A stretch of DNA of 64,000 bases, taken from positions 9,374,413 to 9,438,412 of the forward strand of contig NC_057923.1 of the NCBI RefSeq assembly GCF_018873765.1. Direction: 5' to 3'. The stretch comes from Telopea speciosissima. Taxonomy: Eukaryota; Streptophyta; Magnoliopsida; Proteales; Proteaceae. The position numbers and the translations under genes were made by a program. Under the pieces are notes generated by a model. The model was not told where the DNA came from, made no database searches, and saw only the letters and a list, made by a program, of their open reading frames with translations. Each line of letters starts with the position of its first letter. The stretch's first letter is position 1. Shown here piece after piece: positions 1-64,000 of the stretch.

Positions 1-250
1 GTATACCAAGGTTTGCATAGATAGGTGTCTGTATACCCAGATTTCCCACTGAGATCGGCGAGATCTCGAGATCTGACACTCATATAAAGGACTTTGGGTC
101 GAGATCTCACGAGATCTCGAGCGAGTTGGGGTACTTTTTTGTTTCGTATGCCATCTCGTCTCGACCCTGGGAAAAAATGAGATCTCGCGAGTTTTAGTTC
201 TATGGTTGGATCGATCCTTGCCACGACCACGAGAAGAATTAGTGGGACAA
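1..250. repeat. GAGATCTC-rich repeat segment at window edge
   Basis: The palindrome GAGATCTC and close variants, often joined as AGATCTCGAGATCT, recur around positions 57-75, 103-122 and 167-190. No coding frame is apparent. It may be part of a larger transposon cut by the window edge; I do not recognise the family. Confidence 0.4.
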
Positions 251-1135
251 CCATGAAGTTTCTAGCAATGTTCCCTGGTGTGGTGCTCTTCGTCACAATA
301 ATCACACTTCACAGCATCCTTGTTAGTGGAAGAACAATCACTAGAATGTGTGAAACCACCTCAAGATTGTGATCCAGAGCCTGAAAATAGAGTTGATCGC
401 TCTTGGGTTATGATGGCAGTATGTCGGTTGTCTTCTAACTAAACCATAGCATATGATGCTCCAGAGAAGGAAACGGATCACGACTGAGAACATGAGCACT
501 CTGATCATACTCTACATTGAGACCTGCCAAGAAATCATAAACACGAAGTTTGTCTTTGGTGTGCTTCTTGAAACTAGTAGCATCTGCAGAACTAGTGACT
601 TGAAAGTCTTCATAGAAATCCAACTTCTGCCATATACCACATAACTCAAAAAGTATTGAATAAAGACATATCCTTCTGTTTGGTTTCATGTATATTCTTC
701 CTCAGTTCATAAACCTGGGCGTCATTCCCAACTTGAGAGTATGTGTCCTTCGCAGCCTTCCAAATCTTTGCAGCGGTATCCAATAACAGGTAACTCCATG
801 CAATATTAGGTTGCATTGAATTGATAAGGAAGGACATTAGAGAATTAATCAGAACTCCACTTTTTCAAAGATGGACCAGAAGTAGTAGGCTTCTTAGATT
901 CACCTGTCAAAGACCTGGAAAAATCACGAGAGTCGATAGACAAGAAGCAGGATCGAGACCACATCAAGTAATTGCTCCCATCCAACTTGATAGAGCTAAC
1001 AGGGAATGAAGGAAAGTCACTACAACCCATTCCATCAGTTTCAGTGGATGCGGTTTTGATGTCAGACATGGCTTCTGATCTCAAATCAATCAAAACTTTA
1101 AAAGAGAAGATTTGAACGAGAAGAACTTCTAACAC
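250..1135 (-). mobile_element. Ty1/Copia-type gag fossil (broken)
   Basis: On the minus strand, translated segments resemble the gag of plant Copia elements. Reading from 1135 leftwards there is an N-terminal block with the typical KLDGSNYLMWSRS signature, then a block with the TAAKIWKAAKDTYSQ and YELRKNIHETKQ pattern of the gag polyprotein, then a segment with DFLAGLNVEYDQ, and near 310-330 a KCDYCD stretch like the start of a CCHC zinc knuckle. The element is broken, with a handful of interruptions, and no pol domain or LTR is visible inside the window. It looks like an old fragment rather than an intact element. The family is Copia-like; the precise lineage is not resolved. Confidence 0.75.
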
Positions 1136-4051
1136 ATGCTACAGTAAGGGCAGCAACCTGAACAAACTCGGATGGTCTGGGGAAAAAAAAAAAACTGCAG
1201 CATCAAATCTTCTCCATGTACAACAGACGATCAATCATAGGTTCCCTCAAACCTTATGTAAGAAGGTAAGAGGGATCAGCAAAGGGCAGGACCCTCGGTG
1301 GGAAGAAGCTCTACCACCGAGGGATGGGTCTCTCTCTTGATTCGATGGGAGAGAGAGAGAGAGAGAGAGAGAGAAGCCAAGAGGAAGAAGAGGCAAGATG
1401 AGGGGGATGTTGATGCTAGGAGTTGTGCAGTTTTGGTATTAGGGTTTGGATCCCAAAGTGGATCCTTGCTCTGTCTCCATGTTGTGATTTGGGGAATGAT
1501 GACATACTACTTGTACTGCCCTAGGACATTTCTACGGTTCTACCCTTATACCCATATTACAACAGTATCATCTGGTATGTTTCGCCTTTTTTTAAGGGTA
1601 AGAGAGTATAGTTCTATGGGTTTTTGCATGACTAGACCTTCTCAAATGCCACACAAGTTCCAAATATGTTAGGCTCCACTGTCTACTCAAGTGAAAGTCA
1701 ATAATTTCAAGATAGAACTTAGGAGGTCTCTTTTCTTTTGAACCACTTAGGAACGCTTTATTCTTTTATGTTGCAGAGGTCTTTTGTGGTTACCTTCATT
1801 TTGGTAATTCTGGTTTCTATAGTTCAGTTATGGTAGTTTTTGTTATTTATTTTTTCAATCCTGATTCCTGACTAGGAAATTGGCTGGCACATGGGGGTGG
1901 TGGTGAGAGGAAATTGGCGGGGGTCAATGTCCCCAGTTAACCCAGGCACTAGAGAGAGACAATCCCAATAGGTTGGAGCAAGTTACAAGGAGAGAGAAAC
2001 CGTGTCCAAAAGGCCTGAACCTGAAATAGAGAAACACAGTAAGTTGGGGCAAGCTACAATGTGATGGGAGAAACCATGTCCCTTAACCCCACCCCCCCTC
2101 ATTCAAGCACGCACATACTCACTCTCTCTAACTTGCTAGAACAAGTTTTCTTCTCCCTTCTATTCAATCATTAAAAAAACAGGTTGGGTTCTCTGAAACT
2201 CTGAATTGGAAAAGGGGAGCTGGGTCATTCGTGTTAGTCTGATTATTTGTGCATTGAGGTTCTCTGGCAGAGTGATCACTCATGCAACCAGGTGGCTGGC
2301 TGTTCAACCAGTCCAACTGGCTTGTCCTGTCCAGCGTAAATACTTCCTTTAATTTTGCAAGGGTTCTTTCAATTTTTTTTCTGGGTCATTCGTGTTGGTC
2401 TGATTATTTGTGCATTGAGGTTCTCTAGCAGAGTGACCACTCATGGAACCAGGTGGCTGGCTGTTCAACCAGTCCAACTGGCTTGTCCTGTCCTGTCCAG
2501 TCCAGCGTAAATACTTCATTTAATTTTTGCAAGGGTTCTTTCATTTTTTTCCCCAAATTTTAATTATCAGGCTGCATGAGTATTCTTACTGTTACCGTCT
2601 TTCCATTCATTGTCTCTTTTTTTTTTTTCTGGGGAGGGGGGGGGGGATGGGAGGGTGTTTTTAATCCATTCTGATGGTATTGTGTTTATCCTTCTGATAT
2701 TGATGCTGTTACTGTTGCTGGAGGGTTCTCTGACTTGAAGTGGCTTTTTTTATTTTTATTTTGTAGAAAACGGAAAAGGAAGGATCTCAAGATGAGAAAC
2801 AGTGAGGAACAGTTCCATGATGTAGCATCAAGTCTTGGGTTATGTTCTGTTCTTAAATCTCATGATGCATTTGGATATCTACTCTTATTTGTTGCAATTC
2901 TGAGTCGATGAGATAAGCTTAAAAGGCATTACTAGCAAAATGTTTTAAAGATTCTGATTCATAATATTTCAGATTTAAATAGATCTGTGAAAATTGAGAT
3001 GTGGCTTTTGAAGACTGGTCTGTCTTCATTTTGGTGCTGACTTGATTCATAATATTTCTGATTTGATGAGAGAATTGATGCTCTTGAAGTTTTCCTGTGG
3101 TGGGTTACAGGAGTATTTGCTTATTTCCCAGGCCCTATTTGATTCTTTGCAAGACTTTTCCTGCAAATTATATTGTACATAAAAATTTCTTAGGGAATGT
3201 GTCCTACATGCCCATGGAAGAAATCCCCTCCTACGCACCTACTTCAAATATTGCCACATGGACAGATGAATATCCAGACCATTGGATAGATAGTTTAAAA
3301 AATGAATTAGTCGCTTGTCAAAGCTTAATTCAATCAAACACCCTCTCGTGTATGGCCATGCATCCTTATGTATGTCTATATATGGTAATGGTACTCCAAC
3401 CATTTTCCATAACCTAGGATTTTTCATAGGTCTATTTTAAGTTGATGGGCATGTTTGGATTCTTTTTTAATTATTTATGCATGCCGATGCTACCATTTTT
3501 TGGATTTTACATCAAAACAAAAACAAACAGCAGAAAGTCTTACAAGAAAGAAGCTTCTTTTTTTTTTTGTCCCATTTTCTTAGGGGAAAGGTTTAACCCG
3601 TCAGTGGATCATGGGATTTAGGGTAAAATAAAAATAAAAAACATAAAAGGAAGGAATTATCGACCATTCATCAAATGGGTGGGATTGGGGGAAGGGGCAC
3701 AAAGAGATTCATTTGCCGGGACCGAAAACTCTCCTTTTCTTTTTTCACATGGAAACAAAGGGAGACCAAAGGAAATTTACATAGTCAGATCAGTGTATAA
3801 ACTGAAAGAATAGGAGAAATAAAAAAAAATGAGTCCATAAAATTCAAGTATGAGAAAAATAATCGTGTCATGTCACAAATTACAATAATGTAAAACCCTA
3901 CAATTCTCTATGGCTTCTCTGAATTACTAGTGTCAGGCAATATAAAAAACAGGATCAAAAGGGTAAAAAAAATGAAAATAAAGAATGGGTGTGGTTGTAC
4001 AAGTGATTCATTGTTCATAGGCCAACAATGATGCGGCACCATGAGTGTTTG
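1136..4051. other. Intergenic DNA with no supported gene
   Basis: The stretch holds a (GA)n microsatellite near 1347-1375, a tandem duplication at 2220-2552 (listed separately), poly-T and poly-G tracts near 2617-2648, and the 3' flank of the GT92 gene. A short splice-acceptor-like TTTTGTAG at about 2760 is followed by an open dozen codons, but no partner exon was found. Open frames at 1298-1672 and 3097-3417 have low-complexity or unremarkable translations and are not called as genes. Confidence 0.5.
2220..2552. repeat. 162-bp tandem duplication
   Basis: Two head-to-tail copies begin with CTGGGTCATTCGTGTT at 2220 and 2382. They share the body GATTATTTGTGCATTGAGG and end in GCAAGGGTTCTTTCA. 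They differ at only a few positions plus a short CCTGT expansion in the second copy, so the duplication is recent. Confidence 0.9.
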
Positions 4052-5992
4052 TCACTGAAGAGAGCTCCCCCACCAGGGTAATACCCCATTTGCAGGATCA
4101 GCCAGGTTGGCCATTACGAAGTCCCTGAGCCCTGTGTCCCATACCTCACAGAACTGAAGTGGCCAATTGGGTGGCTCAATGGCCTCAGTCCCAAGCCCAG
4201 GGGCCCTGTCTTTCGATCCCTCATTCTGGTTCTCTTGCCAGTATGCGACGTAGGTGGCAACCCTTCGAAAGAACTTGGCCCTGAAAGCTTCCCACACCTG
4301 GTACTTGTAGTGATTTATGATGGCTGTACTCTGTGGCAGGTTGAGGTACGTGTACCCTGTCTTTAGCCGGAAATGGTGAATCACATTGAGTAGTGTATCG
4401 TCGAGAGCATTGGGGCGTACGATGGATTTGTGCCTTTCAGGGCTCTGGAGCCGGCAGGTGTAGCCCACTGTCACTCCCTGTGAAGGAGGCGTTCTTAGCC
4501 CTGACGGTCCAAAGCTGTGGCAGGATGTCCTGATCTCACCGATGGTTGTTGAGGAGGAGAAATTTGCGACGAGGGTTTTAAGAGAATCTCGACCTGGGTA
4601 TCCCAAGCTATCGGTCGGAATCCCTCTGTTTGCAGAGGGAACAGGGAAGTAGAAGAACTCATCAACATCCATGAATCCCACCCAATTGCATTCCGCCTTT
4701 GCCCTGACGGTGCAGTGTGAGAAACCAGCTTCCTGGGTCTTGAGCCAAGGCCAGACGTGCCTGCTAACATTGTAATTCTCTTGATCGAGTTCGTCAATCA
4801 CTTGCTTGATATTGTCGTCACTGTTGTTGTCATAGATGAACCAGCGCTCAACCCCAAGCCAGGCATGGTAGGTGATCCATTCCCGCAGGGAGGAGGCTTG
4901 GTTCCATACCATGGTGCATACACACATCTCATATTTCTTCTTCACCGCGGCAGTGGTGGTGGTGAAATGGAAGATCTTAGCGACGGAAGGTAGGGGAATA
5001 TAAAGGGGAGGAGTAGTCCTCACTCTGCCTGATGTTCCCAATGAAGCTACACCAATGGTGACTCGGATTCCATTGGCTCTAGAGGGATTGTTTCGAATGG
5101 TAATAGGGAGAGAGCACCGGACAACTTCCTGTGCTGCAGTAAGGGCCTGTGTGGTGAAAACGAAGTGGGGATTTCTCTGCCAATTTCCCCATCCGAAGTG
5201 GCAGACGAATTGCGTCGGATCAGAGGCTCTATCAGGGCGAAGATTCAATCCTTTAACGAACACCACGGCCGTGTCCCCATCCAGAGCTGCACCGTAGACC
5301 AGCGACGTCTCCCATGAATGAACTGGATGATCAATTCCAATTCCAACCGACGCATCATCTTGTAATTCTTCTCCTCTGCTGCGCTGAGTCTCTCTAATTC
5401 CAGTCCTCTCCAGGAGAACCCAAGCAGAGTGATTAGCTGGAGGTGTGGGACACCGGGCAATTGACCTGTAACCATCGAATTCGTCTACAGACAGAAGGGA
5501 AAGTGAGATGCTGTGGCGGTTCTTGGGATCTAACTCATTGGATTCAATAGAATTGTTGGTGTTACTGAAGGAGGGCAGAGGATGGTAGACACAATTCAAT
5601 GCTGCGTTCCAATGAAGCAGAGATAGACCCTTCGTCGTTATCGTTCTCCTCTTGGAAACCACCAGCAAAACATGGTCAGAGAACAAGACCCGATCCTCAA
5701 CAATGAATGGCAATGGTCCCCCGTCATTATGATCGGCAGAAGAATGTAAGATGGAATTGCTCACGGCCAATGCTGAAGACGACAGCAGAGGTAAGCGGGA
5801 GACGATCAGAACGGGACGGAAGGGAGACGAGCCAATGGTGGAGAAGCTGTTAAGGAGGAGGACGAAGCAGCAGAAGCAGAGGAGGAGGAGAAGGAGAGAG
5901 ACGGAAATGGAATAGTGGCAGGAGAGTAGAGAGGACGAAGGAGTTCGTCTTGGGATGTGCTTTCGCTTGCGGCACTGCAGCTCAGAATCCAT
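4052..5992 (-). CDS. Glycosyltransferase family 92 (DUF23) protein
   Basis: This is a single-exon gene for a type II Golgi-like membrane protein. From the chosen start (MDSELQ...) it is 646 residues long. An upstream in-frame ATG at 6016 would add 8 residues, but the second ATG has A at -3 and G at +4 and is preferred. After a basic N-terminus (RKRKHIPRR) comes one hydrophobic anchor at about residues 29-49 (a leucine/cysteine run), then a stem, then the GT92/DUF23 catalytic region at about 353-600. Visible motifs are MCVCTMVWNQ, REWITYHAWLGVERWFIYDN and WVGFMDVDEFF; the DVD of the last (about 442-444) is the likely DXD metal/nucleotide-sugar site. Plant GT92 enzymes include the GALS beta-1,4-galactan synthases; the exact acceptor here is unknown. 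The frame is intact to the C-terminus. The next gene to the right on the same strand is TORTIFOLIA1-like, as at Arabidopsis At1g27200/At1g27210 (from memory). Confidence 0.93.
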   Translation of the reverse strand: MDSELQCRKRKHIPRRTPSSSLLSCHYSISVSLLLLLLCFCCFVLLLNSFSTIGSSPFRPVLIVSRLPLLSSSALAVSNSILHSSADHNDGGPLPFIVEDRVLFSDHVLLVVSKRRTITTKGLSLLHWNAALNCVYHPLPSFSNTNNSIESNELDPKNRHSISLSLLSVDEFDGYRSIARCPTPPANHSAWVLLERTGIRETQRSRGEELQDDASVGIGIDHPVHSWETSLVYGAALDGDTAVVFVKGLNLRPDRASDPTQFVCHFGWGNWQRNPHFVFTTQALTAAQEVVRCSLPITIRNNPSRANGIRVTIGVASLGTSGRVRTTPPLYIPLPSVAKIFHFTTTTAAVKKKYEMCVCTMVWNQASSLREWITYHAWLGVERWFIYDNNSDDNIKQVIDELDQENYNVSRHVWPWLKTQEAGFSHCTVRAKAECNWVGFMDVDEFFYFPVPSANRGIPTDSLGYPGRDSLKTLVANFSSSTTIGEIRTSCHSFGPSGLRTPPSQGVTVGYTCRLQSPERHKSIVRPNALDDTLLNVIHHFRLKTGYTYLNLPQSTAIINHYKYQVWEAFRAKFFRRVATYVAYWQENQNEGSKDRAPGLGTEAIEPPNWPLQFCEVWDTGLRDFVMANLADPANGVLPWWGSSLQ

Positions 5993-6016
5993 TTGCTTGC
6001 AATGGCATATGTGCAT

Positions 6017-7143
6017 TACTGGCTAATCAGATCCAATGCTGCTGCTTCGCTATGTCGATGTGTACGGGTAGATCTCAGGGGCTGAGCTGATGGGAATGGG
6101 GGACCTGTAAGAGGAAGAAGAGAGACGGAGGAACCTCGAGAGAGAGAGAGAGAGAGAGTGCATAGGCATTAATCTTAAGGAGACGCAACGCGTAGTTATG
6201 AAAGAAGAGAAGAGACGCCAGCCGTACTTTCCACCGCCAACTGAGAAAGTCCACCACCCCACTCTTCCTCCTCCTCCTCCGAGTCCTCTTTCTCTGCTGG
6301 TGCGCTGTATTATTTCTCTTTCTTGCTTTCAACAGAACAATATCCTATTCTACTACTCTATTGAATGTTCAAACATGGCATATGCAATAATATGCCCATA
6401 CCTTTCCCTTATTGTCCAAAAAAACAAAAAAGAAAAACCCATACCTTTCTCTTTTGCAATAAAGAAGTATTGTGTTTATTTGACCATATTTTTGGAGACA
6501 TAACTCGTAATTTACTGGGAAAAACATAAGATTACTTACAAATCCCTATCCAAACAAAAACATAGGGTGTTTTGGTTATTTCATAAGGGGGTCCACCTAT
6601 GAAATAACTCAAACACCTCTTGTTTTGCTGGGTTGGATCTTTCAACTCCCGCCATGGCTGTAGGAGAGTCGAATTATCTTTGTATACCTACGAATTGAAC
6701 ACTCCTGCACCAACTTAGGGAAAAAAAAAATTTTCGGAGGGATGCATCATCAAGAGTCGTGAGGGGTTCACCTCTCTGAGACTGGTTGTGGTTCTTGGCA
6801 CTAGCTTGGTGCTAAGAAAGTTCCAACTTCCAATGCTATAAAGTCTAATTAATTAAAAGTTGTTCGATCAGCTTTTGGTGCCTTCTCCCCCATCTTCTTT
6901 CTTTCTTTCTTTCATTCTTTCTTTCTTTCTTTCTTTTTATTCGATTGAACCCATGTCGAGTCCTCAACACCTCATCTTCTTTCTTTAATCTTTATTAATT
7001 AAAATGAAATGCCAGAGAAGCTTCAACCTCTGATGATTGGCAGCATGTGAAGTGAAGGATGTGTTTGATTTTGTTTTGTACGATTTACTCACATATTCAA
7101 AAAAAAAAATTTATACGTTTGGTTGGCTATACAAATTCCACTG
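6017..7143. other. GT92 upstream region
   Basis: This is the 5' flank of the minus-strand GT92 gene. A (CT)n/(GA)n tract at 6138-6158 lies in the likely 5' leader on the coding strand. Further out are AT-rich DNA and a (TTTC)n tract near 6896-6935. No gene is seen. Confidence 0.5.
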
Positions 7144-7355
7144 ACGGGAAACAAATCCTCTGCAGGGCAGGTTTAGAATTTGGCATGTGGATCGGTGTGA
7201 CATCCAATGGTGACGAACTCGAGAAGAAAGAAAGGAAAAAAAAACTGGGTCAATTCATCTCACACCATTGGATGAAGCATCATCCACTTGTTGAGCTCTC
7301 AAGCCCACATTACAATGTACCGCCAGATCGGTGCACTGCCGAAGATTTTAGTCCA
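7144..7355. mobile_element. MITE family B, copy 1
   Basis: The copy runs from AATCCTCTGCAGGGCAGG to GCACTGCCGAAGATTTTAG. Inside are the paired blocks GACATCCAATGGTGACGA and CACCATTGGATGAAG, followed by GAGCTCTCAAGCCC. The same arrangement recurs at about 42606-42850 and 46425-46650, which defines a family of non-autonomous inverted-repeat elements. Confidence 0.65.
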
Positions 7356-7731
7356 ATTGGACTGGGCTCTCTGACAGTCCAACCCGTTTTGGTGAATAAA
7401 GGAGTGCACCATACTTAGGATCAATTGAAGCTTTTTCTTTATTTCTTTTTTTTAGTGGGGTTTTAGAAAGAGAGGGAAAATCATGAAATGGTGCAAAGCA
7501 ATCTCCACGACACGATAAATTTGTGCTACGTATCGCACAATGAAGGTAGCATTGCCAGGTACTACCAGATTAAAGAATTGGAGAGGATTTTTATCCCGGT
7601 AAGATTGAGGGGGAAACAGAAAGAGAGTTGAAGGAAGAGAGAGAGAGAGAGGGAAAGTTGTGGACGATTTCAGTATGAAACAAGTGATGTAATGGAAGGC
7701 TCTTTCTTATGCACGTAGGCATTTGCCGGAT

Positions 7732-7926
7732 TATTATCTTCTCCAATTCCTAAAGTGTGGCAGCGTAGTAGTGCTAGGTGGAGATGTCGATATTTGGCAA
7801 CTACTACATCTAATGTTCCATATCAATGAGATCTAACCGTTGAATAAAGTAGCTACCAAGTGTCGATATCTCCACCTAACACTGTCGCACTGCCACACTT
7901 TAAGGAATTGGAGAAGATAATTTTCT
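7732..7926. mobile_element. MITE family C with inverted ends
   Basis: Terminal inverted repeats pair TTATCTTCTCCAATTCCTAA with TTAAGGAATTGGAGAAGATAA. The pairing continues through GTGTGGCAGCG / CGCACTGCCACAC and TAGGTGGAGATGTCGATAT / ATATCTCCACCTA. Partial relatives occur near 7570 and at 50497-50582. Confidence 0.85.
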
Positions 7927-8141
7927 AGCGTTTGCCCTGTAACCCCATTGTCGGCAGTGCAGCAAGTGGATGGAAGCATGTATAGCTGGCGGGACTCCAT
8001 TACCCGCATGTGCTAGACCTAACCTCTAAGGTCAAGCGATGTAGAGTCGGTACCGGTGCTGGTGGTGGTGAATTCAGTGTTTGAGTTTCACTGGCTGGTA
8101 GAAAGGTAGTGTTGTTGAGAAAAATAAACATTTTTTTTCTT

Positions 8142-8320
8142 TGGGGAAAGTTTTCATATACGGTTGTGTAAGCCATGTATGTGAGAGGGTGGGAGTTTCA
8201 AGGCATTAATTAATGAGTGGGGATTTATGATTTTTTCAACTCTTTGTGAGAGGAGACACGACCGTGCATGCTTACACAGCCGTGTATGAAAACTTCTCCC
8301 TTTTTGGGGAAATCTTTTTT
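8142..8320. mobile_element. MITE with ~30-bp inverted ends
   Basis: GGGGAAAGTTTTCATATACG at the left pairs with GTATGAAAACTTCTCCC at the right. The internal pairs GTTGTGTAAGCCATG and CATGCTTACACAGCC extend the inverted repeat. A related half occurs near 12600-12650. Confidence 0.8.
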
Positions 8321-8694
8321 GAAAGTTAACGAAGAGATACAATAATCAAAGTATGCACAAGTTTAATAGTGCAAATAAATCAAATCAAGTCAATTATAAA
8401 AAGAATACACAGATTTTTAAGAGAGAAAAAACTCTACCTCATTGCGTGTGGCACGCGGCATGCGATCCTATGCTTAGACACATGGCCGTGTGAAATGATC
8501 GTCACATCCCATGAAAAGGCAAAAATTCCTAAAACGTGGCTTTGTGTGGGTACGGGGCTACATGCCGTATGCAACTAGGTATCGATTTCTTTCCCAATTT
8601 TTTATATAAAAAACTCTTCTCTAACTAAAAAAACTTAAAGAGCGTACAAATGCAAGTCTAGGAAGGAGTCTCAATCACATACATGAAGAATTGT

Positions 8695-9235
8695 TAAACC
8701 TTCCACGTAGTCTTTGCTTAACACATGTCTTACCCATGACGGAGACTAGTCTTTATTTGACACATGTCTTATCCATGTGAGAAGGCACAATATACGCCTT
8801 ACGCTCATAAAGCCTTTTCCCTTTTTTAGGAGAAAGTTCTCCCAGCAAACATGATACTCTACACCTCTCACACTGTGAGGCGATCACACCTAGACACATA
8901 AACTGTCTTGGGCGCTTTGAAATGCCTTACCCCCATGTAAAGGCGGACATTCTAGGCATCCAAGGCAGTTTCTATGTATAGGTGTGGTTGCTGCGCAAGA
9001 TGCATGACCGGGTAACATTCTATTCCCCAAAATAATATAATAATCCATGTGAGCAAACTCAATGAATGTCTTAGTCTCAGAGAGTCTTTTTCTTTTTGGG
9101 GAGAAGGTTCTCCTAACAAGCAAGATACTCTACACCTTCTTTGATTATTTTAATAAATTTTTTCTTAAAAATTAATATTATAATTCATATGATGAGACAC
9201 AGTGTACACCTTAGGCTTAGAGAGTTTTTCCCCAA
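8695..9235. repeat. Diverged repeats around a small palindromic MITE
   Basis: Three diverged copies of a block like TCCATGTGAGAAGGCACA, ending in an AGAGTCTTTTTC-type T-rich stretch, lie near 8775, 9040 and 9190. Between them, at 8878-8998, is a palindromic element whose ends GATCACACCTAGACACAT and ATGTATAGGTGTGGTTG pair, with AACTGTCTTGG / CCAAGGCAGTT inside. Confidence 0.6.
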
Positions 9236-9285
9236 AACATACTTTAAAGGTGGAATACTTTCTTTAGTGGCATGTTTGATAGATC

Positions 9286-9452
9286 ATTATCCTCTCCGGT
9301 TCCCTACCCGGTATAGTTGTCTGGTTCCTCTTATCGGGAGCCAGAAATGACGACCTAATCCCCTGCCCAAACATACTCTCTTAATGAGGTTAAGTCGTCA
9401 TTTCCGCCTCCCTATGAGAGGAACTGGACAACCGAACTAGACAGGAAAAAAA
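9286..9452. mobile_element. MITE family E, copy 1
   Basis: A foldback element: CCTCTCCGGTTCCCTACCCGG, GTCTGGTTCCTCTTA and GAAATGACGACCTAA on the left pair with TTAAGTCGTCATTTC, AGAGGAACTGGACAACCG on the right. It resembles the cleaner copy at 10537-10702 in layout (a central CCCTGCCCAAAC-type loop between the arms). Confidence 0.65.
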
Positions 9453-10039
9453 ATTCATTGCCCTCTCTCTCTCTCTCTCATATTACCTCGCCCTCAATCC
9501 ATTTCCGTTTCTTTCATATTAATTTCTCTCTTTTTTTTTTTTTTTTTTTCTTTTTTTCTATGGCAACCTACGCTCAAAAACCAGACTTTCTTTTCTTTTT
9601 TGCCTTTTTTTTTCTTGTTAACCAAACACAGCCTTCAAGGGAATTTTGGTGATGGCAACATTTCCAAATTTTGGTCTCCACATCATCAGTTCTATTATAT
9701 ACTTTACTGATTCTCCGCCTTTGCCACTCTCCCTCTTCCCCTCCATCTTATTTGTCGGTGGTGACTGGTTGGACTGCGTATCCGCAGTCAACAGTGTAAA
9801 AGACACAGTCCAAAGGACTCTGAGTTAAGGGACAATTAGTTTAGATACGCGTTGTTGAGCTGTTACGTTGAGGGCAAAATTAGGAGGAGGAAACATAAGG
9901 AAAATAATAGAATTTATTTATTTAATTATATTATGACAGATTATTATTCTGGGATTTAAAAAAAAAAAAAAAAAAACATTTTCATATCATAAGGGTCCAC
10001 TATTTCTTATTTATTTTTATTTATTTTTGTTTTTGGAAT

Positions 10040-10248
10040 AGGAGGTATCTGGCCGAACTAAATCTCCCAAGGTTCGTGTATGACCCCGCAACACCATGAA
10101 CTGTGAGCTACTGGGGCCCCCATGTTCACCAGGGAGTTTCCCCTTAGGCGGGTGGCCCCAAGGGGGAAGACGGAGTCGAACTTAGGACCTTCCGCTTCCT
10201 TAGGCTTCGTCCCTTGCCAGCTGCACTGCCCCTTGGGGTTAACGGGTC
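10040..10248 (-). mobile_element. tRNA-derived SINE (minus)
   Basis: On the minus strand the head reads CCAAGGGGCAGTGCAGCTGG, which contains a box-A-like TGCAGCTGGC. About 40 bases further is TCCTAAGTTCGACTCC, a good RNA polymerase III box B (GTTCGACTC). This spacing fits a tRNA-related SINE head. The tail merges into AT-rich DNA. Confidence 0.6.
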
Positions 10249-10536
10249 CACTATATTTGACCCATGTAAAAAGCGATGTGGCAATCCTGATGGTTAGATA
10301 TAGATAATGGGTAAAAAAATGTTGTCAGGTTGCGTGGTCCCTAAACCAGTGTGGGGCCAATGAGTGGATGTTCAGGAGGTTCGGAGGCTATGTCTAGACG
10401 CAGGCTACACATGATCATGCAACGTTGTTTTTCTCATTAAAAATTTATGTTTGGATTAACCACTTATCAAATTTCATAAATTAATTTAATCAAACATTTC
10501 TTATATTTTTAAACAATTCGTGTAAGTAGTGGATCT

Positions 10537-10702
10537 TTATCACCTCCAGTTTGCTGACCGGCCCAGTTCCCCAGTTCCTCTAACAAAGGGGGGCTGAAAT
10601 GACCTCTCTACCCATGCCCAAACACCCTGCCTGGGTGGGGTCCACCATCCCCCTATTAGAGAAACTGGGGAACTGGGCCGGTCAGCAAACTGGAGGTGAT
10701 AA
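10537..10702. mobile_element. MITE family E, copy 2 (near-perfect foldback)
   Basis: The two ends are inverted copies over about 40 bases: TTATCACCTCCAGTTTGCTG on the left matches CAGCAAACTGGAGGTGATAA on the right, and GGCCCAGTTCCCCAGTT matches AACTGGGGAACTGGGCC. The short loop carries CATGCCCAAACACCCTGCC. The arms are nearly identical, so the insertion is recent. Confidence 0.92.
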
Positions 10703-10754
10703 TTTTCCGTAAGTAGTCCATGCAATGGTGACTGCCAGTAATATTAGAACGCAG

Positions 10755-10933
10755 GGTTAAGTCCAAGGGGTGGTTGCTTGTTCGATTCTCGCTCTGTTGG
10801 AGGTTTCACATCCTGTAATTCCCTTCTTACCCCCATTCCATCCCTCTTCCTTGAGTTGGTATGCCACACCTGACCAACCTCTTGGGTTGTCATCTTAGTG
10901 GCCTATGGGCCCTTTACAGGATTGATCAAAAAA
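10755..10933 (+). mobile_element. SINE fragment, 5'-truncated
   Basis: GGTTGCTTGTTCGATTCTCG contains a box B (GTTCGATTC). It is followed by a pyrimidine-rich body and ends in GATCAAAAAAAGA, a short A-rich tail. No convincing box A precedes it. Confidence 0.5.
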
Positions 10934-10937
10934 AGAA

Positions 10938-11321
10938 GGGTAAATTACATATCACCCCCTGGTTTTCAAACGAAACTCAAATCATCCCTTGATTTTTAAA
11001 AATACTTAAATCACCCTGTATTAGACCCCAATATGACAAATTAGTCTCTACCATTAGTTTTATGCTGTTAAGTGATGATGTCAGCCAATTAAATAAATTT
11101 AAATCCCTAAACTACCCTTGACATCCAAACATAGATTTTGAAGGGTAGTGTTCTAAATTTAATTCTAATGTTTTAGTACAAGAGTAAAATTATCTTTTCA
11201 CATCAATAACTAGCAGCAGACTAACACCGTTACTATAAAGGGAGAGAATGAGTATTTTCAAAAACCAGGGGATGATTTGAGTTTCGTTTGAAAACCAAGG
11301 GATGACATGTAATTTACCCTA
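10938..11321. mobile_element. MITE with ~50-bp inverted ends (Mutator-like?)
   Basis: GGGTAAATTACATATCACCC at the left is the inverse of the right end, ATGACATGTAATTTACCC. The pairing continues through GGTTTTCAAACGAAACTCAA / TTGAGTTTCGTTTGAAAACC. Long inverted repeats and A-rich direct flanks (AAAAAGAA on both sides) are compatible with a Mutator-type non-autonomous element, but the flanks are too simple to be decisive. Confidence 0.88.
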
Positions 11322-12030
11322 AAAAGAAAATTAGGTTGGCTCCTGAACTTGAATCTGGTAGGATTCTCCACAGTCAGACTCCAGAATTTTTGTTTTTTGG
11401 TAATCTCTCTGACAATGGATCCTCCACAGTGCGGCCTTCATGTATTTACTATGTAGAGGTGACCCCCCCCCCCTCCCTCCCTCCCTCCCACTCAACCTAA
11501 AAAGAGAATTTTAAGGGCCAAGTTTATGTAAGTCATGCAACCTAGAGGGTATCTCAGGATTACACATAAAATACTTCTATAGATAGAATAGATGAGACTA
11601 AAATCATGTATAGGGTGTCAAAACCGGTCAGTCTCGGTTTTGACCATAGACCGACGGGCACTCAACTGAAAACCGGCCAAAACCGGTTAACTGACCGTAA
11701 ACCTTCTCCATTTTGCCTTATTCAAAGTTTCTGGTTTTAATAGTTGCATTTTTTTTCTTCCAGAAAGGCCCATAAGGAAGCCCACAAGAAAAGTTGCAAA
11801 GTAAATTTAAGAGATTATGAAACTTGACAAATTCATGGGCCTAGATTAGATAGGCAGCCCACAAAACAAGTTTCAAGTAAATTTTAAGAAATTATGAAAC
11901 TTGACAATTTATGGGCCGAGTAGGCAGCCCACAAAAAAATTTCAAAACAAATTATGAGAAATTATGAAACTTGACAATTTATGGGCCGTGATAGGCAGAC
12001 CACAAAAAAACTTTCAAAGTAAATTTAAGA

Positions 12031-12205
12031 AAGGGCAAGAGAATGCTAACCGGTCGTGTACCCCCCTGCACTAGTCCAGGGGCCAATGAGAGTGCGCATT
12101 AAGGCATTAGATGGAATATTCGATTTCACTGGGGGTTGAACAGTCTTTTCACGTGCTCTTGTGTCTTGGCACAGTAACCACGCAACTGGTTAGTGTGTTT
12201 TTTTC
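12031..12205. mobile_element. MITE inserted in the repeat array (family K, reverse)
   Basis: The ends AAGGGCAAGAG and TTTTTCCCTT are inverted, and CTAACCGGTCGTG pairs with CGCAACTGGTTAG. The interior GGGGCCAATGAGAGTGCGCA is the complement of the CATTGGC...GTGCAGG block seen in the 27-28 kb cluster, so this belongs to the same family in the opposite orientation. Confidence 0.65.
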
Positions 12206-12277
12206 CCTTAAGATATGATACTTGACAATTTATAGCCTACATAGGCAGCCCACAAAAAAACTTAAAAAGTAAATTTA

Positions 12278-12452
12278 AAAAAGGGAGAGGGATAGGTAGA
12301 CTGCCCGCATGCGTCACCAATGGGGGCGTGAGATGAGGCACATACAAGAGAGGTAAGAGGTCATTTCAAGGGGGGGGGGGGGGAGAGAGAGAGAGAGAGA
12401 ACACCACTAGCTTATGGTGCAGGGGCGGTGTGCCAGCCTTCTCCCTTTAAGA
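12278..12452. mobile_element. Second MITE inserted in the repeat array
   Basis: AAAGGGAGAGGGATAGG at the left and CCTTCTCCCTTT at the right form short inverted ends. Inside are a G-run and a (GA)n tract at about 12371-12400. It interrupts the array at the same AAATTTAA-type junction as the previous element. Confidence 0.6.
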
Positions 12453-12999
12453 AAGGGTTATGAAACTTGACAATTTATGGGCCTAGATAGACAGCCCAAA
12501 AGAAAATTTTCAAAGTAACTTCTGCCATTTAGGAACGAGACTCATACACAGGAGATTCCTACTGTCCCATAGGGGGTGGGGGTATTTTTGGTCATCAGCT
12601 AACCTTTATGTAGGCCATGCATGAAAACTTCTACCATTTAAAGAATGGGAAGTTATTTTCTATCCCAGAGTGTGATCTACACTAGCACTTCCATTTGTCT
12701 ATATCTCTATCCTCCTCAAAACAAAAGGGCAGAGGTCTCTTTTCACATGGGGAGGAGAGATAGACTCATGGAAGTGTTGGCGTAGGCCACCCTCCCGGAC
12801 AAAGTTCTTTTTCCCTTAAAATTTTATGAAACTTCGACAATTTTTTAGCCTAAATAAGCAGGGCACAAGAAAAGGGCCATTGGAGGACTCTTTATGAACT
12901 TCCACTTAAATGCTTGATGGTCTCATGGTAAGTAGCTTGATCTTGAAGCTGACCCTTGCGATGATGGGTAAGATCGATGAAATCTCAAGACAAAAAAGG

Positions 13000-13760
13000 T
13001 CAAACAAAACCATCATATGATATGATATGATGGTAATTAATTTTGTTGCGACTTTGGAGGTCTTGCAGTTGCTGCTGGTAGGAACTATCAAAAACCAAGC
13101 TCCACGGCTCCATCAACGCATTGGAGCTAGCGTGTCACGCACTCACGTGTGCGGTGACTCATTTTTTTTTGTGGTGAAAATTTTCTGTTACTATTCAAGT
13201 TAGACATGACAAGAGAGACAAAATAATCACCCTGCCCAATGAAAGCAGAAATTTCGATCCCATGATGCCAATAGTGTGCACTCTTGTTCGCCCTTGCATG
13301 CATGCAGGAGCCATGCTCCCCCACATAGAATGCCATCCCATTTTTTTTTTAATACTAGGTTATTTGGTCTATAAAAGTTAAACCCGAATTTTATTGATCT
13401 AGTATTGGATTGATCTTAGGAAAAATGATTCATGCATAAAGGAGTATTGGAAAATTTTTTTTGGTCTTTTCTTTTTTTTGGTAAAACAATTTTGGTCTTT
13501 TCAACTCCCAATAATAATACAGTTGAGGGAGGGAGGGAGGGAGGGAGGGAGGGAAGGGGGGGGGGGGAGGAGAGGGGTGGTTTGGTCTTTTCAACCCCCA
13601 ACTATTCCAATCCCACATTTTGTGCACGACAATGTACAAAACCTTTGCCCATTTTTATATATAAAAAAGAGAAAATTTTCTCTAAACTTAAGGTATTTCT
13701 AAAAATGTATATGTTAGCAAATGTTTGAGGTTTAAATATTAACCCTTTTTTCCAATTATA
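13000..13760. other. Intergenic, with GGGA-repeat tract
   Basis: No gene is seen. A (GGGA)n tract followed by a long G-run lies at 13524-13575 on the plus strand, with strong G-quadruplex-forming potential. Open frames here are artefacts of this low-complexity DNA. Confidence 0.6.
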
Positions 13761-13893
13761 TAGGGGCGTTGTTCTCTACCCAGGAGGGCACAAGGGCACA
13801 GGCTGTGCCTAAACGCATGGGGCAGAACAAGGTGGTCATTTCGCCTACCTTGTGTCTGGGTGCATCTGCACTCCCAGTGCAGATAACATTTTA
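13761..13893. mobile_element. MITE family A, copy 1
   Basis: The copy starts TAGGGGCGTTGTTCTCTACC, contains the family core AACAAGGTGGTCATTTCGCC and TGTGTCTGGGTGCATCTGCA, and ends near GCAGATAACATTTT. It is an older, diverged member of the family seen best at 25650-25790. Confidence 0.6.
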
Positions 13894-14040
13894 TCAGTTT
13901 TTATTGATTTTTTTCGACTTTTCATTCTATTTTCTATCTTCATTCTTCTAGCAAGTTCTCTAATCAAGTCAAAAGCAACAAAGCCAAATATGTCCTACTA
14001 ATCTGGGTGTAGTTTCCACCAGGGCATATAGAGTTTATTT

Positions 14041-14132
14041 GTAGGGGCGCTGGTTGGTCATTGCATCCAATGTCGCCCACCCCCATGTGCTCAGGCGCAG
14101 CTTGCGCTGCGGCACAGAGAACATTTTTCGTT
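14041..14132. mobile_element. MITE family A, partial copy 2
   Basis: The right half of the family is clear: GGTTGGTCATTGCATCCAA, CCCCCATGTGCTCAGGCGCA and GCGGCACAGAGAACATTTTT. The left terminus is missing. Confidence 0.6.
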
Positions 14133-14429
14133 ATTTGTATTATTTGACCTCTAATCCTTATTTATTAAAATAAAATTTAAAAAAACAAGGACCTATAAAC
14201 CTTTTTAAAAAGATCATAATCATATAAAGTAAAGTTTTTTGTTTGTATTATTATTAGACTTGAGGGCTGAGGTTGAGGTATCTTTCCGTACTTGCAGATA
14301 GTAGAGAGGACGTGAATTCAAAGACAAAACTCGACCAAAATAATTTTTGTCAGGTCATGAATGGGTCGCTATAAGACCCTTTTTAATCCTTATAACAAGT
14401 GGTTTTGTTTCTGTTTTATTTTAGTTTCT

Positions 14430-15510
14430 AGGGGAAGAAACCAAGAACACCAGATTCTCCGGACAGTCCCGGATCTGCTTACTTCTCTATTCATTGTCAA
14501 ATCTACTTCTCAATATTTCTGTTAATCTATTTACCCATATCATCCCTCTCATACGATGTTTTGTATTCCGTCGCTTGTATTAGTGGGTTGATTCTAAGTG
14601 TGTTATTAAGAGGCAGTAGTGTCATGACCGTTTTGTCCAACATTATTTGTTTGGTTTACGATTATGACATAGATGAGGCTCGAGAGCTAGCCATGGCATA
14701 GGATGATACCTAATGATATTTTTGTAATTAAATTGTAATGGGTGCGATTTTCCAGAAGGAGGGGGGTATGTATCCTTATGTAAATCCTTAAAGAGCTTAA
14801 AAGCTGTCATATATAGGAGAGTGACAGGTTGTCAAGGAATGTAGCCTTGCCTACCTCCTACACTTGTGGCATGAGATCTAACGTTGTTGGACATTTCGTC
14901 TGGTGATCTCCTTTAGATAGCTAGGTTGTAATGTTGTGATTTAGTTAATGAAAGTACTTTGATTTCTTTCTATTGGTATGTTTTTACTTTGCTTCACTCC
15001 TTTCCCTTTTGTGGCTTGTTTAGGGTTACTCCTAGCCACTATGTGTTAGCGAGTGTCGTAGAGACATTCAATTGAGTAGGTCTGTGATAGTAGGGCCTAA
15101 AGCCTCAAGGCTTGACAGAAAGAATCGTCCCACCTTGTGCATTATCTTCGTTACTGGGTCCTCGACGAACTAGTGGGTCCATGTGGAGGTTTGGGGGGTG
15201 TCAACTCCTAAGGAAATTTTTTAAGGCTATAGAAATATTTCTGTAAACTACCCGTATAGGGTTTTACTATAAATTTGTAGTGAGGATTCTTTCGCTTTAA
15301 TTGAGAGAGGTGTGAGGGCAAGTGGTTGCAACCTATTATCCATTGATGGTGAAGCAAGTATCATCTCAGCATGGATGTAAGCAATATTGTCTAATTACAT
15401 AAATCCTTGTGTACATCGTATGATTGTTGTTTGCGATTTCCATTCTTTTGTGCATCATTTTAGGTTCTCGTTTTTCTATATCTCTCAACTCCCAAGTCCT
15501 AACCAAAACT
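14430..15510. other. Possible LTR-derived debris, unassigned
   Basis: Two adjacent stretches look like retrotransposon terminal sequence by texture only: 14740-14970 (GTCATATATAGGAGAGTG, then GTTGTAATGTTGTGATTTAG) and 15190-15440 (GTTTTACTATAAATTTGTAG, GAGAGAGGTGTGAGGGC). No second copy, primer site or target duplication was found, so family and boundaries are open. Confidence 0.25.
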
Positions 15511-15661
15511 TAGCAAAGTTACGTTCCTTGTAATTTGTATTGAACAGAAAAAGAGACAACAAACATGATATAGAAATTATGGGGAAGAGTTCTCTGTCTG
15601 GGAGAGTGGCCCTTGTGCCAACACGAGAATCTTTAAACGAATGTTATTCAACTCTTTTTTA

Positions 15662-16113
15662 TAGAGATGTAAACGGATCGAATACGGATCAGATACAAAT
15701 CGGATGTGATCGGATCCGAATATTTCGTGACCGAAAACGGATATCCCTAAATAGATATAGATGTGAATTGAATTCGGATTTTGAACTATCCATTTACATC
15801 CCAGACTTGTGTAACCCAGACCATCCTCCCCCGACAAATACGATTTCACTCTCAATCCATGTCTCTCAGCTATCGTAGTCTCATGATTCTCATTACCTTA
15901 TACCTTGAAACGTGTTGAATCTTTAAAAACCCTCAAGATCATTAACTATTTAACTTTTTATTATTAGTTGGATATCTATTTGGATCGAATAAAATTTTTT
16001 TTCCTAGATTATTCAATTTTTTTTCCGGATATCCCTAAACGAATACATCTCACCCCTGAACAAATACGAATGCAAATCGAATTCGAATTTTCAAATATGC
16101 GTTTACATTCCTA
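15662..16113. mobile_element. hAT-type non-autonomous element
   Basis: The ends TAGAGATGTAAACGGAT and GCGTTTACATTCCTA are imperfect inverted repeats, with subterminal CGGATATCC and TCGGAT motifs. The 8-bp flanks CTTTTTTA and CTTTTTTG match at 7 of 8 positions, as expected for an aged hAT target duplication. It is related to the element at 17149-17406. Confidence 0.75.
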
Positions 16114-16121
16114 CTTTTTTG

Positions 16122-17140
16122 TGCATCTCTATTTATGTTTTTGCCTTTCATTTATTAATTCAAACCAAACCCATCAGTCTACGCAAACAAATTTAATAAA
16201 TGAAGAAACTAGTTATGAAATACTATAGATATATAACAGAAAAGGAAATAAATTAATTATGATTTACAATATGTGTATGAAACTAGTTAAGAAATACTAT
16301 TTGTGATTTGCATGTCCTGTTGATACGATCCTTCCTACCCAATTCCTTTCAACCCTATATGCACCTGCCGACATATGAGAAAAGGATTTGTGGGTGACAA
16401 TCCAACTAATTGGGTGGATAGTCCCTTAATTGTACTATGTGGAAGGATGATATCGGCATGCAATAATCATAATTGATTATTTACTCTAAAGCTTTTTGTC
16501 TTCTTATCCCAATTTGTTTTGTTTTTGTTTTTTTTTAATGTTTATTGAGTGGTCAAATCTTCTTCTACATCTGATTAATAGAAACTAAATAAATAAAATT
16601 GCAATTGATATGTCACCCAATCAATTTGTTTTTGTTTTTGTCTTTTTTTTGGGGGTGGAAAAGGATTTTTGAACCTTTTTCAAAGAGAAAATTTATCTAC
16701 CATGTTTTGTAATTTTTTGTCCAATGAATGTCATTCTCATAGTCGGATTTTGGGGGAGGGGATCCCTAAATGTGTCACCAGTTAAATTCATTATTATAAT
16801 TCAATCATATGACTCACCATATATGAGATTTTATCCTTTATGTTTTTAACTTTCTTGAACTTAATTTTGAAATTATTCTAAGACAAATGTCATAACGCAT
16901 ATTGCACTAAAATTTTCACTATAGTCAATGAAATGTGCATAATATGTTCAACAAATTTAAGTACCCCACCAAACTGTGATCTGGCGGTAATCAGGATGTG
17001 ATGGAAAGGATTCTAGATATCAACATGGTGGAACCCTGACTCCTTTGTTCAAAATTCCTATGCTTATTTTGATTCGGAGAGAAGGATTTATATGCCACTT
17101 GCGCGTATTGAAACCTCCTCCCACACCAAATCAATGGACA
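16122..17140. other. AT-rich intergenic DNA
   Basis: No gene, RNA or structured repeat was recognised. Long T- and A-runs are common. Confidence 0.5.
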
Positions 17141-17148
17141 AACATGAG

Positions 17149-17406
17149 TAGGGTTGTAAACGGATCGGATTCGGCTCAGATTGTGCTATATCTGCATCCG
17201 CATCCAATTAGCTATTGGACGGATTCGGATAGTGCTAAACGGATACGGACACAGTTACGGATTGGATATTTTATCCGTTTACATGTAAATATAGCTTTTC
17301 GGATAGCTATAGCCTATCTGTATCCGCATCCGTTTAGCTTTCAGACGGATTCTGCTAGTGCTAAACGGATACGAAAACGGATTTCAGCTATTCATTTACA
17401 CCCCTA
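17149..17406. mobile_element. hAT MITE with exact 8-bp target duplication
   Basis: The element starts TAGGGTTGTAAACGGATCGG and ends CATTTACACCCCTA, giving TA...TA inverted ends. Many internal CGGAT/ATCCG subterminal repeats are present. It is flanked on both sides by AACATGAG (17141-17148 and 17407-17414), an exact 8-bp duplication characteristic of hAT transposition. At 258 bp it has no coding capacity. Confidence 0.93.
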
Positions 17407-17414
17407 AACATGAG

Positions 17415-20195
17415 GAAGTGCCTCAAGATTAATATGTAGGATTCCACATGGTCAGGAAAGGGAGGGACTGTTCTACAGGCAATGTGTACATCATTTTTCC
17501 ATTTATTTGTCGAATGAAAGGATTTTTCTGATGGTTTGTGAAATATGAAAAGTTGATATAACAATTCTAGTTCAAATATGTGGGAAATGGTCCAGGTTGA
17601 CCATATGTCAATTTTTAAACAAAATCAAATAACATATTATTTTTTAACATTTTTCCTCATGTTTAAAATTGTCCATTTCTTTGGAAAAAGTAGATGGCGT
17701 CTGTACAATTTATTTCATATGTCATAATTTGATTGGGCGTTTGCCATATTTTTTTGTGGTAGTTATAATTAATTTGAATAGTTTACCAAAAATAAACAAG
17801 TATATAAATATTATAATTTCACATGTGCACTCAATAATATGCAAGACAATGACAAATTTTTCATAATGAAAGTCATTTTCAAATTATTTTTAAAAATGTT
17901 TTTATATCCCTAATTTAAAGAATTTTTAGGATAAGACAAGAAACAATGAAAAAGTGTCGAGTTCTAAATACACCTGCAAAGGTGTCATTTAGACAGGCCC
18001 ATTAATTAAACAATTAAAAGGGTTCAAGCTGATTGCAATACATATGCATTAACTCTAAGATTCACGCATGAGCCCCGCCCATTTCAGAATTGGGAACACT
18101 TCCAAGTCTTGAGAGAGAGAGAGAGAGAGATTGTGATATTGGGTGTGGTGAGAAACTTGCAGAGAGGCTCTATCATTAGCAAACATTTGATTTGTTTAGG
18201 GTGATTAAAGTACGCAAAGATTTCTAGTTGTATTAATCGATCCGAATTTATGAAATCTTAGGAAGCTCAACCTAATAAATGACAATTATTAAATAATTTG
18301 ATATATAAGTTAGCATATATAATTTGATTAATATACGAAATTGATTAGTCAACTAAGGGGCTCAATATGCTCATGGTCTGCATCAAAGATTAAAATGATG
18401 AAGCAATTTTTGGATACTCTTTGTTGGGAACAATTTTGCAGTTTAAAGTAATTTCTTTTAATTACTGGATAATAAAATCTAAATTAATGGAAGGAATACA
18501 ATATCTGTAAATAAGGGATCCTGAACTGTCCCTAAATAATGTGAAGAGAACTCCATATGTCTTCCTTTGATGTAGTTGTAACTGTTATTTGGTGATGATC
18601 AGGGTTTTAAAACTCAGAAGCCTGATCACTATTCCTGCCGATCACCGGTTGATCCTTTCTAGATTTCTAGGGTTCATGCGAGTTTCAAACGGTTCCGGCT
18701 GAATCGACATTGAAATCTTAAACTTGATGATGATTGCTTGGACCTTTTTTTTTTTCCAATTGTTTTTCCTTTCTTTATGTACCAAAAGAAAAAAATCTCA
18801 CCTAAACGTAGAAAGAAAGCAAATGAATAGTACACAATTCCAACTAAGTCATAATAAACACATGAAGCTGTTTGTTAAGATCCGGAGTGACTAAAATGTA
18901 TGTAAACCTGCAAATGGAACTTTCAGAGCCCCTTTAAATAACTTCTTAAGCCCATAAAGCATTGCTTTCGCCCTTGCATTTGAGTGCGACCTGCTCCTAC
19001 TAATTTAATCAAGTATAGTGAATCCGGCAACTATCATGTGCCAGACACAAGGGCTCGTATGACCATTTAATTTTTTTTTCCTGCTTTTCTACATTCTTTA
19101 TAGGCTATGGGTTACGCATGCACTCTTCATAATTGATTTGTTAATGCCTAAAAGGTGACCCAGTCGCACATGATGAGGAAACTAAGAACAACATGAAGGG
19201 TTCATCACCCCCATTGAGATGGCTCAAATCAAAGAGTCCACTCAGGCAAAGATGCACTGCAATTTTCATCAAGAGAACTTTCAATGATAAACAACAAATA
19301 AAAATTGATTTAAGGAAAACTTCTTCATCACTATACACATGGAACCATTTCCTTCCATCACGAGCATTAGAAGTAATGATCTCTCTCATTCTCTGGGCGG
19401 AAAATGCTGCTAAATGGGGGATTACTGAATGAATTCCCCCTTCTGGAATTAATAGGAAAGCTCTGCTTCACCCCAACTTTACATTTTCAGTTGCTCTCCA
19501 GTGAGCTTCTTCACCGTAGAAAATATCAACCTCATTTCGTCATTTCTCCTCCATGTTACATGAAGCAAAAAGGCGATTTCTTTGCTGTCTTAACAAGAAT
19601 CTGAGCACTCAAAACAAACTTGACTCCTCTCTAACTATGCAAATGATCTGACAAATTAACAAGTTGACAAAACAATGTTTCAGCCGCAGAGCAGAAGTAT
19701 ATAATTGAAACTAAAGAAAGGCGGAAACAAAACAAGCAGATGCTATCAGCACAAGAAAACTAAACCGCGATCAGAAGCAGGGCAAACATTCAGTCCAACA
19801 ACAGAAGTGTTATGAGTAACAATGACCAAGAGCTAAGCTACAAGACTCTTGTTGCTTGGATTTCACTGCCCCGTGCCTGAGAACTTGTATATAGTTCACA
19901 TTACTGTTTAAATAAACACATTTGAAAATATTAAAACGTCATCACTTATATATGTACCCTAAAGTACACGGATCAAACAAAATCGGACGCGAAACCATAT
20001 TCATCAAACAAATTCAGACACAACCATATCCAACAACTATACACCCTGCCTGGCAAGATAGACAATAAGCTGTATGGAATTGAAGCAACAAGAAGAGCGT
20101 CCAGTGATTCACATTAAAATCCTGCTAGTTGATGACTAGAATGAAAATTTAAGTCACAAAATTCAGAATTAGCAATTCAATACCTGGTGATTATG
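17415..20195. other. Intergenic DNA and TORTIFOLIA1-like 3' flank
   Basis: AT-rich sequence with a (GA)n tract at 18110-18130 and a degraded GGTTTTAAAACTCAGAAGCC repeat near 18601. The part nearest 20195 must contain the 3' UTR of the minus-strand gene. No other gene is supported; the open frame at 19141-19389 is unremarkable. Confidence 0.5.
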
Positions 20196-23100
20196 TCAAC
20201 TGGTGACAGAAGAAGCAACATCAAGGCCACTTCTACTACGGCCTTGCCTTCCCTCAAGATCATAGATTGTGTTTTTCAGTGCTCTGTTTGAGAAAATCTC
20301 TGAACTTGCCGTTGAGTCACTATGAATCTCCGCCAGTGGATTCACAATAACACCACCACCACCCCGTTGGAGCCGGAATCTCCAGTTATCCATCCTCAAA
20401 GGTTCCGAACTGCCATCTTTATCAGCAACATTCCGAATAGCAGCTAGTGATCCCCCAGAAGAAGATAAACTTGAGCTTGGGTACCGGCCTTCCGTTCTCC
20501 TCCAGAATTTTGAGCTCAGGAATTCTGCACCAGGTAACTTACAGCATGTGTTCCCAGCTGAGTCAGTGCCTGATACCTTTGCTGTCGACATGGCCAAATC
20601 GTAAGAAATCTCATCCAGGGCCAGCTCTAGACCATGCACACGTGTCTCTAGAGAACGCATCCCATTCTGTGAGCTCCCAATGAACTTCTGAATTCAAGAA
20701 TTGAACAGGAGAGTAATCATCAGAGAAATTCTTACAGTTAAAGGACACTAAACTGTAACCTTATTCCTAAAACATTATCATAAATGGATTGACCATCCTC
20801 AGATAGGGCCAGATCTGATTGTCCTATGTGAGACAAAAATATCTGCCCACAGGGTTCGTTTCTAAAAAATTTTTTAGGCAGTGGACATCCTAGGACTCTG
20901 CTTTCTGAAAGCTGTGAACTAGCCTATTCATGGTAAAATATAACATGATGCATGATGCAGATCCTTGATAAAAGTAGAAAACATGGGCCAAAGGCCATCA
21001 GAAATATTGCAAAAATAAGACAACTTGCTCTCATCCGAGAGTAGTGCAACAGAAGGGACTTGAAACAAAGAAATACAGGAAAAATAGAGCGAAAGAAGAT
21101 GATGAACTTCTTCATGTTGCAATAGGATTGCATTTACTGAAGTGCTGGTCCATGACTTGCATGCTGTAGAAAGTTTTATTGGAGAATAAATTCTGAGATT
21201 GAATGGGACTGAAGAAAGGGCATTCTATGCATATACTTAGCATGTTCATGGATATTTTGTTGACAGGGGACCGAAGCTACCATAAGCCAACTAACCCGTC
21301 CCACAAACCAAGGACTTGGAATGTCTGGAATATTGAAATGCTATTGTTAAATAAAACAGCCCAGAAATAATAAGAACAGTAACTGAGTAATTCTAATCAA
21401 CATATTTGGGGTTGCAGCAAACAGAATTGTGGACACATAAAGTAGATCATAAAATGCAATTCATGAGAAAGAGGAACCCCAATAGGGGATAAACAAATCA
21501 AGCTCCACCAGCATACCTGCAGAAGATCTAACAGACTCGATTGCTGGTTCTCAATCTGAACCAGTTGCTTGCGGATCAAGGACAGGTCCTCGTTGTCTTT
21601 CTGGTTCCCATACATCTCAGTGGCATTGCTAACTACAACAGTAGAATCAGAGCTCTCGTCCTGAAGTGGAACCACACGGTTCCCGGACCTGAATCCACCA
21701 AACTTGTGTGTCTTGTCATTGTAGTTCTTATTAAAGAGAACACGCTTTGTTTGAGGTTTTAAACTTGCATTACACTCATCTACCCCTGATTCTAGACCTC
21801 CCCCATCTGTCTTCTTAATATCATCCTCGCATACAACTGTAAGAGAGGAAGCATGAGGTACAGCAACCTCAACTTTCCAATCAGGCAGCTTCTTGCAGTC
21901 GAGTTTACGAAACAGGGCGGGACTTGATTTACTGTCATTACTCTTCAAAGGGGACCTTTTTCTAGCAATAGTCACAGATGAACTATCCGGCGGAGGCGAC
22001 CTGCTTGCCGGGATTGCTTTCTTCCTCGTTTGAGGAGTTTCAAAACCCAGAGTACCAGAGCTTCTGGGACCTGGTGGGAAGCGCCCGTCGCTTGCATTTT
22101 CTGTCAATTACGTAAACAAGAAAATTAACATCGGAGAGGTGTCAACAATGGATGTCAGAGTTCAACAACTACTGGTAGAAATAAAAAGAAGATAAAACGT
22201 TAAAAATGCAAGGGCGCAAACCAATAGAACCGGAAGAAGAAAAGAAATCCTTCATGCGGATGCCCAAATCTCCAAACATTGATGTAATAAGTACCAAAAC
22301 GGCCCCAATTCATATGTTACGTGAAGAAGACTCAAATAATAATGGTGGAAAGAAGGAATATCAGTGATCCTCTTGAAGACGGATGCTAGCATTAGCAGTT
22401 TTCAATGAAAAGTTAAAAGCAGACAAGCATGAAGTAGAAATCTCGTACCTCTTGAAGAAGATATCGATTGCGATGGCTGTGTAACCTCGTCAGAAAGTCC
22501 AGGAACATCCTTCCAGGCTTCCAACATCTGATTCATGGTTTCCCGAACAGCCTTCACCTATAGCATATTAGATCCAATAAGGTCAAATAGGATAAAATTC
22601 GAAGATAAACCAGGAACCATAGTCATATTTACAACGACAATGGAGAAACTGGAAATGTTGGCCGACCTTATCGAACCTCCGAGCGTCAAAAGATGCCAGG
22701 GACGAGGTCTTAAACTCGGACAATTGATCCCTCTCCACAATAGCAAGCTTAAGTAAAGCCTCAGCGGCAGCCTTCCTCGCGGCCCAATCTTCACTACTGA
22801 GGAACTCCACCATAGTAGGAACCAAATTGGTCAATACATTACGACTAGAGGCACCGCCGACCCCAGCAATGCTGCCAATGAGCGCTAACAGCGCCGGTTT
22901 GGCCTTAAAGCACTCAGCCTTGAGTAACTTCAGCAGCCTCGGCAAGAGTTTCTGCAATTGCGAAGGCTCCGGATCAGGCGAAGCCTCGATAGCGGAGGCG
23001 AGACAAAGCGCGGAACCGATCTGAGCGTTGTAGTCTTGTTCAAGCAGGAGAGCCTCAGTTAAAGGCTTCAAAAACGCAGAAAAGGGGGGCTTAGTGATCT

Positions 23101-23485
23101 GAGAAGCCATGGTCGTGACAGCGTCGATACAAGCCTGCCGGACGGCGGAATCAGAGTCCCTGAGGCGGCGAACGATGTTAGCTAGCATTTTGGAGACGAA
23201 AGGAGAGAGAGCATCGCCATGAGTCTGAGAGATGAAACCAAGGAGTCGGACACATTGTTTCCGGACAGGACTCTTCTCAGAGGAATCTGTATCGTAGATA
23301 CAATTAAGGAACGGAGTGAAGGAGTCGTGAGAGAGGTTGCGGGCGATCGATTCGAGCTCGGAGGTAGCAATAGCGTGAGTATCACGGTCAGAGAGCTTGT
23401 TGAGGTTGATGATGACTCGTTTCTTGAGATCGCGAGTCGAAGCGTTCTGTTGAGGAGTCGGTGAGGATCGCTTTGTGACTGCCAT
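20196..23485 (-). CDS. TORTIFOLIA1/SPIRAL2-like microtubule-associated protein
   Basis: Four exons on the minus strand join at 23485-22667, 22557-22449, 22100-21517 and 20687-20196, giving 667 residues. The plant TOR1/SPR2 family binds cortical microtubules through N-terminal HEAT repeats and affects directional growth. Residues about 12-273 are HEAT-like, opening with TRDLKKRVIINLNKLSDRDT and including RRLRDSDSAVRQACIDAV and SEDWAARKAAAEALLKLA. Exon 2 has the conserved ETMNQMLEAWKDVPG. A basic, Ser/Pro-rich linker follows, then a coiled segment (LIRKQLVQIENQQSSLLDLL, about 482-504) and the conserved C-terminal block MRSLETRVHGLELALDEISYDLA. The start MAVTKRSS is chosen for its strong context (ACAATGG); in-frame ATGs at 23536 and 23635 would extend the N-terminus, but the outer one would lie only about 30 bases from the TATA box. 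Subfamily member uncertain; it resembles Arabidopsis At1g27210-type proteins. Confidence 0.9.
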
Positions 23486-23666
23486 TGTCGCCGGTGATTG
23501 GGAGGAGTAGTAGTACTGCGGAGTAGATCCCGGCATTGACCGCTTCAGATTAGAAGCGGTGGCGCCACCGGTCCAGTGTTCGGTAAAAGCTGCTCCGCCG
23601 CCTTCTCTCTCTCTCTTTCTATCTAATCTCTGCAATTAGTCCTTCAAGATCCACGCCGTGGTTTCG

Positions 23667-23680
23667 AATTTATATATATA
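23667..23680 (-). promoter_or_regulatory. Candidate TATA box of TORTIFOLIA1-like gene
   Basis: TATATATATAAATT on the minus strand lies about 180 bases upstream of the preferred start codon and about 30 bases upstream of the expected transcription start. A CT-rich leader follows. Confidence 0.5.
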
Positions 23681-23689
23681 GTTGGGAAA

Positions 23690-24300
23690 CAGACAATGAA
23701 GGGGGGGGGGGAACGTGGGGAGGAGTGAGACTGGGAACTGAAGAAGAGTATAGAGACGAAGACAGTGCAGCAATTAATCAATTATTTAATGACTCCAAAT
23801 AGATCTTATTACTTCTGAACGAATAAGCATCGCTGGACGCGACTTTATAATTTTAAGTAACCACTAAACAGTAATATTATTTAGATTTTCAGTTAATAAT
23901 ACGAATTAGTGAAAGTGGTGGTAACCTAATTAAGTGTCGTGCATGTGAAGACATTACTTTAGAGAGAGAGAGAGAAAGAGAGAGAGGCCATCGCCCATCA
24001 GATCGAAGGATGGTTTTGGCAGTTAAGAAGAGCGCGAAGAGCGATCCTTACTGACTCTGACACAAGAAGCAGTGATTGTAATATGGTCGGACCCACTAGA
24101 TTAAAAGGCAAAGGGGTAAAAGAGGGTATTTGAGGAATCTAAAAATTCCCTATGACTTGTAATAGTCTCTCTAGAGTATCCAGGCTTTTGATCAAAAGAT
24201 TCTTACCAAAATAAAAAAAAAATAAAAAGATTTAGAAACTGCTCGAACGATAAGCAAGCATGTGATAGTGCCAGTGTCTTATCCAGATTTGAAGGTTCCA
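23690..24300. other. Intergenic DNA upstream of TORTIFOLIA1-like gene
   Basis: Contains a G-run at about 23701-23712 and a (GA)n tract at 23961-23987. No gene or structured repeat was recognised. Confidence 0.5.
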
Positions 24301-24301
24301 G

Positions 24302-24547
24302 CCAAGGTATTAGTGTACAGTATCGGATATCGATCATTTCAAAAACAACCCGGTATCGATATGAATCGATTGTATCTCATAAGTTTATCTGTGGGTTTTC
24401 TTAAAAATAGATTTTTTTTGTCTATTTTACGCTTTCTCCGTACTGTTCCATCAATATGGTATCAGCCAGGTATCAATATCAGTCACCTTCAAAATCATGT
24501 AATATCGACTGTATTGGACGATCTAATATCGATACCTCAAACCTTGG
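24302..24547. mobile_element. Inverted-repeat element family J, copy 1
   Basis: The ends CCAAGGTATTAG and AATATCGATACCTCAAACCTTGG are inverted. The interior is rich in TATCGATATC-like words (CGGTATCGATATGAATCG, GGTATCAGCCAGGTATCA). The same layout recurs at 25074-25310 and 49878-50145. Confidence 0.7.
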
Positions 24548-25073
24548 ATTGGTGGATTGGTGAATCGGTAGGGATCGATTGATTCTTAGTCATTTTCTTA
24601 GTAAATCATTTTGAATAAGACTGATTCATGGATCGTGTTATACCCAAATATAACCATCCAATTGAGTTATGCCACATCGATGAGATGTTGCAGCCCAAGA
24701 CCTGATGGACCACTTCCACAACTCGAACCAATGAGGGATCTACTAAAAACAGCCTAAAACGATAGGCATGGGATGCACTTTCCTTATGCCAACCTAATCC
24801 TATATAGAAACTACTAAAATAGAATCAGGAGATAAAAGGACAGGGAGATCACACTCCCAAAGGGACTCTACTAGTGATATTCTTCCCAAGAATAGAAATC
24901 ACCATATTGGGACTTTCTCAAGGACTGCCTTGCTCATCACTAACTTTATATATATTCAGGTATAACTCTTCATAGGGGGATCGACATCTTTACTATTCTT
25001 AATTGTTGCTTAAAGAGATCTAACTTAGGCATCGGAGAATCCCAACTGGTGAAAATCGACTCTCTGGTTAAAA

Positions 25074-25310
25074 CCTTGGTTCCAGATCATCATGATTCAT
25101 GAAGGTCAGGCCCAACCATGATTTTAGAGATCGGTAGCGGATCGGTGGTTTGTCCAATTCGGATCGATATTAGTGGTCCTAAATTCCTTGGCTGATCATG
25201 TATTGATGGATCGTATGGACGAAGGGTAAAAGTGTAAAAAAAAAGCTGTTTTTTAAATGAAAAGATAAGAGTAAATCTATCCGATCGGATATTGATTCCT
25301 AAAACCATGG
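25074..25310. mobile_element. Family J, copy 2 (diverged)
   Basis: The copy is bounded by CCTTGGTTCCAG and CCTAAAACCATGG. It has GATCGGTAGCGGATCGG and CCGATCGGATATTGAT near the ends. The inverted ends are imperfect, so it is older than copy 1. Confidence 0.5.
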
Positions 25311-25649
25311 TCCGCCCAACTCAAACAAACCCATTTGCTCCTCATCTGGAGCAAAATTAGAATCTCAGAATCAGGAATGAGATTGATTTCTGTCGATTTT
25401 TTATTTAAATTGGATCAGAATCAATCGAAATCGACCCAAATTCAATTTAAAAACTGTAGTAATTAGAATCGAGAGAGAAGAAACGAAGATTTTCACGGAA
25501 TTTTTTTGATTTAAAAGCCTTGTAGTTCTTGCTACAAAAGCTTTTCTGTTATGTTACCGAAAATTAGAAAGAAAAATAGTAATAAATGAAGATCAAATAA
25601 CATTAATGATCGATTTCAAAAATAGATTATGAAAAAATCAACATTAATT

Positions 25650-25790
25650 ATAGGGAGAATGTTCTCTGTGCCGCAGTGCAGCATGCACCCAGGCACATGG
25701 GCATTCTATGCCGGAGGCAGGGTGATCATTGCATCCACCCTCATGTGCCTGGGCAGAGGCTGCGTTGCGGCATAGAGAACAGCACCCCTT
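25650..25790. mobile_element. MITE family A, best-preserved copy
   Basis: The left end GGGAGAATGTTCTCTGTGCC pairs with the right end CGGCATAGAGAACAGCACCCC. The internal block CAGGGTGATCATTGCATCC and the mirrored CCCAGGCACATGGGC / CATGTGCCTGGGC define the family. It is about 140 bp with no coding capacity. Confidence 0.88.
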
Positions 25791-25794
25791 AATT

Positions 25795-27030
25795 ATAATT
25801 GGGGATCAACTATTTTCTAAATGGGTCGGCAATCTCTATGGGAAGCATGACCCCTGCATGCATGTGGGGTCCAATAAGAGCGCACGCATTGGCATCATGA
25901 GATAGGATTTCTACCTTTCATTGGGGTGGGGGGGAGGGTGATCATTTCACTCCATCTGTGTCTAGGCATGGGCGATGCACTCCCCCCATAGAGAACTTTT
26001 CTCCTTTCTAAGTAGTAGATCCTATGCATACATGTTTTTATCCTATGGGAGGGGACCCATCTCTAATCTTTAAACTTTAAAGTGGGGGATGGGATCAAAC
26101 AGATATGAACCATTTGATCCTAATGGGGATCACTTTTGGTAACATAGGGGGGCAAAGTCTGGATTATTTGAAGTGGGACCCATGAAATGGGGACTTCATG
26201 ACTTGCCAACCTACCTACCCACCTAACTATATAGCCCCACATGTATTACATTAAGTGTTTCACTTTCTGTCAATAAGCTTAGGGTGAAATGGTTTACCCA
26301 AAAAAGCAAAAAAATAATAAGGGTGAAATGTCGAGTGTTAATCTACCCTTTTCAACTACTTTAGTAAGTAAGAATCCCATGTGGATTTAGAATTTAGGGA
26401 GAATGTAATTATTCTGCCAAGGGGGGATAATTAGGGTGGGAAACAAGGGAAATGGAGGGGAAAAGGAAAGGAAAACTAAGGCATGAGGTACTTATAATTA
26501 CTTTTACCCTGATTTTAAGGGAAGATTTAGTTGACATTCTAAGGGTTTAGAATCATGTGAACCCATAAATGAAGGTTAGTCCTTTAAAGTCATATCTTCT
26601 GTATCAGATTGGATTGAAAATTTTTGGACTTTGATCAAGGGTAAATTTGTCCAATATGGCTCGCTCTGTGCCAATCTATATCGGTATCGTATCAATTTTG
26701 AAGGTGACTAATATTTGATTTGGTACCGTACAATAAAATCATGCTCCTCCTCACATAAAATAACCTCTCTGCCTCATATGTATGAAACCATTTCGTCGCT
26801 CTTCATTGGTAATACTCCCCAATGCTAGTTGCTCAAGAACCCTCTCCTATAATGTATATCCTAATGGCAAACACACCCTCACATAGTCTGATCATATTTT
26901 TTCAATTTTTTCCCATTGAAATTTAATAAATATATTCAAAATTAATTCTCTAAATTGTATCAACAAAAGATATAGAAAAAAATCCTTGTGAAATGTAGAA
27001 TATGAAAGAGAAAATAAATAAAATTAAGGA
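25795..27030. other. Intergenic DNA with MITE debris
   Basis: Fragments include a family A right half near 25925-26000 (GTGATCATTTCACTCC, CATAGAGAACTTTTCTCC) and a family L fragment near 26748-26850 (CACATAAAATAACCTCTCTG, GCTCAAGAACCCTCTCC). The rest is AT-rich with no gene. Confidence 0.45.
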
Positions 27031-27034
27031 AAAA

Positions 27035-28138
27035 GAATGCTACTTGGTAACGTGGCTGGCATGGCTCATGTGCCTAAAAGCAAAAAAAGCGCACAAAAGT
27101 GTGTGAAGGTACCACCCTCGCACCTTGGCCCCCCACGAAAACAAAAAAAATGGCATATTTGTTCATTTCTCTATGTGTGCTCTCATTGGCCCATACATTG
27201 GTGCAGGCACTACAGGCCCAAACAATAATCTCTTGCCTATAAAATTAACTCTTTGGGTGAAGGGGATCTCTTACCATATTCAAAATAGGCTTGATATGCT
27301 TGTGAATGTAGGAATAATCCAAATAAAGGAAGCCCAAATAGTAAAATCATATTTATTTTTTTGAAAAAAAAAAGCTACATGATCGCATGGCTCCTATGCC
27401 CAGACACAAGAGTGTGTGAAAGTACCACCCTATCCTCCATGAAATAAAAAAAACCATATCTGTGGTTGATGCCTTCACATGCGTTTTCATTGGCTCCTAC
27501 ATTATGTGTCCAAATAAGAAGGCGAAGTAGCTGCAATGTTGTTGATATGATGGCTTATTGAAACCCTTTATAAAATTTCAGATTTTTTTATCGGGAGAGG
27601 ATTTTCTCAGCAAGTAGCATACGAGAGTGCACCAATAAGGTTCGATAAAATGATATCGTACATAGGAGGGTAGCATGGTAATTTCACATGAGGAGGAGAG
27701 AGAGAGATAAACACAGAGGTGCTACCATACGTTACCCTAGAGATTTTGAAAACCTTTTTTCTTTTTCTTTTTTTGAGAAAAAGAAGGCTGCCAAACTGCA
27801 TGGTGCCTGTCCCCAGCATAAGAAGAGCAAAAATGACCATCTTGGCCCTTGTGAAATGAAAAATCACATCCCTATTGGATGCCCTCACACATGCTTTCAT
27901 TGGCTCTTGCACTGGTGCAGGGGCCACATAGCTTGCAACGATCCCCCTCCCTTTTATGTATTTGGCAAGTGATCGTTGTCTGTTCAAGTAGCACTTGTAT
28001 CAACCCGGGGCCAATGAGAGTGCACATAGAGACATCAATATAGATGCAATTTTTTATTTCCTGAGGACAAGCTAAGCGGTACTTTCGTGTGCTTTTGTTG
28101 CCACACAAACACGTAACATGGTTGTTGTTGTTTTTCTT
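27035..28138. mobile_element. Cluster of four family-K MITE copies plus a family-L element
   Basis: Related copies lie at about 27035-27240, 27371-27520, 27780-27935 and, in reverse, 27975-28138. Shared blocks are GTGTGTGAAGGTACCACCCT, CTCTCATTGGCCCATACATT and TGGTGCAGG. Between the second and third copies, at about 27594-27782, is another element with CACATGAGGAGGAGAGAGAG, matching family L at 34870. Copy boundaries are approximate. Confidence 0.6.
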
Positions 28139-28560
28139 TTTTAAAGAAAACTCATTCAACAAGAAATAATTATCAAAGTGAGATAGAAGCAAATGAGGCC
28201 CACATAAAACTTGTACCATAACCCAAACCATCAAAACATCATAAACGTTTGTTTTTTTTTTCCTCCTCTCGCTGTCACAAAAAATGAATTTACACAAAAC
28301 TCTTTACGCAACCAAACACCACCTACATCTTATGGAACTTAAGACCCCATTCTAAATTAGCAAAAGAGACCTATTTTCATTTCTAGTTTCTTTTACATAC
28401 TACCCAATATAGACCGACCACTACCACCCACCGATCAATCTCCAAATTTGAAAATCAAATCTAGGGTAGACTATATTTCTATAGAGGTACATGGAAATGC
28501 CTCTCACCAACCCAATAAATAGAATGTAAAACTTGAAGTGCCTAGGATTTACAGGATTCA

Positions 28561-28738
28561 GATCCTCTATTGTCGAGTTGCCTGGTATGACTCTATTGCC
28601 AAGACACAGCAAGGCGGTAAATGACCACCTTACCTCCACTCGGGCAAGGTGTTCGATCAGAGGTAAGGCGGTCATTCCTCACCTTACTATGTCTTGGCAG
28701 TAGGGTCCTGCCAGGCATCTCGACAATAGAGGATCCAA
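28561..28738. mobile_element. Foldback MITE family D
   Basis: GATCCTCTATTGTCGAGTTG at the left is inverted at the right as CATCTCGACAATAGAGGATC. Further pairs are GCCTGG / CCAGGC, CCAAGACACAGCAAGG / CCTTACTATGTCTTGG and AATGACCACCTTACCTC / GAGGTAAGGCGGTCATT. Nearly the whole element is a hairpin, suggesting a young insertion. Confidence 0.92.
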
Positions 28739-29097
28739 ATTGGGATTTACATGATATATGGGTCCATGTAAATCCAAATTAAAAAAAGTAGTGAAGTGCT
28801 AGATTTAATCACAAGAAAGTGGCAAAAGTCATGTAGTACTATTTTGATTCTATACGGAGATTTGAGTGTTAGAAGAAAACATATATTGAGAAGAGTGAAA
28901 GAATGAATGAAAGAAAATTAAGGAATGATTCTAGGATTGGGGAAGGGATAGGATCAAGGAGACAACACGTGAGGTTCGTGACTTAACAGAAACATTCACG
29001 TGAGGATGAAGACAAATTTGGGTAGTGGTGGCTGAGATCTGAATCTGAAAGAGAGAGAGACCCAACTAAGAAATCTAATTAGTAACATATAATGCTT

Positions 29098-29494
29098 ATT
29101 AGGTATTTCTTGGCATCACTATGTCTAGTGAAATATAACGTTTCACTATTTGTCGTTTGACAATACATGGATTAGTGCATGTGATAGAGGATCAGACAAA
29201 CATCTCATTGGTATAATTTCAGCTTAAAATGAGTACACGAAGTAATTAAAATTACAAAAAAAATGTCATTTTGTATTTTATATTCATCTCCATTTGATGG
29301 GCATTTTAGTACTTTTACCAAAACTTTGAATCAAAGTTTGAGCAACTTTCATTGTTTACTTTGGACTAAAATTTAACCATTGAGATGTATGTGGGGGCTT
29401 TTCTATCACATGGATTATTCCACATACTATACAGTAGCATGTAGTGAAACGTTGTACTTCACTAAGCATAGTGATGCCTAGAAAGACCCTTACA
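29098..29494. mobile_element. MITE with ~50-bp inverted ends
   Basis: TTAGGTATTTCTTGGCATCA on the left matches the inverse of TGATGCCTAGAAAGACCCTTA on the right. The pairing continues through CTATG...TAGTGAA and AACGTTTCACTA / TAGTGAAACGTT. The interior is AT-rich and non-coding; about 397 bp. Confidence 0.88.
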
Positions 29495-29499
29495 TATAT

Positions 29500-29615
29500 T
29501 ATCGTATATTGTTATAAGAGAAAAGTTCTTTGTGAGGGACAAAGGGGTCACAACCAGACACAGTGGGGAGTGAAATGACCACCCCACCCCCAGATGTGGT
29601 TGTGCCTTGTTTTTA

Positions 29616-29646
<31 letters not shown>

Positions 29647-32100
29647 TTGGATAGTCTGGTTGTGTCTTATTAAGAGGAACAGATTTGGAACCTAAAAATA
29701 AGGTTCATGAACATTATCACCTGAAGAAGTTTTGGAACCTAAAAATAAGGTTCATGAACATTGGAGAATGAAAAGTGAATCTATTTGTGTGTTCTCAGGG
29801 CCTAGGGCCCTCAGCCCCAGGTAGGGACCAGAGAGAGAGAGAGATGTTAGCCTAATCCCTTCTTAGTGGATATGGTGTTGTGGTTGTGTCTTGTTAAGAG
29901 GAACAGATTTGAGAAGCAGAGACCCCAGCAAGAAGGGTGAGGGGGGGGGGGGGCCTTGGGCGGCTACAGAAGCACATGGGGACTACTGTTGGGGGGGAGT
30001 TGAATACATATGTATGTGACAAAATGTGAGCAATTGAGTGATTGACCGAGCATGACCCTCTCTCTCTTCCTCTTCCTCTTTGGTCTCAAACTCAAAATTG
30101 GTCCATTCCTTATAAATCAAACTCTTCCATGTGAGTAGTCCTTCTCCTTGGCGACACAATCACATGTGAATATGTGATTGAGGGGTACACCTAGGACTTG
30201 GAATTGAGGATTATATTTTTATATGGTAAGGATTCATGATACCCCATATGAGGTTCCTTACATACAAACATTCTTTGCCTTCCAACCTTGAGAGAAAGAG
30301 AGAGAGAGAGACTAGATAAGAAGGTACCCACTTGAATACCTATCCTTTCAGTAGTCGGATAGTGAAACATGGAGCATTTACAACATCAATACAAAGGAGT
30401 GTCTATATATTGAATTCCATTTAAGGGTTCATGAACATTAACATTAATTTTTTTGACCAATTTACCTTTTTCTATTTTGATATCATCGATACCGTATTGA
30501 TCGGGTACCGATATTGGCCTATACGACCAATCCAATCATGATACCTAAAATCGTGCCCACCAAAAGGTGGATCCTATTCTTTAGGGAGCTCAGCGTCCAA
30601 CGAGTACCTAAGGGGCATCCAAGGGTTGGACTATACTGCACACATCTCGACTGAATAGTCTCTGGACGTGCTGGGCTTCCTGGAGAGGAGCTCAATCAGA
30701 GATTAATTGGATCCCACATGGATTACTAGAGAGGGAAATGAGATGTATCTGATTGATTACTGTGTCAGAAAAGGAATCTAAGAGAATTTGTCTTTTAAAA
30801 ATATTTTTTTCTTAATTAAAGTAACTTTATTAGATTGAGTTGGAACTTGGAAGTGGAATGGACCTGGGATGACTTAAAATTAAAGAAAGGAGTTGGACCT
30901 TTCACTGCAGTTTGGATCTTTGGATGATTTGAGGGCCATGTGGTGAACCTGTCTTCTCTAGAGTCTAGATCACTACTAGTGGTGGACCCAAGACCCCTTC
31001 CAAGGGTTCTCTGTCATGACTCTGCACATAGCATGTTACATACTTACATATAATGGTACATTACATTATATTCATCTACACCCTTTTAATGATTTCACAT
31101 GGAAGCAGTCAAGCAATCATGTACCGGTTTTTTGGCTTCATCTCTCAAATCTAATGAACCATATTTTTAATTTTAGTTAACAATATAGCCCACCAACTAA
31201 ATAATGATCTTTGAGGCCATGATAGCAATTTAGATCTTTGCATTCCCTTATAATTGTATGCCTTTTTTTAAAACAAAATTGTGAACAATTAAGAAATTGT
31301 AAAATAGAAAAAAGATTCCTTTCATTTAGAATTTTTGTTTTTTAAAATTAAGATGACAAAATGGACAGTTGTTTTCTTGTTAATAACTTGTAAGGTGATG
31401 TGGAAATTATGATTGCTGGATGTTTAGAAAAATATATGAATTGAATAATGTCAAATTTTAAATCATGATCAATGATTTAGTTTACGATATCAAAATGCAA
31501 TCGATACTGATATAGATTTGTCATATCAATTTAGATCGAACGATTTTGCACCCCAAGTTTCAAACTCAAAATGGACTGAAACTTGACAGTTGAGCAAATG
31601 ATCTCAAGGTTCACCTATACACAAAATGTTGCTCAAGCCGTCACTCCCTAAAAAATAATAAGCATAGATGTTTTAATTTGTCTTAGATGATAATGAGCTA
31701 AGATGTTGATTAAAACAGCTAATGAAAGAGAGCACTTAAAATGAAAAATTGTTTCCTTTCCCCTTTTTTTTAAAGAGTTTTGTTTAGGTGATAGGTGAAC
31801 AAGATTATTACCCATTAATGAATGTTTGGAACAACATCTAGTTGGTTGGATTTGATAGGATAACTAAATATGAAAAACTTTGACTAATCGAGGATGGTTT
31901 TGAAGACCAATCATTTATTCTATTAGCTTACTAACAAAGAGCCACTCCCTAAAATCAGTTGCTTCTTAAATAAATGGTAGGCAACATCAGTTGTCAACAA
32001 TATAGGATCCAGCGTGCCCAGCAGCCTAGAGCCGTTGGATGTCTTATTGGGCACTCCTGGCGCATCATAAGAGAGGAGTCGAATCCAACAATACATCTGT
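29500..32100. other. Intergenic DNA with local duplications
   Basis: A 44-base-spaced duplication of GGAACCTAAAAATAAGGTTC occurs at 29689 and 29733, and AAGAGGAACAGATTTG is repeated near 29672 and 29896. A G-run lies near 29940-29953 and (GA)n tracts near 29830 and 30297. A degraded family J fragment is at 30480-30550. No gene was recognised. Confidence 0.5.
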
Positions 32101-32139
32101 GTTGGACCACAGATCTACATATCTATTGATTCTCTTACT

Positions 32140-34126
32140 AAGATTTTGAACAAAGGAATCGGAATCTTGATTGGTCCCGATTTGATCCGGATTGGTCAGA
32201 ATCGATCAGATTCTATCCTAACCCGAAAAAGAAACACTCATAGATCGATTAGGCCAATCCAGTTCCGAGTTTTAAAACCCTGTATCTCTTTTTTTTTTTT
32301 TTTTGGTAGGAAAAACCCTTTATCTGACCGACTCTTTCTTCGGAGCTGTTGAAGGATGGTTGAGATCAGTCAATGTTTGGCACTTTAATCAGCTTGATAT
32401 AGAATCCTTGGGTGGTCTACACTACAATGTAAAGAGATTGGGTTACCCACTTAAAAGAGAAAACAAAGTTCATTAATAAATTAGGTTAAGATTATCCAAT
32501 TGATTTGACTTTTGACCAAGTGATTCTCATATCTGGGAACCATCTAGCAATGGGCACCATGAATCATAACTAAACTTACCAAAGACACTTCACTGTAACC
32601 AACGCGTAAGAGGTTTAGGTTTTCTTTTCTCTTACAGAAAAACCCAAAAAAGGAGGGAAAAAAAATGAATGATTTAGTTATCAAGGGCCCCTGGGCTTGA
32701 CCCTGGAAAGTATTGTTGGGGTTGGTAGGGGCCAAGGGTGGTAGCCCTGATTCCAGCCATAAAACCATGATTAGGACTTGAGAGGATGTGATCCAGGTTG
32801 AACCTCAGACATACAATGCATAAAAATTCTGGTTGAAGGAAGATCAATCAGCCATCAAGGATCAAACAGCTACAGCCATTGAACTAAATCTCGGAGGAAA
32901 CTGACCAAAATCTCCAACTTGTCTCGGTTTTGGGCATGGCTGAAACGAAACTCATGGCCGAAACAAGATCCGGCATGTCTCGGTTTTGGGCCTGGTCGAA
33001 ACTGGCCTCAAAACCAAGATTTAGAACCTTGGCTACAGCAAACCACAAAAGCCTAACATTTACATACTTTAACTGTCTAATATTTACTCAGAACTTAAAT
33101 TAGGATCAGACACATTGAAGAAAATGAAGGCTGAGGCACTGTTTAGCAGTTCTAGGAGCACTACTAAGTCATAAGCAGATTTTCATCCTGGCCTGTCAAG
33201 ATAAAGAAAGAACTCCTAGGACATACTTTAAGCAACAATATGAAGTTTCTTCATCATCTCACCAGTGGGACCTTTGTTTGTGGTTGTGTTTGAAATGGAA
33301 ATATGAACTATAAAGATAGGGACTTCATTCATCTAGAAAATAGATCCAGGAGGCCTTTTTTCTCCACATTAGCTTTCTTTGAATTTGTCCTTTTTGTCGA
33401 TATGGTGACCTGAAACCATCATCAAACCACAGTGACAACACAATGCACCATTTTATTGAGGTCTGGGCTCAAACCTTTGCATAAACTTACCAAACCAGTT
33501 GAAAGCCCGAAACAGGACTAATAATCATGAGACAAATAAATTATGGATTTTATCTGTGTAAATAATTTTGTTTTCCCTCACTTGATTATACATTTTATGC
33601 CCAACCTCCCAGCTTTCTCAAGGAGTTTGGTACTTACATAAAGGAAGACCTCTTACTCCTTCACCTTTGTCCACCTGAAAGCATGCCAAAAGGCAGATTG
33701 TGTATGCATCCAATGCATTCAATGTCAATGTATTAAAAAAAAAGTGTAATTATTTATGCTTGACTTCTTTGTGGTTTACGTATGTTGTAAGGTTCATCAG
33801 AAATTATGGATCCCACCAAATCATATGTACGATACCATAGGATCTTGCTTCAACCATAGCCCAAGCGAATTTAACAGAAACCACTGCTTTGAATACAACA
33901 CATACACTTTTCTTATAGGTCTCATACATGCACCAACACCGGATGGAAGTAAAGGGGACATTTCTTGCTGACACAAGCATCATACCCCAAATGAGTCACT
34001 CAAAATCAAACTAGGAAGTTTCTTAAAATGATAACCACATTAGTGTAGCTTCTGTACTAGGTAACCTGACACTTACCATTTTTAACAGCCTCTTCCATCA
34101 CTACCAACACAGCCTAGATAGAAACA
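32140..34126. other. Intergenic DNA and 3' flank of coiled-coil gene
   Basis: A degraded inverted repeat with AATCGG/CCGATT words lies at 32140-32285, and a CTCGGTTTTGGGC duplication at 32923 and 32976. The rightmost few hundred bases should contain the 3' UTR of the minus-strand gene that ends at 34127. No other gene is supported. Confidence 0.45.
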
Positions 34127-37100
34127 TCAATTCCCATCGGATGTCTGGAGTACTCCCAAGGCTTCAACATTTTCCAGATGACAGTTGGGACAGGAACACC
34201 TCTTCTTCAACTCCTCACTAAGAGAGGCACACAACTCTTCAAAATCAGCAATCTGCTTGTTGGCAGTCAAAGAAACATATCTTGCAGCTCTTGGTGGTGG
34301 AGTAAGATATATAGGTATGTACATTAGTATGTTACTTCAGATATTAAAAACTAGCGTCATAGCTGATCGCACGTTGCATTGTTTAACCGCCATTTGAAAC
34401 ATATTTACACAAGAGCTTTCAATTGCTTAGTTAGCTAGGCACATATTCATAAGATAAAATCAGTGACCATCCAATCAGCAACTGTACAATATTACCTTGA
34501 TAAAAAGGATATTTTGAAATGCTCTGCAGCCCTTTCATTTCATTAAAAACTGCCTCCATGACTGACACATTCCTTTCAGAATCCACAAGCTCCTGTTGGA
34601 CCTGAACAGGATATCAAGCTCCATAGCATAAAGTTGGGTCATCTCTATGTGAGAATGTTAAGACCAAAAGATAATCAGAAAATCACTTCACATCTACACA
34701 TCCTGACAAGCTTCTAATCCAATAAAGTCCAGTGTTAGAGCAAGAGACGTTTATTTATTGTTGTGAGTAATCTCCAACTCTCCAAGCTGATTTGTAGTAT
34801 CTGTAGAAACTGGTTTGTAACCCTAGAGGATCCTCCAGCTTTCGCACATATACAAACAGTGCGGAAAAAAAGGGAAAAGGTTCTCTGAGTCTCCAGGGCA
34901 GAGTTCACTAGCACCTCCGTGTCTATCTCTCTCCTCCTCACATGAAATGACTTTGCTGCCCTCCAATGTACAGTAGCATTTTATCGCACCTTATTGGTGC
35001 ATTCCTCCATGCCACTTGCTCAGAGAACCCTCACCCTTGAAAATATTAAGAATTCTTCAGAATTAGTACCATGCAACGACAACCAATCCCCCCCCCCCCC
35101 CACAAAGGAAGCCATTTGAGCACCAATAAACATATTCAGCAGAATTTTTTAAAAATGCAATATATCAACCAAAGTATAAACTTCTCCAGAAGATCTAGAT
35201 TGTTTCAAGCATTGAAATCTATTCTGTCATTACAGCAACCTAAAATACTCGTAATTCACAGCTTCTGGGTAGAAAATCAAAGAAACATGAAGTAGCCATC
35301 ATCAGTTCCATGAAATCCCCCACACTAACCAAGCTATAATTTTCAGATCTTTTCTTGAGATATTAAAACAAAATGAAAACTCTCAAGCTGATATGGAAAT
35401 ATCAGTGACCTAGAAACAATGGCAACATAAGAGGATAGTCACGGTACATATGTGCACAATGCTGTTGGTTAAAATTACAAATGACAGACAAAAAATTGAG
35501 TTGCAAGCAAAGCCTCAAGTATCTCTCTAGGTTGACCGGTAACAACTTGCAATCCAAACTAGCAAAGAACCCATTATAGAGAATTATATTTTGACCTTCA
35601 AAAAAGAAGGTAATCTTTTACATGTCGAAGAAACTAAATGCAGAATTGAAGTTGTTTAGTATGAGAGGTAATGGAAGGGATTTAGATAATAATTTTCCCA
35701 CATAAATGTTTCCTGGCACAATTTGTAACAATTACCTTGTCCTGGAGGCACAAAATGTGCAAAGTGTAAAATGCAGACTCTAAAATGCCAAGGGGAAGGC
35801 CAAAAAAGGAAATGGGATAAGTTACTGAGAGAAGATTGGTGACTTATAATTGAATAGCATAACTTTTGTTATATAGAGTGGAGTGACAGAAGAATTCATG
35901 TATCTGAATCCAATTATTGATACCAAATGCAAAGCCTTGTCTACCTTAGATGGCAAACAAGAATAAAACAAAAACAATACCACCTAATTTCTAGATACTT
36001 AAAATTATTAAAGTCTGATCATTAAAAAAAAAGTTCTTCCACAAAATTCAACAAAATATAGTGACCAACTAATGAGAATGAAGTACCATTTGTGCACCTT
36101 TTTATGAATATCTTCTTCTTCTTCATACTCCTGTTCCTCTACATGTGTTTGAGAAATAATATGTACAAGTTTATCCTCTAGACCTCTCAAAGAAACTTCA
36201 GTGTCATGCATTGATTGCGTGTCCTCAAATTCGTTGCCTGCTTTAAAAGGAAATCACAATGCTCCCTATAATTATACAGAGTGGACACACAATAAAGTAA
36301 AGAAATACACCCTAGGTAGAACTCTTTTGAAAAAGAAGAGGAGAACTGACCCAGAACATCAAAGTCTCAATGTTTCAATATGTGTTGACCAAAATATTTC
36401 ATATCGTACAATAAGCTTTTATATTGCAGATTTATATGTAACTCATAAGGGAATTTCTGGATACCCAGACAAGTCTATCAAAGGCTGGTTTAAATACAAT
36501 ATCAACTTGGCGTCTGACCAATAGGTGCCCACTTCTGAAATGGCTAGGCTAGTGTGAATAGTGAAAACTGATCCATTCCAATGTAGCAGCAATTTTAATG
36601 TCCCTAAGTAAATAAAACAAAAATAACAGCAGAATTCTACTTTGACATTGAAAATAACATAAAGTAATTTGAAATTGATAGTACTAATTGTTACCCTGAG
36701 CACGATAATTTTTACAAAAATCCCACACCCTTACATGAGGTTGATAAAGGTTCAATGTTATCTTGCAAATTGTGGGCTATCATCTCCTGAAATTTCCTGC
36801 AGGAGTAATTTGAAAGTTAATGAAACCATAATCAATTCACGAAGGCTACAACATGCAAATTGGAGTAAAATAACTGCTAATAAATTTTATTTGGCAGTAT
36901 AGCTAGTACAATGCGATTTCATTTGGATCAACATGATGGCTAAGGCCTCATAATATTGGATGCAGAAACTATATTCCAACTCCCTGATCAACCATGCCAT
37001 AATACCACAAAGATAGCTTCATACAGAAGATAATGAACTCAAGAAAATTTGTTACAGAAGATTCTGGTTACAAGCTCACTTTCTTTGAGAGCTTGCAACC

Positions 37101-38124
37101 TGTGATTTAGGATTCCCTAAAATTGTCTCTAAAAATTTAATGATGAAACATTAGATAGATCTATTCTTAATGTCAAAGTAGACTCTTAAGATCTGTACTT
37201 GAGGAATTACAATTTTCAACTTACAGTGCATATTGCACTGGTGTTATGCACTGACAAATGATAAAGCCAAAAACAAGATAGACAATCGCATGAATAAATC
37301 ACAGGCAGACCTTATCTTCTTGTTGAGCTCAAACATTTGGCTAATAAATTCTTCTCTGCATCAACAATTAAAGGATTATTTTGAAACTTGCAGACGATTA
37401 GTTTGGAGAAATAAAAACAGACGAAAATTCCCTACCGTTTAACTCCCTCGTCATTCTTTGCATGATCCAAGCACAAATGTCAATGCATGAACATTCAAGG
37501 GGGGAAAAAAGAAGCTCAAACATTTCTCCAAGAAAAAAAATGAAAGAAATAAGTCATCACAAAATTAAAATAAAAAAAAAAGACCTAAACATGATACCTT
37601 ATGAGCCTCTAAATCGGATCCGACCTTCGTAACCTCTTCTTGAACCAAAGAAATCCTATTCTGGATGGAATTCGAACAGGTATCGCTGAAATATAGACAA
37701 AGACAGATCCAATAACAATCATCAAATGAATGAACACTAGGTCAGATAGAAACCTCTAGAGCTTGAATTGAAGCGCTATGCAGAGCTAATTCGACTTCAT
37801 ATCCTTTGAGCTCCTGCTCAAGAATTTCTTTGAACAGCTTTGTTTCTTCAAGCTCCACATTTCCGTCCTCCAGTTCAGATCGAAGCAGCTCAATTTTCCT
37901 TTTGAGACCGCTTACTCTGATTTCTGGACCGCTTGAAGGATTTCAAGGCAGCAGACGATTTTGTTAGCCGAAAAAGAGGATAGAGAACGAATAAATTAGC
38001 AGAAACAAAAAAATAAAAAAAAATAGAAGAGAATGGGAAGAACATCTCCACCTCCTTGGGATTTTTCTGAGTTGAAGTCCCGAATTAGGATTTGGAGTGG
38101 CTTTTGAGAATCGCCTCCCGCCAT
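34127..38124 (-). CDS. Coiled-coil protein of unknown function (nine exons)
   Basis: Nine exons join at 38124-38052, 37923-37754, 37660-37598, 37455-37436, 37355-37311, 36796-36735, 36237-36098, 34601-34496 and 34287-34127. Together they make 840 nt, or 279 residues plus stop. All junctions are GT-AG and every phase fits. The protein starts MAGGDSQKPLQILIRDFNSE and is mostly predicted coil: KRKIELLRSELEDGNVELEE, EQELKGYEVELALHSASIQ, NRISLVQEEVTKVGSDLEA and EEFISQMFELNKKI. An acidic EEQEYEEEEDIHKK stretch lies in the middle. A short C-terminal domain has CSCPNCHLEN, a compact Cys/His cluster that might bind metal. I recall similar single-copy angiosperm proteins but cannot assign a name or role. 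Exon 4 is only 20 nt. The upstream region carries several GGCCCA/TGGGCC words typical of housekeeping plant promoters. Confidence 0.8.
34870..35038. mobile_element. MITE family L inside intron 8 of the coiled-coil gene
   Basis: AAGGGAAAAGGTTCTCTGAG pairs with CTCAGAGAACCCTCACCCTT. The interior TGTCTATCTCTCTCCTCCTC and CACATGAAATGAC are shared with copies near 27594, 39540 and 55478. It lies in the large intron between exons 7 and 8. Confidence 0.8.
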
Positions 38125-38199
38125 TGCTGGACTTTGTGTCTTCTCTCCACTGCGCCTCTTCCTTTCCCGCCTTCCTCAACGCTTTGATCTCTAAATATA

Positions 38200-38320
38200 G
38201 TGAAATTGCCTGGGCCGTCTGGGTCTGGGCTGTTAAGGAATGATGGATATCTCTAGTGGCCCATGTCCATACAATTTAAAGGAAGATGAATGCCAGTATT
38301 ACCTTCAATAGGCCCATGTG
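38200..38320 (-). promoter_or_regulatory. Site II-like motifs upstream of the coiled-coil gene
   Basis: CCTGGGCCGT, GTGGCCCATG and AGGCCCATG occur within about 120 bases, beginning roughly 80 bases upstream of the start codon. TGGGCC/GGCCCA motifs are bound by TCP factors and are common in promoters of cell-cycle and housekeeping plant genes. The function here is inferred. Confidence 0.4.
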
Positions 38321-38801
38321 ATACAAAACAATAGGACCGATGTATCGTCCGACTAAGGTGCTCTTGTATATTTATTGGACTGTAGAATCATTCGAGGAAG
38401 CAGAATCAGTAAACGAATCGGTCTCCACCAATTCCGATTCTGCCGGAATTGTCACAGAATCAGCTGGAATTGGCCCAAATCGTCTTGAACCCTAGAAAAA
38501 CCTGATTTTTTGAAGCGGGAATAGGCCGATGTCGATCTGATTCTGCTTCTTTGAACCGTGGACTGCAGAGCACGAATTTCTTACTAACAGAAGATGATAT
38601 AGCTCCTCAATTAAAAGCAGTGCAGGAACAAAACAAGATGAGAAAATGGGCTATGGGCTCAGATTGAAGCTTCTGGAGCCCATAATACATATAGGGGAAG
38701 CCCGGAAGGCAATGAAAGTTAATAGTATCATCCAGGAATCCCACTCGGTAGTCATTTGAAAATAGGAGAGTAGCGATTTCATAATTGAGACACCACCATG
38801 A

Positions 38802-39335
38802 TAGGGCTGCAATAGGGTCGGGTTGGGCCAGGCTTTTCAAAACCTCAGCCCAACCCTAACTCCCCTTAGTTGGGCCCAGGGCCGACCCAACCCTGACTCA
38901 GGGTTTGGAAAATCCAACCCTGACCTGCCCTTGGCCCTAATCATGGAGTGGGGGAAGGAAGAGAGATGCATGGACTGGATTGAGTTGGGCAGGGTTTGGG
39001 AGAAAATTATCAATTTTACATAAAATAACACTATAATAAAATATACTATCACTTATTATCTTCATATATAATATATTATACAACAAAATATGTGTGGCAT
39101 TTAAAGTTTATAATATATATAGTATATCAATATATATATTATAGTATAACTTAAAATAGGGTCGGGCTGGGCCGGGCCGAGCTCAGCCCAAGGCCTCAAC
39201 CCTAACGCGACCCGACCCTGACTCTAGGCCAGCAATTTCCAGCCCTGACCTGCCCTCAGTATCAGGTATCTCAGCCCAGACCCTGTTCAGGCTCAGGGCG
39301 GGTTTGGGCCCACAGGGCCAAACTTTGCACGCCTA
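38802..39335. mobile_element. hAT-type non-autonomous element, copy 1
   Basis: It starts TAGGGCTGCAATAGGGTCGG and ends CAAACTTTGCACGCCTA. The arms are rich in GGGTCGGG/CCCGACCC-type words around an AT-rich middle (TATATAATATATTATA). It is the inverted counterpart of 41958-42506. The 8-bp flanks here do not match convincingly. Confidence 0.8.
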
Positions 39336-39339
39336 CCAA

Positions 39340-40460
39340 GATCCAATCTGTCATATCCTTCACGATCCAAATCCGTGGGCTCTGAACCATCATCATAATT
39401 GCCCAATCTTAAAATGGGCCTATCTCGTGAACAAGCCACAAGCATTACCCAATAGGCCTATTCAACCGGATTCTGGACTTATATTTCCTTTTTGGGCTAG
39501 ACTAGATATTAAAGACCTCCTTATTAACAATTTCAGAAAAGCGGGGTGCCCACCCTGCGTCTATCTCTCTCCCCTCCCCATGGGAAAGGACCACCCTGCC
39601 CTCCCATTCAAATCCCCCACCCCCATTGGCCAAGGCTGCTCACTTACCTAGAGAGGGCGGCATGCCCATATTTTCTTTGTTGTACTTCACTTTTCAACTA
39701 CTGTCTTTAAGTGTAACTATTTTTGTTATGATTTAGGCTACGTTTGGTAACACTCCAAAAATACGTTTCTGATATTTTTCTGTGCCAGTGAAATAGGAAA
39801 ACGGAATCTATCATTTGGATACACTGGTCCGTTCTTCTGTGCCACTGAAACAGCCCGGTATATTTTGTGTGTTTGAAACATTATTTGTGAAACACCTTTA
39901 ACCTTGTTCTAACGTCAACCAAATGGAACCTTAGGTCTTACTTCCTGTTATGCTGATTCCTTGGCTTTGACAAATTGGAAAATTTCTAACCAAAAAACAA
40001 AAAAAAAGACAAATTGGAAATGGAATCTGATAAACAAGAAGATTTTGGAAGTTGGGTGCATATTTGTGAAGACACTCTTTTGATTCTTTTCCTTTTTTTT
40101 TTTATGAAAAATTGATATGAAGCGGTTCCCTTGCCAACTGAAATTGGGCATCATTCAGGAAGATCAAAGCATATAAGTAGTTGGGGAATTTGTAACTAAT
40201 GCCCTCAACTAGCCCTCAACTAGTTGAGTGGAATTTTTTTTCTTTATTAATTTATTTTTTGGGTAGAGAATTTTCTTAATTAGTTACATGGAATCTCATA
40301 TTAACTATTTCAAATGTGGGATGGTTGATGGATAGGCTATTATTGTGTTTGACCCACTAACTTTTCCTATGAAATGGGTTGAGCTAGTAGAGCATGGATT
40401 TTAGTCATACAATAACAAACTAAGCCTTATCCCATTTAAATGAAAAAAAAAAAAAAAGAA
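39340..40460. other. Intergenic DNA with MITE fragments
   Basis: A family L fragment lies at about 39540-39660 (TATCTCTCTCCCCTCCCCAT). At 39732-39932 TAGGCTACGTTTGGTAAC and CAACCAAATGGAACCTTA form the ends of a probable small hAT-like MITE. No gene was seen. Confidence 0.45.
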
Positions 40461-40462
40461 AG

Positions 40463-40695
40463 GCGCCAACAACTGCCTAGCGCAGTTGGTGAAATGTGGT
40501 GCGCGTCATGTCCATACCTCGCACTCAGACCCCAGGTCGGTGGCAATACATCAGAACAGAGCTTTTGGGCAAAACTTTGCCATATTAGGCGGTGACTTGC
40601 ACGCCTCTAATACTTTGGTCCTTGGGGGAGACAGGCTGTGTCTAGTGAAAGAATGGATGAAGACCGGCGAACCCCCATTAGAGGAACACCCTTGA
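40463..40695 (+). mobile_element. Candidate tRNA-derived SINE
   Basis: CTGCCTAGCGCAGTTGGTG contains a perfect RNA polymerase III box A (TAGCGCAGTTGG). The box B that should follow is degenerate, so this is either an old SINE or a chance match. It does not fold as a tRNA by eye. Confidence 0.45.
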
Positions 40696-40699
40696 ATGG

Positions 40700-41949
40700 T
40701 TCTTTAATTTGGTGGCCACATCCAAAGTACTTCAATTTTTTTAAGGATTCACCAAACCATCCTTTCACTTTTCAAATTGTTTGTCTCAACGGTCACACAT
40801 CCTCTCACCCACTATAGTCATAAAGTAGTCGGTCACTACTCACTAGTGGGAAATTAGGAGGAAATAGGGATCACAGCAGGAGAGCCTCCGTTGAAAACTT
40901 TATTAGTCACATTGCATTGCAGCATAACAGACAGAGCCAGGTTCACGTTCACGTACGTGAACGTGAGCCCAGCTCTAAAAGACATTGTAGGATGTTAAAT
41001 GGCTTTTGGCTCTTCTTGTTTATACTTTATACATAATAGGAAATATGGGGTTAGGTCCTGTTCTGACGTTCATGATTCTTAATTCCTTAAAGTAAACAAA
41101 ATCCTAATTCCTAAGAGGAAGAAAAATAATAAAAGAATTTGATCCGAAAATTTTATTTTGTCTAAAACGATCCTTACATAAGAGGATCGGATTACAAAGA
41201 AAACAAAACTTAAACAAAATAGGAAACGAAATAATATAATAAATAAATTAGGAAACTAATATTCTTGAATCGCACACAGAATTTCGAAAACTATGAACAA
41301 CCCATAAAAACGTGCAAATTTGACTAAATTCTCAGTCCGAAGAATTTATTAGACAGTCTATAGAGCATTGATTGTCATTTCCACTACAACTTCCGTAATT
41401 TCATTCTGACAAAAAAATTATGATCTTCAAAAATTGAATTAGCAAATTATATTTTTGATTCGATCAGATGAACTTTTGCCACTCCAATCGATCCAAGAAT
41501 TCTTCAAAAATCTTCTCTATATTAAAAAGTAACTCACAAATAACAGACTCTAAGTGTACGTTTAGATAGATCGATCAGATGGATGATAATGAGGCATCGC
41601 TATGCTCAATTTTAGTCATCCACTTAGGGGTTCTGGTAGCCGTCACATTCTTTAATGAAGTTCTTTTTCTCTTTCAATGACGATGTATCGCGCGAGGTCC
41701 TTTTCATTTCCATTGTGGCCGGCCATGCCGCCGTGGTGAGCGGTCTTGTCTGGTGAGTCAACTTGCTGATTTGTTTTGTTTATCTATACTGTCTAATTTC
41801 CCCCACTCAGTCTGATTGATATTTGGAAGAGTTTTGGAACACTCACTTTCTCCAATCATTCGTTCCTTCACTCATTGCCCAGGAAGAAAATATATGCACG
41901 GGAAGACAATTCAATTACGACACAATAACAAAAGATGCGAACTTTTATG
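40700..41949. other. Intergenic DNA with a 24-bp perfect palindrome
   Basis: The palindrome at 40943-40966 is reported as a finding. Otherwise no gene or named repeat is seen. A short GC-rich stretch near 41720-41745 (GGCCGGCCATGCCGCC) is unexplained. Confidence 0.45.
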
Positions 41950-41957
41950 CTTTCAAC

Positions 41958-42506
41958 TAGGGGTGCAAGTTTGGTCCGGTTGGTCCGAACTTGTCTTGGC
42001 CCATCCTGAGCTTGAACAGGGTCTGGACTGAGATATTTGGCCCTGAGTGCAGGTCAAGACTAAAATTTTTTTGTCCTGAGTCAGGGTCGGTTCGGAGCAG
42101 GGTTGAGGCCTCAGGCTAAGCCTAGCCCAACCCAATCCGATCCTGTTTTAAGTTATATTATAAAGTAATATAATATATATATTATAAATTTTAAATATCA
42201 CTCATATTTTGTTATATAATATATTATATATGAAGATAATAAGTGATATAATACATTTTATTATAATGTTATTTTACATAAAATTGATAATTTTCTCCCT
42301 AATCCATTCTAGTCCATGCATTTTCTTCCCCCTCCCCATGATTAGGGCCAATCAGGGTCAACCCGGCCCAATCCTGAGGGTGGGTCAAGGTTGGATTTTT
42401 CAGGCCCTGAGTCAGGGTCGGGTCAGGCCTAGGCCCAGCTAAGGGGATTCAGGGTTGGATTAGGGTTCTATAAAGCCTGGCCCAACCAGACCCTATTGCA
42501 GCCCTA
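41958..42506. mobile_element. hAT-type non-autonomous element, copy 2, exact target duplication
   Basis: It starts TAGGGGTGCAAGTTTGG and ends GACCCTATTGCAGCCCTA. It is flanked by exact 8-bp repeats CTTTCAAC (41950-41957 and 42507-42514). It is 549 bp, with the same architecture as 38802-39335 but reversed: GC-rich arms with repeated GGGTC words and a central AT-rich segment. No coding capacity. Confidence 0.93.
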
Positions 42507-42605
42507 CTTTCAACTACGCCTCTCGTATTTTCTACGAAGAATGGGAAAAAAATGTTCTCTGCACTGGGGGTGCATGACCATCGCATCCCACCCCATGTGT
42601 TTGAT

Positions 42606-42850
42606 GCGGATTAAAATCCTTTGCAATTCCTTTATCTTGTGGTGCCTTGCAGTTAGGCCCTGAGAGCTCTACATGTGGTAGACGCTACATTCAACGGTAT
42701 GAGGAAGATGTTTCATCCTGCGGTGTGAGCTTTATTGATCTTTTTTTTTTTTTTTTTTTCTTCTCAACCTCGGTACCGTTGGATGTCGCATCTTCCACGT
42801 GTCGAACTCTCATGCACTACGTAAGATTAAGGCACTACAGAAGATTCTCC
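42606..42850. mobile_element. MITE family B, copy 2
   Basis: GGATTAAAATCCTTTGC at the left and GGCACTACAGAAGATTC at the right. Inside are CATTCAACGGTATGAGG and TACCGTTGGATGTCGCATC, followed by CACGTGTCGAACTCTCATGC. A long T-run interrupts the middle. Just to the left, at 42548-42601, is a family A fragment (AATGTTCTCTGCACTGG). Confidence 0.65.
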
Positions 42851-42999
42851 AAACAAATATATAAGAAAATTCCCAGAAGCTCCCGATTCGTGCGTGGTAC
42901 GGGGATCATGTACGATTCCAGAGGGGATTTAATCGATCTAAAGTCGGATACCCCTCCTGTCTCCAAAATATATATATACATATATAAGAAAATTCTTGT

Positions 43000-44990
43000 A
43001 AAATAAAAGGTTGTTTAAACAACTTCGAATTCCATGTTAAAAGTTAGAGTGGGGTAGGGAAGAAATTGTCACCCTCAACTAAAACGATGCAGCCGCCGTT
43101 TAAAAAAAAATCGCCGGAATCTCAAACTCCTGTCACCATTAACGTTACAGAGTTCCGGCGAGACTGCCCCATTGTCAACTTTGTCGCCACTGTCGTCATC
43201 CATGATGTGTGAGAAAAGAAAATTGACAGGGAAATTAAAAGGATTAATTTGTCACCCCCTTGAGGAGACAACTAGATATTTCGCCAACGTAAACACTAAA
43301 GCACACAACAACTCTAACGTTACGCTAAGAAAAGCCAAGAACCTTGTCTATAGTCTATACCTTTAGAAAAAGAACTTTAGCCCCTTTACCTCCAATTTCC
43401 TCTTCATAATTGTGTTCTTTATGTACAAAAAAAAAATGTCTCGATTAGATAGGCTATGCTTGGTTGTCAAGAAATTTAAAACAAAATTTATATATATATA
43501 TAATAAAATAAAAATTATGATGATACAATAATTGATTTATGTGTCTCATCTCTTTTCAAATTCAAAAAAAAAAAATTTTATTTTTTTTCTTTTTTTGACA
43601 ACCCAAATTAGCCTTAAGTTTAATTGTTTACATTTCGGATTAGTAAAAAAAAATTTTTTTTTTTAACTAATGAAGGAAATCAACGGTCAAATGTGTCAGC
43701 TTCCTGTTGTATCAAGTTGTTTGTAAGAATATAATTCAAGAATAAGGTAGAGAAATAAGAATCCTTTCATCATGGGTGAAGGAAACTCAATCCAATTGAA
43801 TTATATATCCATCATGTATTCATGTTCCAAGGTTGTCTTTAGTCCATTCAATAGGTTCCTTTTTCTTTTCTAATCTTTGAACAATGCTTTCTCTTTATCC
43901 TTTTACCAAGTCTTTAATGGTTCCGTTTAGGATTTCTCAAAACCATGGTGAAAATATAATCTCTTTATCTATTTTAGGGCAAAAGATCTTTACTTGATCG
44001 CATAGTCTCTATACAAGCATTTGGGTCAATAGATGAGCCTGCTTGAGTATCTACCCAGGGGGTAAAGGCGTCATCTCACAGTGTTCTATGAGAGGGCATA
44101 GAAAATACCACCAAGTAGAGATCCTTTTTCCTCAATTTTATTTGACCTTGTAATTACTTTTAGAAAAGGGTATTTCGGATCATAAACAATACCAGGTGAG
44201 AGTTAATAAACAAACTCAAAATCCAATTGTAGTGTCACATCACCATTTGTAAAAGGATTCTCTCCTCATCTTGGGTGAAGGAAAATTTAATCTTTTTGGC
44301 TTTTGTTTAAATTTGCATGTCTTTATACTCTAATGTTTTAGAACACTTTTGTTTTGAATCCTATTTCTCACTATAGACTTGTGTATGCCCCCACTATATA
44401 TCTTTTGTAATATGGTTGTGTTTGGTATGCATTCTAAGTCGATTTTGTATTCTCGAACGATAAAAACAATTATTTTTTATCCTGTAAAAATATGAAAGTC
44501 ACTTAGAATGCATACCAAACGCTGCCTTAGTTACTTCTACTACTCATTTTAAGATGAAATTGTACCGATGAGATGCTTGTCTAGTCCTCTATCGCATATT
44601 TGATTTTCTATTCGCATAAATATCTGATTAAAGTTGGAGGAGGTCATTTTCATGCTTTGTGACATAAAGGCATGGCAGGTTTAATATCCTCTGCAACCTT
44701 TGCCGAAGGGTTTCGATCAGTGTTTCACCCCTACACATTTGTTGAAGCTTCAATGGCCTATAACTAAATTTAATTCTGAACATACCCTAAAATTAATTGA
44801 CAACTCTGTGACCGCCGTTCCTTTTGTCTCCAATAGCTTTAAATAATTAGCTTTTTTGATACATTAATTCAGATGTGGCGTCTTAGCTAGCTAAACGCAC
44901 ATATGCAATATTAATGAATATATGCTTGCGACTTGTGGGATCATACAATATTGAATCTGCTTGAATTTGCTGGAATTAAGCATCAGTTTT
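43000..44990. other. Intergenic DNA with several MITE-like inverted repeats
   Basis: At 43450-43617 TAGGCTATGCTTGGTTGTCA pairs with TTGACAACCCAAATTAGCC. At 43979-44135 AAAAGATCTTTACTTG pairs with CAAGTAGAGATCCTTTTT. At 44409-44517 GTTTGGTATGCATTCTAAGT pairs with ACTTAGAATGCATACCAAAC almost perfectly. No gene was recognised. Confidence 0.65.
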
Positions 44991-44994
44991 GACT

Positions 44995-45560
44995 GCTCTT
45001 TAATTCCAAGAATAAGAACATAGTTTCCTTCCACCCATAGAGGACGGGTCACTCATCATCTTAGGGTTTACGAACACCTCCTAGGGTTTTTGTATGTTCC
45101 AAAATATCCTCCTGATACCCTTTCCCGCCGTCTCCCACCCTGTGGTAAATGGGATCCCATTCATCATGGGTGGAGAGAAACTCGGTCCTTACTTCTTGGC
45201 CTGTTTACTTAGAAAAATAAGTCGATACCTACAAAAAAAATATTAAACAAAAGAAAAAGTTTTCTTTCATCACACAGAGAAGGTTCACCACACCATCCTA
45301 GGGATTACAAACCTCCATAGGGTTTTAGTATATTTCCCAAAATATCCTCTCGCACACATCTAAAGCCCTGTGGTGAATAGACTCTAGCGTAAGGAAAATC
45401 TGATCCTAACAAATAGGACTTAGTTTCCCTCCAAAAATAGGGCTTATAGGATTTTAGTATGTTCCCAAAATACTCTCAATACTCTCTCCCAACTTTTTCC
45501 TCCACCCATAAAGGACAGTTCACCAACCATCCTAGGATTCACAAACCCTTATAGATCCAA
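44995..45560. repeat. Diverged repeats of a ~160-260-bp unit
   Basis: A unit with TTCCTTCCACCCATAGAGGA, ATCTTAGGGTTTACGAACACC and GTATGTTCCAAAATATCCTC recurs, diverged, near 45262-45360 and in parts at 45425-45560. The origin of the repeat is unknown. Confidence 0.6.
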
Positions 45561-46170
45561 ACAAATATATATGTAAAATAAATATGAACATTTTTTTTTG
45601 GGGTTCCACCACTACAAGTGACTAAATGACCTTTATTCATCTCGTAACCCTACTAAGTTCACCTGTACTCTGAAGCTTGGCTATGCGAGCGAATCCTATT
45701 CCATTTTTTTTTTTTTTGGGGGGGGGGTGATAATCCTATTCCATATTTCAATACTTGATAAAGTTAAAATCATATGTCCTCTAGCAACTCCGATCCAAGT
45801 TATTTTGGAATTCCCTTGTCCTTCTAAAGCTAATGGGATTCACTTCTTTCTGTGCATCATTAATACTTCAATTCTATTATTATTTTTTTTAGTTTTTATT
45901 GTTACTGTTTTATTGTTCCTAAACATTTGTAATCATTTTTAAATCATGAGGACTTATTAATTAACTCCTACCAGAAAAACTTATTAGTTAACTAATCATC
46001 TGTTTAAATTTTAAATTTAGTATCCGCCATTCTACGGTCTTAAAAGTCAGTTAACCTTTTGGGATTGGTGTGTGATTTGTGTGATTACATTTTCATCAAA
46101 AAAAAAAAACTTTAAACTTAGTATTTAATGACAGTATCATTCTTGGTGCAGAATAAAGCTATCAAATCCA

Positions 46171-46290
46171 CTTGCTTTGTTTTGTCAGTATTCTCTTTTA
46201 CCAATTGTTGATGACATGTATTTGGTATATTCTTGCTTTGTATTATCAGTATTCTCTTTGATTAATTGTTGATGACATGTATTTGGTATT
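46171..46290. repeat. ~62-bp tandem duplication
   Basis: TCAGTATTCTCTTT followed by AATTGTTGATGACATGTATT and TGGTAT occurs twice, starting near 46185 and 46247. The copies differ at few sites. Confidence 0.85.
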
Positions 46291-46424
46291 TTTTTTTTAT
46301 CCTAAAAATACTTTTTTTAAGTCATTTGAAAGAATCTATTAAAACTTCAAAAAATTCAAATGAATTAAAAAAAAAAGCATATTATTAATAAGAAATATAT
46401 GTTAACAATTATTAGAAGAAAAAA

Positions 46425-46650
46425 ACCCTTTGCAGTGCCCTAATCTGGTGGTGCACTGCAATGCGGGTCTGAGAGCTCAACACGTGGAAGTTGCGACATC
46501 CAACGGTGCCGAGCTCGATAAGACAAAAAAAGCTGTCTTACATCAAGCTCGCAACGTTGGATGAAGTTTCTTCCACGTGTTAAGCTCTCAAGCCTGCACT
46601 GCAATGCACTGCCAAATACCCACACTACAGAGGATTTTAATCCACAATTA
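46425..46650. mobile_element. MITE family B, copy 3
   Basis: CCTTTGCAGTGCCCTAATC at the left and CTACAGAGGATTTTAATCC at the right. The long inverted arms GAGAGCTCAACACGTGGAAG / CTTCCACGTGTTAAGCTCTC and GACATCCAACGGTGCCGAG / CTCGCAACGTTGGATG make this the clearest copy of the family. Confidence 0.82.
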
Positions 46651-46699
46651 TTTAGATAGATTTTTCAAATCAATCTTTGACTATATCTCAGTCCTGAAG

Positions 46700-47960
46700 A
46701 CATAAGTTAGTGGTAGAGAATTTAAGATCAAAATACTAATACAAAAATCTGATGTGTGATGTGTGTTTATAAGAGAGAGAGGGAACTTGGGGAACTTTAG
46801 TGAAGCTAATTTAGATATCTTTAGTGGAAAAAAAATAGAGGAAAATTTATTTGCTCAACCTACCCATAAAAAAGGCAAAAATATGTCATTAATTCTTAAC
46901 TATTTTTTTGGTAAGTATTAATAAATAACTATCACAAGCCAATTGTAACTATGACAAAGGAACTTATTTAACATATTTTTCAGTTAATTTATACTTAGAA
47001 TGACTAATTAAAAGTAGCAAGATGTATTTTAGACGTTACTTACGATAATGACATGTGAACTATTACTTTAGCACAACACTCTTGCTATGAAATCATCGAT
47101 ATGTTTCTTTTTAATCTTTATATCGATCAATGGTTGTCATGCATGTGCCAATTACCTAATATCAAATAATTTGGTGCATAAGTTCACCTCATTTTCTTTT
47201 ATTTTCATATATATTTATTTATTCCTCTCATTCGTAAGCCTTCAATTCCATGTTTTCCCTTTTGTGTTGAAAAAATAAATAAATAAATAAAACTGAAAGA
47301 CTCCATTTGGTTGCAAGTAAAAGGAAATGAAATAACTTTTGAAAAGTAAAGGGTTTTTTTTTTGTAATCATGATTGTATAATCAACCTAAAATTTGTACC
47401 ATGTTTGATAATATAAATATATTTTTCAGATGTATAATTTATTTTAATTTTTAAATCAAAGAATTGGATTGTAAATTAAAATGAGATTTAATCATCAAAA
47501 TTGGTATTATTGGAGTAAGTTACACCATCATGAGAGGTAATGATTATGAAATTTTCCACTTTTTTATTATTTTGATTTCACTTCTCTATCTTTTGTTTCC
47601 CTTGCAACGAAACAGAGGTAAAAGATCGAACTTCTTCATGTAAAAAAATTAAGTATTAATAGATCTTGGGTGAGTAAATTATTTGAAAATTTTTAGAACT
47701 TGTTAATAATGCAGCCAAAATGCTTCAAGAAAAAATTTTACATGCTAATAATTCAATTATAGATATAATATCTCTTGAAATGTTTTGGACTTTGGATTGC
47801 CTCATTGCATGCATCAGCCATCAAATTCTTTCAGATATTAACAGAATAAGGTTGGGGTTGATCCATAAGGGACTGGTAGTGATCGCTCCAGCCTTTACAT
47901 ATGTGATATATATTGATGTTTTGAATTAATTAATGGTACGTGTAACAAATCCAACCAATC
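46700..47960. other. AT-rich intergenic DNA
   Basis: No gene or RNA was recognised. A probable small MITE arm (GACTCCATTTGGTTGCAAG) is at 47299. Confidence 0.45.
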
Positions 47961-47967
47961 ATTTAAC

Positions 47968-48510
47968 ACCTCAACAACAACAACAACTCAGTCTTATCCC
48001 AACTAAATGGGACCGACTACATGATCATCTTTGATATAAGGCCTAAGTTATGCATGTTTTGTCTCACCACTTCTTTTAGGGTCATTTTTAGGTCTGTCCC
48101 TGGTTCTTTTAGTTCAATCAATCCGAATCAAATCACTCATTTGTATTACAGTATCCAAAGATGTATATTGAATATGATCATACTACCTCAAACGACTTTC
48201 TCGTAACTTATTATATATCGGAGTTATTTTCAAATCAACTCTAATATAATCATTTCATACTTTATCCTTCCTAGCTTTGCCACACATCAATCTTAATATC
48301 TTCATTTATGTTACACTTACAAGTTTATCCATGTAATTTTTCTTAACTACTCAACATTTCACACCATACATTATAGCCAGTCATATGATTATCCTATAAA
48401 ATTTTCATTTAAAATTTTAAAAGGAATATATCGCTCATACAAAACTTTAGATGTACCTCTCCATTTCATCCATTCTATTTTAATTCCCTTCAAAACATTA
48501 TCCTCTGTAC
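47968..48510 (-). mobile_element. RTE-type LINE, 5'-truncated 3' end
   Basis: The minus-strand 3' end finishes in GTTGTTGTTGTTG repeats after CATTTAGTTGGGATAAGAC, the typical tail of plant RTE LINEs. Upstream on the same strand, degraded coding can be read as KIEWMKWRGTSKVLYERYIP, matching the C-terminal part of RTE reverse transcriptases (the RGTSKVLCDRRIPLKLKGKF-like block). The reading frame beyond this is broken by stops and the 5' part is absent. It is an old, dead copy. Confidence 0.8.
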
Positions 48511-48915
48511 TATCTTTTTTATTATTATTAAGCCCAAATACATAAACTATCACTTTACGGAATCTCGGTTCTCATCAATTTTCATACAATGATCGTTTTA
48601 CGCCTCGGATTTTAGACACCCAGAATAAATTGATTCAAAACCAATCCATATGGATCGAAATCGATCGCTTCAGATTTTTAACCATGTTCTTACCCTATTC
48701 ACTAATGCTTACGTAACATGAGAAGAAGAAAATAAAAAATTTGGTAAAACATCATAAAGAATTGACCGGATATTTGAAATGATCTGATGACCATAAGTTT
48801 ACTCATAGATTTCGAAAAAGAAAAAAGGTTTGGTATAAGGCTGTGTGGACCCTGCAATGGCTTGTGCACAGCCATGACAGGAGGGGAGGAGAGGAGGGGA
48901 GGAGAGGGGTGGTAG

Positions 48916-49060
48916 GGGTAGGAGTGCAAATCGGTCCGATTTCACGTTATCGGTTTGATTATTTAGTGGTTCCAGCTCTAAGTAGTTTAGAACCAGACCA
49001 ATTAGCTATTGGTTTTTTGTTGTTTTTTTTTTTTTATAGAATGTAATTTTTTTTGTTTTT
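48916..49060. other. Possible hAT terminus
   Basis: TAGGAGTGCAAATCGGTCCG looks like one hAT end, similar in form to TAGGGGTGCAAGTTTGG at 41958. No matching right end or target duplication was found. Confidence 0.3.
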
Positions 49061-49187
49061 CAAGGGATGCAAATGGTGTATAGCTCATTCCATTGTCAAG
49101 AAAACTCTATTATTAGTGTGTATGACGATTTGACCTAATTCTATTCCTGACTTTATTATTTCATGTAAATGAAATCCTGTTTTCGCA

Positions 49188-49568
49188 TTGGCTGGAGGGT
49201 TACAAAATCGTGATGTTATACACATGGAGCTTTGTGCTATAAGGGCTGATTTATTGAAGGCTAGAGCCATGCAAATACAGCAGGTGCAGGTGCGTTCGGA
49301 CTCTATGGTGGCAGTGCAAATGATTGTGGGAACGTTCCAACCACATTGGGAATTCCTATGGTTACTTGAGGAGATTCAGAGTTTACGTGATAGTTTTTGC
49401 AATTGTAGCTTTAATCACCATGTTAGAGAGATTAATGGTTGTGCAGATTTCTTAACAGGTATTGTACACCATGTAGAAGAGGTTGATTTTAATATTTCTG
49501 ATCTTCCTAAAGCACTTTCCACTCATATTAGGAATGATGCTTTGAATATGACTTATTACAGGTTGTAA
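49188..49568 (+). pseudogene. RNase H-like domain remnant of an L1-type LINE
   Basis: A 126-codon open stretch encodes HMELCAIRADLLKARAM, VQVRSDSMVAVQMIVG and FNHHVREINGCADFLTG. These correspond to the E, D and H/D-bearing blocks of the RNase H domain at the C-terminus of plant L1 LINEs and related reverse-transcriptase-like genes (the usual ESDS and REAN.VAD motifs). The preceding 100 bases continue the homology in a damaged frame, and no reverse transcriptase is seen. AT microsatellites follow at 49575-49620. Confidence 0.65.
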
Positions 49569-49877
49569 ATTCGTTATATATATATATATAAGTTACTTTT
49601 AAGCATATATATATATATCACTAGATTTTTTATTTATAAAAAAAAAAATTTGTAGTGATATTTGTCCGTACGGTAAGTCCAACAACCGCATGTGAGTGAT
49701 AACTGATGAGAGGTCACATCTCCCAATATTTATCCGTGGATCCCAATTCACAACCGCTTGATGCTTCTGTGTTGACCAAGTGGGTCCCGAAATCACTTCT
49801 CCCATACCAATTGAGAATTCTCTCTTGCTGGGCATTGAATGGAGAACATATGGATTCAACCAATCCATCTCTATGGC

Positions 49878-50145
49878 ATGGTTCTAAGTATCGGTAAAAG
49901 TATCGGTATAAGTATATCGGGTGATACGTATCAGTTTTGTTAGGTACCGATATTGATGCTATACTGATACCATATTGGTAGCACAATATGGACAAGGGGT
50001 AAAATGATCAAAAAAATAACTTTTAAGAAAATTCAAAGATAATTTTGTCTGATACAATCGATCCAGGCTGATATCGTATCAATATCGTATCAATTTTCCA
50101 TGTTGCTGCTACCTGTTCTGATACCATGCACTAAAACCATGATCT
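49878..50145. mobile_element. Family J, copy 3
   Basis: It opens CATGGTTCTAAGTATCGG and closes CTGATACCATGCACTAAAACCATG, giving inverted ends. TATCGGTATAAG, GGTACCGATATTGATGC and TATCGTATCAATATCG fill the interior. It matches the layout at 24302-24547. Confidence 0.7.
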
Positions 50146-50149
50146 ATGG

Positions 50150-51368
50150 TTCCCATGCATACTTGATTCCATATATCATCTGCCACTATCATTAAGTGTG
50201 AGCTATGAGACTGTAACTTTGTGTGTGCTCCTTTTGTTCAGTGAGAGAGAGAGAGAGAGGGAGAGAGGTCACTGGTGACGTATTTTTAGTAACCATATAA
50301 AAGATAGAAAGCATCTTCATCATGGAGTGCGAGATACCCTTCCTGTTTTTTAACCAAAGCTAATGGGAGCAAACAATTTGCAGAGTGCAAGAAAACATAT
50401 TATTTAATAGGGCAAAAGATCTCTATTTAATAATAAAACATAGTCATAGTAAAAATGGCATGGATCGGTTTATATCGGACATATCATTGAGCTCGGACCG
50501 TTGGATGCAATAACTGTCAGGTGTCAACATTTCCATCTAGCACTGCCACACTGTCACACTTTAGGAATTAGAGAGGATAATAATCCCAATAAAAGGCGGC
50601 TTTATGGAGAAAGCCGAGCCTCCTTCTCTTATAGAGAATTTGTAAGAACTTTTCATGTCACTTCATTCCTTTCATTGTGTCAATTAAATAGTTACGTATA
50701 TATGACGTAGCAGTCCATCCACATATCTCCACACCTCCTATTCAGTTACAATTTCTATTCGGTTACTTCTCCTACGCTACAATTCCTTCCACTGGACTTA
50801 ACTCTTTTTTTTGTTTTAGTAGAAAGAAGGTTATTTATTATTCATGCACATTCAACGCCAAACAAAAGACATCAAAATGCATAAAACAGATAAAAAGCAT
50901 GATAAACACAAGATATGGATATACAACTCCTTCCACTAAGACTTAATTACCCATAATGATAACTAGCTATCTTCCCACATACAATAACTACTACATTAGT
51001 AACTAACAGCATACTAGAACGTTGCTACATAGAAAAACATATGAACGGCATGTAACACCATGGCTCAAAAATATCACTAAAAAATTGCACGAGGCTCCCA
51101 CCACTGTAGGATCATACTATATATAATCTTACCCTTGTTTTTCACATATAGACTATTTTATCCTTGAACCCGTGACCACTTGATCACAATGGAATAACCT
51201 TACCCTTCCACCAAGGCTTGAGGAGTTCATTGAGAAACCAAAAACCACAATCCTTGACGGCTTGACCAAGTACTACTATTTTGGTACCACTTTTCGTACC
51301 CCACCCAAACTCTTATTACTTCTTCAACTCTTCTTTCCAAAAGCAGCAGAGCAGGATGTGGAGCTCCA
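50150..51368. other. Distal upstream region of the ABCB gene
   Basis: A (GA)n tract lies at 50241-50267, a family C fragment (CACTGCCACACTGTCACAC) at 50535-50575, and otherwise AT-rich DNA. No gene was recognised. Confidence 0.45.
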
Positions 51369-51369
51369 A

Positions 51370-51422
51370 CGTCATTAGTGACGATTACAATTACAAGTAA
51401 ATTAAGCACGTCATTAGTGACG
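51370..51422 (+). promoter_or_regulatory. Twin CGTCATTAGTGACG palindromes upstream of the ABCB gene
   Basis: The 14-bp palindrome CGTCATTAGTGACG occurs at 51370-51383 and again at 51409-51422, 39 bases apart. Each contains two inverted TGACG cores, so four TGACG sites lie within 53 bases, 437-489 bases upstream of the start codon. TGACG is the core of as-1/ocs-type elements bound by TGA-class bZIP factors in salicylate and xenobiotic responses. Function is inferred. Confidence 0.5.
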
Positions 51423-51718
51423 ATAACTACTGGAAAAATTTATAAATGTCAACTCTGATGTCTAATTAATGGGTCTACATTTATCTGTCTATCCCACATG
51501 TTCATTATCTCTTGAAGACAAAACCTAAATACAAGATTGTCTCCTAATAACCCAATTTTAATATAACCCCTACCCAAACGTTTTGCCCGAGCAGGGGTAA
51601 GGGGGTCATTGCGCATGTGGCCCAATCTGCACCGCACAGTCCGCTACGGGCAGCTGCGCTGTAGAGGATCTGAATTGCCCCTACAAACTTCCAAAAAAGA
51701 AAAAATGACAAGAATGCA

Positions 51719-51726
51719 TATAAATA
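51719..51726 (+). promoter_or_regulatory. TATA box of the ABCB gene
   Basis: TATAAATA lies 133 bases upstream of the ATG, leaving room for a 5' leader of about 100 bases. No competing TATA box is closer. Confidence 0.7.
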
Positions 51727-51858
51727 CAGGAGGGGTTCTCATTGAAGGGGGAAAGAGAAGGAGACATTAGAAGTTAGTGAAACAATCCAAGTTCTTGTTT
51801 GTGAGCTTGTGAGTCTAAGTACTACTGAATTCTGTTTATTCTCCCTGAAGAGGGTGAA

Positions 51859-54800
51859 ATGGGTGACAACGACAAAACGGATTTGCAGAGCAAGAGGTCC
51901 AATAAGAAGAAGAGCTCTTCTTTCTCATCCATTACCAGTATTTTCATGCATGCAGATCGTATAGATGTGTTGTTAATGTTTCTGGGATTTCTTGGTGCTG
52001 TTGGTGATGGATTCATGACTCCAATCATGTTGTTCATTACTAGCAGAATCATGAACAATTTTGGTACTTCAACCACCACTGATTCTAATGTCTTCGTTCA
52101 CAATATCAATCAGGTAACCTGAACTGAACAGAAAAGAAAATTTCCTTTTTCTTGTCACATCTGCTCTGTTCTGATTAAGGTTTTTTGTTTTTGAATCACA
52201 GAATGCGGTTAACCTACTCTACTTGTCATGTGGGTCTTTCTTAGTTTCCTTCTTGGGTAAGTATTGTCTTTTTGAGAATCTATTTGGTATAAAAATTTGA
52301 TCTTGGTTTTAATGGAGTTTGATTTTGCAGAGGGTTATTGCTGGACAAGAACAGGGGAAAGACAAGCAGCAAGGATGAGAGCTACATATCTAAAAGCTGT
52401 GCTAAGGCAAGAAGTGGGTTACTTTGATCTGCAAGTCTCAAGCACAGCAGAAGTGATTACTAGCGTTTCCAACGATAGTCTCGTTATCCAAGACGTTATT
52501 AGTGAAAAGGTTCCTTTTTTTGTTTAAAACCCCTCTTTTTAATGATTCTCTATTCTGAAAACCCAGAAAACTAACAGAAAATTCAAATCATAAGCAGGTG
52601 TCAAACTTCTTGATGAACTCGTCAATGTTCTTAGGGAGTTACGTTGTAGCATTTCTGCTAATGTGGAGGTTGGCCATTGTAGGATTCCCATTTGTTGTTC
52701 TCCTACTCATCCCTGGAATGATATATGGAAGAACATTAATGGGTTTAGCAAGGAAAACCAGAGAAGAGTACAATAAAGCTGGTACTATAGCTGAGCAAGC
52801 GATTTCATCTATCAGAACTGTTTACTCGTTCGTTGGAGAAAGTAAAACCATGGAGGAATTCTCTGCAGCGCTTCAAGGATCTATTAAGTTAGGCTTGAAA
52901 CAGGGCTTGGCCAAAGGTTTAGCAATTGGTAGTAATGGTGTTGTCTTTGGCATTTGGGCTTTCATGTCTTGGTATGGAAGCAGATTAGTCATGTATCATG
53001 GTGGGAAAGGAGGAACTGTTTTCGCCGTCGGAGCTTCCCTCGCTATTGGTGGCCTGTAAGTCTCTCATTCTCTCTCAGTTTCTTAACTTCAATTCTCTGT
53101 TTCAATTGATGACTGAATTGAACTTGATTGATTTCCTGACAGAGCACTAGGCTCTGGTTTGTCGAACCTGAAGTACTTCTCTGAAGCTTCTTCTGCTGGA
53201 GAACGTATAATGGAGGTCATCAAGAGAGTACCAAAAATTGATTCAGGAAACATGGAAGGTGAAATTCTGGAGAGTGTTTCAGGAGATGTTGAATTCAAGA
53301 ACGTCGAATTTGCTTACCCGTCGAGACCTGACAACGTAGTCCTTCCAAACTTCAACCTTAAAGTTCCTGCCGGAAAAACTGTAGCCTTAGTCGGAGGAAG
53401 TGGGTCAGGAAAATCAACTGTTATTGCTTTAGTGGAAAGATTTTATGATCCAATTAATGGAGAAATTCTACTTGATGGAGTGGCCATTGATAAGCTTCAG
53501 CTCAAATGGCTTCGTTCTCAAATGGGTTTAGTCAGCCAAGAACCAGCTCTCTTTGCAACCTCCATTAAAGAGAATATATTCTTTGGCAAAGAAGATGCCA
53601 CCATGGAAGAAGTTGTTGCAGCAGCTAAAGCTGCTAATGCTCATAATTTCATATCTCAATTGCCTCAAGGATACGAAACCCAAGTAGGTGAGAGAGGAGT
53701 TCAGATGTCGGGAGGACAGAAACAGAGGATAGCAATTGCAAGAGCAATAATCAAAGCACCTCGAATCCTTCTGTTAGACGAAGCAACAAGCGCATTGGAC
53801 TCGGAATCGGAACGAATCGTTCAAGAAGCACTGGATAAGGCGGCGGTGGGGCGTACCACGATCGTGATTGCTCACCGACTCTCCACGATTCGCAATGCGG
53901 ACGTAATCGCTGTGGTGAACAATGGACTAGTGATGGAGACCGGATCACATGACGAGTTGATCCAGAACGAGAACGGGTTATACTCTTCACTCGTCCGACT
54001 CCAACAGACAGAGAAGAAGACAGAAGACACCACCATTGTCACCACCACAGCTCTTGTCGACAACAATAGTAGTAGTCGGAGAAGCTCTATCATGAGTAGG
54101 TCTAGCTCTGCAAGGTCAGAGAGTAAAGAGGAGAGTGATGCTGTGTCGGCGGAGGAGAGAAAGTTACCTCTGCCATCGTTTCGGAGGTTGTTGATGTTGA
54201 ATCTTCCGGAGTGGAAACAAGCGATCTTAGGATGTGTGGGTGCGATGTTGTTTGGGGCGGTGCAGCCAGTGTACGCGTTTGTGATGGGGAGTATGATATC
54301 GGTGTACTTCTTGAGTGATCATAGTGAGATAAAATCGCAGACGAGGACTTACTCGTTGTTCTTCGCTTCACTGGCGGTGTTCTCGTTGGCGATTAATATA
54401 ATCCAACACTATAACTTTGGAGCCATGGGTGAGTATTTGACGAAGAGGGTGAGGGAGAGAATGTTGTCAAAGATACTCACTTTCGAGGTTGGGTGGTTCG
54501 ATCAAGATGAGAACTCTACTGGTGCTGTTTGTTCTAGGCTCGCCAAAGATGCCAATGTGGTACGTCTATATTTCTCTCTTTTACTCTTTCTACAATTCAC
54601 ACACTGAAACCATCCAACCAAACCATTCAATGCACCCCCACAGCACAACATGTGGCCGAGATGTTTAGATGGCGAGGATGGATGTGCACCACAGAGTTGG
54701 AAATCTTTTTCTCCATAGTATATGCATCATGCTCAAATGTGTGCATCCATTCTCGCAATCTGAACAACACCTATTTATTATAATCAGATCTTTTTTTTGT

Positions 54801-57465
54801 TACTATAATGTTCTTCTATCATAATTTTTTGCTATATATTCATTTAGGGCTGATGTTTTCTTTGCCACAATGCAGTCTGTGCCCACACACATGGGCCTAT
54901 CATTCAGGGGCAGGGTGGTCATTGCGCCCATCCCATGTGTCTGAACGCAACCTGCACCCCCACACAGAAAACATTCTCCCATTCATTTAAATGATTAGCT
55001 CCTAAATGACTCCACGTGTAGATGATTAGTCAAATAATAATTAATTATATACATAAAAGTCTTTTTTTGGTAAAGAATTATATACATAAAAGTCAGCTCA
55101 ACTAAACTTCCACCCTCTTTGATTCAACTAAAAGGGAAATGATCTGACTTTGTATTTAATCTTATCTTTTAATTTAAGTTTTTTTTTTCATGTAAATAAA
55201 AAAAAAATAAAAAAATAAAAAACTGAATGAGAGATGGTTTGGTGATTCACTTAGCAGTGGGTCCTATCTAATCGCATAAACATAAGACATGTGGATTTTT
55301 TCTTTTTTCTTTTAGGAAGAATGTTCTCTGTGCTGCAGCATAAGCTACGTCCAGCACATGAGCAACTTGTGCAGAGGGCAGGGTGGTCATTCCACCCACC
55401 CCCATGTGCCTGGGTGCAATCTGCACTGCGGCACAGAGAACAGTACCCCTTTCTTTTATTACTTTATTACATCTTTCTTCTACGAGGGCAAGGCGTAGGG
55501 GAAAGAAATAACATTTCATGTGAAGAAGAGAGGGATAGACACACGAGATGATGCTAGTATACTACGCTAGCAGTTTACAGAACCTTTTTCCTTTTTTAAA
55601 TTTAGTTGAAGATAACAAGAGGAAGGGAGAAAGAACGCTGTGCACTCCGCCTTTCCCAAAGAGGAAACGTAGCACTGCAAAACACTCTCACTAATGCTAA
55701 TTAAGTTTAAAAACACTTCTGTCATCTGGCTAATGATTCGTCATGCATGATGGATTTGCTAGATAATGCTGTTGCTTTCATCCATGACTTAGTCTTCATT
55801 AACATAATGGAATAGAAAATTACTTCCAATTAATGCGCTTCCTATATCATCATTTTAAATATAGTTAATCGCTTTCAAGTGATTAATCAAATATTATATT
55901 ATTATTGATGTTGTTTAGTTTAATGCTTCTGATGTGTTTGCCTAAAAGATCTCTCACGTTTAAGAAATCACTGAGTCAAGAGACTCGGACCCATTACTTC
56001 TTCAGTTACGACTCGTTAATATAGTAAATCTTCTTTTTCTTTTTTTAATAATATAAGAAGGAACAACTGGTTTCAGGTGAGATCACTAGTGGGAGATCGA
56101 ATGGCTCTTCTGGTACAGACCTTCTCAGCCGTAATCATAGCTTGCACAATGGGCCTAGTTATTGCATGGAGGCTTGCGATCGTGATGATAGCGATCCAAC
56201 CCTTGATCATAATTTGCTTCTACACCCGCCGAGTTCTACTTAAGAGCATGTCCAACAAAGCCATTAAAGCACAAGACGAGAGCAGCAAGCTCGCCGCCGA
56301 AGCTGTCTCCAATCTCCGCACCGTCACCGCTTTCTCCTCTCAGGCACGGATCCTTAGCATGCTTGAACGAGCTCAAGAAATCCCACGAAGGGAGAGCATT
56401 CGCCAATCCTGGTTCGCCGGCATTGGCTTGGCGTCTTCCCAATCTCTCATGACCTGCACATGGGCCCTCGATTTCTGGTATGGTGGAAGGCTTGTTTCCC
56501 ATGGCTATATCACTTCTAAGGCATTATTCCAGACCTTCATGATCCTAGTCAGCACCGGCCGTGTCATCGCCGATGCCGGAGCTATGACCACCGATTTGGC
56601 CAAAGGTGCTGATGCGGTCGGCTCTGTTTTCTCGGTACTCGACCGGGTCACCCGAATTGAGCCGGATGATGCTGAAGGTCACAAGCCCCAGAAGTCATTA
56701 ACTGGTCGTATAGATATTCAGAACGTTGACTTTGCCTACCCTGCGAGACCTGATGTCATCATCTTCAGGGGATTTTCTCTGAATATCGAACCTGCAAAGT
56801 CAACGGCTCTGGTGGGTCAGAGCGGTTCAGGGAAATCGACAATCATCGGTCTGATCGAGAGATTTTACGACCCATTAAAAGGGTCGGTGAGGATCGACGG
56901 AAGAGATATAAAGTCGTACCATCTGAGGTCTTTGAGGAAGCACATCGCGTTGGTGAGCCAAGAGCCGACACTGTTTGCTGGGACGATTAGGGAGAATATA
57001 GTGTACGGCGGAGCTGGAGCTTCGGAGAAGGTGGATGAGGCGGAGATCATAGAAGCAGCAAAGGCGGCGAATGCTCACGATTTTATAGCATCACTGAAGG
57101 ACGGGTATGAGACATCGTGTGGAGACAGAGGGGTGCAGTTGTCGGGAGGGCAGAAGCAAAGGATAGCGATAGCAAGGGCGATACTGAAGAACCCGGCGGT
57201 GTTGTTGTTGGACGAGGCAACGAGTGCGCTGGACAGCCAATCGGAGAAAGTGGTGCAAGAGGCATTGGAGAGGCTGATGGTTGGGAGGACGAGCGTGGTG
57301 GTGGCGCATCGCCTCAGCACTATTCAGAACTGCAATCTTATTGCAGTGTTGGAGAAGGGGAAGGTGGTGGAGAAAGGGACTCATTCGGCGCTTTTGGCCA
57401 AGGGACCTGCCGGGGCTTACCATTCTCTTGTAAGCCTCCAACGGACGCCACCAACGCTAACTTGA
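51859..57465 (+). CDS. ABC transporter B family member (ABCB15/22-like, MDR type)
   Basis: Six exons join at 51859-52113, 52202-52256, 52331-52509, 52598-53055, 53143-54559 and 56077-57465. They total 3753 nt and encode 1250 residues, the full length usual for plant ABCBs (about 1240-1290). The order is TMD1-NBD1-linker-TMD2-NBD2, so it is a full transporter, probably in the plasma membrane, exporting hydrophobic compounds or auxin-like substrates. NBD1 has Walker [10 protein letters not shown] (about 400-408), signature SGGQ (505-508), Walker B ILLLDEAT (524-531) and the H-loop His near 560. A Ser-rich linker ([18 protein letters not shown]) follows. NBD2 has GQSGSGKST (1035-1043), LSGGQ (1143-1147) and VLLLDEAT (1163-1170). 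All catalytic motifs are intact. MGDNDKTD... with [13 protein letters not shown] resembles the ABCB15/16/22 group; substrate unknown. Intron 5 (about 1.5 kb) holds two MITE copies. The gene converges on TFB5. Confidence 0.96.
54846..54977. mobile_element. MITE family A, in ABCB intron 5
   Basis: It starts GGGCTGATGTTTTCTTTGCC and ends CACACAGAAAACATTCTCCC, forming inverted ends. The core GGGGCAGGGTGGTCATTGCG matches family A. It lies within the last intron of the transporter gene. Confidence 0.8.
55313..55449. mobile_element. MITE family A, second copy in ABCB intron 5
   Basis: AGGAAGAATGTTCTCTGTGC pairs with GCACAGAGAACAGTACCCC. The core GGGCAGGGTGGTCATTCCAC and CCCCATGTGCCTGGGTGCAA match the copy at 25650. 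A family L fragment (AACATTTCATGTGAAGAAG...) follows at about 55478-55590. Confidence 0.87.
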
Positions 57466-57828
57466 GAGATTACTTGAAAAAGCAAAACTAAAGGCGAAGG
57501 GGGGACTCAGGAACCACTTAGATGTGCTACCGGCGTCAGCTAATTGAATTAGAAGAAGTAACAAGCAATCCAAGTGCAGATTCATGACTGTTACAGACAT
57601 ACATTTGTCCAATCCCATCTCTGTTTCAACTATTTGAAATTTTGCGGAAAAACAGAACATAGCATTTTTCTTCATGGAGCACAATCATCTGGAAGTTGAA
57701 TTAAGTATAACTGGAATAGTTACAGAGTTCAAATATGCTTAAATGCCTTAAATGGCATCATATGTATGTTTTGCAAGTGGATTAGAAAGAGAATAAAAAA
57801 AAAAAATTTGGCAGCCAAGGATCACGAA

Positions 57829-58157
57829 TCAAGCAGGCTTCTCATAAGAATTTTGATCTCTGAAATCCACAATGGCAGAACGAATCATTTCAGCCACATG
57901 GGGTTGCACAAACAAGTGAGTGCTATCAAGCACATGTATTATAAACTTCTGCGAAGCCGGAAGTGAAGAATTCATATTAATGATGAACTGCGCCATAGGT
58001 ATGTCACTGAAGGAAATGGAAAACATTTTAATCCATCAGTAGAAATGATATACTAAATAAAAAAGAAAAAAGAGCAAACCAAATGATCTCAAGAAATGAG
58101 GTTTTATGCCAATATTATTTACCATGTGATAAACAGCCCCTTGGTAGCATTGACCAT
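57829..58157 (-). CDS. TFB5: General transcription and repair factor TFIIH subunit TFB5 (GTF2H5/TTDA homologue)
   Basis: Two exons, 58157-58123 and 58006-57829, join across a 116-base GT-AG intron to give 213 nt, or 70 residues plus stop. The protein opens MVNATKGLFITCDIPMAQF, continues with SQKFIIHVLDSTHLFVQPHV and ends FRDQNSYEKPA. These are the conserved start, the FIIHVLD.TH.FV core and the DQNSYEK tail of TFB5, the smallest (about 70-residue) core TFIIH subunit, which stabilises XPB/p52 and supports nucleotide excision repair. Length and all landmark residues match the family, so it looks functional. Its 3' end faces the ABCB gene; the stop codons are about 364 bases apart, so 3' UTRs may overlap. 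A naive scan would show only the second exon, with a false upstream start. Confidence 0.93.
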
Positions 58158-59521
58158 TGTGTACAAGCAATCTGAATGTAAACACTTTGAACTGCATCAG
58201 GAACGAATACCAAATAATTAGAAGTGTGCACCCATCAAAAAGTTCTAACAATAATCAGCAGCCACACTGATAAAGCCAGGGAATTGTATGGAACCCAATC
58301 AAATGTGTTAAGATATTGTATAAAATTCAACTCATGTTCATAACTGCAACAGATTAAGCAAATTATAGTTCAAGTCCTACCCCCAAGAGAAAAATAAGCT
58401 CATCAAAATTAATTCTAGAATGGAGCCCACAACCAAATATAAGTTGGGCAAAGTTAGGATTTAGAGGCATCCAACAAGATGAAATCCAAAAGATTGACTA
58501 CAAATGTCACCATATATACAGGATACTACCTAAAGGTGTATAATTTTTTACATGATATGCTGGAATATGACAGTTCATAGAATGCAAAAACGTCGTATGA
58601 GATAATCTATAATATCACAATAAATAAACTTTTAGCTCTTACTCACAACCCACCACAAAATATTGGTAACAACAAGGAGCTCCTTGGCAGGCAGGAAATT
58701 TATTGTTCGAAGAGTAATCATATGATAGATTACATACTAGAAGCCCAATAGTTAATTATTTCCTTCAAAGTCTACCAACTCGAGACAAACCACTTAGCAT
58801 CACCACAACCTAACACCATTACCATCACAACACTGACCCACCCCAATAACATTAGATCAGGATGAAACATGTCAACACTTCAGGAATTTTCCAGCAAACC
58901 ATTATGAAGTTGGGCAGCAATCCTTGAACCGACCAGCCATCCCAGGTAATCAACCCAACCACCCTGGTTTTTAACCAGAAGAGCCACTAAAAAACCAAAA
59001 TATGCCCCTTTCCTACTAGGTTTGGTGTGGCATTTTCAACCCCCACAGCGCACTAGATGTAGAGAATCTGTTGTTTCCACCAGAGGTCAACCAAATCAAA
59101 CCCATTGTCCCACTCATTGAGGGACCTATGGAAAATTTCCCTAGGGTCATCCATAGTTCCAACGAACTCCTCATCTCTTACCATTCAGCAATCTCATTAT
59201 TCAACAAATGCCATTGAATGTTTCATTACTATGTCCTTGAAAGTCTTCTTTTTCCATTTTTGACATTGCTAGGAAGTTTATACTGAAGAAAACAGCGAGA
59301 AACTGCCATATGGCTAACAATAAAATTGGGAAGTTAAAAATCTGGAGTTTCTTAAGGCTGCAATTATGCTTTAAATCACTAAAGATAACCTATAAGAAGC
59401 TAGAACTTTTCGCTCTATCATGAAGGAAATTGTGCGGCATAGTTTTACTCAAAGATCAGACTTAACTGAATCAATAGGAACAGGGGGGGGGGGGGAGGTA
59501 GAGGAGAGAGACAGAGACAGA
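58158..59521. other. TFB5 upstream region
   Basis: No second gene was recognised. It should hold the TFB5 promoter and any 5' UTR intron. A G-run and (GA)n tract lie at 59481-59520, next to the LTR element insertion site. Confidence 0.45.
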
Positions 59522-59526
59522 CACAC

Positions 59527-60025
59527 TGATGCAGGACAATCTTGGACCGGACCGACCCAACTGGTGTACTACATTGGACTGACCCAAACCCAGTTGAACT
59601 GGGTCCAGTTTGAGTGTTTGAATCTAGTAGGATTTTAGGAAGTTTATTTTATTTGGGAAATTATTATGTAATCTTTTATTTTAAGGTAATTATTAGACAT
59701 ATAGGGAAATTTCCAATTTGAGTTTTATTGGGTTTCTATTTTAGTTATAGCCTAGTTTTAGTAAGTAATTAGGAGTCTTTATTTTTGGATGCCTTTTATT
59801 TCTCTTTATGTATGATGTAATTCCCCATCATTAGAAGTTATGCAAGAATGAATTAAAAGAAGAAAATTGGGTTTGTGCGTGTGCACACTCCCCCCCCCCC
59901 CCTTCTTGGACGCTCCCTTCTGCTGTGTCTCCTTCTTCCCCTTTCTTCTGTGTGATTTCTCCCCTCCCCCTCCGGTTTCTTCTTCTACCTCCTTCAATCC
60001 TCTTCTCGATTTCTGTCCCGCATTA
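59527..60025 (+). repeat. 5' LTR
   Basis: Direct repeat of 62034-62528. It includes a C-run near 59890 and a TC-rich 3' part. Confidence 0.92.
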
Positions 60026-60027
60026 TC

Positions 60028-60040
60028 TGGTATCAGAGCC
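60028..60040 (+). other. Primer-binding site (tRNA-iMet type)
   Basis: TGGTATCAGAGCC begins two bases after the 5' LTR, the classical plant LTR-element priming site. Confidence 0.9.
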
Positions 60041-61101
60041 GAAGGATCCCATCTTTCTTCCTTCCCTTGTGATCTTTCTTTCTCCCCATTCTGTTCTTCT
60101 TCTCCTTCTTATCTTTTCTCTGTGGTTGTGATTGAACAACACCAGCAGCAACCCCTTTCCTTTTCCCTATTCTTTATCCCCACCATTGTTCTGCCGATAT
60201 CAGCCAAAAAATATATATATATACTGTTCTGTCCCTTCCCATGACAACCCTCTCTCTCCCATCTCCCATTGATACCCTACCCCTTTCCCTGTCCTATCGA
60301 CTTCACTGAAACCACATCCCATTCAGCCAAACAAAAAAAAAAAAAAAAAACCCTGCATCACTCTTCATCTCCCATCCCTCTCCTTCGACCCCACTGAAAC
60401 CCCAAACCCGCCTTCCCTTTCTTCCTCGCTGTAACAGCAAACCAAAAAAAAAAATAAAAAATTCTCCCTCTCTTCGATCCCCAGCGGCACCGCCCCCTGT
60501 TTCTTGGTTCCTCCAGAATCGAACAAAAAAAATTAAAAAAAAAGAAGTGCAGAAAGAAGAAGATAGCGAGAGACAGCGAACCAGAAACAGAAAAAAAAAT
60601 ATCGAGAAGAAAAGAAGAGAACGAGAGACATCGAGCAACAAAGAGATAGAACTCTTATCTGGGTCGCACTCGAACTCCATCTCCAGCTGCTGGTTCCTTG
60701 TTGAACTTGAACTTGATCTCCGCCGGTCGGCTTCAACACGTCGTCCTCGCAGGGTTTCCTTCGCCAGCTTTCTTGCTGGTTCTGTATCCAAGTGGAAGTC
60801 GACCTTCCCAGAGTGGTTCGAATCGCATTCCTTGCTCCAAGGCTTCCGCCACATTCTCCACAGAAATCGCGTGAGGAGGCATTCTGAGAACCCAAAACCC
60901 TGCTGGTTTTCCAAATCGACACGGTATCCACCCACCCTGCTCACAATTCTTTCTTATTTTGTTTTCTGCATATCCCCAAAATACCCTTGACTTCCTTTCT
61001 TATCTCATCTCTCCATAATTACAAATCTACCATCCATTTAGCAATTTCAGTTTAATTACAATTCTGCCACTGTCCTTATAACCTTCATTGTATTTACAAT
61101 T

Positions 61102-62145
61102 GTGCCATCAATGATCTCCAAACCACCACCCAATCGAATTCTTTTAGTTACAATCCACCAGTTGCTCTATCCTATAACTGTGAAAGCGTGGCAGCAAATA
61201 TTTTCTCTTCATGGATTTGTTGAAAAGATCAAGATCTTTCATCAGTCTGCTATTGTTTGTCAAGCTTTTGTCCAGTATCAGTCACTCCTGAGTGCCGTTT
61301 CAGCAAGGAATATTCTTCAAGGTCGTAATATTTATGATGATTGTTGTACACTGAATATTCAATTTTCATGCCTAAGTGAGTTACAATTGAACTACAATAC
61401 TAAATGGTCATGGGATTTCACGAACAAATCAACACAGGATGAAGAGCTCTCGAGACTTGAACAGTTGGATCGTTTGATTGGAGAGGTCTTGAAAAACCTT
61501 CCAGTTACCCATGAAATGCAAACGGCTGCCCCACCTGCTAATAGGACAGTCCCGGAAGAGCCTGACGTTGAAGCAACGTTGATTGAGAATGAAGAAGTTT
61601 CAGTAATTTCTGTCTTCAAGGAAGACCCAGCCCGCGAAGTTCCTACTACCGAGACTCATGTTGAAGACGTCAAAAGCAATATGTTCGCATTAGTGGACTA
61701 TGAGGTCGAGACCAAGGAACTTGGCCCTTTAACAACTGTGATGATAGTGACCAGCCAAGAGGATCCTACAGAGCTTGACATTGAAATTATGGAGGTCAAG
61801 AACACAATGGAAGGCGACACATATGGCCCTATGGATACGTCCGACAACGTTAAGGTTGGGCACATAGAATTCGTCATCCCCTTGAAGTACTTTGAGGAGT
61901 GTCGTCCTTGTCTTTATGATTACATCTGTACGTTCACCCCATCCAAGTTGTTGATCGTGGATGTTGATCGAGTGGTGTTGATCTTTTCCTTTTTCAAAAC
62001 TCATGGTCGAGTTTTTCTCAACATCGGGAGAGTTGATGCAGGACAATCTTGGACCAGACCGACCCAACTGGTGTACTACATCGGACCGACCCAAACCCAG
62101 TTGAACCAGGTCCAGTTTGAGTGTTTGAATCTAGTAGGATTTTAG
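61102..62145 (+). CDS. RRM/PTB-like fragment captured in the LTR element
   Basis: The open frame runs from inside the element into its 3' LTR. Its first 110 codons read like an RRM of plant polypyrimidine-tract-binding proteins: RILLVTIHQLLYPITVKAWQ (RNP2 and helix 1), FSLHGFVEKIKIF, AFVQYQSLLSAVSARNILQG (RNP1 and helix 2), then GRNIYDDCCTLNIQFSCLSE and LQLNYNTKWSWDFTN. Known PTB3-type proteins have the near-identical LLVTIHHMLYPVTVEVLHQVFS, GFVEKIVTFQKSAGFQALIQ and GRNIYDGCCQLDIQFSNL. The remaining about 240 codons are acidic (VEATLIENEEVSVISVFKED) and unrecognised; the last 37 are LTR sequence. The RRM part lacks introns, which suggests capture from a processed transcript. Whether it is translated is unknown. 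Confidence 0.72.
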   Translation: MPSMISKPPPNRILLVTIHQLLYPITVKAWQQIFSLHGFVEKIKIFHQSAIVCQAFVQYQSLLSAVSARNILQGRNIYDDCCTLNIQFSCLSELQLNYNTKWSWDFTNKSTQDEELSRLEQLDRLIGEVLKNLPVTHEMQTAAPPANRTVPEEPDVEATLIENEEVSVISVFKEDPAREVPTTETHVEDVKSNMFALVDYEVETKELGPLTTVMIVTSQEDPTELDIEIMEVKNTMEGDTYGPMDTSDNVKVGHIEFVIPLKYFEECRPCLYDYICTFTPSKLLIVDVDRVVLIFSFFKTHGRVFLNIGRVDAGQSWTRPTQLVYYIGPTQTQLNQVQFECLNLVGF

Positions 62146-62528
62146 GAAGTTTATTTTATTTGGGAAATTATTATGTAATCTTTTATTTTAAGGTAGTTAT
62201 TAAACATATAGGGAAATTTCCAATTTGAGTTTATTGGGTTTCTATTTTAGTTAGCCTAGTTTTAGTAAGAAATTAGGAGTCTTTATTTTTGGGTGCCTTT
62301 TATTTCTCTTTATATATGATGTAATTCCCCATCATTAGAAGATATGCAAGAATGAATTACAAGAAAATTGAGTTTGTGCGTGTGCACACACCCCCCCCCC
62401 CCCCCTTCTTGGATGCTCCCTTCTGCTGCATCTCCTTCTTCCCCTTTCTTCTGTGTGATTTCTCCCCTCCCCCTCTAGTTTCTTCTTCTACCTCCTTCAA
62501 TCCTCTTCTCGATTTTTGTCCCGCATTA
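62034..62528 (+). repeat. 3' LTR
   Basis: Direct repeat of 59527-60025, followed by the target duplication CACAC. Confidence 0.92.
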
Positions 62529-62533
62529 CACAC

Positions 62534-64000
62534 ACATAGAGAGAGAGAGAGAGAGAATCAGCGAAAGTGAGATCAACAGATCTATATGGAAAGTGGAAAA
62601 AACAAAGCTATTAGGAGAAGTTATTAGATGGAAAATAAATGAGACATTTTTTTAAGATGATAAAGCAGTTTATAGGATATTTTCTGATCAACAAGTAATA
62701 ATCTATTCCACCTTAAAAACTAAAACTTGACACCCTAGTAGCTGTTCTAGTTCGGGCAGGGCTCCTGTTCTATCAAAGCAGGAGCAGGGTTCGACTGAAG
62801 GGAAACTATTCAGAATGCTAGTTGTGTATGGAAGCGTGCAGGCAGGAATGAAGGTTACGAACAAGACACTTTATTTGCCACCTGGTGCAGTGGTGCTTCA
62901 ACCACATAAATCAGGAATATAGAAATAAAAAATTCAATGAGAAAGAGAAACATAATCAATTAAGTTATATATGAGGAAGCAAAGAAGCCAGCAAAGAAAA
63001 GCTGATCTACGACCATAGTTGTCAAGCTGTCGCTTAGGTGCCTTGACAACTAGTGTCACCTTGGTCACGTCGGCGGGCATTTGGTTGCCTTGTTGGTGTC
63101 TCCTTGCATCTAGGCCCCCCTCCAATGCCTTGGTTTGCCTAGAGGCCATGACAACTATGTCTATGACAGCTTGACCACCGGGAGAGAGTGGTCTACGATC
63201 AGCTAGCTCAGCTGTTGCTTGGTTGTTGGACTTCCTTTCCCAGCTTCTCAGGAAAATCTCGGATTTACATCTATTTACGAAAAAAAGAAGCAAAGTGGAC
63301 TTTGCCTTGAATGAATGATTCTTTCTTAAGATATCGTCGATTGAAACCCGGATCATAAGAACTATAAACGAAGTGCAAAATCTCCTCAAATTGATACTTG
63401 CTTTTCGAGCAAGAGCTCTCACTCCGTTTTTCTTTATATTCTATTAAATTTTCATGAGAGCCTATGAAGCACTGAAGGCACTATTTGTTTGGGAAGGAGA
63501 CGCTTTACGAATAGGCTACTCTGATCACAAGCCTCTTCAGCATCTAGAGATGCAGTCCAAGCTTCAGGACGCATGTCATATGAAGTGAGTTTCAGATCCT
63601 GTAATGGTTCAAGTTCGACGGTCACAGATTTTCTGTCAGACCCCCAGTAGTTGTGTGCATTGGCTCACTAAATAAATATTTAGCTGGGTCGAACTGAGGG
63701 ACTGACCTGATCCTACCAAACGAGCCAAACAGAGAGTCCTATACTTCTCCAACAGCCCTCTTGATTCTGTTCTAGAATTACCAATCTTGGCTACCTTATT
63801 TTCTGGCGCTAAGCCTTTTCTTTTCTAAACCTTTGGCAGATAGCAGACGATGAAGGTGAAGAGGAGGGCTCTAACTTGGTCATCAGACGCCTGAGAATCA
63901 GCAGCTTGTCCTTTGATAAAGAAGCACCCATATGGGCAGCATCAGATGTCTCAGTTTGGTGTGCATAAGCCTGGTTGGATCAACCATGGCCACAGCCACG
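62534..64000. other. Unassigned right-edge DNA
   Basis: Apart from the small inverted repeat at 63012-63158, this region has a texture unlike the AT-rich flanks. It has more even base composition and short open stretches such as plus-strand MRAYEALKALFVWEGDALRI (from 63454) and LVIRRLRISSLSFDKEAPIW (from about 63879), and minus-strand MRALARKASINLRRFC (from 63422). None was matched to a known family. It could be the edge of another gene, an old transposon, or an organelle-derived insert. Confidence 0.3.
63012..63158. mobile_element. Small inverted-repeat element
   Basis: CCATAGTTGTCAAG at the left pairs with CATGACAACTATG at the right. Internal GCTTAGGTGCCTTGACAAC and GGTTTGCCTAGAGGCC extend the symmetry. 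It interrupts an open frame of unknown origin on the minus strand. Confidence 0.6.

Follow-up and report, generated by a model that had tools for sequence, protein, structure and literature searches.

A family of small LTR retrotransposons in Telopea speciosissima with a host PTB3-derived RRM as the N-terminal module of its open reading frame

To our knowledge it is an open question how the RNA of a non-autonomous LTR element is chosen for packaging by foreign machinery. This question is raised by a compact element in a 64,000-nt stretch of the Telopea speciosissima genome (NC_057923.1, positions 9,374,413 to 9,438,412; hereafter the window), in which a first-pass annotation of the sequence had recognized no protein content other than an RRM like that of plant polypyrimidine-tract-binding protein (PTB), in place of gag-pol. 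The element at 59527–62528 is a 3,002-bp copy of an LTR retrotransposon, and the boundaries given by that annotation proved exact (Table 1). Paired LTRs, a primer binding site (PBS) and a polypurine tract (PPT) are present as had been described. The PBS we take to be of the tRNA-iMet type, and a purine run similar to the PPT precedes TTGATG in most of the relatives compared. Direct repeats link the two LTRs over 208 nt (95% identity), 152 nt (93%) and 114 nt (96%); overall the LTRs are ~94–95% alike, with a K2P distance of 0.046 over 495 aligned sites. They form a single pair, and an origin from different insertions is ruled out by this identity and distance. Using the rice rate of 1.3e-8, which may be too fast for a tree, we date the insertion to about 1.8 My. 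The CACAC that had been proposed as target duplication is indeed found on both sides, but it is weak evidence by itself because the flanks consist of CA/GA-rich simple sequence.

Table 1. Features of the LTR element and its immediate flanks; positions are those of the window
Feature	Position	Strand	Basis or remark
Left CACAC, candidate target-site duplication	59522–59526	+	CA-rich flank, weak
5' LTR, TGATGC...GCATTA, 499 bp	59527–60025	+	Direct repeats
Primer binding site TGGTATCAGAGC	60028–60039	+	Read from sequence
Leader, ~1.07 kb	60040–61110	+	Composition and ATG count
Fusion ORF, 344 codons plus stop TAG	61111–62145	+	
RRM, aa 9–107, from PTB3 RRM2, intronless	61135–61431	+	Pfam, structure match, host exon comparison
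Tail module, aa 108–307	61432–62033	+	Tails of Gag-like and protease-like elements are relatives
Polypurine tract GGGAGAG	62026–62032	+	
3' LTR, 495 bp	62034–62528	+	Direct repeats
Right CACAC, candidate target-site duplication	62529–62533	+	
LTR type TGATGCAG; ORF C-terminus ...GRVF..GRVDA			

We analyzed seven ORFs of the element with Pfam, using E values up to 10 for the fusion ORF and up to 0.1 for the six others. No gag, PR, RT, RH or INT, the domains expected in an autonomous Ty3/gypsy or Ty1/copia element, was found in them, in agreement with the first reading of the locus. A sub-threshold match to lentiviral Vif (E=0.065) among the six further ORFs is taken as chance. The view that the RRM is the only protein content had to be given up: it makes up the first third of a 344-codon frame, and the rest is mostly a tail that has no Pfam match of its own but does have kin. 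Downstream, the frame extends through the PPT and then for ~36 codons inside the 3' LTR. Of this anatomy, together with the family status described below, we are nearly certain.

The RRM of the fusion ORF was assigned to the Pfam family RRM_8 (PF11835; E=1.6e-14, 54.3 bits compared to a cutoff of 26.2), and the best match among solved structures was RRM2 of human PTBP1 (E=5.4e-16). For the fusion ORF Pfam returned RRM families and nothing else (E up to 10), including the segment 61102–61440 in which the RRM had first been noticed; with PTBP1 RRM2 as top structure, a gag misread as an RRM is ruled out. AlphaFold2 models of the ORF and of the RRM were unusable (pLDDT 29.5 and 39.9). We located two host PTB3-type genes, on C1 near 2.504–2.514 Mb and on C7 near 6.016–6.023 Mb, with an Arabidopsis PTB3 query. 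Both genes have five exons across RRM2. Over 302 bp the window RRM shows 84% (C1) and 81% (C7) DNA identity to the spliced exons, and the host introns of 303, 104, 105 and 112 bp are all missing, as expected from the original description of an intronless PTB-like RRM. From the absence of the four introns it follows that the source was a spliced transcript, and the element RRM is derived from spliced host PTB3 sequence. PTB has four RRMs. The window protein shares RRM2 sequence and exon content of the RRM_8 type with plant PTB3, but it carries only one RRM of the four, is fused to an element tail and is under weak constraint. In a tree of 43 RRM copies (leaving out L034b and L020) the copies cluster apart from both host genes. 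As most copies have the same changes from the host (for instance FSCLSE where the host has FSNLSE), a single capture of PTB3 RRM2 is suggested, although recombination could also have spread these common changes.

A DNA search with RRM and tail gave at least 46 matches (40 of 300 candidates scored), and a protein search with the RRM gave 91 matches from 100 candidates, all of them scored. After dropping the two host genes and merging pieces less than 1 kb apart, at least 73 element loci with an RRM remained. These counts are lower bounds, and with them a one-off capture is ruled out. Fifty-seven of the loci consist of a single piece. Of these, 33 have a match free of stops, and 15 of the 33 are also situated in an open frame of 270 aa or more. 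Thirty loci were fetched, the window copy included, and in 24 of them the retrieved sequence contains an LTR pair that flanks the RRM, with a median K2P of 0.032 (range 0.013–0.069). The propagating family that the first-pass annotation had considered is thus real. RRM elements were also observed a few kb apart at C9:30190000–30201500, C6:60131500–60134000 and C6:35944000–35947000, perhaps as tandem or LTR-sharing arrays.

Searching with the tail alone, we obtained at least 151 matches (150 of 1440 candidates scored), many of them at ~30–54% identity and off the RRM list, and read 18 such tail-only loci (L041–L058). Gag-like ORFs were found upstream of the tail in L041 and L043. Pfam detected Retrotrans_gag above the cutoff in L045 (E=1.1e-6) and below it in L041 (E=0.0035), while L043 is Gag-like by eye. 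L046, L047 and L051–L053 have a middle and tail of the Gag-like type, with Gag itself absent from the fetched frames. In L042, L044 and L054–L058 a module that is protease-like by eye lies ahead of the tail; that of L042 has no Pfam match. In L045 the gag, CCHC-knuckle and protease-like parts are spread over separate frames; L048 has CCHC and protease-like parts, L049 adjoins LINE-like sequence and L050 is tail only. The protease-like module (RTRLGLPNGKGVIFLVDNE... and kin) forms a large family of its own; of its 672 candidates the best 150 were scored, and most of the matches listed are without stop. A further group of RRM elements (class II; 14 loci fetched, L059–L072) carries a longer PTB3 piece, as judged by eye, and a different middle, and ends in the same last ~38 aa as the window-type tail. 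For the class II tail we listed the best 150 matches of 563 candidates: 104 of them (39–59% identity) are off the RRM lists and do not coincide with protease-like matches, and 5 do coincide with protease-like matches. No RRM was noticed in the printed frames of the nine loci that we read among these 104 (L073–L081). Overall, small LTR elements with related C-terminal tails and differing N-terminal modules are very numerous.

Among the RRM elements themselves the RRM comes in two variants, beta and alpha, the latter including a gamma subgroup, and there are two tails. All four combinations are present, with 11 alpha-I (gamma-I 6), 12 beta-I, 9 alpha-II and 6 beta-II copies when grouped by eye, and several LTR sequences stand behind one TTGATG junction. 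From the four combinations and the several LTR types we infer that the cassette was shuffled by recombination, for which recombination between co-packaged RNAs would be the simplest source. Since related tails sit behind Gag-like or protease-like modules elsewhere, the RRM stands in the Gag slot. A genome search by LTR spacing found no autonomous partner. It gave L082, which has the window LTR type, a C-terminus 63% identical over 41 aa, a protease-like module and a nested insertion, and L083, which has no ORF or LTR match. The nested insertion of L082 (– strand, ~1520–4870 in forward coordinates) has frames that resemble BED-type hAT transposase by eye. Among the best 150 of the 1440 and of the 563 tail candidates we found no intact gag-pol frame joined to a tail and no frame longer than 465 aa.

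The frame of the RRM is kept on the branches that produced further copies, and the amino-acid constraint on it is weak. In the RRM core all 14 stop gains fall on terminal branches, which carry 308 substitutions; internal branches, with 171 substitutions, have none where 7.8 were expected (Fisher p=0.003). For the class I ORF the corresponding numbers are 19 and 1 (p=0.06), and for the tail 10 and 1 (p=0.70), where the stop test is without power. The class II loci were chosen by RRM similarity and partly for open frames, which works against this test. In 28 class I copies (leaving out L034 and L020) the indels common to at least three copies comprise 4 in-frame events and 1 frameshift, compared to 2 in-frame and 24 frameshift events among the unique indels (p=0.002); two of the shared indels may be one realigned event, and the sole shared frameshift lies near the C-terminus in 4 copies. 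Codon 29 of the RRM (window 61195–61197 in register) is changed from glutamine to a stop in L019, L032, L035, L036 and L060. These copies are not mutual closest relatives on the tree; recurrent C-to-T change or gene conversion may be involved.

A comparison of dN/dS across copies, which the first-pass annotation had proposed, gave a weak signal with medians from 0.53 to 1.0. Within groups the GY94 omega medians of the RRM were 0.68–1.0 (gamma subgroup 0.68–0.80), and between alpha and beta they were 0.53–0.58 with 2–4 of 10 sampled pairs significant. The beta RRM compared to the host, a comparison that includes the host branch, gave 0.36–0.41 with 7–8 of 10 pairs significant, and omega between the two host PTB3 genes was 0.14. 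On internal RRM branches omega was ~0.66 (LRT 3.0, optimiser not fully converged). Because the pooled NG86 ratios of 0.61–0.64 lie inside the neutral medians of 0.58–0.73, obtained from a null with transition bias, we rejected dN/dS as proof of selection. Variation at the RNP1/RNP2 sites is lower than in the rest of the core (0.135 versus 0.256, p=0.02, 44 copies). The window-type tail appears to be conserved as protein when compared to the tail-only loci: for 16 of the 18 loci the LRT for omega=1 exceeded 3.84 in 14 comparisons, with omega 0.01–0.69, two runaway fits (L042 and L057) and an alignment by protein similarity that biases omega downward. For the class II tail the LRT was clearly above 3.84 in 2 of 9 comparisons with tail-only loci, one further value being 3.8, and in 1 of 8 comparisons among RRM elements (omega 0.52–1.14). 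We consider it quite probable that the family makes a translated and selected protein.

The leader of the window element (60026–61110, 1,085 nt) contains 1 ATG, while 11.3 are expected. In the 25 of 30 RRM loci (among L009–L038) whose leader was measurable we counted 89 leader ATGs versus 243.8 expected from shuffles keeping local composition, a ratio of 0.37. Control triplets behave differently, with CAT at 555 versus 495 (1.12) and TGA, TCA and CTG at 0.82, 0.72 and 1.34 of expectation, and the window background has 723 ATGs versus 695 expected (1.04). In six near kin without the RRM (L084–L087, L089 and L090; L088, which is without PBS, was left out) the depletion is also found, with 7 ATGs versus 45 expected (0.15). 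As the depletion exists with or without the RRM, the leader behaves as the scanned 5' UTR of the module-tail ORF generally, and this ORF appears to be translated. Sense-strand AUG depletion in leaders of 0.6–1.3 kb may mark translated non-autonomous LTR elements.

The end of the 5' LTR and the early leader are also rich in pyrimidines: 59890–60130 is 80% C+T, and when the window is scanned with 240-nt stretches in 20-nt steps, the pyrimidine/purine bias peaks at 59881–60120 (81% C+T). This region contains CU motifs of the type that PTB binds. After the PBS, near kin without the RRM have a C+T content of 0.67–0.68 (n=11) versus 0.65 in RRM elements (n=29; p=0.13), whereas the value is 0.49 in nine more distant relatives, whose modules are Gag-like or protease-like. 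The density of CU motifs per 100 is 11.4 in RRM elements (n=29) versus 8.1–8.4 in near kin (n=11), with an uncorrected p of 0.02. Because near kin without the RRM share both AUG depletion and a pyrimidine-rich leader, neither is an adaptation to the RRM, and we rejected the idea that the leader became pyrimidine-rich in response to it. The tract is thus not tied to the RRM and is likely to predate it; the tract may be what made the RRM useful.

The explanation that we favor, and hold to be rather probable, is a non-autonomous family in which the host PTB3 RRM2 serves as the N-terminal ORF module and stands in for Gag. Gag normally binds the RNA. A non-autonomous LTR family, kin of Gag-carrying (TR-GAG-like) elements, would have gained PTB3 RRM2 from a spliced transcript, and the RRM would have replaced a Gag as N-terminal module of the single ORF. 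This ORF would be translated by scanning through the AUG-poor leader, and the RRM-tail protein would bind pyrimidine-rich element RNA, with its own leader as the likeliest target. The tail would link the RRM to the particle or the enzymes of an autonomous relative that gives reverse transcriptase and integrase in trans, a route that we expect because the element is without enzymes. The RRM would in this way assume the RNA-gripping role of Gag. Judged from sequence, it is possible, though somewhat doubtful, that the RRM acts on the element's own RNA. If the explanation is true, a cellular domain can be substituted for the RNA-recognition part of a retroelement. The RRM family, its Gag-like and protease-like kin and the near kin whose leaders are of the same type form a natural module-swap experiment, and the RRM-carrying family makes the binding to pyrimidine-rich RNA directly testable.

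Alternatively, the RRM could be a passenger, captured by template switching as in Bs1 and functionless, with the family amplifying purely in trans. Omega near 1 within RRM groups, a pooled dN/dS equal to the neutral null and leader features common to kin without the RRM all agree with such a passenger. However, it does not explain why no stop gain was found on internal RRM branches when 7.8 were expected, why shared indels are biased to in-frame events, or why one and the same RRM has persisted alongside two tails and several types of LTR, and we therefore regard it as unlikely. A different function is conceivable, in which the RRM covers pyrimidine tracts and hides 3' splice sites, so that the genomic RNA stays unspliced and exportable and is not packaged by it. 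PTB proteins repress splicing at pyrimidine tracts, and such a tract at 59881–60120 is the most biased of the window; but there is one RRM here versus four in PTB, and kin with the same leader type manage without any, which leaves this proposal improbable. We give hardly any credence to an action of the RRM sequence or protein on the host PTB3 genes, by small RNAs or as a dominant-negative, that would damp splicing or silencing: the window copy is 81–84% identical to the host exons, but at such divergence cross-targeting by siRNA would be patchy.

Both LTR elements that have captured host genes and elements with Gag alone are already known; maize Bs1 is an example of the former. As in LTR-captured host genes, host exons are joined without introns in the window element; the Bs1-like transduplication proposed for it at first is right as to the host capture, but not as a one-piece event, since the RRM forms the N-terminal part of a fusion ORF and lies in the Gag slot. 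TR-GAG elements are described, in the part of the source available, as non-autonomous LTR elements of plants that have GAG alone or together with protease (PMC6022998). The window family resembles them in being non-autonomous, LTR-bounded and with one retained ORF, and some tail-sharing relatives appear to have Gag-tail or gag-protease-tail ORFs that would fit this definition; it differs in having a host PTB RRM where Gag would be, so it is not GAG-only. The same portion of the source defines TRIM (<2 kb) and LARD (≥2 kb) as elements without any domain (PMC6022998). The window element is likewise small, without pol and presumably mobilized in trans, but with 3,002 bp and an RRM-carrying ORF whose frame is kept it is no LARD in this sense.

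In a survey of rice and sorghum, PF11835 (then DUF3355, now RRM_8) is listed in the legend to the Pfam figure, and the accessible text counts it among the most frequent and over-represented domains of LTR-captured proteins in rice or sorghum (PMC3726574). This is a hint that PTB RRMs were captured repeatedly, in grasses too. This text counts captured genes singly and describes no fusion of an RRM to an element tail. In a wider scenario, which we consider decidedly unlikely, a lineage gave up its own RNA-binding coat domain, a captured splicing-factor RRM came to grip a pre-existing pyrimidine-rich leader, the module passed between several LTR families by recombination, and the solution arose or was kept on more than one occasion among flowering plants, as the rice or sorghum captures of PF11835 might indicate. 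LTR elements of bdelloid rotifers also have modular ORFs common to several element types, for which template switching has been proposed (PMC5408684). There, ORF3 is added to gag and pol and shows no significant departure from neutrality, whereas the window family lacks pol, its module takes up the position of Gag, and maintenance of the frame can be detected. In the open-access literature searched we did not find a host RRM in Gag position, in frame and across several LTR types; a PTB/RRM domain in a plant LTR element was named in no title or abstract opening found, and the only case was within the text of PMC3726574.

The surroundings of the element in the window contain ordinary host genes, namely a glycosyltransferase family 92 protein at 4055–6022 (–) and a TORTIFOLIA1 N-terminal domain at 22586–23635 (–). 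An ABC transporter at 52559–57462 (+), with ABC_membrane and ABC_tran domains in 53132–54601 and 56020–57459, ends ~2 kb before the element.
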